From: Echinarachnius parma
Lineage: Eukaryota > Echinodermata > Echinoidea > Clypeasteroida > Echinarachniidae
DNA: 64,000 bases
Assembly (NCBI GenBank): GCA_037951105.1
Contig: JBAMJV010001832.1
Span: forward strand, 248,001 to 312,000
Direction: 5' to 3'
Part shown: positions 1 through 64,000 of the stretch, one piece after another
Layout of the letters: each line of letters starts with the position of its first letter
Position numbering within the stretch: the first letter of the stretch is position 1
Translations under genes and position numbers: made by a program
Notes under the pieces: model-generated
Told to the model about the DNA's origin: nothing
Database searches by the model: none
Seen by the model: the letters and a program-made list of their open reading frames with translations, nothing else

Positions 1-78
1 GTTCTACAAATGAAAATGGAAGAAGAACATTTAATAGACAAACTGAACGTTGTAATTGAAAAACATGATACAAGTTAA
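1..78 (+). CDS. possible 3'-terminal coding exon of an upstream gene (partial)
   Basis: From base 1 the first frame is open for 25 codons and ends at TAA (76-78). The composition looks like a real C-terminal tail: acidic and helical, with a run MKMEEEHLIDKL followed by NVVIEKHDTS. An AATAAA at 269-274 would suit a short 3' UTR. A second short open stretch at 200-283 (beginning MSEATIKCARNDPED) could be an alternative end or a chance ORF. I do not recognise the protein, and the open frame is short enough to be chance. The gene would extend left of the window. Confidence 0.3.
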   Translation, partial: VLQMKMEEEHLIDKLNVVIEKHDTS

Positions 79-135
79 GGTTAGAATGAACCATCACTCA
101 GTATTTCTCTAATTGTTTGTGACATTAAATGTTCA

Positions 136-184
136 TTAACCCGTTCACTGCGAGATTCTGAAATCCCTGTAAGCAACGGGTTAA
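136..184. repeat. short member (49 bp) of the TTAA-bounded micro-element family
   Basis: Starts TTAACCCGTT and ends AACGGGTTAA, so the ends are inverted repeats that include TTAA. The interior, CGAGATTCTGAAATCCC, is shared with the longer copies. It appears to be an internally shortened copy of the 80-bp family at 1186, 14158 and 23540. Confidence 0.6.
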
Positions 185-540
185 TAGTTGCCATGATATG
201 AGTGAGGCCACTATAAAATGTGCCCGAAATGATCCAGAGGATATCAAGAAATTGATATTACAGCTCTCAATAAATCTATAAATGATGAAAATGTTTTACA
301 CACATGCAGTCGTCTACCAAGTCTTGCCCTAGACCAACTGCATAAAATGAGAAGTTATTTCTTTTCGTTCAATAGAGGGGGTGGCGGGTCGACCAATGAG
401 ATTCATTCACCTTCCCCTGTATGTAACCCTATTAACCAATTGAAATTGCAGCAAACTTTCTCTAAACCCTCATATTTGATAAAAAATTTAAAGAACAAAA
501 AATTTCAACAAAATTAATTCTTGCAATGTGTCAGAACTAT

Positions 541-680
541 ATGTGCTGTGGCGTGCCTTCCAATTGTGAGGTCCTGAGTTCGCACCCGAGTTATGCCCAT
601 CACGTTTTTCCTTCAGCAAGAAAATGTATCCACATTTGCTGCTCAGGTGTAAATGGATACCTGAAAGAATGAAACAGAGT
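541..680 (+). repeat. tRNA-derived SINE-like element
   Basis: Carries a tRNA B-box-like segment (GAGTTCGCACCCGAG, about 576-590) downstream of a weak A-box-like segment. The 3' body (TTCAGCAAGAAAATG, then GGTGTAAATGGATACC) resembles the tRNA-unrelated part of the SINE near 41864-42397. The ends are not clearly defined and no target duplication was found. Confidence 0.45.
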
Positions 681-1185
681 TCCTTAGCACTGTGTGCACC
701 TACAAGGTTGCCTGCTCAAAATTTCAGGGGGCAATCCACAAGATCATGCTAAGTGTGCTCTTGTCTATAATTTGTACATTTCTAGTTCTACCCCAGTGGT
801 GGGGGGGGGGGGGGGGGAACTTCGCCCCGCTGGTGAACTCTATACCACTAGCGTGCACCCTACTTGTAACGCAAGTACTATCAGGCAAAAAGGTTGCCGA
901 TTTTGCAGATCTGATCCCTTGTAGGAAGTTGTAGCCTGTTCACTTTGAACGTGCATGTAGGTGGCTTAGTTCGCTCGCCTGGCCCATTTCCCCTGATAAT
1001 TTGAAAGGACTCATAACCCCTGTCAGGGAAAAAATTTATTCGGGGGCTACTTCTCAAGCTTGCCTGCATGAAAAAAAAACACTCTAATATTTGTTTTGCG
1101 TTGACATTATTGAACTCCATGTGGATTAACAGGGGGCTCTTTTATTATTTTGGGGGGCTCTTTGTGGCATTTCGTTTTTTCACCG

Positions 1186-1265
1186 ATTACCCCTTCCCCT
1201 CGAGATTCTAAAATCCCCATAGATTGTGTACATAACCCACCAGGTTCCTGTTAGCAATGGGTTAA
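1186..1265. repeat. 80-bp TTAA micro-element
   Basis: Shares its interior with the copies at 14158-14237 and 23540-23619 (GATTCT.AAATCCCCATAGA and CCACCAGGTTCC). Ends GCAATGGGTTAA; the left end is degenerate (ATTACCCC instead of TTAACCC). Confidence 0.6.
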
Positions 1266-2337
1266 CCCTAAGGGGTTAAGGGTTAAGAGAACCTTTTAAT
1301 TTATACCTTGTTGACTTGTTTCCATGACAATTCACAAGCGTCTTTCATCATCTGTTCAGAATCTTGCAGTGATGAGGATGCCATGATCAGTGCTACAAAT
1401 CATACCTCAGCTCAGTCTCATAGATGTGACGATTCGCAATTATAAACTGAAATTGAATTTTAAAATGGATTTAAAAGATATTTTAGTTCTGATATTAAGT
1501 GAATGTGCTTGGATTAGTGAATGTACTGAGCATTTAGTAAAAAATTCACTTCAATTATTCAGACTGAGCAACCACAATCAACTTGCTGATTATTATGCCA
1601 CTTTGTAGGGGGTTGAAGTTGCACAATGCGGCTCTGCATGTCTCATCCTCTCATTCCGTTGTCCAGACGACAATTGGTTGCAGGTCGATGACCGAACAAA
1701 CAAATAAGGCCAAACAAAAAAGTACACACAAATAAAAAATAAAACAAATAGTGTATGCTGGGAAGCTACTCCTGGCCAGAGCCAGAGACTCTTGCCACAA
1801 AGGTGTCAATGGTGAGAGCCTCCACTGTCTCCTATAGTAGCCTGTTCAACTACACGATGGTCCTCGGCACATCCACAACGTATTGTAAATTTATGGTCCT
1901 GATAGGAACAAGTTCTGATGGTACTGGCCCGGGTTCAACTTGGTGGCACAACAACTTGCTGGTCATGTGGACTGGTGGGAGTTGCTTCTTGACCTACTCT
2001 ACCATCTACATTTATCATGTTTATAAAATTATATAAATGCTATAAAAGTTGTTTGTATAGCCCCTGTGGAGAGAAAAGTAGATAAAATCAAGACTATGGC
2101 CACATACATTCTGTGATTCTGACACAGAAAACAAACATACAGTCACTGACACCATCTCAAAACAAATCACATGTAGCTACATACAGGTGTAGATCGACAA
2201 ATCTATCGTTTTCATGGCCTCTTTTACATTGAATTGCAATATTTTTTTGAGGATTTGTCAAGGAATCTCTGGACTGTAGCTTCCCAATTTTGCATATTCC
2301 CCATGTAGCAGATCTACTTATGGATGTTGTTGGGCAT

Positions 2338-2700
2338 TTCCACGGTAACTCACGTTACACTTTATGGTACATTAACTACTTCAATGTGCTGTATGGAACT
2401 GTAGGCTGATTTTATCACCAAGGATTAAGTAGATGCGCACTATACAACACAAAAAAGACTGACAGAGCTACCGTTTGGTAACTCGTGTTACAAAAAAAAG
2501 ACATGGACAAAATTTAGTAAACCTAGAACGTGAAAAGCACCATCTAAAAGAAAAAACCTAATCAAATATATGTTATGTGCTAATTTGACATTTGTATGTG
2601 TCCTATGAGTAAGTATTGAAAAAATTTCCAAACTATTTGGGAATAAATTATAGGATGCAGAAACATCGGTAACTCACGTTACGGTAACTCGTGTTACAGT
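2338..2700. repeat. cluster of GTAAC-TCRY-GTTAC palindromic motifs
   Basis: Four copies of a 14-base imperfect palindrome, GTAACTCACGTTAC or GTAACTCGTGTTAC, occur near 2345, 2479, 2670 and 2684, the last two back to back. It may be the ends and inner sites of a small unidentified mobile element. The 19 bases TAGATCGACAAATCTATCG near 2193 match the tip of the foldback at 3835-4550 and look like an unrelated solo fragment. Confidence 0.4.
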
Positions 2701-3244
2701 TTGTCTGGAGGTTTGGATTCATAAAAAAAAATTACTTTAGAGCACTCAAAAGACTGAAATTTTTATCTGAAAACGTAATGTGATTATCAGTCATCTAATC
2801 TGGTCCCTTAAATAATGATAATACCAGAAAATAATGGAAATATGAAGATTTTCCTGAAATTGCACAGGGTAGTCCCATGTGTGGAGTTTCGTCTTTCGTG
2901 TATGGTTTCTGTTTCTCCTATAAGGAGACACCTGAGAATTAAGAAAATCATGTGAAATGAATATTTATAGGATCATGATTTATGAAAAAATAATCCAGAA
3001 AATATAAATAAGATTTGAAATAGAGCCAATTATTTTTTCAGTTCATGTCCACTTTCCCGTGGAAATTCCCCTGTTGCAGTGCGAGATTGCTGTCTAACAA
3101 AAGTCTGAGGTCTCGTGCACTCTCAGAGCATTTGATGCTTCCTGTTTATAATGGAAGATTGGGTATATTATAGTTGGCCGGGGTTACGGAATTTTGAGGT
3201 GATGTGGAGCATTTCAGTTTTCAGTAATTCAGTTCATTCAGATG

Positions 3245-3681
3245 AGTCCTACTAATTAGCGCGAACAAGTGCGAAGTACTGAGAACAAGCGCAAAGAAGT
3301 GCGAAGCAATTTACTGCAAACAAATTTTCCATTTGCATAGCATGCACTTTTTGGCAGTAATTAGTAATTGCTGCGCTCAATTACTAATTACTGCGAACAA
3401 GTGCGAACGGGATTTACTTAGTACTAGATTTACTGCGTCTGCGAACAAATTGCTGCATATGAAATCCCGTTCGCACTTGTTATCGGTAATCTTAAGTTAA
3501 ATCCTGTTCGTGCTTGTTCGCATTACATTTGTTCCCTAACCCTAAATATCGATGGCTTATTCGCGCTATATTTAGTTCGCGCTTGTTCGCACTTGCAGTA
3601 CTTGAAGTTGAACTACTTCGACACTGCACTCTTCGTCTTCGACTTCGGCTTCGCACTTGTTCACGCTAATTTAGTAGGACT
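3245..3681. repeat. foldback element built of GCGAACAAGTGCGAA motifs
   Basis: The ends are inverted repeats of about 30 bp (left starts AGTCCTACTAATTAGCG, right ends TTTAGTAGGACT). Between them a 15-base motif, GCGAACAAGTGCGAA, recurs many times in both orientations with different degrees of decay. No target duplication was resolved. Confidence 0.6.
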
Positions 3682-3834
3682 AGCCTCACTAGGACCGAGT
3701 CAGACAGAATACTATAGTACAATAATATGTACAAATGGCCGGTATGCTCAGCTACAGCATATTTACGTGTATTGCCTGTAAATGGTTCAGCTGACTGGAC
3801 CATTTAGTGCAATAAGTCACGTCACGCAATGACA

Positions 3835-4550
3835 TAGATCGACAAATCTATCGCTTTCATGGCCTTTTTGACATTATTATTGTTATTTTCACTGTCGGCA
3901 TTCTAGCGATAGACGCTACACTGTGCCTTGCGCGGCAAGAACACTGTAGCTCTGCAGTAAAAGTTAGTTACGGAAAATCAGTTGCATTCAAATACAAAAC
4001 ACCACATTCTCACACTTTGAGCGACATTTGTAGCCCTATCAATATATTTAGGGCTACTATAATACTTTAACTCACCGATCTCGTGTGTCGCTGTACGTGT
4101 CATTCCATAATTCCGGCGATTTTTACAATTTTAAAATGATTTTCCACCACTCTTCTTCGGTCTTTCACGGTACTTTTTGTTCAAACTGCAAAAAAAAAAA
4201 AATATAATGAATTCAATGTGCATCCGTGATGGAAAATCGTTTTAAAATTGTAAAAATCGCCGGAATTATGGAATGACACGTATAGCGACACACGAGATCG
4301 GTGAGTTAAAGTATTATAGTAGCCCTAAATATATTGATAGGGCTACAAATGTCGCTCAAAGTGTGAGAATGTGGTGTTTTGACTTTTTGAATGCAACTGA
4401 TTTTCCGTAACTTTAGTTTTATTGCAGAGCTACGGTGTTCTTGCCGCGCAAGGCACAGTGTATGGGTAGCGTCTATCGCTAGAATGCCGACAGTGAAAAT
4501 AACAATAATAATGTCAAAAAGGCCATGAAAGCGATAGATTTGTCGATCTA
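3835..4550. mobile_element. 716-bp foldback DNA element, Mutator-like
   Basis: Two arms of about 310 bp (left 3835-4146, right 4231-4550) are near-perfect inverted repeats around an 85-bp loop. The ends are TAGATCGACAAATC and GATTTGTCGATCTA. A 9-bp direct repeat, GCAATGACA, flanks it on both sides (3826-3834 and 4551-4559). A 9-bp target duplication with long terminal inverted repeats is characteristic of Mutator-like elements. No transposase is present, so it is non-autonomous. Confidence 0.75.
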
Positions 4551-6720
4551 GCAATGACAACGAACAGAGCTGAGCCTGAGGCGAGCTGAGGCACCAACAG
4601 GCCACACTACGCAAATTTCAACGTGTTGGACTGATCAATACCCAAAACCAAAACGTATCAGAAATTTCGAAATTCAGACTAAACACACCAATCCACAAAT
4701 AAAAACACAAATTAACTTGAAGAATCAATCACTCCTGAGTCATATATAATGAAAATGGCAAAGTAAACGTACCTTTTCTTCTCGTTAGAATCGGTGTTTT
4801 GGCCTGGGTGTTTGTAATTTTCCTCCATTCAAAACGAGGCGCGCTTTGACTGTTGTTGTTGTTGTTGTTGTCGCTAGTCTGAAGGCCAAGGGCGCTAGTA
4901 CAGTGCAGTATGTATTTCTGTGTATAGGGGGCGGGGGGGGGGGGGGGGGGGGTAGTTTAATAAAGTATTAGCCATAATAAGGCAGGATGAAGGGGGTATA
5001 TAATTTTCATAAAGTCATAGGAGGGTATGAGGCCTAGCCCGGTGGGCTAAATAAGCTGCCGTCTTTGATCGATATAATGAAATATAGATATAATTATATT
5101 GGATTCCAAAGCCTGAAAAAAATTACTAACAGTAAGTAAACACCCTGTGCCGGTGTCCATGGACCAAGTGTCCAGTAACTCTAGGGCAAAATAAATCAAG
5201 GGATATCTGGCAATACTTCTACTTCTAACTAACAGCGGGAGAGGCAGATCGAAATAATGCCCTTAATTCTGACCATAATTGTGTTTTCGTTCGATTTTCA
5301 CCTAATTTGGTGACTGTTCCTAAAATCTCGATTGCAGTGATAATACATTTGACCCAACTTTGGTAATTTCTTGTTGCCATGGATTATACAGCTTTGGACA
5401 AAAATTATTGGACCAAGCACTTTTTTTATCATTTTTATAGAAGTTTTGTGATACTTGTGTCCATTTTATAGTATTTTAAAGAAACTAATTATGCCATACC
5501 AAAAGGAGAGTGGGGAGTAGCCTATAGTGCAGTTAGGGATACCTACTACATAATTATGTTCAGCCTTCAATTTGATTTTTAAAAAAACATGAATTTTGTC
5601 CAAATTGTATGGATTTTGTCAATTCCTTATGTTAAAATACAAAGTGCAAAATTTGTTGATTTTTTCATGCCGGTATATAAGTTGTGATTATTAGAAAGGG
5701 TCTCCCCAGTTCCTATTAGCACTTAGATTCAAATTGGTGACAGTTGCCAAGTGGCATTATCTCTGTTGGAGAAAGAAATAATATTTGGATGCTGATTGCC
5801 TGTGCTTTAGCAGTATACCAGGATAGAGGCAATCTTCAACTGGTCTTAGATCTTTGATAAAAACAATTGACTACCACTTGGCAACTCTAATCAATAATTA
5901 ATTTACTCATAAACAAGCCCCACAAAGAATGAAAAGACATTTCTATGATAAGCACTATATATACAGAAGAAACAAATCATTTAATGTTCCCCTTTTCATT
6001 GAAAATTCGTGTGTATATAAAAACCCATACCCTTTTAAGGTCAAAATCCACTGGCATTTTTGTCATGAAATTCATGTTTTCTTCAAATTCAAGACATAAA
6101 ATATGTTGTAGGCATTCCTAATCCTATGGACTATACCCCCTTTGATAAGTGACAATAGGGTAAACAATCGCAAAAATAAAAGTGACAATATAATGTAAAC
6201 AATCGCAAAATTGAGCAAAAAGTGCTTTGTCCAATAATTATTTCCAAGGCTTTATGAAGAGCATTTTCATTTATTTTTATTCTGGTGTTTTTCTCATTAA
6301 GCAAGTACTGAAGTATAGTGTTTGAGTAAACATTTGAAATGTGCTTCTTATAATTACGCCTATTCAAAGGAGCATAATAATTGCCGACCTACGTTGGTTG
6401 GTTGACTGAAATCATGCAAATGAGGTTTCAAATGAGATCACCTTGTAGGGAACATAAAATAATTTGCACGGGATTTATTAAAAACTGAGTATCTGATTCT
6501 GGCTTGCCAAATCGCACTTTTAGAAGTAGGCCTACTTTGCAAACAAATTTAAGGGACCCGTAAAAGTTATAGAAACTGTCTATGCCCGGTAGGCCTATTA
6601 TATTCTAATTAAGAATGTGTAAGTGTGCATTAGGTCACAGAGGGGTCATTAAAAAAAAACCCACACAAAATAGTAAGCAAATAATTACCGTTGATGGTGA
6701 AGGTGATGGGACAAACTATC

Positions 6721-7223
6721 CCCGGGGGGGGGGGGGGGGGCACTCATGTATAATGTAAGACGGGTATGTGCCGCTTAAAAGAACCCCTTTTTCACACTCG
6801 ATCGCAGCTCTAAAGATACCCGATTTTCAAAAATTGCTGCTCCATAGAACCCCGGAATGACTTGGCTAGGTAGTTAGTAGCGCCAAGTCCATTATTCTTC
6901 TTCTAGTTCGGCTCCATAGACCCCCGGAATGACTTGGCTATGTATTTGACTAGCACCAAGTCCATTATTCTCTTCTAGTTTGGCTCCTTGGACCACCATT
7001 TGAGCCTTTTTGAGGGTTTCCGTAGGTCTTTGGTAGCTCCTAGTCTATGTATTTTGTAGTTTTAGTCTGCTCCTTAGACCCATTAACTCCCGTTTCAGGG
7101 TTTTTGTAGCTCCAAAGACCCTATAGTCTGTGCTTGTAGTCAGCTCTTCAGACCCCCATTTCAGAGTTCTGTGAGGCACACCCCCGTCAACAAATAATTC
7201 GAGTGCGCCCCCCCCCCCCCGGG
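6721..7223. mobile_element. element bounded by inverted G/C runs
   Basis: Left end CCCC then a long G run and CACTC; right end GAGTGCG then a long C run and GGG, so the tips are inverted repeats made mostly of homopolymer. Inside are two degenerate tandem units of about 75 bp (6840-6985) sharing GGAATGACTTGGCTA and CCAAGTCCATTATTC. No coding capacity is apparent. Confidence 0.5.
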
Positions 7224-7987
7224 AAACTATCACTTCCGAGGCGATCTGGATGTAGCTATCTTTCCAAAGTGAAGCGGAAAGATAGCGTTCATACATTCCG
7301 ATCGATCGCCTGCAATCAAAAGGTGTTTATTTGCTTTATGATCCACTTCAGTTATTTTGATCACAAACGACCTAAACACAAAGGGCTAAAAAGTTTGGAA
7401 TATTGGGCAATTGATCACGTCTTTTATTTTAATTTCGTTAATCCTTCACATGAACAAGATTTATGATTAAAAGGCAAAGACGCTATAGTACCATTGTCTA
7501 TTAAGCGTAGCTGCGCATAAACGTTGCGCACCAGTGCGCTACCTTTCACGCGTACTTGCGCGCGAACATTTGAAGATAGTACACAGTGCAACGCACTTTC
7601 ACCAAGATAGTAGTGAGTGCAACGCACTTTCACCCAAGATAGTAGGCTACACAGTGTAACAAACTTTTCTTCTCCCATCAATGATGGGCAAAACTATTTT
7701 TCATCACGTGATTAACTTTTGACCAATCGTAGAGCAAGATTCTTAGTATGTGGAATATAATAAAACACGAGTACCCCCGGGGTACCCCCCCCCCCCCCCC
7801 CAGGGAGACCATTGAAATTAGTTCACTACTCACAATGAAACATTTCTCAAGTTCTAGTTTTTGCGAACCGTAATTGGTCAAATCTTTCTAATTCTTGCCG
7901 CACGCTCTGATTACGTAATCAACGGTGACCGAGGTTTGCTGTTGCAGAATTTTTTTGAAATTAGAGTGTACTTTTACCATCATAATA

Positions 7988-10900
7988 ATGTCTCAACAGC
8001 CGCTTAAAATGTGAGTATCACGTGCATTAATAGGAGTTGATCATTGGATATAACGGGGAATTAATTAATTGTGTTTTATGTCTGTTTTATGAAAATAATA
8101 TCACGAGTAATTAGGACAAATAATTGTCAGTCCGATATGTGGGTATTTGTGTTAGTGATTACCAGTAGACCAAAACGACACGCACGTGTACTGTAAATGT
8201 AATAATGTGACTTAACCTAACCAGGCGCCGTACTACGTACGGCGCCTGGCATACTGAGGTGTGTATACCGTGATGGTAACACTTGATAGGCTTTAACGGC
8301 AAACACACTTATAAAAAAATTATATATATCATACTTTAAATAACATATCTCGGTTCATACTTACGAATTATGTTATGCATGGACATCAATGATCCAAATT
8401 GCAAAACGTCTGATGCTCCATTCGTTTGATTTATCCTGAAATTTACTATAAAACTGGCAAGATTACAGAAGTGACGAAAATGGTATCCGAATTTGTTCGC
8501 TGTGCAGCAATATCAGGTGATCAAAAACTTGTCGGCAATGCACCCCCTGTAACATGTACGTACCCGATCAACCGATCGCCCCGCGCATGCGCTATGCATT
8601 GCCGACGAGTTTTCGGTCACCTGACATTGCATGCAGCGAACAAAGACGAAGGAAATAATAATCATCATCATCATCATCATCAATTTGAGCTAAGTTATCA
8701 TTCTTTTGCAACAATTTAAATAGCAAGCAAGGTAGGTTGAATGTTTAATTAATGTCTAGAACTAAAAAAAAAATAATAATAATAGATGGAAAGTTCTTGA
8801 AACCACCCGTCGGCAAATTTCCTACAAATTTTTTAACGTTTCGTCTTCACAGCGCCGTCCTACGGACGGCGCTGATCACAGTTAAATGTGACTATGAGTA
8901 AAAATACAGCGAGTGACCGACAGTCGACAGCTGTGCCTGTGCATGCATACCTTGTCCTGTGCATGTGTTGTCGTGTTGAATGTTGATACACGATACACGA
9001 TCGTGGAATAGACAGAGGGGCCAAGTGGCCACCATGGCATGGCATGGCCAATTGATGCATGATTCTTTGACTTTGGAATGATGTTGATTGATGGTCCAAA
9101 ATACCAAAATCCAAATCCTTCAAATTTAATCAGAAATTCTAGTGCCTGGTTCTCTCAAAAAAAGTATGCTGTGTTGTATTCATATTAGTTTTATTACCAA
9201 TTACAACAACATTTCAAAAAGCATGGAACAGATTTTTTCCTTCAAATTTGCTCTAACAATCTAAGTGTAAGTGAAGTTTTCACACATTGACTAATCTAGT
9301 AGTGGCTGCCTATCCCTAGACCTAGTGGATTATCAGATCACTAAAATACACATTTTATCAACCATGTCCATTAATATCACACTTTACACATTTCAACAAA
9401 GACAAGTTACTAGATCCCGTTAAATTAAAGGGATAGTTGAGTTTTGGTATAGAGGGTGCTACACAAAATAATGTTTTGTGAGATACCGTGTCTCAACCAT
9501 TACACAGCACCATTTTGTATGAAATTAAATGTAAATCGGAATTTCCTTTTCAATAATAAAAGTGAATACAAATGGTCTAGTTTGATATCTTAAACAAATG
9601 CCATCCATTTATAATCGCAGTGTTTTTTATGCTTGGCGTGCGTGTGCGCGCGGACGATTTTTAGATGCACTTTTCTCGGCCAATGAGCGACTCCCCTCGG
9701 TCAATACTATAGCCGGCTTTTTTATTTTTCTTACACCGGAATATTTTTTTTTCGTTTATTTTTTCTTTGCCGGTATTTTCAACTCATCTAGATCACATTT
9801 GAGAAGTTTCAACCCCATTCATTTGCTAGATTTTGATCACGAAATCCCTAAAGATACCCTTGCAATATGAGCCCCAGATCCCCAAAATCTGACTTTCCCA
9901 TTGACTTAGTTTAGTGCTTACTGACTTGATGTTATGAATTATCGCACGCCGATTTGAAGCCTTTTTAGTTAGCGAGCACGCGTCACTGAACCCCGTACTA
10001 TCGAGTCTCGCGCGTACGATTTATCACCAATGCACATATCTTTGCCCATACTTCGGTCTTTATATGGAGCGATCCGACCGTCTAGCTAGTGGAATATGAA
10101 GAGCAATTTTTTTGTCTAATATTCAACACGAGCCAATAACAAATTAACGGGTTATCCTATGCTGTTGCTACGTAAGCAGGAATAACCAATAACATGAAAA
10201 CAAATAATTATAAAGAAAAAAATCCCTAAAAGAAAGTGGAACATGCCAACAAATAATACAATGCACCATCAGTATCAGGATGGGGCACAACATAACCCAT
10301 GACACCAGACATCATTTACAGTGAAAATTATGTGATAGTTCCTTTATAAATGTTTTCTCTTTGTGTGTTTTATATTTGCAGCCTGGTGTGTGGTGATGTT
10401 GAGGGGAGATTTGGGCAGCTCTTCAAACGAGTTGGGAGCGTCAACAAGAAAGCTGGGCCATTTGAGGTAGGAACAGGCTCTTTACAGTTTTCATTTGTAT
10501 TTTCCTGTATAGAAAAAGGGATCTCATCAATGTCATTTTTGTATTTTTTTAAAACATATTTTTTCATTTTCTTAACATTTCAAATACTTTTTAATTTCTA
10601 CATTTTTGTATGCTTAAATATTTATATGGAACATTTTATGTGAAAATAAGTACTGAAATGAATTGATCTCATGATCTCCTTTTACCTGATTATGAAATAA
10701 AGGCAAATATTGATAGTATTTTCTTTCCCTCCTAATTCATTATTCACACTTTTGAAGTGTTCATCATTACCTTGTTGCTATAGGGAATTTGTTCTTTCAT
10801 GGAGTAAAAGGGAATATTGGAAGTATTGGAAGTTGATTGATTTCCTTTAAAAAAAATATAGGCATTTTTCAAGTTACCATAATTAGTTTGATGCATTGTG

Positions 10901-13900
10901 GCATTTGTGTTTGTGTTGTAGATGCTTCTGTGTGTAGGAAGCTTCTTTGGGACTGGTGAGTCTGCTCTGGCTGAATGGAAGCAGCTCCAGTCTGCAGAGC
11001 TCAAAGGTGAGAATCTTTATAGTATACTTGCTTAATTAATTTGAATAGCGCCATATAGAATTGATCATATTTGAGAGGTTATTCAGGTTGCAAATCTCAA
11101 TACAATAACAGTATGTTTAGAAGAAGCCTACAGTTACCAGTTTTTTTTGGTGTTGTTGTTCTTGTGTTGTATGTTACTTCAGAATTGTTTTTTTTTGTAT
11201 TGCATCAGAATTTGTCTACCCTAATGATAAGTCTACCAGATAAATATTGTAATGGAGTATATGTTGATTGTCTGTTCACACATTTATGATTGAATGCTTT
11301 CCCAAGATTTATATCAGTACAATTGCTGTTTGAACGAGGTATCAAGGTGAATTTTATTGATTTGCTTACACCATTATGATATGTTTGTTTTCTTCTTGAT
11401 TCCAGTTCCCATTCCCACATACATATTGGGGCCCAACAATCCTGATCACTCCATCTTCTATGATGACAAAGAAGGATGCGATATCTGTGAGAATCTCACA
11501 TACCTAGGTAAGTTGTGCCCTCTCATATTAAATAATTGTCATTTAAACTATGCTATTCGCGTGAGTATCATAATACTTACAAAACAAGATAAATAGAATT
11601 CTACAATCACAACTGAAATGTTTACTTAATGTTGACGTAATTATTATGTCAGTAATAAAGATGAGACTAAAATGTTCTTCAAGTTTGTTCTAGTCATATT
11701 AATAGATTCTAGTTCTCTTATATTCAGTTATTCCACTGTTGACAGGACGGTCGAGGTAAATTAACTCACTACCACCATACAAAAGAAAAATAGGCAGTGG
11801 CAAGTACTAGAAACATGATGATGCAAACATTAGTATGTGGGACTGAAGGACAGCTACCACTGTCACACAGCTTCCTAGCAAAAGTAAAAGAACTTGCACA
11901 ATAAGTTGCCATAACAAAATAGTCCAACAAAAGTTTAGATTTCAGAGGATTTCCATGTATAATAAGAAATGTACAAAAATGTACAAAGAAAGGATGAAAT
12001 TGAACAGAAATGATGAATAAGTGACGTGGAGAGGCGGGAGAAGCAGATTTGCATAGTTTTTACAACATACCATCCCCTCTCATTACATTATTGGTATTAA
12101 CATGTTCCCTACTAGATTTTGCAATCCCCAATATTCATGTAGGTCCAACTAAGTTCCCATAGGAATAATTGAACAATGAACATCTTCTTACAGGCAAGAG
12201 AGGCATGTATGCAACAGCATCAGGATTACAGATAGCCTACCTTAGCGGTACCGAGTCACAGAGGCCTAATGATGGGTGCTATTTCACAAGAGCGGACGTG
12301 GATGCCCTGGGTCTGCCCTCAGTGTCCAACAGCAAGTTCAAAGGAGTGGATGTTCTTCTGACCTCACAGTGGCCAAGTAGTGTAACGCAGTACACCAGCA
12401 ACACGGTAAGAATGGGATGAGTTTTAAACCATATAAGGACTGGTATTTTATCCCCGCTATGCCTGCTATTTAACAAGAGATGACATGAATCCCTGGGTCT
12501 GCCCTTGGTGTCCAACAGCAAGTTCAAAGGAGTGGACGTTACTGACCTCCCAGTGGCCAAACAGTGTTACCAAATACACAAATAACTCAGTAAGCACTTG
12601 ATGAGTTCAAAACTGGTATTTTATGGCTACTATTGCCCGTTATGCCTGCTAGTTTATAAGAGCGGACATGGATATGCTTAGTATGCCCTGAGTCGGTCCT
12701 CAGTGTCCAACAGCAAGTTCAAAGGAGTGGACGTTCTGCTGATCTCCCAGTGGCCTAGCAGTGTCACCCAGTACACAAACAACTTTGTAAGAACTTGATG
12801 AGTTTTAAATCCTTTAAGGACTGGTATTTTATCCCTGCTATGCCTGCTATTTCACAAGAGGTGATGTGGATGTGCTGGGTCTGCCCTTGGTGTCCCACAG
12901 CAAGTTCAAAGGAGTGGACATTCTACTTACCTCTCAGTGGCCAAGCAGTCTCACCCATTACACCCAAAACTCTATGAGAACTTGATGAGTGGTAAACCTG
13001 AACATGTTTTTCTCCTGACAATAATCAAACCGTGGTATATGGGAATTCTTTGACATGCCATAATCAATTAGTCTGTAACAATTATGAAGATTTGATTAAA
13101 TATCTTGTGTTGTTATTGTAGTCCAGACAATTTGTATTCTAATCTGAATTGCCTGTGTATTTGAAACACATGAAGCATGAACAATTATGAGCTAGTCTTA
13201 AATTCTTTCCTGACAAAAAATTTAATATACAGGTGAAACACTAATAAAACATTAATTTATTTGTGCAAAGACAATCAAGCATGTAACCACCAATAATACC
13301 CCATCCAAGTCCTGCTAAAATGTGAATAAAACCTTTTCCCATCATTTTCCTTTTTTCCCAGGGAGGTGTTGATCCCAGTGGGACTTCTCCTATGCTGGAT
13401 GCTCTAACCCTTGGCTCTCAGACCTTTATAAAGCACTAAATGAGAAAAGAGTATCATGTTTGTAAATGTAACTTTATGTATAGTTCCATGAATGTAGTCT
13501 ATGTTGTACCTAAGTACCTAATATTATGGTGATGAGGATGGTGTTGATGATAATGATAATAATTATATCAATGGTTTTCTCTTCCTTATTCAGGAAGGTA
13601 TTGATCCCACAGATACGTCCTCTCTCCTTGGGGACCTAGCCCTAGCTCTGAGACCCAGGTACCACTTTGCGGGCTTGCAGGGCCTGTTCTACGAGAGGAC
13701 GCCATACAGGAATCACAGGGTCCTTGCTGAGAGTGCCAAACATGTGACAAGGTTCCTTGGTCTTGCCAAGGTTGGCAATGCAGAGAAGAAGAAGGTAGGC
13801 CAAGCCTTCACATTAATTAGCTTTTTTGTTCTACTCGCCCATTATTTTGGGCAAGTAAAATAATGAAAGTTCAAGTTTTTTTTTGCCCACAAAAACCAAC

Positions 13901-16900
13901 ATGAAATGTTTTCTTTCTTGCTAGATAGCTTGAATTGCTTGGCAAATTTCTCGCTTGTTTGTAGACCAGATATGTATGTGAGGAATAACATTCTCTCTTA
14001 AAGTTGAACAGAAATGTTAGTTGCCCCATCGTGCAACCAAATAAGAACATTAGATGAAATTTTACTTGCCCAACATCAATTTTGTCTTGCCACAGGCATT
14101 TGGGCAAGTGCTAGCTAGTGTCAAGCCACGAGGTTAAGTTGACCTATTCCATTTATTTTAACCCGCTCACTTCGAGATTCTGAATTCCCCATAGACTTTG
14201 TTCAAAGCTCACCAGGTTCCTTTAGTAGAGGGGTTAAGTATATTTGAATAGTAGTCCAGGCCTAATGTATATTTGTTGTGTCTTTGTATATAGTACCTGT
14301 ATGCCTTCAACATGACCCCGATGAACCAAGTCAGCAAGGAGGAACTGGTCAAGCAGCCTGAAGAGGTCACAGAGTGCCCCTTCTCATGGTCAAAGAGGGA
14401 GGAGAAGAAAGAGGTACAACAATTCTTGAGAACACATATTAATACAAACAAACTTCAAAAGGCATTTTAGCAGGAATATTTTGTCAAATGTTCTGTCTCA
14501 CCGTCTCCAGTGTGTATTTTGAATTGATATTCTTTGACCCTTCTCATGGTCAAAGAAGGACAAGGAGAAAGAAGTATGACAGTTCTTGTGATGACTTTGT
14601 GATGGTGGAAAAGCCCATTTAGTCATTAGCTTGTATATTATGCAACTTCTGTACCGCATTAACATTTTGTGCTTAGCTTAAAGTGAGGCCTGTAAAGTGT
14701 CAGATATTTCCCAAAATGACATTTGAGACTTCAATCCTGTACCAAAATCATTGTAAGATATGTCCGAATGATGTGTGAATGTTTCATTGAAAAAGAACAC
14801 TGCTTTCCTGGTTAAAAAAGTGAAAATATGCGTCAGCTTTTACAATGGACGTTTATGAGGTTTATGACCGTTTGTTAACGCTTTTGAGCGGAATGATAGC
14901 TATCGTCATACTAAAGGGGCATTTGAAAAAATCTAACCCTATTTTATTCTTCTCTTTTATACCATAAGCTAAACAACACGGTAGAAGAGAAACGAGGAAG
15001 CTCCAAGTAATTTTCGTGGAGAATAGACACTTTACAGGCCTCACTTTAAACTATGTATAGTTTTTTCCTGCATTATTGGAGTGATTCTTGTAATATGGAA
15101 CCTAAACTTGAGCGGTCACATGAATTTGAGTGTAATCAAGCAATAACAGAAGCTCGCCAAAATGCTTGTGAGCAGTATAACTTTGTTTCATTAGTCCATT
15201 CCCATCAAGATTCTGAAATCCCTATAGACTTTGTACATACATGTAGTCCCCCAGCTTCCCTAAGACAATTAGGGGTTAAATGTAATTTGTTATCATAATT
15301 TGATTTTTCCATCCCCATTCACAGGTCAACCAGTTCTTCTTCTCGTCCGGGGGAGGGGCAGGACAAAGAGGGAGGGGTCAGAAGAGGAGAGGTGGTCAGA
15401 ACCAAGGCGGTCACAGGGGTGAGGATCAGAGGGGGGACGGTCAGGGACAGGAGGGACAGATGCAACACAAACGACCCTTCAAAAATCACCGTAAGATTCT
15501 CTCCATTTGTTGACAATTACAGAGTGTTTACAAAAAAGCGGAACCCAACTTCCACCAGCAATATCTTATGTATTAAACATAGTTATGTTTATTGCAATAT
15601 ATCATCGCAAAGATAATTTATTCTTTCATTTGATACCATATTTGTAATAATTGAGCTTGTAGTTATTGAATTGCAAGCATTTTAAACGAGCAATGTTAAA
15701 ATTGCTTTGCGCACAAGATTTAGATCTATTCATCAACACGGTGTGATGGTCATTCATGGAAACCTCTCCTTGTGTTCTTTTGTCTTGTAATCCTTTTGTT
15801 CCGTGAATAATTTAACATGGAGATACTTTTTAAATCAGTTCCTTGCCTGATCATGCAACTGACCACTTAACACGAGCACAAACCTGTGTGGACAGACATG
15901 GGGGTCATGTGGAAGGACCTTGGGGATAATTATGGACCCTCAACTCTTCAAAAAGTTGAATAAAATGTCAAACTATGAATCAAGAAACACAATGAAATGT
16001 AATGCTGTTAGGTAAACAAAATATCCCGTCTCGAACCCGGCTCGGTAGAATTACAAAATTATTAACGGGATCCCGGATCGTCCCGGTTCCCTTGTGTATG
16101 AGCAAAAAACTGCCTGTACCCATGCACACACAATTGCTTATGTTGGAAGTTATGAGGAGACATACCATACATATACATTAGCCCAGGTTCAGTGGACATG
16201 CATATCATACCAAACTCACAACCAAATGTGAACTCAGGGCCATGTGTGTAAGATCATGTTTGGGCGAATTTTTTATGACTACAAGAAACACATTGTTGAA
16301 AAGTTTGTTATCTAAAAAAAATGGGAGGCAGCATTGGGGTAATTTATTTTTGGGGGTGTGCCAGTGTTTCGGGCAGAGTTATGTGGTTTGTTTTTGAGTT
16401 ATGTTCAATAAAGCATACACAGGAAAAGCAAGTTCTCAATATATCTTTGTGGGAGTCAAGATAAAAAGTTAAAAAAGTATATTCAAAGGTTGGGGTAAGC
16501 TTTCCAACAGGTGGGGGGCATTCCCCTTAAACCCTTTGTATAGCTCTACACAAATTCAGGTAATTGACTTCAAGGCTCAACCTGTTTAAACATTGTGACC
16601 TTCTCTGCCACTGGTCACAGCCACAGGTCGTAAATCTGTCATAACTACTGCAGTTTACTTGAGCCAATCCCATTTTTTTCTTATATGTACCAGTATACAG
16701 ATTTGTTATTATTACTGGAGAAAATTTGTTGCCAAAACCAAGAATTATACAAACAAAGGGCCAATTCTCGGACTGCTCGTTTCCCGGTTTGAAGGCCATA
16801 ATCGCCGGGAATCCCTTCTCGTCTCGGATCGGATAACAGCACTAATGAAATGTCACTTGAATTTGTCTACTGTTTCATTCTTTACACTGCATTTAACAAT

Positions 16901-19900
16901 TACTTTCTACTCTTGTGCGCAAAGTACTTTTTACATAACCTTTTTAAAATAAGTTTTTATTCAATCATGCATGACGTTATCACCACATATTTGGTATCAA
17001 ACGAAAGAGTATGAATTAACCTTTGATATGACATATTGCAAAAAATATAATTAATGTTTATGTAATAAAATATTGCTGGTGGAAGTTGCGTTCCGCTTTT
17101 TTATAAACACCCTGTAATGTCTAGTCCGCCAATTAATACAAATGATACAAAACAAGATTCTAATTTAATGTTTCAATTATTTTACATTTAGAAATGCACA
17201 TAAAAAGTACAGGTTAATATAAGCTTCATCGATGTCATATGTCATTTCACATAATTATGAATAGTTAACTTGCAAAAAGCAATAACTTCCATTTTTGTCA
17301 ATGTTTGATAATTGCATAAAAAAAAGTAGGATGTCATGAGCAATTAAGGGTAATTATAGTCATAGATTGAAATAGCATACGTTTTATGCTAAACTTGATC
17401 TTACATCATTTAGAATTGTTTATGTGTCATTTGTGTACATTTAAAAATATGTAATGTTCTTGCTTCAAGTATATCACATTTAAAAAAAGGATAAATCATA
17501 AGAAAATACCATTCAAAAGAAAATACAAACTGATACAGAAAATTGACTTTGTCATCATGCCAAAAGGATAAATGGCTTTAGATATTAACTAAATTAACAA
17601 CATTGTTTATCATATATATTTTGTATTTGGAACCTTACTGTTTGCAGCCAAGCCCACTGGTCCCTGTTGGTTCTGCCTGGGCAGTCCTGAGGTGGAGAAA
17701 CATCTGGTGGCTAGTGTAGGAGAATCCGTAAGTTATCTTCTTTCTTCACTGGATTTTCAATTTTTTTTATTTTAGACAATTATGTTTAATGTATGAAAAT
17801 GAGCAATGAAAACTGGGATATGCCTGTGTCTTCCTGATTGCTAGAATCGGTAATAATTGTTTTTTATGCCTCCGCAACGAAGTAGCCGGAGGCATTATGT
17901 TTTCGGGTTGTCCGTCCGTCCGTACGTCCCGTTCTCGTGATCGCGTTATCTCAAGAACCGATTGACGGATTCTGACCAAACTTGGTACATGTATGTATTT
18001 TGGGGAGCCAATGAACTGATTAGATTTTGGGGTCATGAGGTCAAAGGTCACAGAGCTCATTTTATATGCAAAATAAGCTCGTGATCACGTTATCTCAAGA
18101 ACGGATTGACGGATTCTGACCAAACTTGGTACATGTATGTATCTTTGGGAGCCAATGAACCGATTGGATTTTGGGGTCCTGAGGTCAAAGGTCACAGACC
18201 TCATTATATATGCAAAAATAGCTTGTGATAGTATTATCTCAAGAACCGATTGACGGATTCTGCCCAAACTTGGTACATGTATGTATCTTGGGGAGCCGAT
18301 GAACTGATTACATTTTGGGGTCATGATGTCAAAGGTCAAAGGTCACACGGCTCATTATACATGCAAAAATGCTTGTAATTGGAAATCTCAAGAACTGAAT
18401 GTCAGATTTCAATCCAACTTGGTACCTGAATGTATCTTTTAGAGAGCTTTTGTAGTCATTATATTTTGGGGTCATGAGGTCAAAGGTCAAGGTCACAGGA
18501 CTCATTTTGTAAAATTATCTCAAGAATCAGTTGACAAATAACCATCAAACTTAGTACCTATAATTTGAATTTTGGAGAGCTAATAAGCTAATAAAATGTT
18601 GGGTCATGAGGGCAAAGGTCAAGGTCACATATATATAGCTCATAATTGTGATATGGCAAGATCCGATAGACAGATTACCATCAAAATTGAGTTGACAGAA
18701 TTAATTCTGTGTATGTTAATTTGGGCTTGATATATATAAATCGCGCAATGACGGAGACATCATTTTCGACTGCGCGCAGTCGAAGATCCATCTAGTTTAT
18801 TTGAGTAACTTTTTGTGGAAGAAAGTCAGTTGGATGAAGGATTTGTATATCGGTTTAAAGGGATCTAGTAACTTTGTTGATTATGTGCAAAAAGTGATAA
18901 GTGGTTGATACAATGTATTTTGTTGTTATCTGATACCATGTCCATTGGGTGTTGTGTGAAAATTTCAAGTTAAATGGACGTTATATGGCCGAGTAATGAG
19001 CAAAAATGCAAAGTGATATTCACTAACTCATTGCACTCACTTTGTACACGGTTCTGACGATCCAGTAGTTAATTTAACAACTGAACACTTCAATCGTAAA
19101 TATCTTTTTAACGAAAGGGAAATTTGAAAAACCGAAACCTGTCCAATGCTTTTTTATTGTTAATACGAATACAACAAGGTATGAGGGAACTGCTAGAATT
19201 CCAATTGGATTTTGAGGATTTGGACAATGTTACTAAGTCCCTTTAATTGTCTATGTTTGCGAAATAATATGTGAAACTTTATGAGTGAAAGGAAATAAAG
19301 GAGTGTAATTTTTTTTTTTTTTCAGGATCAAAACATGTGACACTTTCATTCAAAGTCATAGATATTTCCATAACTTGATAATGTTCACCTTTAGTTATGT
19401 CCAGACAAAATTATTTTCAATCTCTAGCTCATACACTTGTTATGTGTTAGTGGTTGTACACCTACTCATTTGTTTATGCAAACCTTCTGCTAAGTTACAT
19501 CCAGTCAAAAGATCTCTCAATACTCCAGGGAAAGTTTTGTTTGAGTGGTATACTTTCCATCAAATTGTCTATATTTAATGCCTGTTTGATCCTTGACTAC
19601 AGATGAACACTGTTATGAATTTGTGCCATTAATTTTATTTCACTTTTAACCGTCTATTTACTTTCAGTGTTACCTAGCTCTTGCCAAAGGAGGTCTCATC
19701 CCAGACCATGTCCTAGTCCTTCCTATTGGTCACTATCAGTCATCACTGGACCTAACTGAGGTATGCGAGAGGGATATACTATTCTTTCCTTTCTAGATAG
19801 GACACTATGTGAAAAATGGAGAAAAAAAAAGAAAAAAGGAGAAAGTACATGGAGGGGTAATTAAATGCTTTCTTTCAGCACAATAAATTAGAAATAGGAG

Positions 19901-22900
19901 GTGATGACTTTATTTTAAGATTAAAATTCATCAAATTGGTTCATGATAACTAAAGTGTTAATTGTAAGCCTCTAGAACGAGTATGAGATTTTTAGTAGGA
20001 TTTCAATTATATAGATTATTGAAAACCTTGTTTTGCTTATGATAAGATACAGCTCATTGTTTATTAATTCTAAATTCTGCTCACCAAAGTAAAATTTAGG
20101 GTCTGAATTCAGTGTCATTATTTGTTAACTCGTTCTCTTTCATTCCAATGTGTATCTTGTTCACTTGTAGGAAGTGCAAACAGAGTTGGAGCAGTACAAG
20201 ACGGCTCTGCGGAAGTTCTTTCACTCCAAGGGCAAATCCTGCGTCATCTACGAAAGGAACTTTAGAACGCAGCATCTGCAGCTTCAGGTACAAAATAATG
20301 TAAATCTTATATTTACAAACTGCTTTACATCCCTGTCTTACTGGAGACATAAATGTACTTAATAGTGACTAGCGTTAAACCTTGTGATGGTCATGTTGGT
20401 AAATTTTAGGCACATCTTCAAAAGATTCTATTATGATTTTTTTTCTCAAAATAAATGTGTGCCAATTATAAGTTATCTATTTTGGTCATTGATTTTATCT
20501 GCTTTCCTATCCATTAAATCGGACAGATGTTTTCTATTCAAATTAATATGAGAATTAATTGTTATCTCCTATCTTATCTACCAGGTGATACCAGTTGAGA
20601 AGTCCAAAGTGGAGGACATTAAGGAGGTTTTCTTCAGGTTAGCTGAGCAGCACAAACTGGAGCTGGCTGAGATACCCAAACACACAGACCTCAGACAGGT
20701 AATGATACCCAAACACACAGACCTCAGACAGATAATGATACCCAAACACACAGACCTCAGACAGGTAATGATACCCAAACACACAGACCTCAGACAGGTA
20801 GTGATACCCAAACACACAGACCTCAGACAGGTAATGATACCCAAACACACAGACCTCAGACAGGTAGTGATACCCAAACACACAGACCTCAGACAGGTAA
20901 TGATACCCAAACACACAGACCTCAGACAGGTAATGATACCCAAACACACAGACCTCAGACAGGTAGTGATACCCAAACACACAGACCTCAGACAGGTAGT
21001 GATACCCAAACACACAGACCTCAGACAGGTAATGATACCCAAACACACAGACCTCAGACAGGTAATGATACCCAAACACACAGACCTCAGACAGGTAGTG
21101 ATACCCAAACACACAGACCTCAGACAGGTAGTGATACCCAAACACACAGACCTCAGACAGGTAATGATACCCAAACACACAGACCTCAGACAGGTAATGA
21201 TACCCAAACACACAGACCTCAGACAGGTAATCATACCCAAACACACAGACCTCAGACAGGTAATGATACCCAAACACACAGACCTCAGACAGGTAATGAT
21301 ACCCAAACACGCAGACCTCAGACAGGTAGTGATACCCAAACACGCAGACCTCAGACAGGTAATGATACCCAAACACACAGACCTCAGACAGGTAATGATA
21401 CCCAAACACACAGACCTCAGACAGGTAGTGATACCCAAACACACAGACCTCAGACAGGTAATGATACCCAAACACACAGACCTCAGACAGGTAATGATAC
21501 CCAAACACACAGACCTCAGACAGGTAATGATACCCAAACACACAGACCTCAGACAGGTACTGATACCCAAACACACAGACCTCAGACAGGTAATGATAAT
21601 TCATTTAATACCTCAAGCAGGCTGAGATACCCAAACACAAAGACCTCAGACAGGTAATGATAATTCATTTAATACCTCAAGCAGGGCTCTATGAAACAAA
21701 TATTTGTTGCTTGCCCAACAGCAAAATCAACTTGCCCTAAGTGTTCAGGTATTATATGCCATTGAGCTTGTTAATATTTTTGTGTACTTATAAATCACAA
21801 TTTCACACTTGAAATATGTTACCTAGCAAAAAATTTAAATAATAAGTCATAATTTTAATTCCAAATCTGAACAAAATGCATTATTTTCAACGAGGCAACA
21901 AAGTTAATCCCCTGCCCAATAGGACAAGTGAATTGATTTAGTCTTGCCCTTCTATGACTTTAACTTGCCTTGGGCAAGCAGTCAATCTGCCATTTAACTT
22001 TGGCCTCACTGTTAAGTTGGCACAGGGTGGAAACTTAATTGGTGTATTTTATGGCATGCCGCAAATTTGAAATATTGAACATGTGCTTATATGAGTAGTC
22101 ACCATTAGTATTATTATTATTAAAAACTCTAAAGCAAAAGAACAAAAGTAATATAACAGCAAAACACACAATTTATACAAATTGCGAGTATGCGACAGCT
22201 ATAAACAGTGCAAAGCAGACTTCTAATGATATTCATATTTCTATTTCAGATCCTTTCTGTTGGGTCCCCCTACTTCTTTGCAGAGTTTGGTGATGGTGAG
22301 AAGCTCCTTCACAAAATCAAGAGGTTCTTCCCTCTTCAGTTTGGAAGGTACAGAGGCATTCATTTATTTATCTTTCTGGTATTTCATGAATTAATTAATT
22401 TCTGCTTGTTTGGCTACCTATCGGTAAGCAAACATTTAATGTTGTGTGCCATCGTTTTTTTTATTATTTGCATCATTAGAGTATATAGAGAGAGTAATAA
22501 ATACTCTGCTTATTATGTATTTTGTATTCCAAAAAAAAAAAAAAAGGATTTACTTTGTGAATGTGTGTGACAAGCAAATCAACATTGGGAATAGACCCAT
22601 TTAATTTCTTTGTGGACAATAAAGAAAGTATCCTCTTGCTTGCCGTTGTTTACTGAAGTCACAATACACCTGAATCTACTTTGTTATATTATTCCTAAAT
22701 GCACTATGTTTTGGTATAAAATGCATTCACCATAGACTTTAAACAGAGTATTTTTAGGACCAGTTCTTAACGGGTTAATTTGCTATCCCAATGAAAATTT
22801 TATTATAAATAAATTAATTAATTCTGTATTACAAATCTTGCTCCCAGGGAGGTGATGGCATCAGAGGAACTACTGAACATGCCTGAGAGAATCGACTGGA

Positions 22901-22986
22901 AGAACTGTAGCTCCACTAAGGAAGAGGAAATTAAGATGGCCGCCACATTCAGGGAGGCGTTTGAGCCCTTCGATTTCAACGAGTGA
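7988..22986 (+). CDS. CWF19L1: CWF19-like protein 1 (CwfJ family), 14 coding exons
   Basis: Exons: 7988-8010, 10382-10466, 10922-11006, 11406-11507, 12194-12405, 13594-13794, 14294-14413, 15325-15490, 17648-17727, 19668-19760, 20171-20287, 20585-20698, 22250-22347, 22848-22986. All joins are GT-AG and phases agree, giving 544 aa (human about 538). The N-terminal part, beginning [19 protein letters not shown], is the metallophosphoesterase-like domain shared with lariat debranching enzyme Dbr1. Residues about 277-331 are a Gly/Arg/Gln-rich linker. From about 332 comes the CwfJ C1 (HIT-like) domain with [16 protein letters not shown] and the HLQLQ motif at 424-428, then CwfJ C2 with [12 protein letters not shown]. 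The family acts with Dbr1 in intron turnover (yeast Drn1). Exons 5, 6, 7, 12 and 14 have decayed copies next to them, and the exon 12 donor lies in a minisatellite. Confidence 0.95.
8221..8249. repeat. perfect hairpin, 13-bp arms, TAC loop
   Basis: CCAGGCGCCGTAC, loop TAC, GTACGGCGCCTGG. It lies in intron 1 of CWF19L1. A related hairpin with the same loop lies at 8850-8874. Confidence 0.7.
8663..8681 (+). repeat. (ATC)n microsatellite
   Basis: About six ATC units in intron 1 of CWF19L1. Confidence 0.8.
8850..8874. repeat. second TAC-loop hairpin, 11-bp arms
   Basis: CAGCGCCGTCC, loop TAC, GGACGGCGCTG. Compared with 8221-8249 the core pair next to the loop region changed from A-T to C-G on both arms, so pairing is kept. 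Confidence 0.65.
12097..12175. repeat. degenerate TTAA micro-element in CWF19L1 intron 4
   Basis: Starts TTAACATGTTCCCTACTAG and shares the ATTTTGCAATCCC core with the copies at 24669 and 54486. The right end has decayed and lacks TTAA. It ends just before the exon 5 acceptor. Confidence 0.5.
12461..12972 (+). pseudogene. three tandem decayed copies of CWF19L1 exon 5
   Basis: Copies at about 12461-12589, 12642-12786 and 12841-12972 repeat the 3' two-thirds of exon 5 and about 50 bp of following intron; AGCAAGTTCAAAGGAGTGG recurs at 12331, 12517, 12712 and 12899, a period of 186-195 bp. The first copy has small deletions that break the frame but keeps a GTAAGC donor. The second is also broken but keeps GTAAGA. 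The third has an open frame (beginning [20 protein letters not shown]) but its donor is now ATGAG. None has an acceptor of its own, so inclusion in mRNA is unlikely. Confidence 0.85.
13362..13440 (+). pseudogene. decayed copy of CWF19L1 exon 6 with intact acceptor
   Basis: A pyrimidine run and CAG at 13359-13361 precede a segment matching the first 60 bases of exon 6 (GGAGGTGTTGATCCCA against GAAGGTATTGATCCCA). Read in the phase that exon 5 requires, it gives [20 protein letters not shown] and then stops at TAA (13438-13440). No clear donor follows. If spliced to exon 5 it would truncate the protein. Confidence 0.75.
13800..14137. repeat. divergent GGGCAAG element in CWF19L1 intron 6
   Basis: Several CTTGCCC / GGGCAAG motifs in both orientations. 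A related divergent stretch is at 21676-22030 in intron 12. Probably two old copies of one DNA element; the ends were not resolved. Confidence 0.3.
14158..14237. repeat. 80-bp TTAA micro-element in CWF19L1 intron 6
   Basis: Starts TTAACCCGCTCACTTCGAG and ends GAGGGGTTAA, exactly 80 bp including both TTAA. Interior CCCCATAGACTTTG and CTCACCAGGTTCC match the copies at 1186 and 23540. Confidence 0.7.
14535..14573 (+). pseudogene. decayed copy of the 3' end of CWF19L1 exon 7
   Basis: CCCTTCTCATGGTCAAAG is repeated about 150 bp after the true exon end, followed by an AAGGA..AAGAA tail and a donor-like GTATGA. The match continues into the intron (TTCTTG), so exon end and intron start were duplicated together. 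Confidence 0.75.
14678..15049. mobile_element. TTAA-bounded TIR element in CWF19L1 intron 7
   Basis: Ends TTAAAGTGAGGCCTGTAAAG and the reverse complement CTTTACAGGCCTCACTTTAA, about 24-bp near-perfect terminal inverted repeats. TTAA at both ends suits piggyBac-type target duplication. No coding capacity. Confidence 0.65.
15191..15279. repeat. degenerate TTAA micro-element in CWF19L1 intron 7
   Basis: Contains AAGATTCTGAAATCCC and TATAGACTTTGTACATA and ends GGGGTTAA, like the 80-bp family, with a small insertion. Confidence 0.5.
15517..17118. mobile_element. 1.6-kb DNA element with about 200-bp TIRs in CWF19L1 intron 8
   Basis: The left arm starts TTACAGAGTGTTTA and the right arm ends TAAACACCCTGTAA; both contain AAAAGCGGAAC and ACTTCCACCAGCAATAT in opposite orientations, and similarity continues for about 200 bp. 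Its left end is only 27 bp from the exon 8 donor. The inner 1.2 kb shows no transposase. An element with a similar ACACCCTGTAG motif is at 50208-50617. Confidence 0.6.
17861..18795 (+). mobile_element. Helitron-like non-autonomous repeat, copy 1 (CWF19L1 intron 9)
   Basis: The 5' part has a hairpin-forming GCCTCCG..CGGAGGC and a TCCG microsatellite. Then come about five tandem units of about 140 bp, each with a TCTCAAGAACCGATTGACGG-like start and GGTCATGAGGTCAAAGGTC. The 3' end has the palindrome CGACTGCGCGCAGTCG, ten more bases, then CTAG followed by T. A 3' hairpin shortly before CTRR and a following T is the Helitron pattern; central tandem repeats recall Helentron-related elements. No target duplication is expected or seen. 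Confidence 0.55.
18855..19246. mobile_element. TTAA-bounded TIR element in CWF19L1 intron 9
   Basis: Left TTTAAAGGGATCTAGTAAC, right GTTACTAAGTCCCTTTAA; inverted ends of about 20 bp with TTAA at both tips. Non-coding. Confidence 0.55.
20672..21653 (+). repeat. 33-bp minisatellite spanning the CWF19L1 exon 12 donor
   Basis: 28 units start at 20672 and recur every 33 bp to 21563. Each is 27 bases of exon 12 (coding IPKHTDLRQ) plus the first 6 intron bases. The exon-intron junction CAG|GT is kept in 27 of 28 units: 17 GTAATG, 8 GTAGTG, 1 GTAATC, 1 GTACTG; the second unit reads ATAATG. A further offset copy with flanking sequence lies at 21596-21653. Because 33 is a multiple of 3, every donor has the same phase (0), so spliced products would differ by multiples of 11 residues. 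The +5 base is T throughout, so each donor is individually weak. The first donor gives the length expected for the family. Confidence 0.95.
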
Positions 22987-23035
22987 CCTACGCTTGTGGG
23001 CAGACCGGTGTCAAGTTAAAACTGATACTGGCGCC

Positions 23036-23130
23036 TAGCTTCAGGGAGGCATTTTAGCTCTTCGACAATCACTGCAAGCTGGTATTGCCAGGGAGGCATT
23101 TGAGCCCTTTGAAGTCAACGAGTGAGCTAC
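23036..23130 (+). pseudogene. tandem decayed copies of the CWF19L1 terminal exon end
   Basis: The end of exon 14 (GGGAGGCGTTTGAGCCCTT..AACGAGTGA) recurs twice after the stop: a damaged copy at about 23036-23075 and a better one at 23091-23127 that still reads GAGGCATTTGAGCCCTTTGA and AACGAGTGA. The sequence after the stop is also repeated (GGGCAGACCRGTGTCA near 23000 and 23265). These lie in the likely 3' UTR. Confidence 0.75.
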
Positions 23131-23539
23131 AGGCAAACTGGTGTCACTTCAAATCTGGTACTCTCGCACAAATTGTACCCTTGTACAAGTACTTCTAGGA
23201 AAACTGGTTACAAGGACATTTAATTCTAGAGTTTCTTGTACCTTGAGAGTGAGCTACATTCATGGGCAGACCAGTGTCACTGCAAAACTGGTACCTATGC
23301 AAAATGGTCCCATTGTACAAGAATTTGTAGGAAAATTGGTATCAAAGACAGTTTATTCTAGATTTCCTGGTACTCATACACTTCGATGACAGTGTTCAGA
23401 CATTGTAGCTCAAAGGTTGTGCATCTGTCTTGTGACCAGGAAGATGTCGGATCAAGCGCCAATCGGGTAATACCAATAACAGGTGTCACTGTCATATATC
23501 AAGGGGCGTGGTCTTTATAGGATGGAGTAAGGACAATTA

Positions 23540-23619
23540 TTAACCTGTTCCCTACTAGATTTTCTGTTCCTCATTGAGTTCTCACAGGACCTACCAGGTT
23601 CCCATAAGCAGTAGGTTAA
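23540..23619. repeat. 80-bp TTAA micro-element
   Basis: TTAACCTGTTCCCTACTAG at the left, AGCAGTAGGTTAA at the right, exactly 80 bp. Inverted tips TTAACCT / AGGTTAA. It shares the CTACCAGGTTCCC segment with the other members. Confidence 0.7.
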
Positions 23620-23910
23620 TACCCATTGCACACTTCACAATCCAATTAACAACTGCATATCTCAACTAAAGCAAGCCTTAGTTGAATGTCGGATTAATAC
23701 ACATCAAGCTACCAGAGGATTGGCCCATTTCCACTGCATATAGCAGACATGTAGCATGGAATGGAGATATGGGCTACTGGATGTGTCTGAAAGATATGTG
23801 AGACAATTACTCTCTGCTCTAAGGGAGTCATTTTAGATTTCAAAGATTGAGCAACTGTCTTGTGATGGCATCTGATTGTACTTTTTCACACAGATCCGTA
23901 GATGGTTACT

Positions 23911-24658
23911 TTTTTATGCCTCCGTAACGAAGTTGGCGGAGGCATTATGTTTGCGGGTTGTCCGTCCGTCCGTACGTACGTCCATCCGTCTGTCCGTATC
24001 TCAAGAACCGATTGACGGATTCTGACCAAACTTGGTACATGTATGTATCTTGGGGAGCCAATGATCTGATTAGATTTTGGGGTCATGAGGTCAAAGGTCA
24101 AAGAGCTCATTTTATATGCAAAAATAGCTCTTGATCGCATTATCTCAAGGACCGATTGATGGATTCTGACCAAACTTGGTATATGTATGTATCTTGGAGA
24201 GCCGATGATCTGATTAGGTTTTGGGGTCATGAGGTCAAATGTCACAGATCTCATTATATATATGCAAAAATAGCTCGTGATCGTATTATCTCAAGGACCG
24301 TTTGACGGATTCTGACCAAACTTAGTACATGTATGTATCTTGGAGAGCCAATGATCTGAGTAGATGTTGGGGTCATGAGGTCAAAGGTCAAGGTCACAGG
24401 ACTCATGTAAAAAAAATCTCAAGAACCAGTTGACAAATAACCATCAAAACTTGGTACATATAATTTGAATTTTGGGGAGCTAATAAACTAATGAAATGTT
24501 GGGGTCATGAGGGCAAAGGTCGTGGTCACTTATCTGATTACCATCAAAATTGAGTTGACAGAATTGACTCAGTGTATGTTAATTTGGGCTTGATATATGT
24601 AAATTGCGTAATGGCGGAGGCATCATTTTCGACTGCGCGCAGTCGAGGATCCATCTAG
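23911..24658 (+). mobile_element. Helitron-like non-autonomous repeat, copy 2
   Basis: Same orientation and ends as 17861-18795: TTTTTATGCCTCCG at the left; CGACTGCGCGCAGTCG then GGATCCATCTAG and T at the right. It has about four internal units instead of five, so unit number varies between copies. Confidence 0.6.
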
Positions 24659-24668
24659 TATTATCTTG

Positions 24669-24752
24669 TTAACATGTTTCCTACTAGATTTTGCAATTAC
24701 CATAGAGTTCATACAGGGCCCACCAGGTTCCCGTAGACAATGGAACATTTAA
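24669..24752. repeat. TTAA micro-element, 84 bp
   Basis: Starts TTAACATGTTTCCTACTAG, contains GCCCACCAGGTTCCCGTAG, ends in a decayed TTTAAA. Confidence 0.55.
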
Positions 24753-24933
24753 ATAATACACAGCCTCTTTCAGAATGAGAAGCTCTGTCAAAAGGTGGAA
24801 ACATGCTCGCATTTTGCCCAGTAAAAAATAAAAGATATTTTCAGACCGTAATAGCTTGCTAGCTGCAAGTGCATGGCCAGCCTGTATTTTTGTATTGCTT
24901 TTTCAACTCGACAGGAGGCATTTTGACATCCCT

Positions 24934-25736
24934 TTAACCCTAATCCCATTAGGGGGGGGCCTTTTAGGCCCCCCCTTGTCATTTTTTTCGACGTGCATCT
25001 AGACCGATTGGAATTTCACGTTCAAACTTCATGACTTTTTTCTCTCAAGTCTCCCGCATGTTTTGATGTATAATTCACCCCGATCGGACTTGTAGAACTG
25101 ATTTTAGAGGTGGATAATTGCTCAGCCGTCACAATAAAATGCAATTTTTGTACAGGTTTCTATGTAATTCATATATCTGATGCCATGTAAACTCCAAATC
25201 TGTTATAATTGTTACATTGAATCATAATTTTGATTATTGCTTTATTAGTTTAATTCATACACTTCAGAGATAAATTCTACTTAAAAAACAAAACAAAAAA
25301 AACAAAAAAACAATAAAATACATAAGAATAAAAACAATGAAATACAAAAGAAATAAGGAAATATCCTTATTTCTCGAGCTTTTCTAAAAACATGAAGATT
25401 TGAAACTTCATATTTATCATTGAGATACTCAAAAGAAATTTTTTACAGAAAACCTGAAGAAATCCTGTAATTTCTCTTGATTTTAGATGAAAATCCCAAT
25501 TTTCCCCAAATTCGTCAAAAATTTGCATATTCAAAATTTTAATTAATTATTAAAAAAAAAAATAATGCTCAATTTGTTTTAATTTTTTTAAATTCTTATT
25601 CTACTCGACTTGTTTTACGTATGTGCCAATTTTCAAGTCAATCGGTTCATTCGTTGCCGAGATTTGAGGGGGGGGCCTAAAAGGCCCCCCCCTAATGGAC
25701 TCGAGTGATCAAAATAACCCAATGGGATTAGGGTTA
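24934..25736. mobile_element. 803-bp piggyBac-like miniature element
   Basis: Flanked by TTAA on both sides with inverted tips: left TTAACCCTAATCCCATTAGG, right AATGGGATTAGGGTTAA. A second inverted block (GGGGGGGCCTTTTAGGCCCC and its complement) lies just inside each end. TTAA targets with CCC-starting ends are the piggyBac signature. No transposase. Its right TTAA is shared with the micro-element at 25733-25798. Confidence 0.65.
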
Positions 25737-25798
25737 AGGAGTTTTTGATATGTAGTGGCTTGTTCCTTACCAACCAGTTCCCCTTAGGCAATCGGTTA
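25733..25798. repeat. degenerate TTAA micro-element, 66 bp
   Basis: Runs from the right TTAA of the piggyBac-like element to GCAATCGGTTAA and retains ACCAGTTCCCCTTAGGCAA. It may have been used as the landing site of the larger element, or the two abut by chance. Confidence 0.4.
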
Positions 25799-25937
25799 AG
25801 AGATATGGTATGCAATTTAGGGGTGCAACCTATTGTTGAGCACTTCTTATCTAAATGTGACCAAGGCAGTCAATTGTAAAGTTCCTATTAATTGCAAGTT
25901 AGAAAATATGCACATTTGACCCAAACAGATTTGCGCA

Positions 25938-26353
25938 TTAAAGGGGACCACTGGGCACATAACAACACCTTACTATATGTTTTGGTACTGTTTTGTGATA
26001 TCAAATAGATACCCAACATTTTCCAAAGGGTTGTGTAATTCATAAACAAAGCAATTAATTTCCACCACTTACGGAACCACTACTATTTCCTGGTTCCTGG
26101 TTTGCGAGTGCGCCAATGCTATTCACGCGTACGTTTGTAGGCAATATAATCCCGTGCGATTCGCTTGCCGCACACGCAGTAGTCTTCGCAATTCAGACCG
26201 CATGAACGCATGCTTTAGAATGGTGATGCGTTTTCCAATTTTTTTTTCTTTTTTCTGAAAACATATTTTTATGAACTTGTTGATGGAATGGAATACTAAA
26301 GATGTTACCTTTCTATAATAAGAATATTAGTTTTGGGTGGTGGTACCCTTTAA
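25938..26353 (+). mobile_element. TTAA-bounded MITE family 1, copy a
   Basis: Left TTAAAGGGGACCACTGGG, right TTGGGTGGTGGTACCCTTTAA. Its interior (GGGTTGTGTAATTCATAAAC and others) matches, in reverse orientation, the copy at 27445-27812. Confidence 0.65.
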
Positions 26354-26458
26354 GTCATTTGATCTTACTGGCAATTAATTGCAACTTACAATCAGCAGGG
26401 CCCAGCTCTAGCACAATCAGGCTTTTGTCAGCAAATCATGTTTTGCAGAAATTAGCTG

Positions 26459-27026
26459 TTAAAGGGGTATTCCGGGCCTGATAAAACCATCCGTTATTTG
26501 AATAAGCAGAATAAGAGGCATACTTGGTGAAAATTTGATCAAAATCGGACAAGAAACACGGGAGTTATACCTATTTGAACATCATGTAGTAATGAGCGAT
26601 CGTTTCAAAATTGCCGCCATATGCAACATCATTGACGAGCAACTCGCCATGGCTTTAGTACATGAAAATACACTTATTTCTCATTTTCGTTGCTAAAAAT
26701 TAAATTTTCTCTGCTTGTTTTCACGAATTCATAGAAGAATATCGATGGGCCAACCTCTTTGGAATGTGTAAGCTCATAAATTTGCTTTGTTATGAAGAAA
26801 ATTTAAATTTTGTAAAATTTCCATGTAGAAGTCAAAATGGCTGCAGCTCGCAAGTGACGTCACGATCGATAGCAATTGCGAACGATACTAAAAATCGGAG
26901 CAAAGTTCATCCTGTCATAACTTTTTTATTGCTCTACCGTTTTGGCTCAGATTTTCGATCATGATTCTTCATATTCACTTCATTTTATAGCAAACATCAC
27001 ATTTCTGGGGTGGAATTCCCCTTTAA
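26459..27026. mobile_element. TTAA-bounded MITE family 2
   Basis: Left TTAAAGGGGTATTCCGGG, right GGGGTGGAATTCCCCTTTAA. Non-coding apart from a short chance ORF. Confidence 0.6.
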
Positions 27027-27373
27027 CTAAAGGTGAAAAGTATGTACATGTACAATCAATTTCACACGTCAGCAAAAATTGAAGTGACCATAATTATACC
27101 AAAATACTGTCATTTTCATGATTTGTCATGCATCAAATGAAAGCTAATGAGTTATTTCAATTAGTGAGATAAATATCAATGTTGATTTTTTTATGACAAA
27201 AGCCTGATTTGACCATAGCCAGTCAGAAATATCAATGATTAAGGTAATCCTCACATGGTAGCTGGTAAACCCATAAAGGACCCATTTATGGTGATATTTA
27301 CTGCATGGTTGCCAAATGAGTTGCAATCGATTGAAAAGTTGCAATTAATTGTAAGTCAGAACATGTGACTATG

Positions 27374-27866
27374 TACTGTAAAACCTCGTTATAATGAAAA
27401 CCATGAACATTACCTTGATATATCAGGGTAAAAAAACAAAAGAATTAAAGGGAACCACCACCCAAAAATAATATTCTTATATATGAAAGGTAATTGTTTT
27501 GGTAGTCCATTCCACCTACAAATTCAGAAACATTGGCTTCCAGTTGAAAATAAAATAATTTGAAAACGAATCACCATACTAGCGTAAGTGTTCATGGGTC
27601 TGCACTATGTTTTCGAACGTACGTGTAAATAGAGTAGGCACACTCGCATACAATTGGCGCATGAGGCCGTAATAGTTCCGGAAGTGTTGGTGATTAATTG
27701 TATTGTTTATGAATTACAAAACCCTTTGCAAAGTGTTGTACATCTATTTAATATCAAACACTGTTAACAAAACATGTAAGACTGTTGTCCTTTGGGTGGT
27801 GGTCCCCTTCAAAGGCAAAATGTCCTAGTATTGCATCAGCACTCTTTATAACAATGTTCCACTGTA
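27374..27866. mobile_element. pogo/Tigger-like TIR element interrupted by a TTAA MITE
   Basis: Left TACTGTAAAACCTCGTTATA, right TATAACAATGTTCCACTGTA: inverted CAGTGGAACCTCGTTATAA-type ends with TA at each tip. The interval is filled mostly by the MITE at 27445-27812. Similar solo ends are near 49864 and 51233. Confidence 0.5.
27445..27812 (-). mobile_element. TTAA-bounded MITE family 1, copy b (reverse orientation)
   Basis: Left TTAAAGGGAACCACCACCC, right GGGTGGTGGTCCCCTTCAA (the TTAA of the right tip is mutated). It is the reverse complement of 25938-26353 with clear drift. Confidence 0.6.
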
Positions 27867-29721
27867 CAACTATAATACAATCACTCATTAGGTCTAAATG
27901 TGAAAAGTCCCAATTTTCAAATTGTTTTTTGTTGAGAACACACTTTTTGCATCTGTAAATATTTTTGTATTTTTACCGACATGCACCTTTTTATGTATGT
28001 TTCTTTTGTAAATCTGTATAATATATCTTGCATATTTTGTAATAAAATGAGACAGACACAAATAAAAACAGAGTTGTTTTTCTTTTGAATTGAATTTAAT
28101 TCATATTAAACTTACTCCATCACAATAGATATATTGTACAGCATTAATGGAGCTTTTCAAAATTGATATAAATTTTTCAATTTCTTCCATATATTTCCAT
28201 TTGATTGCATAGAAATGCTAGTCAACATATTTTCATTATTGTCAATTATTGAGGACAAAATAAGGTAGACACATTTCCAGTAACAAAAATGAATACTTTA
28301 CTACATACGGAACAACGCATATGCTACACATCCAATGTTACATACATGTATTGTGTACAGTTTCAAAAATTGATGCGAAAGACTTGATATGTGATATCAC
28401 ATTTTATGGTATGGCAACATGTATATTTAACTTGTGTTGCTTTATAAATTACTTTTACTTGTATACTTGCATATAGTGGTCACCAAAAGAGTTAAATCAT
28501 CTGGCCTCATTAGCCACTTTCCTTGTTTCTCCTAGGTGGTCACTATACACAGCATTGACTGTATCTATTAGTCTCAACTAAAAACATAACTTGTAGAGCC
28601 GCAGAATACTTGCATTTGAGACATGGGTATAAACGTGACAATTCCCTTGCAGAGTTGCTAATTAGCATGTAAAGAAGGATTTAAATACTGGAGGAAAAAC
28701 AAAACACAACATCTGCCTGGGTATCAAATAGTAACATTTTTCATGAAGGATTTATAAAAGAAAATTTGAAGACAATGCTTCATCTTTACATTCCATAGAT
28801 GACACAATACCTAGAAAAGGATAATGAAACACAGAGTATGAATATAATTCACAAACATTTTGAATACAATGAGATTTGGGAATGGGAATGCCTACAAGAC
28901 CATGAGACTAAAATCTTACTTGGTACTGTACAAAATGGAAAAACTATACATGCTGCATCAAATTTGAAGTAACACATATTTTTTTCGAGAGGAAAAACAT
29001 CCTTCATATGAAAATATTTTGTTTTACTTTGGATACTAGTAGGTGGCTGTTTATCTTGAATAAAGAAATATTCCCTGTCCTTGATTTCTATTGCACAAAA
29101 ATAAAATGGTAATTTAGATAATTCAAAGATCATTGTGTGTCCTTTGAAATCTCATATGTACCTGTTGCCACAAAACCAAATGAAGAGCTGAGAAATTGGT
29201 GAAGATATTTAACTTTGTCAATGCATAGTATGTCATTACTGGATTTCTGACACATTTTGTGTAAGGATGTTATTACCAAAGTACATGGAAATAGATAGTA
29301 CAAACAATATCATAATTCCAGTGTTCCATCACATATTATTCCCTTCTCCATTTGAAACTACTGTATGACATACAGAGTGACTGTCGAGTTGATTTATCAA
29401 TATTGTTAAGAAACTAGAAGTCAAACTGAAAATCTAGCTTTCATGGTCCCAAGGTCCTCTTTAAAAAGAAGTTATACTGTATTTATAAAGTTCTTATTGG
29501 ACATGGATCCAAAAATCCTAAACATCACACCTTTCAAAAGAAGTAACATTTTAAACTTTTGATCACAATAAAACTATTTAAAACGTTAATTCTGATGAAA
29601 TATCAATACAAATGAAATTTCATGCTAACATCACACCTAGCTTCTTTCCTCAAAAACATATAAAACACACACAACGTATAATTAATATCAATACTTATTT
29701 ATATGAGATCCATATATCTAT

Positions 29722-32700
29722 CTATTTGCTGGTCTGCGCTAGAACGTCGTGGATGTCCGTCCAGCACTCGTTAACGCTCGTCACAAAGTCGCTACCACTC
29801 GGCGAACCTGGGTACGAGGTGACGACGCAGCCCAACCGGTCATCCTTGACTGCGTACCCGATGCCCAGGCCGTTGGGGACCACGGGAGCAAAGCCACCTG
29901 CCAGTACGGCTGGGGCAGACAGGGTGCTGGTCGACAGGATGATGTGGGTGATGTGCTGGTAGGCAGGGTCGGAGAAGAAGGCCGGTGTCTTGCCTTCCTT
30001 AGCGGCAAGCGTGCGAAGGGCAAATAGATGTCTGTCCCAGCCTTGACCTAAAGGAATTGGATTAGGGGAGAAACATAAAATGTTTGTGTTAATTGTATAA
30101 TATACAAATAAATGTGGACAGGGTCCTGGTCGATAGAATGATGTGGTTGATGTCTGGTAGGCAGGGTCGGAGAAGAAGGCCTGCGGCAAGTGTGCGTAGG
30201 GCAAAGGTATGCCTGTCAAAGCCTTGACCCTAAAGGAATTGAAGGATAGATATAAACGGATAAAAGGAGAGAGCTAACGAAATTTAACCAATGATTGATT
30301 TGGTTAAAGTGTTTGTAAGTAGATAATGGAATGGCAAAAGAAAACAAAATTCATAGAACATTCATGTATATCGAGTATGAATTATGCCTAGTATACTTAC
30401 TATCATCCATTTTACCGATAGCTACTTCCTTAGCAATGTGTTTGTCAGAGCAATTTAGTTTCTTTATTCAACTCAATGACCAGAATTTGTTTGTTTGAAT
30501 GCAGTAAAAAGAATAAAGAAACATTTCATACAGTAATCAACTAAAGCTAATCATTAGTACAAATACATTAAACATCACAATTCAATGCATGGAACCAAGC
30601 TAATTCACATACCCATCGCTGCTTCCTTGGTGAGTTGGTTATGTTTGTTGGAGCATTCCTGTAGCAGCCGCCGTTTCTCTTCTGCGCTGGAGGACGAGCT
30701 CTTCTCGAAGGCTTGCGAGCACTTGTACGTCTCCATTGTGGCAGACCGAAGCGTCTCCGTCCTACCGTGCTTGAAGGCGGCCGTGCTACACGACTCGTAC
30801 GTCGGCCCTACTCGTCCGGTCATTCGGTAGTAGGCCATCTGGAGGTTGCACATTTAAAATACACCAAATGTTAAAAGTTGCATTTTTTAACAGAGAAATA
30901 AATTTTGGGTATTTTATGTCTCCACTCTCCAACAATGTTTACACATGACCCCCCCAAAGTTCCCGTAGGCAATAGGTAAATGCTCTTTTACCGGGAATAT
31001 AGTTGCATGACTGTGTCTTAGCTGAGCTTGCTTGTCTTCATTAAATTCTTTTCCAACAATATACATGATGTTAGATTTGCAAAGTGACGGTTGAGTTGAG
31101 GAACTATCAATATATTTTCAAGAAACAATTCCATATCTTAAGTTGCGATATCATTTAGAAAAAAAAGAAGAAAAGTAATTCCCTTTATCTTTTACCTGGA
31201 ATGATAGTTGCATGACAGAGTCTGGGCTGAGCTTGCTGGTCTTCAAGAAGTCCTTTCCCCAGTCCAAGTGCTCTCGGGAATCTATCTTGAGCTTGCTCGT
31301 CGCCGACTCGTAATTTTCTTTTGCTGTCTCGATGGCATTCGAAGTTGCTGCATCCAAATCAAGACTCAGCTGTATAGAGGAAATATATTTGATCTGTTTA
31401 TTAAAGGCTATAGAAAATTTGTTTCTACCACAAACAAATTGCCTTCCATGGGTTAAAAAACTAGCTACAGAATGTTATGTCACACTTTTAATAATCAGAC
31501 ACGTAAATTTAACAATAATACAAACCAGCACTAAATACTAATGTTTTTAAATGTGAGTTACAGTACCATACAGCTAATATGCATTTTAGCAAAAATAGTT
31601 AAGAAAGTGTCTTCTACTTCAATTATTCAAAGATTGCTTGGTTGCCATGTATCAGAAACACTGTGCCTAATGTCAATGCACTTGTAAAAATTAATATTGC
31701 TCCCCATCCCAAGGTTGACAATATATGAAGCACTTTAAGAATTAACCCCTTCAAGTACCAATGAATTATGCATGTATACTATGTCAGCAAACCATAATGG
31801 ATAACTAGCTATTATACATTATATCCCTCATAAGACTGTTCTAGCCATGTGATTGGTCGTAACGCTGTCATGTGTTCAAGTATAATTTCTCCCATCAAAT
31901 CCCAATCTCATATAGTACTTTTGTACAGTTCTTTTTTTGTCGAGGGCAACAAACTTTTGGGCGCCGCACGAGAGTTATAGTAAATTGCTGCTTCACACAG
32001 TACGTACGCGCATAGAGCGTGTGTTAAAAAGTAGTAAGTAAGGCATCAGCGAATTTGTTTTTTAAAAGTATTTTTTGGTATCTTGTTTGCCGGTTTGCTC
32101 TACATTGGATTGTTGGAATTTGATCAATTTTGAGTGAGCAGTCAACACGTCATGCTAGCACTGCTGGGGAAGTGTTGCCTAATGCAATATTGCCATTGCA
32201 TTGGTATAGCCTAGTAAGTGTACTATCTATTTATCAGTTTGATAAGCCTTAACTTTAAGCCAGCCCGCCCAACCTATCATTAGTATTCTAATGACGTTTT
32301 ATAAAATACCGGTAATAGGCTTAATATTAAGCAGCATGCATGGGACAGAGTCGTAGTACTTAGTCATGATTGGCATTGTAATTATTATACAGTCGATTAA
32401 CTTAACACCTGTCTGCATATGTAGCTATTGTATGATCCGGTAGCTGCGCTGCATGGATCGAGTTCGTCAACAATTCGTGCGATCGTGTGTTCGATGATGT
32501 CGATGGGTCTCAAAGTCAAATCTTGATCTCGATATCTAGCCGCGGCTATACAGCTCGCGTCGTCGCGTGCGCGATCAGTACAAGTACTTGCATTATTATA
32601 ATATATGCATGCATATTGCATGCATGCACTTGCATATCGCGTGCATGCAGTGCAGTGATCAGCTGATTGTAATGCTATTTTTAGCCTACAAATATGTATT

Positions 32701-35700
32701 GTGTATCGAGTACTGTTTGCGAAGACACGCGCCTACGTGGTTAAGTGACCAATCATATTGTGCGGATTGAAACAAATACGCGTAATGCGCCTTGTTACGC
32801 ACGGGAATATCCATATATGGGATCGATGGCTGATCGATGATGAGGGAAATAAAACAAATAACCAAATCTCCTTGCTCGGGTGATGGAGGCAAAATATACG
32901 CGCCTCGGTGATCTGCGAAGGTACCATCATGCCTCGGCTATCGCCTCGGCATTATAGTACCTTCGCAGATCACCACGGCGCGTATAGTTTTGCCATCACC
33001 CTCCCAGTCGATGGTTATTTGCTTATTATTATTGAACATCTGCTTCCGCAATATCAAACAGCATAATTCTACTATGTTTAGAGTCATCACTCACCCTGCT
33101 GACACTCTGTGAAGCATCTATGGCAGCCGGTTGGGAGGACGGGGAAAATGCAGCGTTCTCTGTCATGTCCTTATGCGTCTCATTGAAGAGTCGTAGCACG
33201 GCAACACCGTCGCCCCACGCGTGCTCAAAGTTGACGGCCATCAATCCGTTCTTGCAAATGATGACTTGGAATGACTTGTCGAACCACCTTTAGGGCAAAC
33301 AGAAAGAGGGGGAAGGAATAGCAGTCAAAATTTGAATGTTTTGGAGATTAATTATCTCCTTTCACATGGTCAAACTCTAAATATTGCTGTAAAGTTTAAA
33401 AAGACTCAGTTGATTTCTCCTTTATGTCTTTGTGTGTCTCATTAAACTAATGTAGCACAGCGACACTGTAGTACCTTGCATTCAGAAGTAACTAAATTTG
33501 GCATTGGTATGTATTAAATTAAACCCATGGACTAAACTGACCTAGGGTTAAATTTGTTCCTCTGATGAGAATTTGAACCGTTGACTCCGGCCACTTTGGG
33601 GGAGATAGAAACATGGAAATCTCATCAGTATAATGAGTTTCTCACCTATTCCCACCATCCCCATACAGCATGTTCCTCGTCATTGTATCAGCCTCATCTG
33701 GCGCTCCGTCGTCCAGACAGAGGCAGAACACCGCTGAGTCGATCCGCCTCAATGTTTCTTCATTCTTCCCACTAGCGCCCTCTATCTGTCCTCTAACGTC
33801 AGCCCAGACATCCCTGTTCTCTGTTGTCAGGTAGCCCCAGGGGTGAGTAGGGCGGGGCGTGTTGTCGCTCTGGATGTAGCGGAGGTTGGCGTTGATCTCT
33901 TCGGCTGATTTGACGTTACCTAAAATAGGAGGGAAACACGGAATGTGTCCTATGAAGTCATCAATTTCAGATTGCGCTGTAGAGTGCTCCTGTGATCTCC
34001 ACGATAGCACGGTATACTACCCTATCTTCTGCCAAGTGTGTTGCATTCATTGAGATTCTGGAGAAGGAATCGAGGGTACTATGTATTAAGTAGACACCAT
34101 TATTATTACTTGGTATTATTATGGTTGCTTTATTGTGTAACTTATGCTGGAACTTTGCCTTTGAGTAGCACTACAGGTAATGCATACATGTTTTACAACT
34201 GAATGAACTATTCTTTATGTTCATACCAGCGATAAAGCGTAACATAAGTATACATAGATAACCAGATACGAGAAAAACATGAACCATGGGACCATGAAAT
34301 TAAACTACTTTTATCCGTTATCTGGGTTTTGTCTGGGTTCAACAAGTTTCCACTGTATGTTTATCTTATTTGACATACCAAACAAACAGAACATGCTACA
34401 TTTGCATCTCTTTTATTCATTTTATCACTAGGGATAGCTCCTTTTATAAGACTTTTACATGTATGTAATATATTTTATAGCATGCTGAACTTTCCTTTTA
34501 CTTTCCATTTTTTACAGTGCATTAAGACACATGTGATAAGCCTGTTTTAAATATAACATAATCATCATAATTATACCATTTCTCGAAATAAGCACATGCA
34601 CGCCCCCTGGCATTGGGTCACTAGAAAATCAACTTTGGGCCACCAAAATGAATTGATGCCCTATTCCACTGGCCTGAATGGGCAACCAAATATTAGTATT
34701 TACAGAATTTGTAATGACTTTCTTTGGTTGGGGTCGTCAGATACAGGTTTTTGGCCACTAAAGATTCAGATTTCTTTTTGTTTACTTGCCTGACTGGACC
34801 ACAAGCTATTTTTTAAAAATCTTGAGCATTGGACATACCATCATTATCTAGGAGGTGTAGTTAGTCGCCTTTCTTGAGAACTATATGTGCCGTCCAGTCT
34901 TCATTTCTTCAAGTCTTTTATCAGGTATATTGTTTAAATTAGGGTAAAAACAAATCTGAACTCTTTATAATGCAGTTGCACTGTATGCTATCTTATTTGA
35001 CATACCATCTTCATCCAGAACATCAAATGTGTAGTAGTTGCCGTTCTTGACGACCAATACGTGCCGTGCAGTCTCGTCAGTGACCAGGTCATCACGGCCC
35101 GTCTGGGGGATGCGTGTGGAGTTGAACAGCCGGAAGTACTGGCTCATGTCCAGAGGGTATGCCTTGTTGACAATGGCATAGTATGCTGCTATAGACTGGG
35201 GCATCCATCTGAATGATTCAAGTGGAAAATAATAGTTTTAACAATCTACTTTTGAATATGTTGCTTCTTATTGCAGTTCTTCTGTCAAATAGTTTCAACA
35301 AGCTTTCTTACAGCATATGCACAACATTTGAATACTTTCCGGAATTGTTTTAACTAAAACCAAGTAAATACAGTTTGTCCATTACCGTATTTGTCGGTGT
35401 ATTAACCGCTCCGGTGTATTAACCCCCTAAAAAAAAAAAAAAAAAAAAAAGTGAGGTTAATACGGTCGTGTATTAACCGCACCCCTTTTTTTTTTTTTTT
35501 TTTGAAAAAAGGTGCGGTTAATACACCAGCAAATACGGTAAATAGCATTATTGTAGTTCCTTCATTGATGAATGAATGAATTACTTAATTACCAAAATGT
35601 TCAAAGAGCTAACATGGTAATAAACAATTAAGAGGACCATACAGAAATTTTATAGTAATTATTGCTAGTGGAGTGAAAGATCCTTTGTACATTGATATAT

Positions 35701-38700
35701 AATACATTTAGTTCAGGCAAGAAACTACATGTATGAATATAACATGCAGTACTTGATCTACTATGTTACAAATTTAAGAAGTGAATTTAAGAAGCCTGAT
35801 ATTAAAAGAATCTGTGTAAAATGATTGTCCGCTCTTTTTGTTCATACCTGGCCATTCTTCGAAAGCTCTTGGTGTCAGATTTCTGTGGGTTGAGATGGTA
35901 GACCTCTGGTGCTAGTCTGCTGGATCGTATTGTCTTCATGAAGCGCATGGCGGACACAATGAGGTTGGTAGATCGAACAATCTGAGGAATAAAGATGGAG
36001 TCATTGAGGAAATAATCTTATTGAACAGTGATAAAAAGCATGTACAAACTGGAGAGGGTAAAAGCAAGAATAACTGCAGATTATTACAAAGTCTCTACTT
36101 TTGAATACTTGTTTGAATTTGGGGACAATACTTCTTTGTCCATTAGAAACTAGACTCTTCACCAAACTGATTATGCTTTCATTACACCCTCATTTGAGGT
36201 TCCCTAAGAAATACCATCATCTGTCTGGTATTTCCATCATAAAATACAGCATTTGTATGACTCGAAACAAATCACACAGATCCTCTTTTGTGATTTTTGT
36301 AAAAAAATAATTTGGACATTGCTAAATATACAAAATATTATTTTCATAACACAGATAAATACCCTCATCATACCAATGATCATTGTATTTTGGTCTCTAA
36401 TCAAACTTGAAACAATTCACATAGTTCCTAGCTGTTTCTGCTTGTTGGACGAAACCATTTCAACATCACTATTAAAATAACTACCCTTTTGGCCACCAAA
36501 GTAGTATCAAAATGAGATGACAAAGAAAAACCCAACATCATACCTGATCATTGTATTCTGGTCTCTCATCAAACTTGTAGGCCATGTACGGGTTGAAATT
36601 GAGAACCAGAGATAGTCTGGACTCCAGGTACATATCAAACCATGGACCTAACACAGGAGAAATATCATTATTATTTCCTAATTCATGGAATTATTACAAA
36701 AATATGAGAAAAATCAAAGTCATAGAAAATAAATACACAAACATTTCAAAACATTCATTGTCAAGATTGTTATTAAAAGCATCATATGTTAATTAATTAA
36801 TTAATTTTGTTTTACAGTAAAACCAAATTGAATGTGTATCTGATGATTGATGAAAGAAAGAAACTAAATGATCTTCTTTTTTACTAGTCACACTGCATCC
36901 TAAATACATTTCATTCCTAACAACTACACCAAAATGTGTTCATTAAATATCCCACATCTTGTGACATACATAATTAATAACAGCATGGGTGGTTAAAAAT
37001 GTCAGTAATATACTCATATATAGATATCTTTATAGTTATAAAATTGAGAAAAAAGGTCAATGAAAATAGGCATTCTTACCTGAAATATAGCTTGTATGCT
37101 TGTTCCTCTTATCTTGAGCAATCAGCTGACCATTCAAGCCTGACAAAATATAGAAAGTTCAATTAGGTAAAAAATATATTTTTAACCTAAAATTGGTGCA
37201 CCCAAGAAGATAAAGTTTCAATTAACATGCCTAATTTTCAATCACACTCAAATAAATTCATGCCGACACATATTAGCCAGTTTGCCCAGTTATATCCATA
37301 TCAGTGTTCAGTTCATAGTTCAGTGATGAAAACTAAAAATGTAGGCTACTTGATTTCAATACTTCTTACCACTTATAAAATGTCACTTTTGGCCTCGCAT
37401 ACATCTTTACCCTTCCCCCGCCCCAAATTCCCCACCAACCTATTTACTGCAACAACTGCAACTTCTGTTGTATAATGTTTATGATTAATTTGTGCACTGG
37501 TATACATACTTTGCCCCTCTCCTTTCTCAAAGTCCCGGACTATCTTTTCTGTGGCAGCGTACACCTCTGGGGTAAGGACGGGTTCCTGGGAGGCAAGGTA
37601 GCGGCGACAGGTCTCAGGCAGCTTGGGGATCGGCAGGTGAGGGAGACTGCGCTGGAAATGCATTGTGGGAATGATGCTGTCCTCCAGGTAGTCTGAGGAC
37701 GATGAGCTATATAATAATACAAAAATAATAACAGCACAACTTTTGTTGAAAAGACAGTTGTATGGTAATTGGAAACAGTTTGAAGGGAAGCTAAATATGC
37801 TGGTACTGATAAGAGTGCAAGTGCCGGCATTTAGCTTCCCTGTAATGACGCTATAAGTTAGCTACATTGATAGAGTGTCTTATTCATATTGTGCCTCCAT
37901 GCATAAATATATGCATTTATATGTGTCAAAAAGTAAAACAAAAAAATTACTTGAGAAACCATATTTTTGTCTTCATGTGGTATTTTTTTCTCATTAGTTT
38001 TGTATGATCTTTACTGTGCATCTTACCAGTTTCCATAATACAATTATAAACAAAATCTGACAAAAAGGGTTCCTTTAATTCCTTAATGCCACTTTTATTT
38101 AAAAAATACAGACAAAAAGGGTTCCTTTACTTCCTTAATGCCACTTTTAGTGAAAAATACAGACAATAGATTTAGCCCCACAAATGTGTATAAAAGCAAA
38201 AGAAAATGGTTTACTCTGGTATATTTTTGGTCGCGAGGCTTGACTTGCGCTGGTATTGGCAGTAGCTCAGGGGTGGCATTTGCAATGTATTTCATCAAGT
38301 TCAATAAAACAAATTATAAGAGTGTTTGTTTAAGAAAAGTAATCATTGAAAATAGTATTTTATTAATTTTCCCTTGCATTAATTAAACAATATTAGGAAA
38401 CAAATTAATGAAATACAGAATTTGGGAGTTGTATACTTGTATACCTGTTACGATGATTTGTCAATGATGGGTTACATGTTGTTGTGGCTTGAAGGCACTG
38501 GAAAAAAGTAAAGAAATTAAACATTATTAAAGTAGGGCATACTTTAATAGCATTTCGGTATTTCCAAAAAGGCAAAAAACAGTAAAATAATGTGAAACAA
38601 AAGTCCTGAACAAAAATAAATAGTAAAGATGATCATAATTTTTCCTTCTGAAGTTGTTATGAACAAATTCATTATTAGGGCTCATGCATCTTTGGATGCA

Positions 38701-39796
38701 AGGTCTTACATCAGGACCATTTATGAATACTTTGACGTTGTAGATGTGCTTACATACTTGATACTTGATGAGGTAGTCCCTTGATGCAGCTGCAAAGCTA
38801 TACTGCCTTTACTGGGATGAATTACATTCAAATTTTTCTTCTGGACGAGTTCTTTCAATTTTAGATATTATTATGTAAAATTCTTTCTCTTATTTCTCTC
38901 CTAGACCTAGATAAGCAGAAATGTGTATTGCCTGATCAGGCAAATAAACTATTCATGAAATTTCACTTACCCTGTTATACCCGTCATCAATTTGTTTATT
39001 GCCCTGGGCCTGGGCAATTGGCCAAGTGTAAGTGTCGTGTTGAGCCCTGCCTTATTTATTGTTATCGAGCCGTTTTCATCATCACCCACAACTACTACTA
39101 ATGCATGTATTCTGATAAATTTAATATCAGGGCAAAAATAACCAAAATTACAATTCATTGAATTCAAGTAAAATTACTCAGCTGTCTTCAATAAAAAATA
39201 CTTTTTAATTTTTTAAAAATAAATTCATGTTTAAAAAATTCAGAACATCTGGTCAATAAAAAGACGAGAATATCATCATCATGCATCAAGACAAGTCAAT
39301 CACAAAGACATCCTCAGCCCTCATCAACAACGTCGATGACAATCAATGATGATTTTGATAGACATTGTCATTGACATTGTCATGACATTGATATTGACAT
39401 TGTCATCGACATTTTGATTTTTAAAAATTCAAATCTAATTCTAAGACTAAGTTTACCAAATTGGACATTCCTTCCCCCGAGTCAGCTCAGAAAGGGTTAG
39501 TTTTAACTTTGGTAATCCTGCACTTTAGGGTGATATAACGGCAATATAACTTTCCCTTTGCCTTGGAGTTGGACTTGGTTCATCACTTTTCTTTTCTTGT
39601 TTTTAAAATATATTTTTCTCCTGCGCTTGGAATTGGGGACACAAATTCAAACGTGTGGGACCGAAGTGAAAATTACTGTTTCTTTTTGAGGATGGACACT
39701 TTCGCTGCGTATTTTGAAACACAATTTTGTAGTTAAACTTACCCTGTTCAATCCCCTCTTCGCTTCAGCAGTGAAAATCCTCTGAATTCCAGCCAT
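29722..39796 (-). CDS. CPT2: carnitine O-palmitoyltransferase 2, mitochondrial, 12 coding exons
   Basis: Coding exons in transcript order (complement): 39743-39796, 38445-38497, 37510-37706, 37080-37139, 36544-36647, 35848-35981, 35006-35208, 33646-33919, 33095-33287, 31196-31369, 30613-30838, 29722-30047. All are GT-AG with consistent phases; 665 aa (human 658). The N-terminus [18 protein letters not shown] is basic and without acids except one Glu, as expected of a mitochondrial presequence. The choline/carnitine acyltransferase family is clear: [49 protein letters not shown], the catalytic His in [12 protein letters not shown] (about residue 382), [15 protein letters not shown] and STSTLSAP. 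The enzyme re-forms acyl-CoA from acylcarnitine at the inner mitochondrial membrane for beta-oxidation. Exons 5, 7, 9, 10 and 12 have decayed partial copies on the downstream or upstream intron side. Confidence 0.96.
30114..30230 (-). pseudogene. decayed copy of the start of CPT2 exon 12
   Basis: Lies in intron 11, just upstream of the true exon. On the minus strand it begins after a TTTAG acceptor, GGTCAAGGCTTTGACAGGCA, and matches [15 protein letters not shown] and the following DPAYQ region with an internal deletion and a frameshift. The copied part includes the acceptor and pyrimidine tract. Confidence 0.8.
30986..31056 (-). pseudogene. decayed copy of the 3' end of CPT2 exon 10
   Basis: In intron 10 after the true exon (minus strand). 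It matches GAGCTTGCTGGTCTTC and TAGTTGCATGACAGAGTCT of exon 10 (plus-strand text) with several changes; the donor GTAAAAG is preserved. Confidence 0.75.
32878..33001. repeat. 124-bp near-perfect palindrome in CPT2 intron 9
   Basis: GGGTGATGGAGGCAAAA at the left and TTTTGCCATCACCC at the right, with ACGCGCC and GGTGATCTGCGAAGGTAC also paired. It folds almost completely; likely a miniature foldback element. The target duplication was not resolved. Confidence 0.6.
33418..33474 (-). pseudogene. decayed copy of part of CPT2 exon 9
   Basis: Plus-strand text TGTGTGTCTCATTAAACTAA..GTAGCACAGCGACAC aligns with TATGCGTCTCATTGAAGAG..GTAGCACGGCAACAC of exon 9 (33170-33211). It lies in intron 8, about 130 bp upstream (in transcript sense) of exon 9. 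Confidence 0.65.
34831..34910 (-). pseudogene. decayed copy of the 3' end of CPT2 exon 7
   Basis: Plus-strand GGACATACCATCATTATCTA and GTGCCGTCCAGTCTTCATT align with GACATACCATCTTCATCCAG and GTGCCGTGCAGTCTCGTCA of exon 7. The donor region (CATACC, i.e. GGTATG) is retained. It lies in intron 7. Confidence 0.75.
35383..35540. mobile_element. TA-bounded MITE, CCGTATTT family, copy 1
   Basis: Ends TACCGTATTTGTCGGTGT and CAGCAAATACGGTA, followed inward by TATTAACCGC and GCGGTTAATAC. TA at both tips suits Tc1/mariner-type insertion. Contains an A run and a T run. In CPT2 intron 6. A related element is at 57461-57829. Confidence 0.65.
36362..36412 (-). pseudogene. decayed copy of the 3' end of CPT2 exon 5
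   Basis: Plus-strand ATCATTGTATTTTGGTCTCT..ATCAAACTTG is nearly identical to ATCATTGTATTCTGGTCTCT..ATCAAACTTG of exon 5, and the CATACC donor side is present. It lies 130 bp into intron 5. Confidence 0.8.
37784..37841 (-). repeat. 58-bp hairpin in CPT2 intron 2
   Basis: AGGGAAGCTAAAT pairs with ATTTAGCTTCCCT; after a 2-base bulge GCTGGTAC pairs (with G-T wobbles) with GTGCCGGC; loop about 14 bases. The size and a single bulge resemble a miRNA precursor, but a short mobile-element relic is equally possible. Orientation is uncertain. Confidence 0.35.
38041..38165. repeat. two tandem copies of an approximately 60-bp intronic unit
   Basis: AAAAAGGGTTCCTTTA.TTCCTTAATGCCACTTTTA occurs at about 38062 and 38114, followed in each case by an AATACAGACAA tail. 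In CPT2 intron 2. Confidence 0.7.
39350..39420. repeat. degenerate GACATTGTCATT microsatellite
   Basis: Repeated GACATTGTCATTGACATT runs in CPT2 intron 1. Confidence 0.7.
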
Positions 39797-41341
39797 TTTT
39801 CAAATAAACTTTTCTGGTTGACACAATTTAGGGCCGAAGAGGCGAGAATTCTCACGCCAGTAGAAAATATCACCCGCGTCGCGTCTGGAAAATATGTAAG
39901 TGATCAGTCCCACCTGTAGATATTTATGTTTGTAATAATGTTTTAGACTTTGCATAGAATTCCATGCATAACCAAATATTTTAGCCATTTTAGCCTTTTG
40001 TCAACTGTTAATTTCACATCGATATCTGAAGTGCATGATTTTAAGACTTGCCCTCTGAGAACTAGTCTTTATGCTGCTAATGTTTTGCTGAAATAATTTA
40101 CAGTGTCTTTTGACTATTTGTATATTTTAATTATTTTCCAATTTTGAAGACAAAGTTAGCATAAAGTAAAAATTAGAAGGGTACACGGTGGGATGGTGGG
40201 TGTGTCTGGGGGATGGTCTGCCAACGCAACAGCCAATAGCAGAGCAAGGTTCAGCAACGTGGTTTGTAGTTTATGAGATAGTTGGATAATCCCCACACAA
40301 AACTAGAAAATGTTTCTGTTTTATAATTCAATTAGACATGATTTAGAATTTAGTCGTTGAAGTAACATGGTTAAGAAACTAGAATTTAGAAAGGCTATTC
40401 AATATTTAATCTGAAAACTATGCAATGCACGTGTAGTCTGTAGACGTAGTAATGATGCAGTGGCCAAATATGGCCTCCCTTTATTTTTTTTACTATAACC
40501 GATATCGGAAAAAAACAAGTTAGTAATAACCACAAAATTTGTCAAGAGTGAAATTAAAATGAAGATGAAAATAATGCCATAACTTCTGATCTGCGGGATG
40601 CGATCATAATTGTCCCGTAATGGCGATTTGCAATTTATGAATCATGTCGGGGGGAAAAATCACTCTGAAAGAGGGTGCCATAATACCCCACCCCCCCCCC
40701 CCCCCCCTTTTAAAAGTTGTGTTTAACAAACTTTTCCCAATGAAATTGCCATCAATGATCAAAGTGGTCTTTAAATCCTGAAGATTACATTTGTCCACAA
40801 AATATTTGTATAAATGTGATCTGCCGAATCCGAGCCGATTCTTAAACAATGTCTTTTATTTCCCTGTGCAAACAAATTTCCCATTCATTTGTATAATACA
40901 CACTTGATTATGAGCGTGCTGAAGATGGTTTTTGCTTGTGCAATGACTATTAGTGCGCCTAACCACACAGGGAAAAGGATAAGGAAATGATGAACACACA
41001 GCGCAAAATGCACTTATTCAGCCAATAAACAGGGTCAGGGGGGCCATGCATATTATGGCACGGGCCATATTTGGTAGCCTGATCATACTTATTAATTCAT
41101 ACCAATTTGTTTGTAATCATAATTATAAAGAATCATAATGTTTCAGGCCTAGCCCTAGGACCGTATTGTTTTATTTACATTAAATTATGTACGTGTAAAG
41201 GGGAGCCATGCTTTGTGGGTATACAGCAGATGAGGAACAGAATATGTAGCTTTTTTGCAATACTGTTTTAGTTATACTTTTAGTTTAGGAACTTGATCAG
41301 CATTTTTATATGTTATTGTTTTTTGTAATTCTTTGTTTCAG
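39797..41341. other. divergent promoter region between CPT2 and AMDHD1
   Basis: About 1.5 kb separates the two start codons. It should hold both 5' UTRs and promoters. A C run lies at about 40688-40706, and a copy of AMDHD1 exon 1 at 41195-41240. No TATA box or known factor site could be assigned with confidence. Confidence 0.5.
41195..41240 (+). pseudogene. decayed copy of part of AMDHD1 exon 1
   Basis: GTAAAGGGGAGCCATGCTTT and GATGAGGAACAGAA repeat the exon 1 segment at 41408-41450 with small indels. It lies upstream of the true coding exon. Confidence 0.8.
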
Positions 41342-41352
41342 AATCAGGAGAG

Positions 41353-44300
41353 ATGCAGTATTTCAAGCTGTTGATAAAGAATGCCAAACAGGTGGTGCAG
41401 GTTTGCAGTAAAGGGGAGCCATGCCTTGTGGGTGAAGGGATGAGGAACCTGGCAATCTTGGAACAGAACGGAGAGGATGGACTGGACATTGTCATCGATA
41501 GGTAGCCAGCAGTGTAACCTTTTCAGCGACAATTAACTAACAGTCATAAAATCACTATACAACAATTGACTGCTATTTATGTAGTACTCTTACAATTTTC
41601 CAGTCCTTATGGAGCATTCCAGCCAAGAACTAGACCTCAGGAAGACACTAGAGGGCCAAAAATAGAATATCTCTACACAGATTTTGACACTTTCCACAAT
41701 TGAAAATATGGTTAGAAATTTACTATACAGAACAACAGTTGAGTGTATTAATTATCAAGTTTCACCGTTTGTGTCAAGCATCACTGCATTTCCAACCCTC
41801 CTAGTACTAACTATTACAATGAAGTCTCATATTTTAGGGAAGGAACGGTTGCTGCTCTTGGCTAAAATAATGTTTCGATTTATATAGCGCCTAATATGAT
41901 TGATAATCATCTCTAAGCGCTTTACAATGATAATATTACCCCCGGTCATAGGATACAATGCAAACCAGCACACATTGTGTGCACCATCTCCACTCCCTGG
42001 GGAGCATTCCTTCCAAGCGCTCATGGGCTCAAGAAGATCGTTCACATAAGGCTTTCACCTCCTACCGGGTCCCCATTTATACACCTGGGTAGAGAGCAGC
42101 AATAGACCGCTTCTGTAATGTATGCAAATAATATGCGAATGACGTCAGACTCCCCGTCGTCAAGCTTAACAAAAGTAACCATGTCCGGCAAGCTATCTTG
42201 CCGGACTTAGTTACTATTGTTGAGCTTGACGACGGGGAGTCTGACGTCATGCGCATATTATTTGCATACATTACAGAAGCGGTCTATTGTGGATAAATTG
42301 TCTTGCCGAAGGACAAAGGCAGTGGCCTGGCAGGGTTCGAACCCGGGATCTCATGATCGGAAAGCGCGCGCTCTACCAATCTTGCCACACCACATCCACA
42401 GCAGTCAGATCCAACAGAATATAGTCTTCCTTGTCAGTTTGACCGGACTGTAGATGCTACATAACAGACTTGTGTGTTCAGCACAGGTTATACACTTTCA
42501 ACTACCTAGGGAGCATTCCAGCCAGGAATTAGCCCTTGACAAGTATAGAGGGGTAAAAAGAAATTGTGTCACTTTTAAGAATGAATGTTACCTCCAAGCC
42601 TCCTGACTATATATTCTAATGAATTCTTATTTCTGTCCATATTTTAGGGAAGGAAAGATAGCTGCTCTTGGCTACAGCAGTCAGGTCCAACAGAATATTC
42701 ATCCATGTCAGTTCGACCAGACTATAGATGCTACAAATATGTGTGTTATTCCAGGTAAATATTAGACATTAATATATACATTTGTTATTTTTTCTTTCTT
42801 TTTTTATACTCATTCTGAATTATTAATTTCAGGGATCCGCATTCTACTTGCATATATTTGAGGGAATTTGTCCATGTTCATGTAGAAAGTTGTATAGTCA
42901 CAATTCTTTGGCACTTTTCTATAATAAAAAAAAATATTGTGTATAAATTGGAAATGGTAAATAAACTTGACATTGAACTCAGTTTAACCATTTAAATGCA
43001 CACATGCATATTTCAATTGTAACCATAATAACTTGAAAATTGTAGGTTGTATACAAGAATGTTCCATTTAAATTTATTTATTTTTTATTTTGAGGAGACC
43101 TAATTTTACCAGATTTAGTCACATATATACTGTATAAGTTTTAATGCAAATTGTATCTTGAATCTTGCCTGTTTTGTTACAGGTTTGATTGATGGTCACA
43201 CACATCCAGTGTGGGCTGGGGATAGAGTCCATGAATTTGCAATGAAGGTAGACTCCCTCTCTTAGTATTATTAACCCTCCGAGTGCTAAATTGAATTACA
43301 AGAATTACAAGGGGAAGAGGGTTTGGAAGTAAGGTGGGTATTGCACAAATGGGGTGCATAGTACTAGTAGATACTTCAACTGTGATTTTTTTAAATTGTT
43401 TATTAAGTTTGTTCATGTGTCTGCATGAAAATCAAATCAAATAAAAAGTGAAAATAAGGATGTGAACAATGAACTAAAAATGAGAAATTGTAAGTCTTTT
43501 TTTCTGGCACAAATGCAGCTAGCAGGATCCACATATACTCGTTCACTAAGTAGGCAAGATAATCAAATCATATCAATTCAAATCAAATTAGATCAAATCA
43601 AATCAACAGTGAACATATGAGGCTCAGAACAATGGACTAAGATTTGTTTATTTTTCTTCCTTTTTTCTGTCACATTACAAATGCAGCTTGCAGGAGCCAC
43701 ATACATGGACGTGCACAAAGCGGGCGGGGGAATCCACTTCACTGTCAATCACACCCGCAGCGCCACGGAAGACAACCTCTATAGTCTGCTGGAAGACAGG
43801 CTGGGGAGCATGTTGAGATGCGGGACGACGACCGTTGAGTGCAAGAGCGGCTACGGACTGGACGCGGAGACGGAGATCAAGATGCTACGAGTTCTGGAGA
43901 GGGCAAAGAAGGAGCTTCCCATTGAGATTTCAAGCACGTACTGTGGAGCACATGCTATTCCTAAGTGCGTAAAGTATTTGGGCATATAACCCAATGATGA
44001 TGATGGTGTTGTTGATGATGATAATGATCGATGTTGATGATGTAGATGGTATGATGTTGTTTTTGTTGTTGTTAATTATGATGATGATGATGATGGTGGT
44101 AATATTGTTGCTGCTGCTGTTGATAATGATCATGTAGATAATGATCATCATGATGATGAGTATAAACATTTCCAAACTGTTGAAGGGGCAGTAAAATGCG
44201 TGCAGAAAAGTTCTCTAAAGATAATACGTTGTTGTTTTTCCATATTTCTAAATTAGGGGTATGTCAGTGGAAGATGCGACTACTGATGTCATCGAAGTAC

Positions 44301-47300
44301 AGCTCCCACAGATCCGGGAGTTGATGCGTACTGGTGAACTGAATGTGGAGAACATAGACGTGTTCTGTGAGAAGGGCATCTATGAGGTACTTGCTCTAGT
44401 GATCACCTGTATAGAAAGACCATTATTTGATCTAGACTTTCTAGAAATTATGTTGCATATAACACATTAACTTAATTGGACTACCTCTTTATGAAGACCA
44501 CCTTTTCTGAATCATAAGGCAGTGGTCTGTACAGAAAATCTAATTGTACAAGCAATTGAATTCCAGCTTCAATTAAATGTATTTATCAAAATGTTAATAA
44601 ATTGGAATAATGTGCATAGTCAATGTCAACAATGTGTGTATTTTGGGAGTCGAGCAAGACCATGGCTCCTCGCCGAGCAGAGTTTTCATCCAGGGCAATA
44701 TTATAACTACATGTACCTGGGAGTGTTTCACTAAACACTAAAATTGTTTTTAGGATCGATGCAACATGACGATTATCACATAAAATCAATGCTAGTGAAA
44801 CGCCCCCAGGACCTTAATTCTCACATGACATGTATGCAATTGGTATATTATGAAGTGGGGTGCACAATTACAGGCTGAAGTAAACAAGAACAGAAGAGTA
44901 ATCGGTTATTTTAAGGTGGAGGGGACAAAATAGTTAATAGGAAGTGTGAGTGTAAGGTAACAGAGGATTTGTGATATTCATTATGGTATGGAACATTTCA
45001 TATCGATGGCTATCATTTAAGTTTTTAGAATATTCAATATGGTTTATTAATTAGGGGAACTTTCTTTGAAATTAATTCCATTTCAAAACAGATTGAAGAA
45101 ACAAGACAGATACTGGAGGCGGGGCAGGAAGTGGGACTAGCCATTAATTTCCATGGCGATGAACTCAACCCAATCAAAGCTGCTGAGGTAAGAAGAATCC
45201 TGGATCGGTTTTGTTACTGATAAACAATGTATAAGGTAGAATGTTCTGAACTGAGGATTATTGGAGGATGCATGCTCTAATATGCATGCCATGATATGGT
45301 TTAAAAACAAGATAAGAAGGTCAGTTGTAATAATATTTGTTTAACCCTACGTTAATCCTGTGTTTGTTACATATGATGCATTTTATTTTGTCTAACCATT
45401 AGGTTACAGAGTAGTTAGGGGACTACCTCTCCTCAGCGCTGGCGAGCGGTCTGGGTTTTCCACTGTCAAGCTAGTTCAGATTGGACCTTGGGGAATTTAT
45501 TTGATCCCTGTTCGCTCTTATCACTAGCCTCTAGGCGCTGATGTGTCAATTTACTGGCAGCAAGAGGAGGAAGTGAGGAAAAAGAGAGGAGGTATGCCAA
45601 GGTCGTTGGTCAGTGGACCCGAGCTAGACCAGAAGTCTTGTAGTGTTAGTCTTAGTAATTAAACTCAGTAAAAGTATACTGTAGGTTATAACATTGGTTG
45701 TGTGAGTATTATATAAGGTTTGCGAGATGTGTGTATAAAAGAGACTGGGGGAGAGAATTCTCATTCTGGGAAAAACATTGCTAAAATCTTTCACTGCACA
45801 TTTACCAGAATGATTGTTTAATAAATGCTACTCCCTTGGTTAAGTTTTTGGCCTCAAAAGAGACTGGTGTTTTACTTTTAGAATTAATTTAGTTTAGTGT
45901 CCACTACAGTCTACAGGCAGGATAACTGCTACAGACAACTTAAATAGACATGCTGTCTGAATGTTTATAGGTCATAATAAGAATGAAGAGGTCTGCAAAC
46001 ATAGACTAGTGGTCATACAGTGAACTGCAGCCCAGAGAAGATTATCTCTATGATAGCACTAGGCCTGGGGGGAGGAGGCAGTTAAAACAGCATGGGATTG
46101 TTGCCTGAAGAGATAAAAGTGTCAACATCAGAACAAAATGTGACCAGTTGAGTTCCACCGAGGTGGAACTCACGCTAACAGGGCAAACACGTCATGCCCT
46201 GAAGCTAATTTAAAAGCCAGAGCTATCTTTCATCTGAAAGAGATCTCTGATGGAATGTAGAAAGCAGAAACATTTTGTTTTGTTTTACCTGATTTTAACC
46301 TGTTTTCAACCTTTTGAAAATATTGTTTTGTGATTTAAATTAATTTTGTCCCTGAAGCTAGGAGGCAGTCTTGGAGCCAGGGCCATCAGTCATCTGGAAG
46401 AGATCTCCGAGGCAGGGATAGAGAGCATGGCCCAGGCAGGCTCAGTGGCCGTTCTGCTTCCTACCACGGCATACATCCTCAGACTCAAACCTCCTCCAGC
46501 CAGACGCATCATAGACGGTGGAGTGGCCGTCGCTCTCGGGTCTGACTTCAATCCAAATGCATTCTGTCTCTCCATGGTGAGAACTTAGTTAGAGAACCTT
46601 GTTAGTTCCAGGATCACCATAAGCACCAGACACATGATTATCTTAAAATTACATTTGTATACACAGTTAATTGTCTTTATAAGCTCTGGGACTGCATGGT
46701 CTTCAATCCAAACCCATTCTTTCTTTTTGATCAAAGAACTATGACGCATCCTTATGCAGGTGTCATTTGTATGACGTACCTCTTGACCCCCGGGAAAGGT
46801 GCGTCAAAGGTGCGTCATGGATGCATCCATGACGCACTTATGACGCACCCATGATGTCTTTCCCGGAGGTCAAGAGGTGCATCATACAAACGACACCTGC
46901 ATTATTATAGATGGTGGAGTAGACCTTTCTCTCAAATTAGAGTTCAATCCAAATAGTATACATTCAGTCTCTTGGTTAGAACTTTTGTCACACCATGATG
47001 GACAAGACCCGATAAATTGTAGGATAAAATTCTATAATTAAATAGATACACAGACAATTGTCTTTAGATCTCATCTGGGACTGCATGGCTTTTTAACCGA
47101 AACCCCTTTCTGTCTTGTCATGGTTGTCAACTTGTCACTCACTGGCATTAGGCTGTTTTTTTAAATCGGATAATTACATTTAAATTATGTTATTGTAAAG
47201 AAACAGTCAATTGTCTTTATCTGTAGAACTACATAGTCTTATTCTCAAACCCATAAACAGTAAAAAACTTTTATCCCTATAATTAAATAATTTCACTCAA

Positions 47301-48134
47301 TAGAATTAGCAAGAGAAACAAAGCTATATCATTCCATTTTAAAGAAATTACAGAATTTAATTTATACTTCTTCTCTAGGATTGGCCTTAAATCCAAATGC
47401 ATATATTCTTAACATGGTTCTTTGTGTTTTGCTCCACCAGCCCATGGCTATGCACCTTGCCTGCGTGATATTCAGCATGTCGATGGAGGAGGCATTAGCA
47501 GCGGCCACTATCAATGCAGCAAAGTCTCTTGGGAGGTCAACGACCCATGGGTCACTAGAGGTCGGCAAGGTCGCTGACATACTCATCATTAATGCTCCAA
47601 GGTAAACAATCAATTAAGAACTACAGTTGACTGTTTTTTTAATACAACTACCAGTTGACTGTTTTTGCATACAACTACAGTTGACCATTATAGCATACAA
47701 CTACAGTTGACCTTTATTGCATACAACTACCAGTTTACTGTTATTGCATAAAACTACAGTTGAACGTTATAGCATACACCTACAGTTGACTGTTATTGCA
47801 TAAAACTACAGTGGACTGTTATTGCAAACTCGTGGGGACCATTATACATGATTATTTTGTTAAATCAAATTTCATGGGTTTTTTTTTTCAGGGTGAGAAC
47901 ATCAAATTAATGGGAAGAAATATGTGAACTTTATAACCAGATAGTTCTAGCATGATAATGATGAGACAGTTGTATGATATCTCTTAAATAAGCTCAATAT
48001 CTCTTTCTTATTCCCCCCCCCCCCCCCCCCTCCCCAGATGGGAACATCTAGTCTACCAGATGGGTCGTCATCAGGAACTACTCAAAGCTGTCATCAAAAA
48101 TGGAGATGTGGTGCATTCTGGGCAGACATGTTAA
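41353..48134 (+). CDS. AMDHD1: imidazolonepropionase (amidohydrolase domain containing 1), 9 coding exons
   Basis: Coding exons: 41353-41501, 42648-42754, 43183-43247, 43687-43964, 44257-44386, 45092-45187, 46358-46576, 47441-47601, 48038-48134; 433 aa (human 426), all phases consistent. A strong acceptor (TTTGTTTCAG, ending 41341) just before the ATG implies an upstream non-coding exon. The product opens the imidazolone ring to N-formimidoyl-glutamate in histidine catabolism (EC 3.5.2.7). The metal ligands of the HutI family are visible: HTH in GLIDGHTHPVWAG (H91, H93), H264 in NFHGDEL, and D338 in GSDFNPNA; H287 in ISHLEE is a conserved active-site residue. CKSGYGL and STYCGAHAIPKG are also typical. 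Exons 1, 2, 4, 7 and 9 have decayed neighbours, and the acceptor of exon 9 follows an 18-base C run. Confidence 0.96.
41864..42397 (-). mobile_element. tRNA-derived SINE inserted in the exon 2 copy
   Basis: On the minus strand the head (about 42390-42325) has an A-box TGGCAAGATTGG and a B-box GGTTCGAACCC, with GGTAGAGCGCGCGCTTTCC between. The body includes GTATAAATGGGGACCCGG and the tail GGCGCTATATAAATCG. It is lengthened by the palindromic MITE at 42100-42289. The terminal duplications are unclear. Confidence 0.75.
42100..42289. mobile_element. palindromic MITE (CAATAGACCGC ends), copy 1, nested in the SINE
   Basis: Ends CAATAGACCGCTTCTGTAAT and ATTACAGAAGCGGTCTATTG; almost the whole 190 bp is a palindrome around CTATCTTGCCGG. 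A shorter copy is at 63399-63545. The SINE sequence resumes on both sides. Confidence 0.85.
43494..43554 (+). pseudogene. decayed copy of the acceptor and start of AMDHD1 exon 4
   Basis: AAATGCAGCTAGCAGGATCC.ACATATAC against AAATGCAGCTTGCAGGAGCC.ACATACAT at the true exon (43679-43710), with the pyrimidine tract also repeated. Similarity fades after about 40 exon bases. Confidence 0.75.
43990..44165. repeat. (GAT)n / (GTT)n simple repeat in AMDHD1 intron 4
   Basis: Degenerate trinucleotide tract directly after the exon 4 donor. Confidence 0.75.
45639..45908 (+). mobile_element. solo LTR, 270 bp, in AMDHD1 intron 6
   Basis: Begins TGTAGTG and ends CACTACA (inverted LTR tips) and is flanked by GTCT on both sides (45635-45638, 45909-45912). 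Inside are a TATA-like TATAAAAG at 45734 and AATAAA at 45830, in the order and spacing of an LTR promoter and poly(A) signal. No internal retroelement genes follow, so it is a solo LTR. The GC-rich 250 bp just upstream is not explained. Confidence 0.6.
46150..46171. repeat. 22-bp hairpin in AMDHD1 intron 6
   Basis: GAGTTCCACC, GA, GGTGGAACTC. Confidence 0.6.
46197..46262 (+). pseudogene. decayed copy of the acceptor and start of AMDHD1 exon 7
   Basis: CCCTGAAGCTA then AAAGCCAGAGCTATC and AAAGAGATCTCTGATGGAATG correspond to CCCTGAAGCTA, GGAGCCAGGGCCATC and GAAGAGATCTCCGAGGCAGG of exon 7, 150 bp upstream of it. An 8-base gap near the start breaks the frame. Confidence 0.8.
46690..47420 (+). 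pseudogene. tandem decayed copies of the AMDHD1 exon 7 end and its donor-side intron
   Basis: TTCAATCCAAAT and following exon 7 sequence recurs, more or less decayed, at about 46711, 46947, 47092, 47232 and 47390; CTGGGACTGCATGG and CAATTGTCTTTA of the intron recur with it. The second copy also holds ATAGATGGTGGAGTAGACC (exon: ATAGACGGTGGAGTGGCC). The last ends only 20 bp before the exon 8 acceptor. Confidence 0.75.
46755..46901. mobile_element. 147-bp palindromic MITE with TTA target duplication
   Basis: TGCAGGTGTC at the left, GACACCTGCA at the right, almost fully self-complementary, flanked by TTA at 46752-46754 and 46902-46904. It interrupts a decayed exon 7 copy: GACGCATC is left of it and ATAGATGGTGG right of it (exon: GACGCATCATAGACGGTGG). 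A 3-bp TTA target suggests PIF/Harbinger. Confidence 0.7.
47621..47830 (+). repeat. minisatellite, about 26.5-bp unit, in AMDHD1 intron 8
   Basis: Eight units of the form ACTACAGTTGACTGTTATTGCATACA start near 47621, 47648, 47675, 47701, 47728, 47754, 47781 and 47807. It begins 20 bp after the exon 8 donor. Confidence 0.85.
47891..47917 (+). pseudogene. possible decayed copy of AMDHD1 exon 9 start
   Basis: After a run of T and CAG comes GGTGAGAACATCAAATTAATGG, similar to ATGGGAACATCTAGT of exon 9. Short; may be chance. Confidence 0.4.
48013..48037 (+). promoter_or_regulatory. poly-C polypyrimidine tract and acceptor of AMDHD1 exon 9
   Basis: TT, 18 C in a row, T, four C, AG. The whole pyrimidine tract is a cytosine homopolymer, unlike the U-rich tracts of the other introns here. 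Confidence 0.8.
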
Positions 48135-50207
48135 AGTACTGGGTTGTCGATCCTCAAGGGCGCTTTAGTGAACAATGGGGGGGGGGGGGGGGAAGGGGGG
48201 CTTTTGTTTGCCTGAAGGGGCACAGGTTTTTACCCGACAGGCAAAAAAAGGGATCATCACAATTTTGTTGCCAACAAGGAATATTCTCTCTGAAAAAGGC
48301 ATGATTTTGCCAATTTCGTGTCCTTTTCTCTTAACCCCAGATATTTTTTTTGGGGGGGGGGGCAGTGAAAAAAAAGAAAATTGTTTACCTTGTGAAGAAA
48401 TTTTTTTAAAGATTAGATCACCTAACGTCCGTTGCTCCATAATTAGGGAGGCATTGAAATAGTAAAAACTCTTTTCATTCTCAATTTACCACAAGCCAAA
48501 CAACAAAGTCCAACAGAAATGTGACAGTTTTACATGACTTTGGTTGAATTTAACAATGTGTTGTGACCCCTGCCCACCAAAGACTGCCTTGTTCTACAAT
48601 CAATGACGTGGCAATTGAGTTTAATAATGGACCACTTTATAAGAGTAATCTAGTAAATCTTCATTTGAGTGTTGTAAACACAAAAACATTGTATATATTC
48701 ATTAATTTTTAACTTTGCACATATCATGTCTTTCAATGTAAATATAGATATGTGATGATCCTTGTTGATAAGAAATTGGTCAACTTACCATTTTTCACAT
48801 GAGTTTTTAAAACTAAAAACTGTATATATTCATTCATTTTTGTTGTTGAAAGTATGTTAGATTCACAAGAGTAATGTCTTTCAATGTAAAAATAGATCTG
48901 TAATGATCTTTATTGGTCAGCTATAGGTCAACTTACTTTTTATTACTTATGTTATATTCTGAATATTTCTTTACTATCTTGTAAATGGGGTAATAATTAT
49001 GCAGCATCTTGAGCTCAAAATAATTGTGTTTCGTTAGGCTATTACATACCCTTTATTACAATTAAATTTACCCCCCTTTTAAAAAAAAACATTTGTCTTT
49101 CATCCTTTTTCCAGACAGTATGTTCTTATTTTTTTTAAATGACAAATTCTTAATTGTATAAGTTGTCAAGGTTTTAGGTAATCAAGACTGATTTCTGTAA
49201 TTGATGTGTTAATATTCAAGACTAATAATTTCTGCAATGAGTACACATATGGGCAAAACTATACTTTAGTAGGCTAGCAGAATTTTGGTCGCTAACTTCA
49301 ACCCTAACCTTACCCCTAACCCTAAATTTGGTGGCTATATGTCAGATTTAGTGGCTATAAAATATTCAGAGACTCAAGTATTTCATGTGCAATAAATACC
49401 ATGATTTCAGTACATGTTCTAAAGAGACAGCAGCTAATTCAAATAGTGTAGAATAATTAAATAGATAAAATGCACCTAAACGCGCAAATCTTATTGGCTC
49501 AAATGCCCAAATACTGGACTTGAGATTGATCGCAACTCTTTATGCAACACCTAGAAGTTATTTATCCGGCCATGTATTATTCATTTTCATACCGACATAA
49601 ACATGCTAACATTGGACAATCATTATAATATATCTCGAATCTTACAGTCAATAGGAATCACCTACAAATATCTGAAATAATATCAAGTTATGAAGTATTC
49701 ATTGTAAGACTTTTGTAAAGGTTGGACTAAAAGAGGGCATTTTTGTGACATTATTCACTTTATTTTTCATTAATTTGTGTTTATAAGAATATGTAAGAGT
49801 ATGTTTGTTTGTTTTTATTTGTATTGTATTTTTCTTCCCTTTAATTTGTAGTTTGTACATTATACAGTGGAACCTTGTTATATCAGGGTTACAGGGTACA
49901 CAAACAAGAGAATGTATAGTTTGGACCAGCTACACAAGTCAACCTTTTTATAGCAAGAGGGTTTTGTAATACACAGGCATGAAAAGTACTGTTCATAAAA
50001 AACACTGAAAAACTTTCGAAAACTACTGAACTACTGTGAGGGAGCGAAGCGAACCGAGCCAGGGGGGGGGGGGGGGTGGGGGGTGGGAGGTGGGTGTCCC
50101 TCCTACACAGGAAGGGAGATTTTTCAATTTTGGGGTTCAGAATCGTGCAATCTGGTGCATTCTGTGGTGAGATTTTTAACCCTATATATTTAATAAGAAT
50201 CTGGAGT

Positions 50208-50617
50208 ACCGTAAATCTCCGGTAAATTATTATTATTTTTTTTTAGACACCCTGTAGTCCTGTCTAGGGGGCATGACAAGGTCTTGCTGTCAAATGTAGC
50301 ATTAAGCAGCTCATACATTTTTCTTACATACAAAATATTGGTTAGTTAAAAAATTGCAAGTTTATTGAGCAAGTAACACTGCTGCTAATGAATATTCATA
50401 CATTCGTTAGTAATTTTAGTTAATTGCATATTTAATGAGCATCATGAATATTCATATATTACTATTCAATTTTACTACTCAATAAATGTGCAATTTTGGT
50501 ACTAACCACTATTTTTCATGTGAGAAAATATATATGTTGATGAATGCTAGACCAGTGGTATAAGCATTCCAACAGCACTACAGGGTGTCTAAAAAAAATA
50601 CCCGGAGATTTTTATCA
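50208..50617. mobile_element. TIR element with ACACCCTGTAG subterminal motif
   Basis: Left AAATCTCCGGTAAATT..TTTAGACACCCTGTAG; right CTACAGGGTGTCTAAA..ATACCCGGAGATTT. Inner segments also pair loosely (TTAGTTAAAAAATTGCA with TGCAATTTTGGTACTAA). Non-coding. Confidence 0.55.
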
Positions 50618-52399
50618 TTACCAGCAAGCAGGGAGGATTATTGGAAGATAAAAAAAAATTTAAAAAATAATAATTTGTTGTTGTTTTGATTGGAGAAAAA
50701 AAAGAGGAAATCCGCGGAAACGCAGAAAATGTTCATGCCTGAATACAGTAGTCTCCGCAAGATATATTTTACCCCTTTCACTTGTACTCCATTATTAAGC
50801 AGACTCGAGCAAAGACCACTGTATCCGAGCACTTTATGATGATATTATACTATACTAGTGCACAAAATATTGAGATTAATTGAAATAGAATACTATGTAG
50901 ACGAGGTTAATTTTGAAGTATTCTGAAATAAAGTGATGAGCTATACTTGTAATTTGGCGAGTAATTTTGTCCTAGTTTTATTTACATGAATGAAATTCTT
51001 CAAAGCTAAACAGTCGAGGTACCGCTTAAACTAAATTCTCTCGGTGCTCTCTTCTATTGTACACAATGGAAAATATGATTATGATTATTTGTGTGTGTAA
51101 AGACAATCAATAATCTAATACTTGCATTCATATTTCCTGACCCATGAAAGGGATTATGAGCATATTACATACTATCTATAATTTCATAACTACATGAGAC
51201 CACATCACAATGCCTTTGGTGTTCACATTACAGTGGAACTTCTTTATAACGAGCTCTTCTATTACGCAATACCTAATACAGCGAGGTTATTTCACAGGTC
51301 CAGGTTCTATTGTTGTTCTTCCATGTATCCTTTATTAAGTTACACTTAACAAGTTATGGTACGCCAAGCCTTGGAATATACACTTTGAAAGCAAAATGCA
51401 AACGTTTCAGACTTCTAAGAAATTTACAAGAACATGAAATCTCCTCGATAACAGAAAACACTGATGATATTGAACCAAATTTTATGTTGCGATTTATTAC
51501 TAGTGTATTAATTTTACATACAAACAGCTTTCCATAATTTTTAGTCTAACTTTTAAGTTCAACTTGAAATCTTTGTGAAACACCCCTGTGGGATGTTTGG
51601 GGTGATGAGCTATACTGTAGATGTTAAACTGACATAATGTAGAGTTGCTACCAACAGATTGAATGTCAACAACTGGATGTAAATAAATCAGATGCATGAA
51701 ACAAATGTATAATAAAAAACAGTGTTTATTTTACTCTGTTCTCCATTTTAATAGGAAAACGTAATGACTATTACAAACATGAGAAATTACATGAATAAGC
51801 GTCCTTCAACACTGATAGACATTTAGAGGAAACAAAAGGAAAAGGAAATTCACAAAGTTCCAAACAGCTGACAAACAAAAATTACTTTCACATGGATTTC
51901 AAACTTGATACAGAATATAAGATTAACCCCTCCAAAAATAGTGAATACTCCCTTTATGTTACACATACTGTACTGGTAAGATAAATTAATCTGAAGGCTT
52001 AAAAAGTCTAAGACATGAACTTTACTTTAAAATCAAGTCATTTGATAAGGTTTTATAATTAGATACAAAATACAGGTTCAAAGTCACATCACAAATGCTG
52101 CAAACAAAGAACAGTGTTTTCTCTTGGTGTTGAGTTCAACCAAGTGCTCTTTCCAAATGAATAATTATGTTATTAACATTATTTAAAAAGAAGGGATGAT
52201 TCTTAAAAATAGTTTATTATGCATGCTTGCTATCATCATATTGTTTGACAAAATGGGACTTGGAGAACATCAATGTTTGAAATACGAGTCGGATAGTTAT
52301 GTGTCAGTGATATTGTTCTTGTTATTTTGAAATAATTAAATGAAACACCCCCACAAAAAAAAGGCCCTTTACAAAACTTGTTCCAGGACACTTTCAGCT

Positions 52400-52907
52400 A
52401 GTATAGTGCTGTAACCGATCATCGGATCGGCATGCCGATCACGATCCGATCACACATGATCGGACCGTTTTTGCCGATTTCCGATCATGCAGAAAAAATC
52501 GGAAGATCGGATCGGCAAAAAAAAAAAAAAAAAAAATGATCCCAAAAAACATATTTTGGGAATATAAATGAATACCAAAGCAACATATATCCATATGAAT
52601 AAGCCCAAGGTAATCTTGTATGGGTATGCTTTCATTTAAAACAGATTACCTCTCCTTTTACAAAATTATTCGCGCCAATTTTGAGCTTAGTCCCATGTGT
52701 TTCTGAAAGGTTACGCCAAATTAATCACATGGGACTAAGCTCAGAATTGGCGTGAGTAATTTTGTAAAAGAAGAGGTAATCAGTTTGAAATGAAAGCATA
52801 CCCGTACAAGATTACCTTGGGCTTATTAATATGGATATATGTTGCTTTGGTATTCATTTATATTCCCAAAATGTGTTTTTTGGGGAATTCCAAAGAAAAA
52901 AAAAAAC

Positions 52908-52945
<38 letters not shown>

Positions 52946-53057
52946 TTTTTTTTTGGGCCGATCATCCGATCCCGATCATCGATCCGATTTCGTAGATTGA
53001 TAAAATTTTGCCGATCCGATCAAACGATCCGATCATCAAGGTCAGTTACAGCACTAC
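52400..53057. mobile_element. 658-bp foldback element, hAT-like
   Basis: Inverted ends AGTGCTGTAAC and GTTACAGCACT, arms of about 270 bp rich in GATCGGATCGG, separated by a short loop near 52700. TTTCAGCT occurs on both sides (52392-52399, 53058-53065), an 8-bp target duplication as for hAT elements. The arms contain long A or T runs. Confidence 0.65.
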
Positions 53058-53672
53058 TTTCAGCTGCCCTTTCCCCCTGCAATTTCTAAATTACATAATA
53101 CAATGTAAATTGGATCTAGTTCACTGATAAAAAGGAGAATGTATTACTTTGTTTGAAGAATTAATTTAATAATTTCTTGGGGTGAGAAAAAGAAGGGCAC
53201 TAATTCTGAGATAATCAAGTTCAAAGTTGGTGAGCCTTGTAGAAACCCAATTCAGCTCTCATTTATTTTTAAATAGCTATTTCCAAAATTAGAAAAACAA
53301 TATTATATGAATAGTTGACATCACAAAGAAAAGGCTCCGAACTACAAGATAGTATGAAAAACTTGATTTAGGCCAAAATAAAGTTAACGCCCTTCTCATC
53401 TCACCTGATGATTTGATGTGGGTTTATTTTTACAGTTACTGACGATGTCCTTTCTCCATGGAATGTCACGTCTGTGCTCAGCTGCCACAGTTCTCTTTCA
53501 TAAGGGTCCATTTCTAAACTGCTACATCTTAACTCCGAACTTCCAAAGTCCTTTCAATCTTTCATAGCATGGCTCCACTAAGGCTCTCCATGCCACATGA
53601 CATACAATATGTACAGAGTTCAGTTCATACATGATTCACAAGGTGAAGTACTGATGTGTGTGGGCAGTGAAT

Positions 53673-58812
<5,140 letters not shown>

Positions 58813-59155
58813 TTTGGTAATTGAATCTGTGCGTCCCGCGTTGAAAATGACAAATACAAGCTCGAGCAAGAACTGAAATAAGCCGACTGAGATACAATTC
58901 AGTTGAATACGATTGCCAATTTGATTTCTTTGCACTACAGTGGTGTATATCGATGACCAGAGTGCGATGATAGAGCTAGAGATCAACGCGTTCTGATTTG
59001 ATTCGAAAGAGTGAAAGGAAAATTAAATTAGATTAAATCTTAATTATCAATTCAATATTTGCAATATTCAAAATATTCACAGTTCAGATTGCCTAACAAA
59101 ATGATGGTAGGTTCTATCATAGACCTACAGTAGGTCTATGGTTCTATATTATATA

Positions 59156-61773
59156 TAGGTTTTCCCGCTCAATTTTGCACTTTTCTCAATCGAATTCATT
59201 TAGGGGCATTCGAATTCGCGCGTTGCCGCAGTATCGTTGGTATCGGTTTTTCTAATTCCGAATAAGTGCAAGCGAATTCATGCATACGCATACGATTTCG
59301 CGAATAGACACAGAAGTTCATTTATGGGCAATCGATTTCGCGAATGTGCAGCCAAATGTAAACTTGGTTCATACAATTTAACGCGGCATGGCCGGTCATG
59401 CCTGATGAGCACGTTTGGAGCATTCGATTTCATTTCGGGGCAAACAATTGTAACATTTCGTCATTCGTTTTAGATAACGCGGATGCTATGTACATGTATG
59501 TACATTTGTGTATATGTAGGGGAGGGGGGGGGGGGGGGGTACTTTCGGGGCCTTGGACTTTCATGGGAGACATATGTATGCATTTCTCAGTCGTCCGTAA
59601 ATATACATACAAGTCTTCGTCCTGTTTTAATTGTCTGAATATATATATAATTATGATATGACACACGAAACTGGGAACAATAATGTTTTACTTTTGCCCT
59701 GGAAAGGACATTGTGCGGTTTGTTACGTTTGAACATCTTTACAAAATGATGTATTTACATGTATTTTGTTATCATCAAGATTTTCCAATTGTAATGTCAT
59801 CTACATCCCCATTTAGCTTTAATAAACATTGATATACGCTTTAGCACGGAGCTATATAGGAGGCACAATCACCCCTCCCCACCCCTAATAAGTTGACAAA
59901 CAATACATCATAAGCCAAAGGGGAATCTTTATAGAAAACAAAGATATACATGAAGCTTATAAGCATTTTATTTTATATATTTCCAGATGGCCAGGGTCCT
60001 TTTCCCCGAATTCCATTTTCTCATTCTCACCTTACAAGCAAAATTAACCTTTATCAAAATTATAGGTTTTCCCGCTCAATTTCGCGATTGTGTCAATCGA
60101 ATTGATAATAGGAGCAAACGAATTCGCGCGATTTGCGATCGCCGTACCAAAGCATTATTCGAATTCGTTAATAGGCATTCAAAATCACGCCCGGAGCAAA
60201 CGAATTCGCACAAAGCGCATACCATTTCGTCAATGGTCGTTCAAATTGACACGTAGTATACGTAGACGTCTCTTCGGTCAATCGAATTCGTGAAAGGGCA
60301 GCCAATTTTCAAATTACTGCTTTCGATTTAAGAAATGTAAAGATAGATCAGCAATAAATTGGCTAAAAGCAGTGGCGTCTGTATTCAGGTAAACTTAATT
60401 CATATTCAGACAAAGCATGTTATATTTGGGAAAAATCAAGTCATAAATTATTCGTGAAATTTATAAAAGGAATATAATTTTGATAAAGGTAAATTTTGCT
60501 TGTAAGGTGAGAATGAGAAAATGGAATTCGGGGAAAAGGACCCTGGCCATCTGGAAATATATAAAATAAAATGCTTATAAGCTTCATGTATATCTTTGTT
60601 TTCTATAAAGATTCCCCTTTGGCTTATGATGTATTGTTTGTCAACTTATTAGGGGTGGGGAGGGGTGATTGTGCCTCATATATAGCTCCGTGCTAAAGCG
60701 TATATCAATGTTCATTAAAGCTAAATGGGGATGTAGATGACATTACAATAGGAACAATCTTGATGATAACAAAATACATGTAAATACATCATTTTGTAAA
60801 AATGTTCAAACGTAACAAACCGCACAATGTCCTTTCCAGGGCAAAAGTAAAACATTATTGTTCCCAGTTTCGTGTGTCATATCATAATTATATATATATT
60901 CAGACAATTAAAACAGGACGAAGACTTGTATGTATATTTACGGACGACTGAGAAATGCATACATATGTCTCCCATGAAAGTCCAAGGCCCCGAAAGTACC
61001 CCCCTCCCCTACATATACACAAATGTACATACATGTACATAGCATCCGCGTTATCTAAATCGAATGACGAAATGTTACAATTGTTTGCCCCGAAATGAAA
61101 TCGAATGCTCCAAACGTGCTCATCAGGCATGACCGGCCATGCCGCGTTAAATTGTATGAACCAAGTTTACATTTAATTTGGCTGCACATTCGCGAAATCG
61201 ATTGCCCATAAATGAACTTCTGTGTCTATTCGCGAAATCGTATGCGTATGCATGAATTCGCTTGCACTTATTCGGAATTAGAAAAACCGATACCAACGAT
61301 ACTGCGGCAACGCGCGAATTCGAATGCCCCTAAATGAATTCGATTGAGAAAAGTGCAAAATTGAGCGGGAAAACCTATATATTCCTTTTATAAATTTCAC
61401 GAATAATTTATGACTTGTTTTTTCCCAAATATAACATGTAAGTTTACCTGAATACAAACGCCACTGCTTTTAGCCAATTTATTGCTGATCTATCTTTACA
61501 TTTCTTAAATCGAAAGCAGTAATTTGAAAATTGGCTGCCCTTTCACGAATTCGATTGACCGAAGAGACGTCTACGTATACTACGTGTCAATTTGAACGAC
61601 CATTGACGAAATGGTATGCGCTTTGTGCGAATTCGTTTGCTCCGGGCGTGATTTTGAATGCCTATTAACGAATTCGAATAATGCTTTGGTACGGCGATCG
61701 CAAATCGCGCGAATTCGTTTGCTCCTATTATCAATTCGATTGACACAATCGCGAAATTGAGCGGGAAAACCTA
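59156..61773 (+). mobile_element. outer TIR element (about 1.3 kb) interrupted by a copy of itself
   Basis: Starts TAGGTTTTCCCGCTCAATTT and ends AAATTGAGCGGGAAAACCTA, with TA on each side. The element proper is 59156-60062 plus 61378-61773; the middle (60063-61377) is a second copy in reverse orientation. Both subterminal regions contain many CGAATTCG / CGATTTCGCGAA motifs spaced about 25-45 bp. No transposase is visible. TA targets suggest the Tc1/mariner group, but the family is uncertain. Confidence 0.75.
60063..61377 (-). mobile_element. inner copy of the same TIR element, reverse orientation
   Basis: Starts TAGGTTTTCCCGCTCAATTT at 60063 and ends AAATTGAGCGGGAAAACCTA at 61377. Its 60063-60474 is the reverse complement of 61378-61773, and its 60475-61377 of 59156-60062. 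The uninterrupted sequence CAAAATTATATTCC inside the inner copy (60470-60485, reverse) matches the join of the outer halves minus one duplicated TA, which shows the insertion point. The copies are very similar, so the event is recent; the main difference is the length of a G run (59521-59539 against about 61000). Confidence 0.75.
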
Positions 61774-62939
61774 TATTATTTTCTTGAAATAATACATTTC
61801 TTGATTGATAATTTGAGCTGACAAATATACGGTAGCAAAATGCTTATCAAAATTAGCTCCGATACTGATAATAAACTTATCCATATTTGACACATATTTT
61901 ATCACTTTAATTGTAGATCACTTGCTTCATAATAACTTATGTTTTTGCTGCACATTGTTTTAATAATTGGCAAAAGCTTTTCCACGGTCCATCAGTAAAG
62001 TTGTTCCATAAATGTCGCCCGATCATTAATTGTTTTTATAATTTACGCAAATATAAGTAATTCAGTCCCGCGTTTTATATACGGTATGGATGAGCCTAGC
62101 AAGATCATCTCCGAGTACTCCGACTCGCAATATCCCTGCTTGTATCAAATCTGTTTCTCTTGTACCGCTATTCTTCACTCCGCTCTTTTGTTTTATACAT
62201 TCTATATTATTTTGTTAACAAGATGGTTTATTTCACGATGGTCAAGTCTCTATATAGACCGGCGTGAAATCCGTCTTCAAAAATAATGTCGAGGCCGGGA
62301 AGACCACTGGTTTAGTTTTGTTTGGGGGGGGGGGGGGGGGGGGGGGGGCGGGGGAAACAAGACCGGAGTTGTTGCCCTAGACCACATATATAGTTGAGTT
62401 CAGTTGGTAAAGAGGGTAGGCCTACAGTTTTTGTAAAAGTCACTGAATTTTAGTAACCAAAACCTGCACCATTACACTTTATTACAAACTAATAGTTATA
62501 ACTCCACCATGCTCGAAAGGATCCAAAATACACTCATGATGAAGTGAGCCTGTTATAATTAAAAAAAGAGCCGTTAAAACAAAGGGCGCTCAGTAAAAGC
62601 ACATTGGTTTTAACCATTTTAACTCTGTGGCATTTGTGCGCATTGTAACTCGCAGAAATGCGACCTTGGCACGTTAGGAGTTAACTTGTGCATGTGATAA
62701 ATTGTTAAAATCAATGGTAGATAGAGAAATAATCAACCACTATTTAAAAACCCCTTTTGTAAATTTTTTAAAAGAGGAAGCATAACAAAAAATATCATGG
62801 CTGGTTCAAAATTATCGCATGTGCATGGAGCCCACAATTATAACAAATGGTTATGTTTTTGGTATCCGTTGACCGGGGTAATAATATAAATAAACGTTAT
62901 TATTATTATTATTTTTTATTTTTAACTGATGTTTTTCTC

Positions 62940-63300
62940 GTAGATATTGAAATCCTTCTCTCCTCTTTACTGGTTCCTCTCTGCTATCCTTCATACTATC
63001 ATAATTGAGTTCGACTACTCCGAGTACTTTACTCCGAGTACTCAGCTTTACCAGAACTCCTACTTCCCACAAACTGTAACAGCATGGAATGCGCTCCCCA
63101 ATAATATCTTGGCTTCTACATCACTAGGAGCCTTTGCGGGAGCAGTTGCCTCAATCGGCAATTAATGGGACACCTCACCGGTTCCCCTCGACTCTACGTC
63201 CTGACTGATGGACCCTGTCGAGTACCCAAGTAGAAGTAGAAGTAATTTGATTGTAAACAAAACGAATTTCAGTCTATCAACTGCCTTGTTTTGTATTTTA
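62940..63300 (+). mobile_element. 3' remnant of a non-LTR retrotransposon ORF2
   Basis: The frame at 62947-63165 ends with QNSYFPQTVTAWNALPNNIL and ASTSLGAFAGAVASIGN. A segment of the type S-F-P-T-x-x-x-W-N-x-L-P followed by S-L-x-x-F is the usual C-terminus of reverse-transcriptase proteins of CR1/Jockey-type LINEs. Only this 3' end is present, as expected of a 5'-truncated copy. Confidence 0.6.
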
Positions 63301-63349
63301 TATGTTTTTATTGATCAATAAACTGGATACCCAGGACAAAATTCCAGTT

Positions 63350-63770
63350 GAAATTCTAATTGGTAGGCTACCCATTGAATTCAATGGGTAATTGGTACCA
63401 ATAGACCGCTTCTGTAATGTATGCAAATGCGTATGACGTCAGACTCTCCGTCGTCAAGCTTAACAAAAGTAACCATGTCCGGCAAGCTAGCTTGCCGGAC
63501 CTTCATACGCATATTATTTGCATACATTACAGAAGCGGTCTATTGAAACTGAATTCAATTGGTACCCATTGCCATGGATACCCATTGAATTCAATTGGTA
63601 CCCATTGAATTAATTAGTTTCAATGGGTATTTGTTTCATTTTCCATATACTCTTCGATTACCAATTTATTTCAATTGGTAATTTTCAATGGGTAATTTTA
63701 AATTGGTACCAATTGATTTCAATTGGTAAAATTGTTAATATAGTCAATGGGAATTTCACCATGGGTAGTG
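63350..63770. repeat. array of TTGAATTCAATGGGTA motifs
   Basis: About a dozen variants of TACCCATTGAATTCAATTGG in both orientations; the motif itself is palindromic at GAATTC. Interrupted by the MITE at 63399-63545. Confidence 0.7.
63399..63545. mobile_element. palindromic MITE (CAATAGACCGC ends), copy 2
   Basis: Same ends and core (CATGTCCGGCAAGCTAGCTT) as 42100-42289, but lacking part of the right arm around GACGTCAGACT, so its palindrome is asymmetric. Confidence 0.85.
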
Positions 63771-63778
63771 GATTATAT

Positions 63779-63850
63779 TATTGGCGTAGCTACGGGGGGG
63801 GCACGGGGGGCACGTGCCCCCCCCCCCCCCCCAATCATTTGGCCCCCCCC
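63779..63850. repeat. G/C-run transposon tip
   Basis: ATTGGCGTAGCTACGGGGGG, then GGGGCACGTGCCCC flanked by homopolymer. Resembles the ends of common invertebrate DNA elements beginning GGCGTAGC; the other end was not found in the window. Confidence 0.4.
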
Positions 63851-64000
63851 AAAAAAAAAAATGACGACCCGACATTAGCCAAATGTGTCTATATCATTCA
63901 TTATCATCATGTTTTATTAAATGTGTGATGATAATGATGTTATCAACGATAGTAAAGAAGAACATAACGGTCGTTCCCTAGTACTAGCAATAGCGCACCT

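Follow-up and report, generated by a model that had tools for sequence, protein, structure and literature searches.

What becomes of a gene when the end of one of its exons, together with the 5' splice site behind it, is multiplied many times over in a constant reading frame, and which of the resulting donors is used? This question is raised by a minisatellite in the window, i.e., the whole 64,000-nucleotide stretch of Echinarachnius parma DNA that was analyzed and to which all positions refer. The array is made of 28 head-to-tail copies of a 33-bp unit on the forward strand at 20671–21594.

The gene was identified from its spliced protein. Nine exons were joined, further 5' exons being left out, and these gave an open frame of 374 codons up to the stop. 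The resulting 374-aa partial protein matched CWF19-like protein 1 in PDB 8ro2, which we take to be the human protein, with an E value of 2.3e-118 (399 bits), compared to 82 bits for CWF19-like protein 2. Pfam placed CwfJ_C_1 at residues 162–274 (1.3e-35) and CwfJ_C_2 at residues 280–372 (5.7e-17). By this sequence comparison, with both CwfJ domains found and protein 1 matched better than protein 2, the gene is CWF19L1, the name already given to it by the initial annotation. CWF19L1 has been linked to intron turnover.

The exon concerned, exon 12 in the numbering of that annotation, is 114 nt long (20585–20698, forward strand), lies in phase 0, and ends with ...HTDLRQ. The next exon, at 22250–22347 on the same strand, was assigned from the spliced frame and the protein match. 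The junction between them falls after residue 296 of the partial protein, 17 residues into CwfJ_C_2, and the alignment to CWF19-like protein 1 is gap-free at this point when the first donor is joined to 22250. Extra blocks would therefore enter CwfJ_C_2 and not the space between the two C-terminal domains, where they had initially been placed. CWF19-like protein 2 carries a 6-residue insertion 6 residues upstream of the junction, so some nearby length change is known in the family.

The final bases of the exon ending at 20698 are ATACCCAAACACACAGACCTCAGACAG, and the intron starts with GTAATG. On direct reading, each copy of the array (consensus GATACCCAAACACACAGACCTCAGACAGGTAAT) consists of the last 27 bases of the exon followed by GTAATG-like intron bases, and the last 27 exon bases are the same as the 27 exon-derived bases of the consensus. 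TRF reported a period of 33, 30.1 copies, 94% matches, and a score of 1779 over 20671–21662. A 31-mer starting with GATACCC and ending with GGTA, searched with up to 3 mismatches, gave 29 matches against a mean of 0 in 100 shuffles; 28 of these were contiguous and one was detached, 64 bp past the last. The 13-mer AGACCTCAGACAG ends at 20698, at 20731, and then at each 33 bases up to 21589, and once more at 21653.

CAG/GT was present in 27 of the 28 contiguous copies (28/29 with the detached copy), the exception being copy 2, which reads CAG/AT, so that donor 2 is lost (20732–20733, forward strand). Position +5 was T in all 29 copies. The composition of the unit, the copy number, the 27 retained donors, and the T at +5 had all been described correctly beforehand. 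The array is real as well, but its contiguous part ends at 21594, and the end given earlier, 21653, includes the detached copy. The first donor, GTAATG at 20699–20704 on the forward strand, yields the conserved protein when joined to the acceptor at 22250, as judged by the spliced frame and the protein match. The lost donor is the nearest competitor of donor 1; this coincidence (a chance of 1 in 27, calculated by hand) was noticed afterwards and was not used as evidence.

The last contiguous copy is followed by 31 intron bases (21590–21620), the detached 29th copy (21621–21653), and the same 31 intron bases once again, without a difference (21654–21684), all on the forward strand. Behind the array there is thus a 64-bp tandem duplication made of 33 nt of the exon end, with 1 difference, and 31 intron bases. 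The detached copy has CAG before it and GTAATG after it, and from its sequence it is a possible in-phase microexon. Among viral contigs, the 27-base core of the unit had no match, and Rfam returned nothing at gathering scores for the window.

Each 33-nt unit encodes 11 residues in phase 0, and the frame is free of stops through copy 28. Counted in splice register, 27 units of 6 intron-derived and 27 exon-derived bases (20699–21589, forward strand) are open in phase 0. Read-through ends at a TGA (21623), so the 29th donor is out of reach by this route. The remaining two frames of the unit differ, one having two stops per unit and the other being open. The constant phase and the absence of stops were as initially reported. 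The accompanying range of 0 to 27 added blocks held for in-frame additions up to 27, but a single extra block is impossible, donor 2 having AT; from the sequence, possible transcripts would carry 0 or 2 to 27 added blocks.

Donor quality was expressed as the predicted duplex energy with the 5' end of U1, using a U1 sequence that may not be the species' own. A T at +5 is a departure from the donor consensus, and the array donors had at first been taken as weak. Predicted pairing did not bear this out: donor 1 reached -8.6 kcal/mol and the other GT copies ranged from -7.6 to -8.7 kcal/mol. The ten other donors of the gene gave -10.6, -9.3, -9.2, -8.2, -7.2, -5.8, -5.7, -5.7, -5.7, and -4.6 kcal/mol. 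Donor 1 thus ranks fourth of the eleven tested in the gene (range -4.6 to -10.6 kcal/mol), and by U1 pairing the array donors are of fair to good strength.

Variation among the units is low, 15 of the 27 being identical to the consensus. A4G occurs in 8 units; A4C, G6C, and G1A in one each; and A19G in 2 adjacent units, one of which also carries A4G. On the assumption of a single origin per change, five variant events were counted, all of them nonsynonymous (5/5, with 0/5 synonymous), and one of them destroys a GT. Along the array, the order of the variants repeats in blocks at lag 4, with 7 matching units in succession (shuffling P 0.006, without correction for the 8 lags tried). Together with the small number of variants, this order fits a recent spread by multi-unit steps. 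The retained CAG/GT and the retained frame are explained, as the units read, by youth. Selection on donors or codons was considered and is not needed; five events are too few, all are nonsynonymous, and one lies in a GT. Four of the five events fall within the six bases of intron origin (post hoc P 0.005), or 4/6 when the change of the detached copy is counted (P 0.012). This clustering is unlike the prediction for a purely neutral array.

The edges of the unit are consistent with an origin by tandem duplication. The unit starts with GATA, at 20671 in the exon end, and is met at its other edge by a GATA belonging to the intron start. Such a shared word of 4 bases, i.e., a microhomology at the unit edges, fits the mechanism proposed below without proving it.

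A second array was found further upstream in CWF19L1, at 12277–12999 on the forward strand. It comprises 4 copies of an exon end, donor, and intron start, derived from the 3' part of the exon at 12194–12405, its donor, and the beginning of the intron. The copies lie 186, 195, and 187 bp apart, and their pairwise stretches are 75–85% alike. Their donors are GTAAGA, GTAAGC, GTAAGA, and ATGAGA, the fourth being lost. The first donor follows 12405 and keeps the frame into the exon at 13594; reading on past this donor meets a stop at 12418. Copies 2 and 3 contain indels, and copy 4 is open in its own frame, with no GT donor. This decayed sibling is, by its sequence, older than the 28-copy array and built on the same plan.

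The neighbor of CWF19L1, a carnitine acyltransferase gene on the minus strand (Pfam 3.6e-26 and 6.7e-19), carries a partial tandem duplication at 29918–30241 (lags 199 and 181) over an apparent acceptor, the upstream copy being frameshifted. At least three border-spanning duplications thus appear in two genes of the window. Duplications of this sort may be common here, the 28-copy array being their long and young extreme; the window is a single sample.

Other repeats were also observed. Tandem units of 144–146 bp, similar by eye, occur at 17934–18506 and 23997–24521, beside or within CWF19L1, and are possibly a dispersed satellite-like element of the genome. A genome scan for three closely spaced CAGGTRNGT motifs gave 296 matches versus 228 for the reversed pattern; among the matches listed, all lay in one 32-bp repeat opening contig C252, and the scan is uninformative on enrichment. 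This long 32-bp repeat extends from base 3 of the contig to at least base 3838 and carries CAGGTATGT, a donor-like motif, on the minus strand.

The nearest known parallel is a minisatellite in human IFI6 (6-16, G1P3), whose unit is 12 bp compared to 33 bp in CWF19L1. The IFI6 unit keeps the reading frame, as does the unit described here, which is 33 nt long and open to 21623, and the 130-residue form of IFI6 is the one without extra units. Multiple splice donors in the IFI6 minisatellite were described by Turri, Cuin and Porter (1995, Nucleic Acids Res 23:1854, cited in PMC4526556). According to PMC4526556, three mRNA species are made because two repeat units further downstream also serve as donors, and the 130-residue form is predominant. 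Common to both arrays are tandem units placed across an exon–intron border, each with a donor; use of inner donors is reported for IFI6, whereas in CWF19L1 it is a possibility. In its anatomy, the CWF19L1 array is another case of the IFI6 type.

Beyond IFI6, no further minisatellite donor array was found in the accessible parts of the open-licence literature. Three candidate parallels were set aside: the paper on the DDX3Y minisatellite concerns start sites in 12 of 25 places, the minisatellites of the earthworm metallothionein are intronic only in the text available, and the two DOK7 donors, 11 nt apart, are not repeats.

The best-supported explanation, which we consider reasonably probable, is that of a young minisatellite, born at an exon border, that lives mainly as intron and perhaps contributes minor in-frame isoforms. 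A 33-bp segment bounded by the shared GATA would have been duplicated in tandem across the exon–intron border and then expanded through slippage or unequal exchange, some steps adding multi-unit blocks, each new unit carrying a donor along. The first donor, most probably the main one used as far as the sequence indicates, would still give the normal CWF19L1 protein, the rest of the array being removed with the intron. Occasional use of an inner donor would add 22 or more in-frame residues inside CwfJ_C_2. The array would be tolerable because its unit is 33 nt long and open.

Counting for such a neutral origin are the exact 27 + 6 unit, the gap-free protein obtained with donor 1, the small number of variants, which give no sign of constraint on donors or codons, and the block repeat in their order, as well as the GATA edges, the 64-bp duplication, the older array, and the IFI6 precedent. 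On the other side, the intron-proximal choice reported for ER-alpha exon 1 would, if it applied here, favor later donors. The fair strength of the donors, the clustered variants, and the open copy 4 of the older array also count against it.

Four biological alternatives were weighed. According to the first, many donors are used and the 0 or 2–27 extra blocks of 11 residues form a working ladder of isoforms with a purpose. The constant frame, the 27 stop-free blocks, the fairly good predicted pairing of the donors with U1, and the three mRNA species of the IFI6 array (PMC4526556) speak for it. However, the blocks would fall within CwfJ_C_2, none of the variant events is synonymous, though five is few, and read-through to the inner donors of the older sibling array meets a stop. 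A ladder of this kind is unlikely.

The second alternative regards the array as the beginnings of a new exon or intron, either with the detached copy as a 33-nt microexon or with splicing within the array. Intron gain by tandem duplication has been described, with 24-nt repeats in fission yeast and the potato RdRp as cases (PMC4974935, PMC3629103). The word associated with this model is AGGT; the fission yeast repeats contain AGGC according to PMC3629103 and AGGT according to PMC4974935. The CWF19L1 array shares with these cases tandem copies of a segment with a word resembling a splice site, placed at a coding border or close to it, and AGGT, this mark of intron gain, is contained in its CAG/GT in 27 of 28 contiguous copies. 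The two differ in that intron gain makes a new intron, whereas the array multiplies the donor of an existing one. The CAG before 21621, the donor after 21653, and the in-phase length of 33 nt would suit a microexon, and intron gain from the 24-nt repeats of fission yeast offers a precedent (PMC3629103). The acceptor tracts appear poor, however, with 57% pyrimidine at the detached copy compared to 62–76% for nine acceptors of the gene, and the four array CAGs examined had 10/21 (48%) pyrimidine with 1 T in 21. This alternative is considered decidedly unlikely.

Slightly less probable again is the third alternative, in which the array binds several U1 particles and thereby slows or tunes intron removal, or blocks premature 3' end formation. 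Behind donor 1 there are 26 intact GT donors with predicted duplexes in the range given above, and the period of 33 nt is close to the printed U1 footprint of 23 + 12 nt; the same source puts a 33-nt spacing close to the limit at which two U1 particles fit (PMC6002489). Yet the match in period may be chance, and most variants lie in the intron bases that pair with U1, so that no constraint is seen there.

In the fourth, the donor that prevails is the intron-proximal one, that of copy 28, which would lengthen the exon to 1005 nt and add 297 residues. In ER-alpha exon 1, two comparable donors lie 33 nt apart and the intron-proximal one is used (PMC6002489); the spacing equals that of the CWF19L1 array, although there are two donors and no repeat there, compared to 27 here. 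The frame is open as far as copy 28. Against this, CwfJ_C_2 would be split in nearly all of the protein, and for IFI6 no more than two downstream units are named as donors in the accessible text of PMC4526556. The dominance of copy 28 is highly improbable.

An assembly artefact or a wrong copy number is equally improbable: a single locus, with no second haplotype seen, is visible in the assembly of 1,200,326,526 bases in 14,790 contigs, but scattered and ordered variants distinguish the copies, and 20000–21000 used as query matched contig C1831 only, the upstream flank thus fitting one place among the best-scoring candidates, with the downstream flank outside the query.

Regarded as a young minisatellite at an exon border, the array shows how tandem duplication in a coding gene can take splice sites with it, and CWF19L1 offers a recent and an older example next to each other. 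With 27 donors that are almost identical and share one phase, the array provides a natural test of how the spliceosome chooses among equals: whether it settles on the first donor, on the last, or on several. How the intron-proximal donor is favored in such a choice is described as not known (PMC6002489). It is conceivable, though improbable, that the ladder of 26 further near-equal donors, at close to U1-footprint spacing and with an output that changes with allele length, sets the rate of intron removal or supplies in-frame CWF19L1 variants. If that were true, a ladder with allele-dependent output would sit in a gene that has itself been linked to intron turnover.
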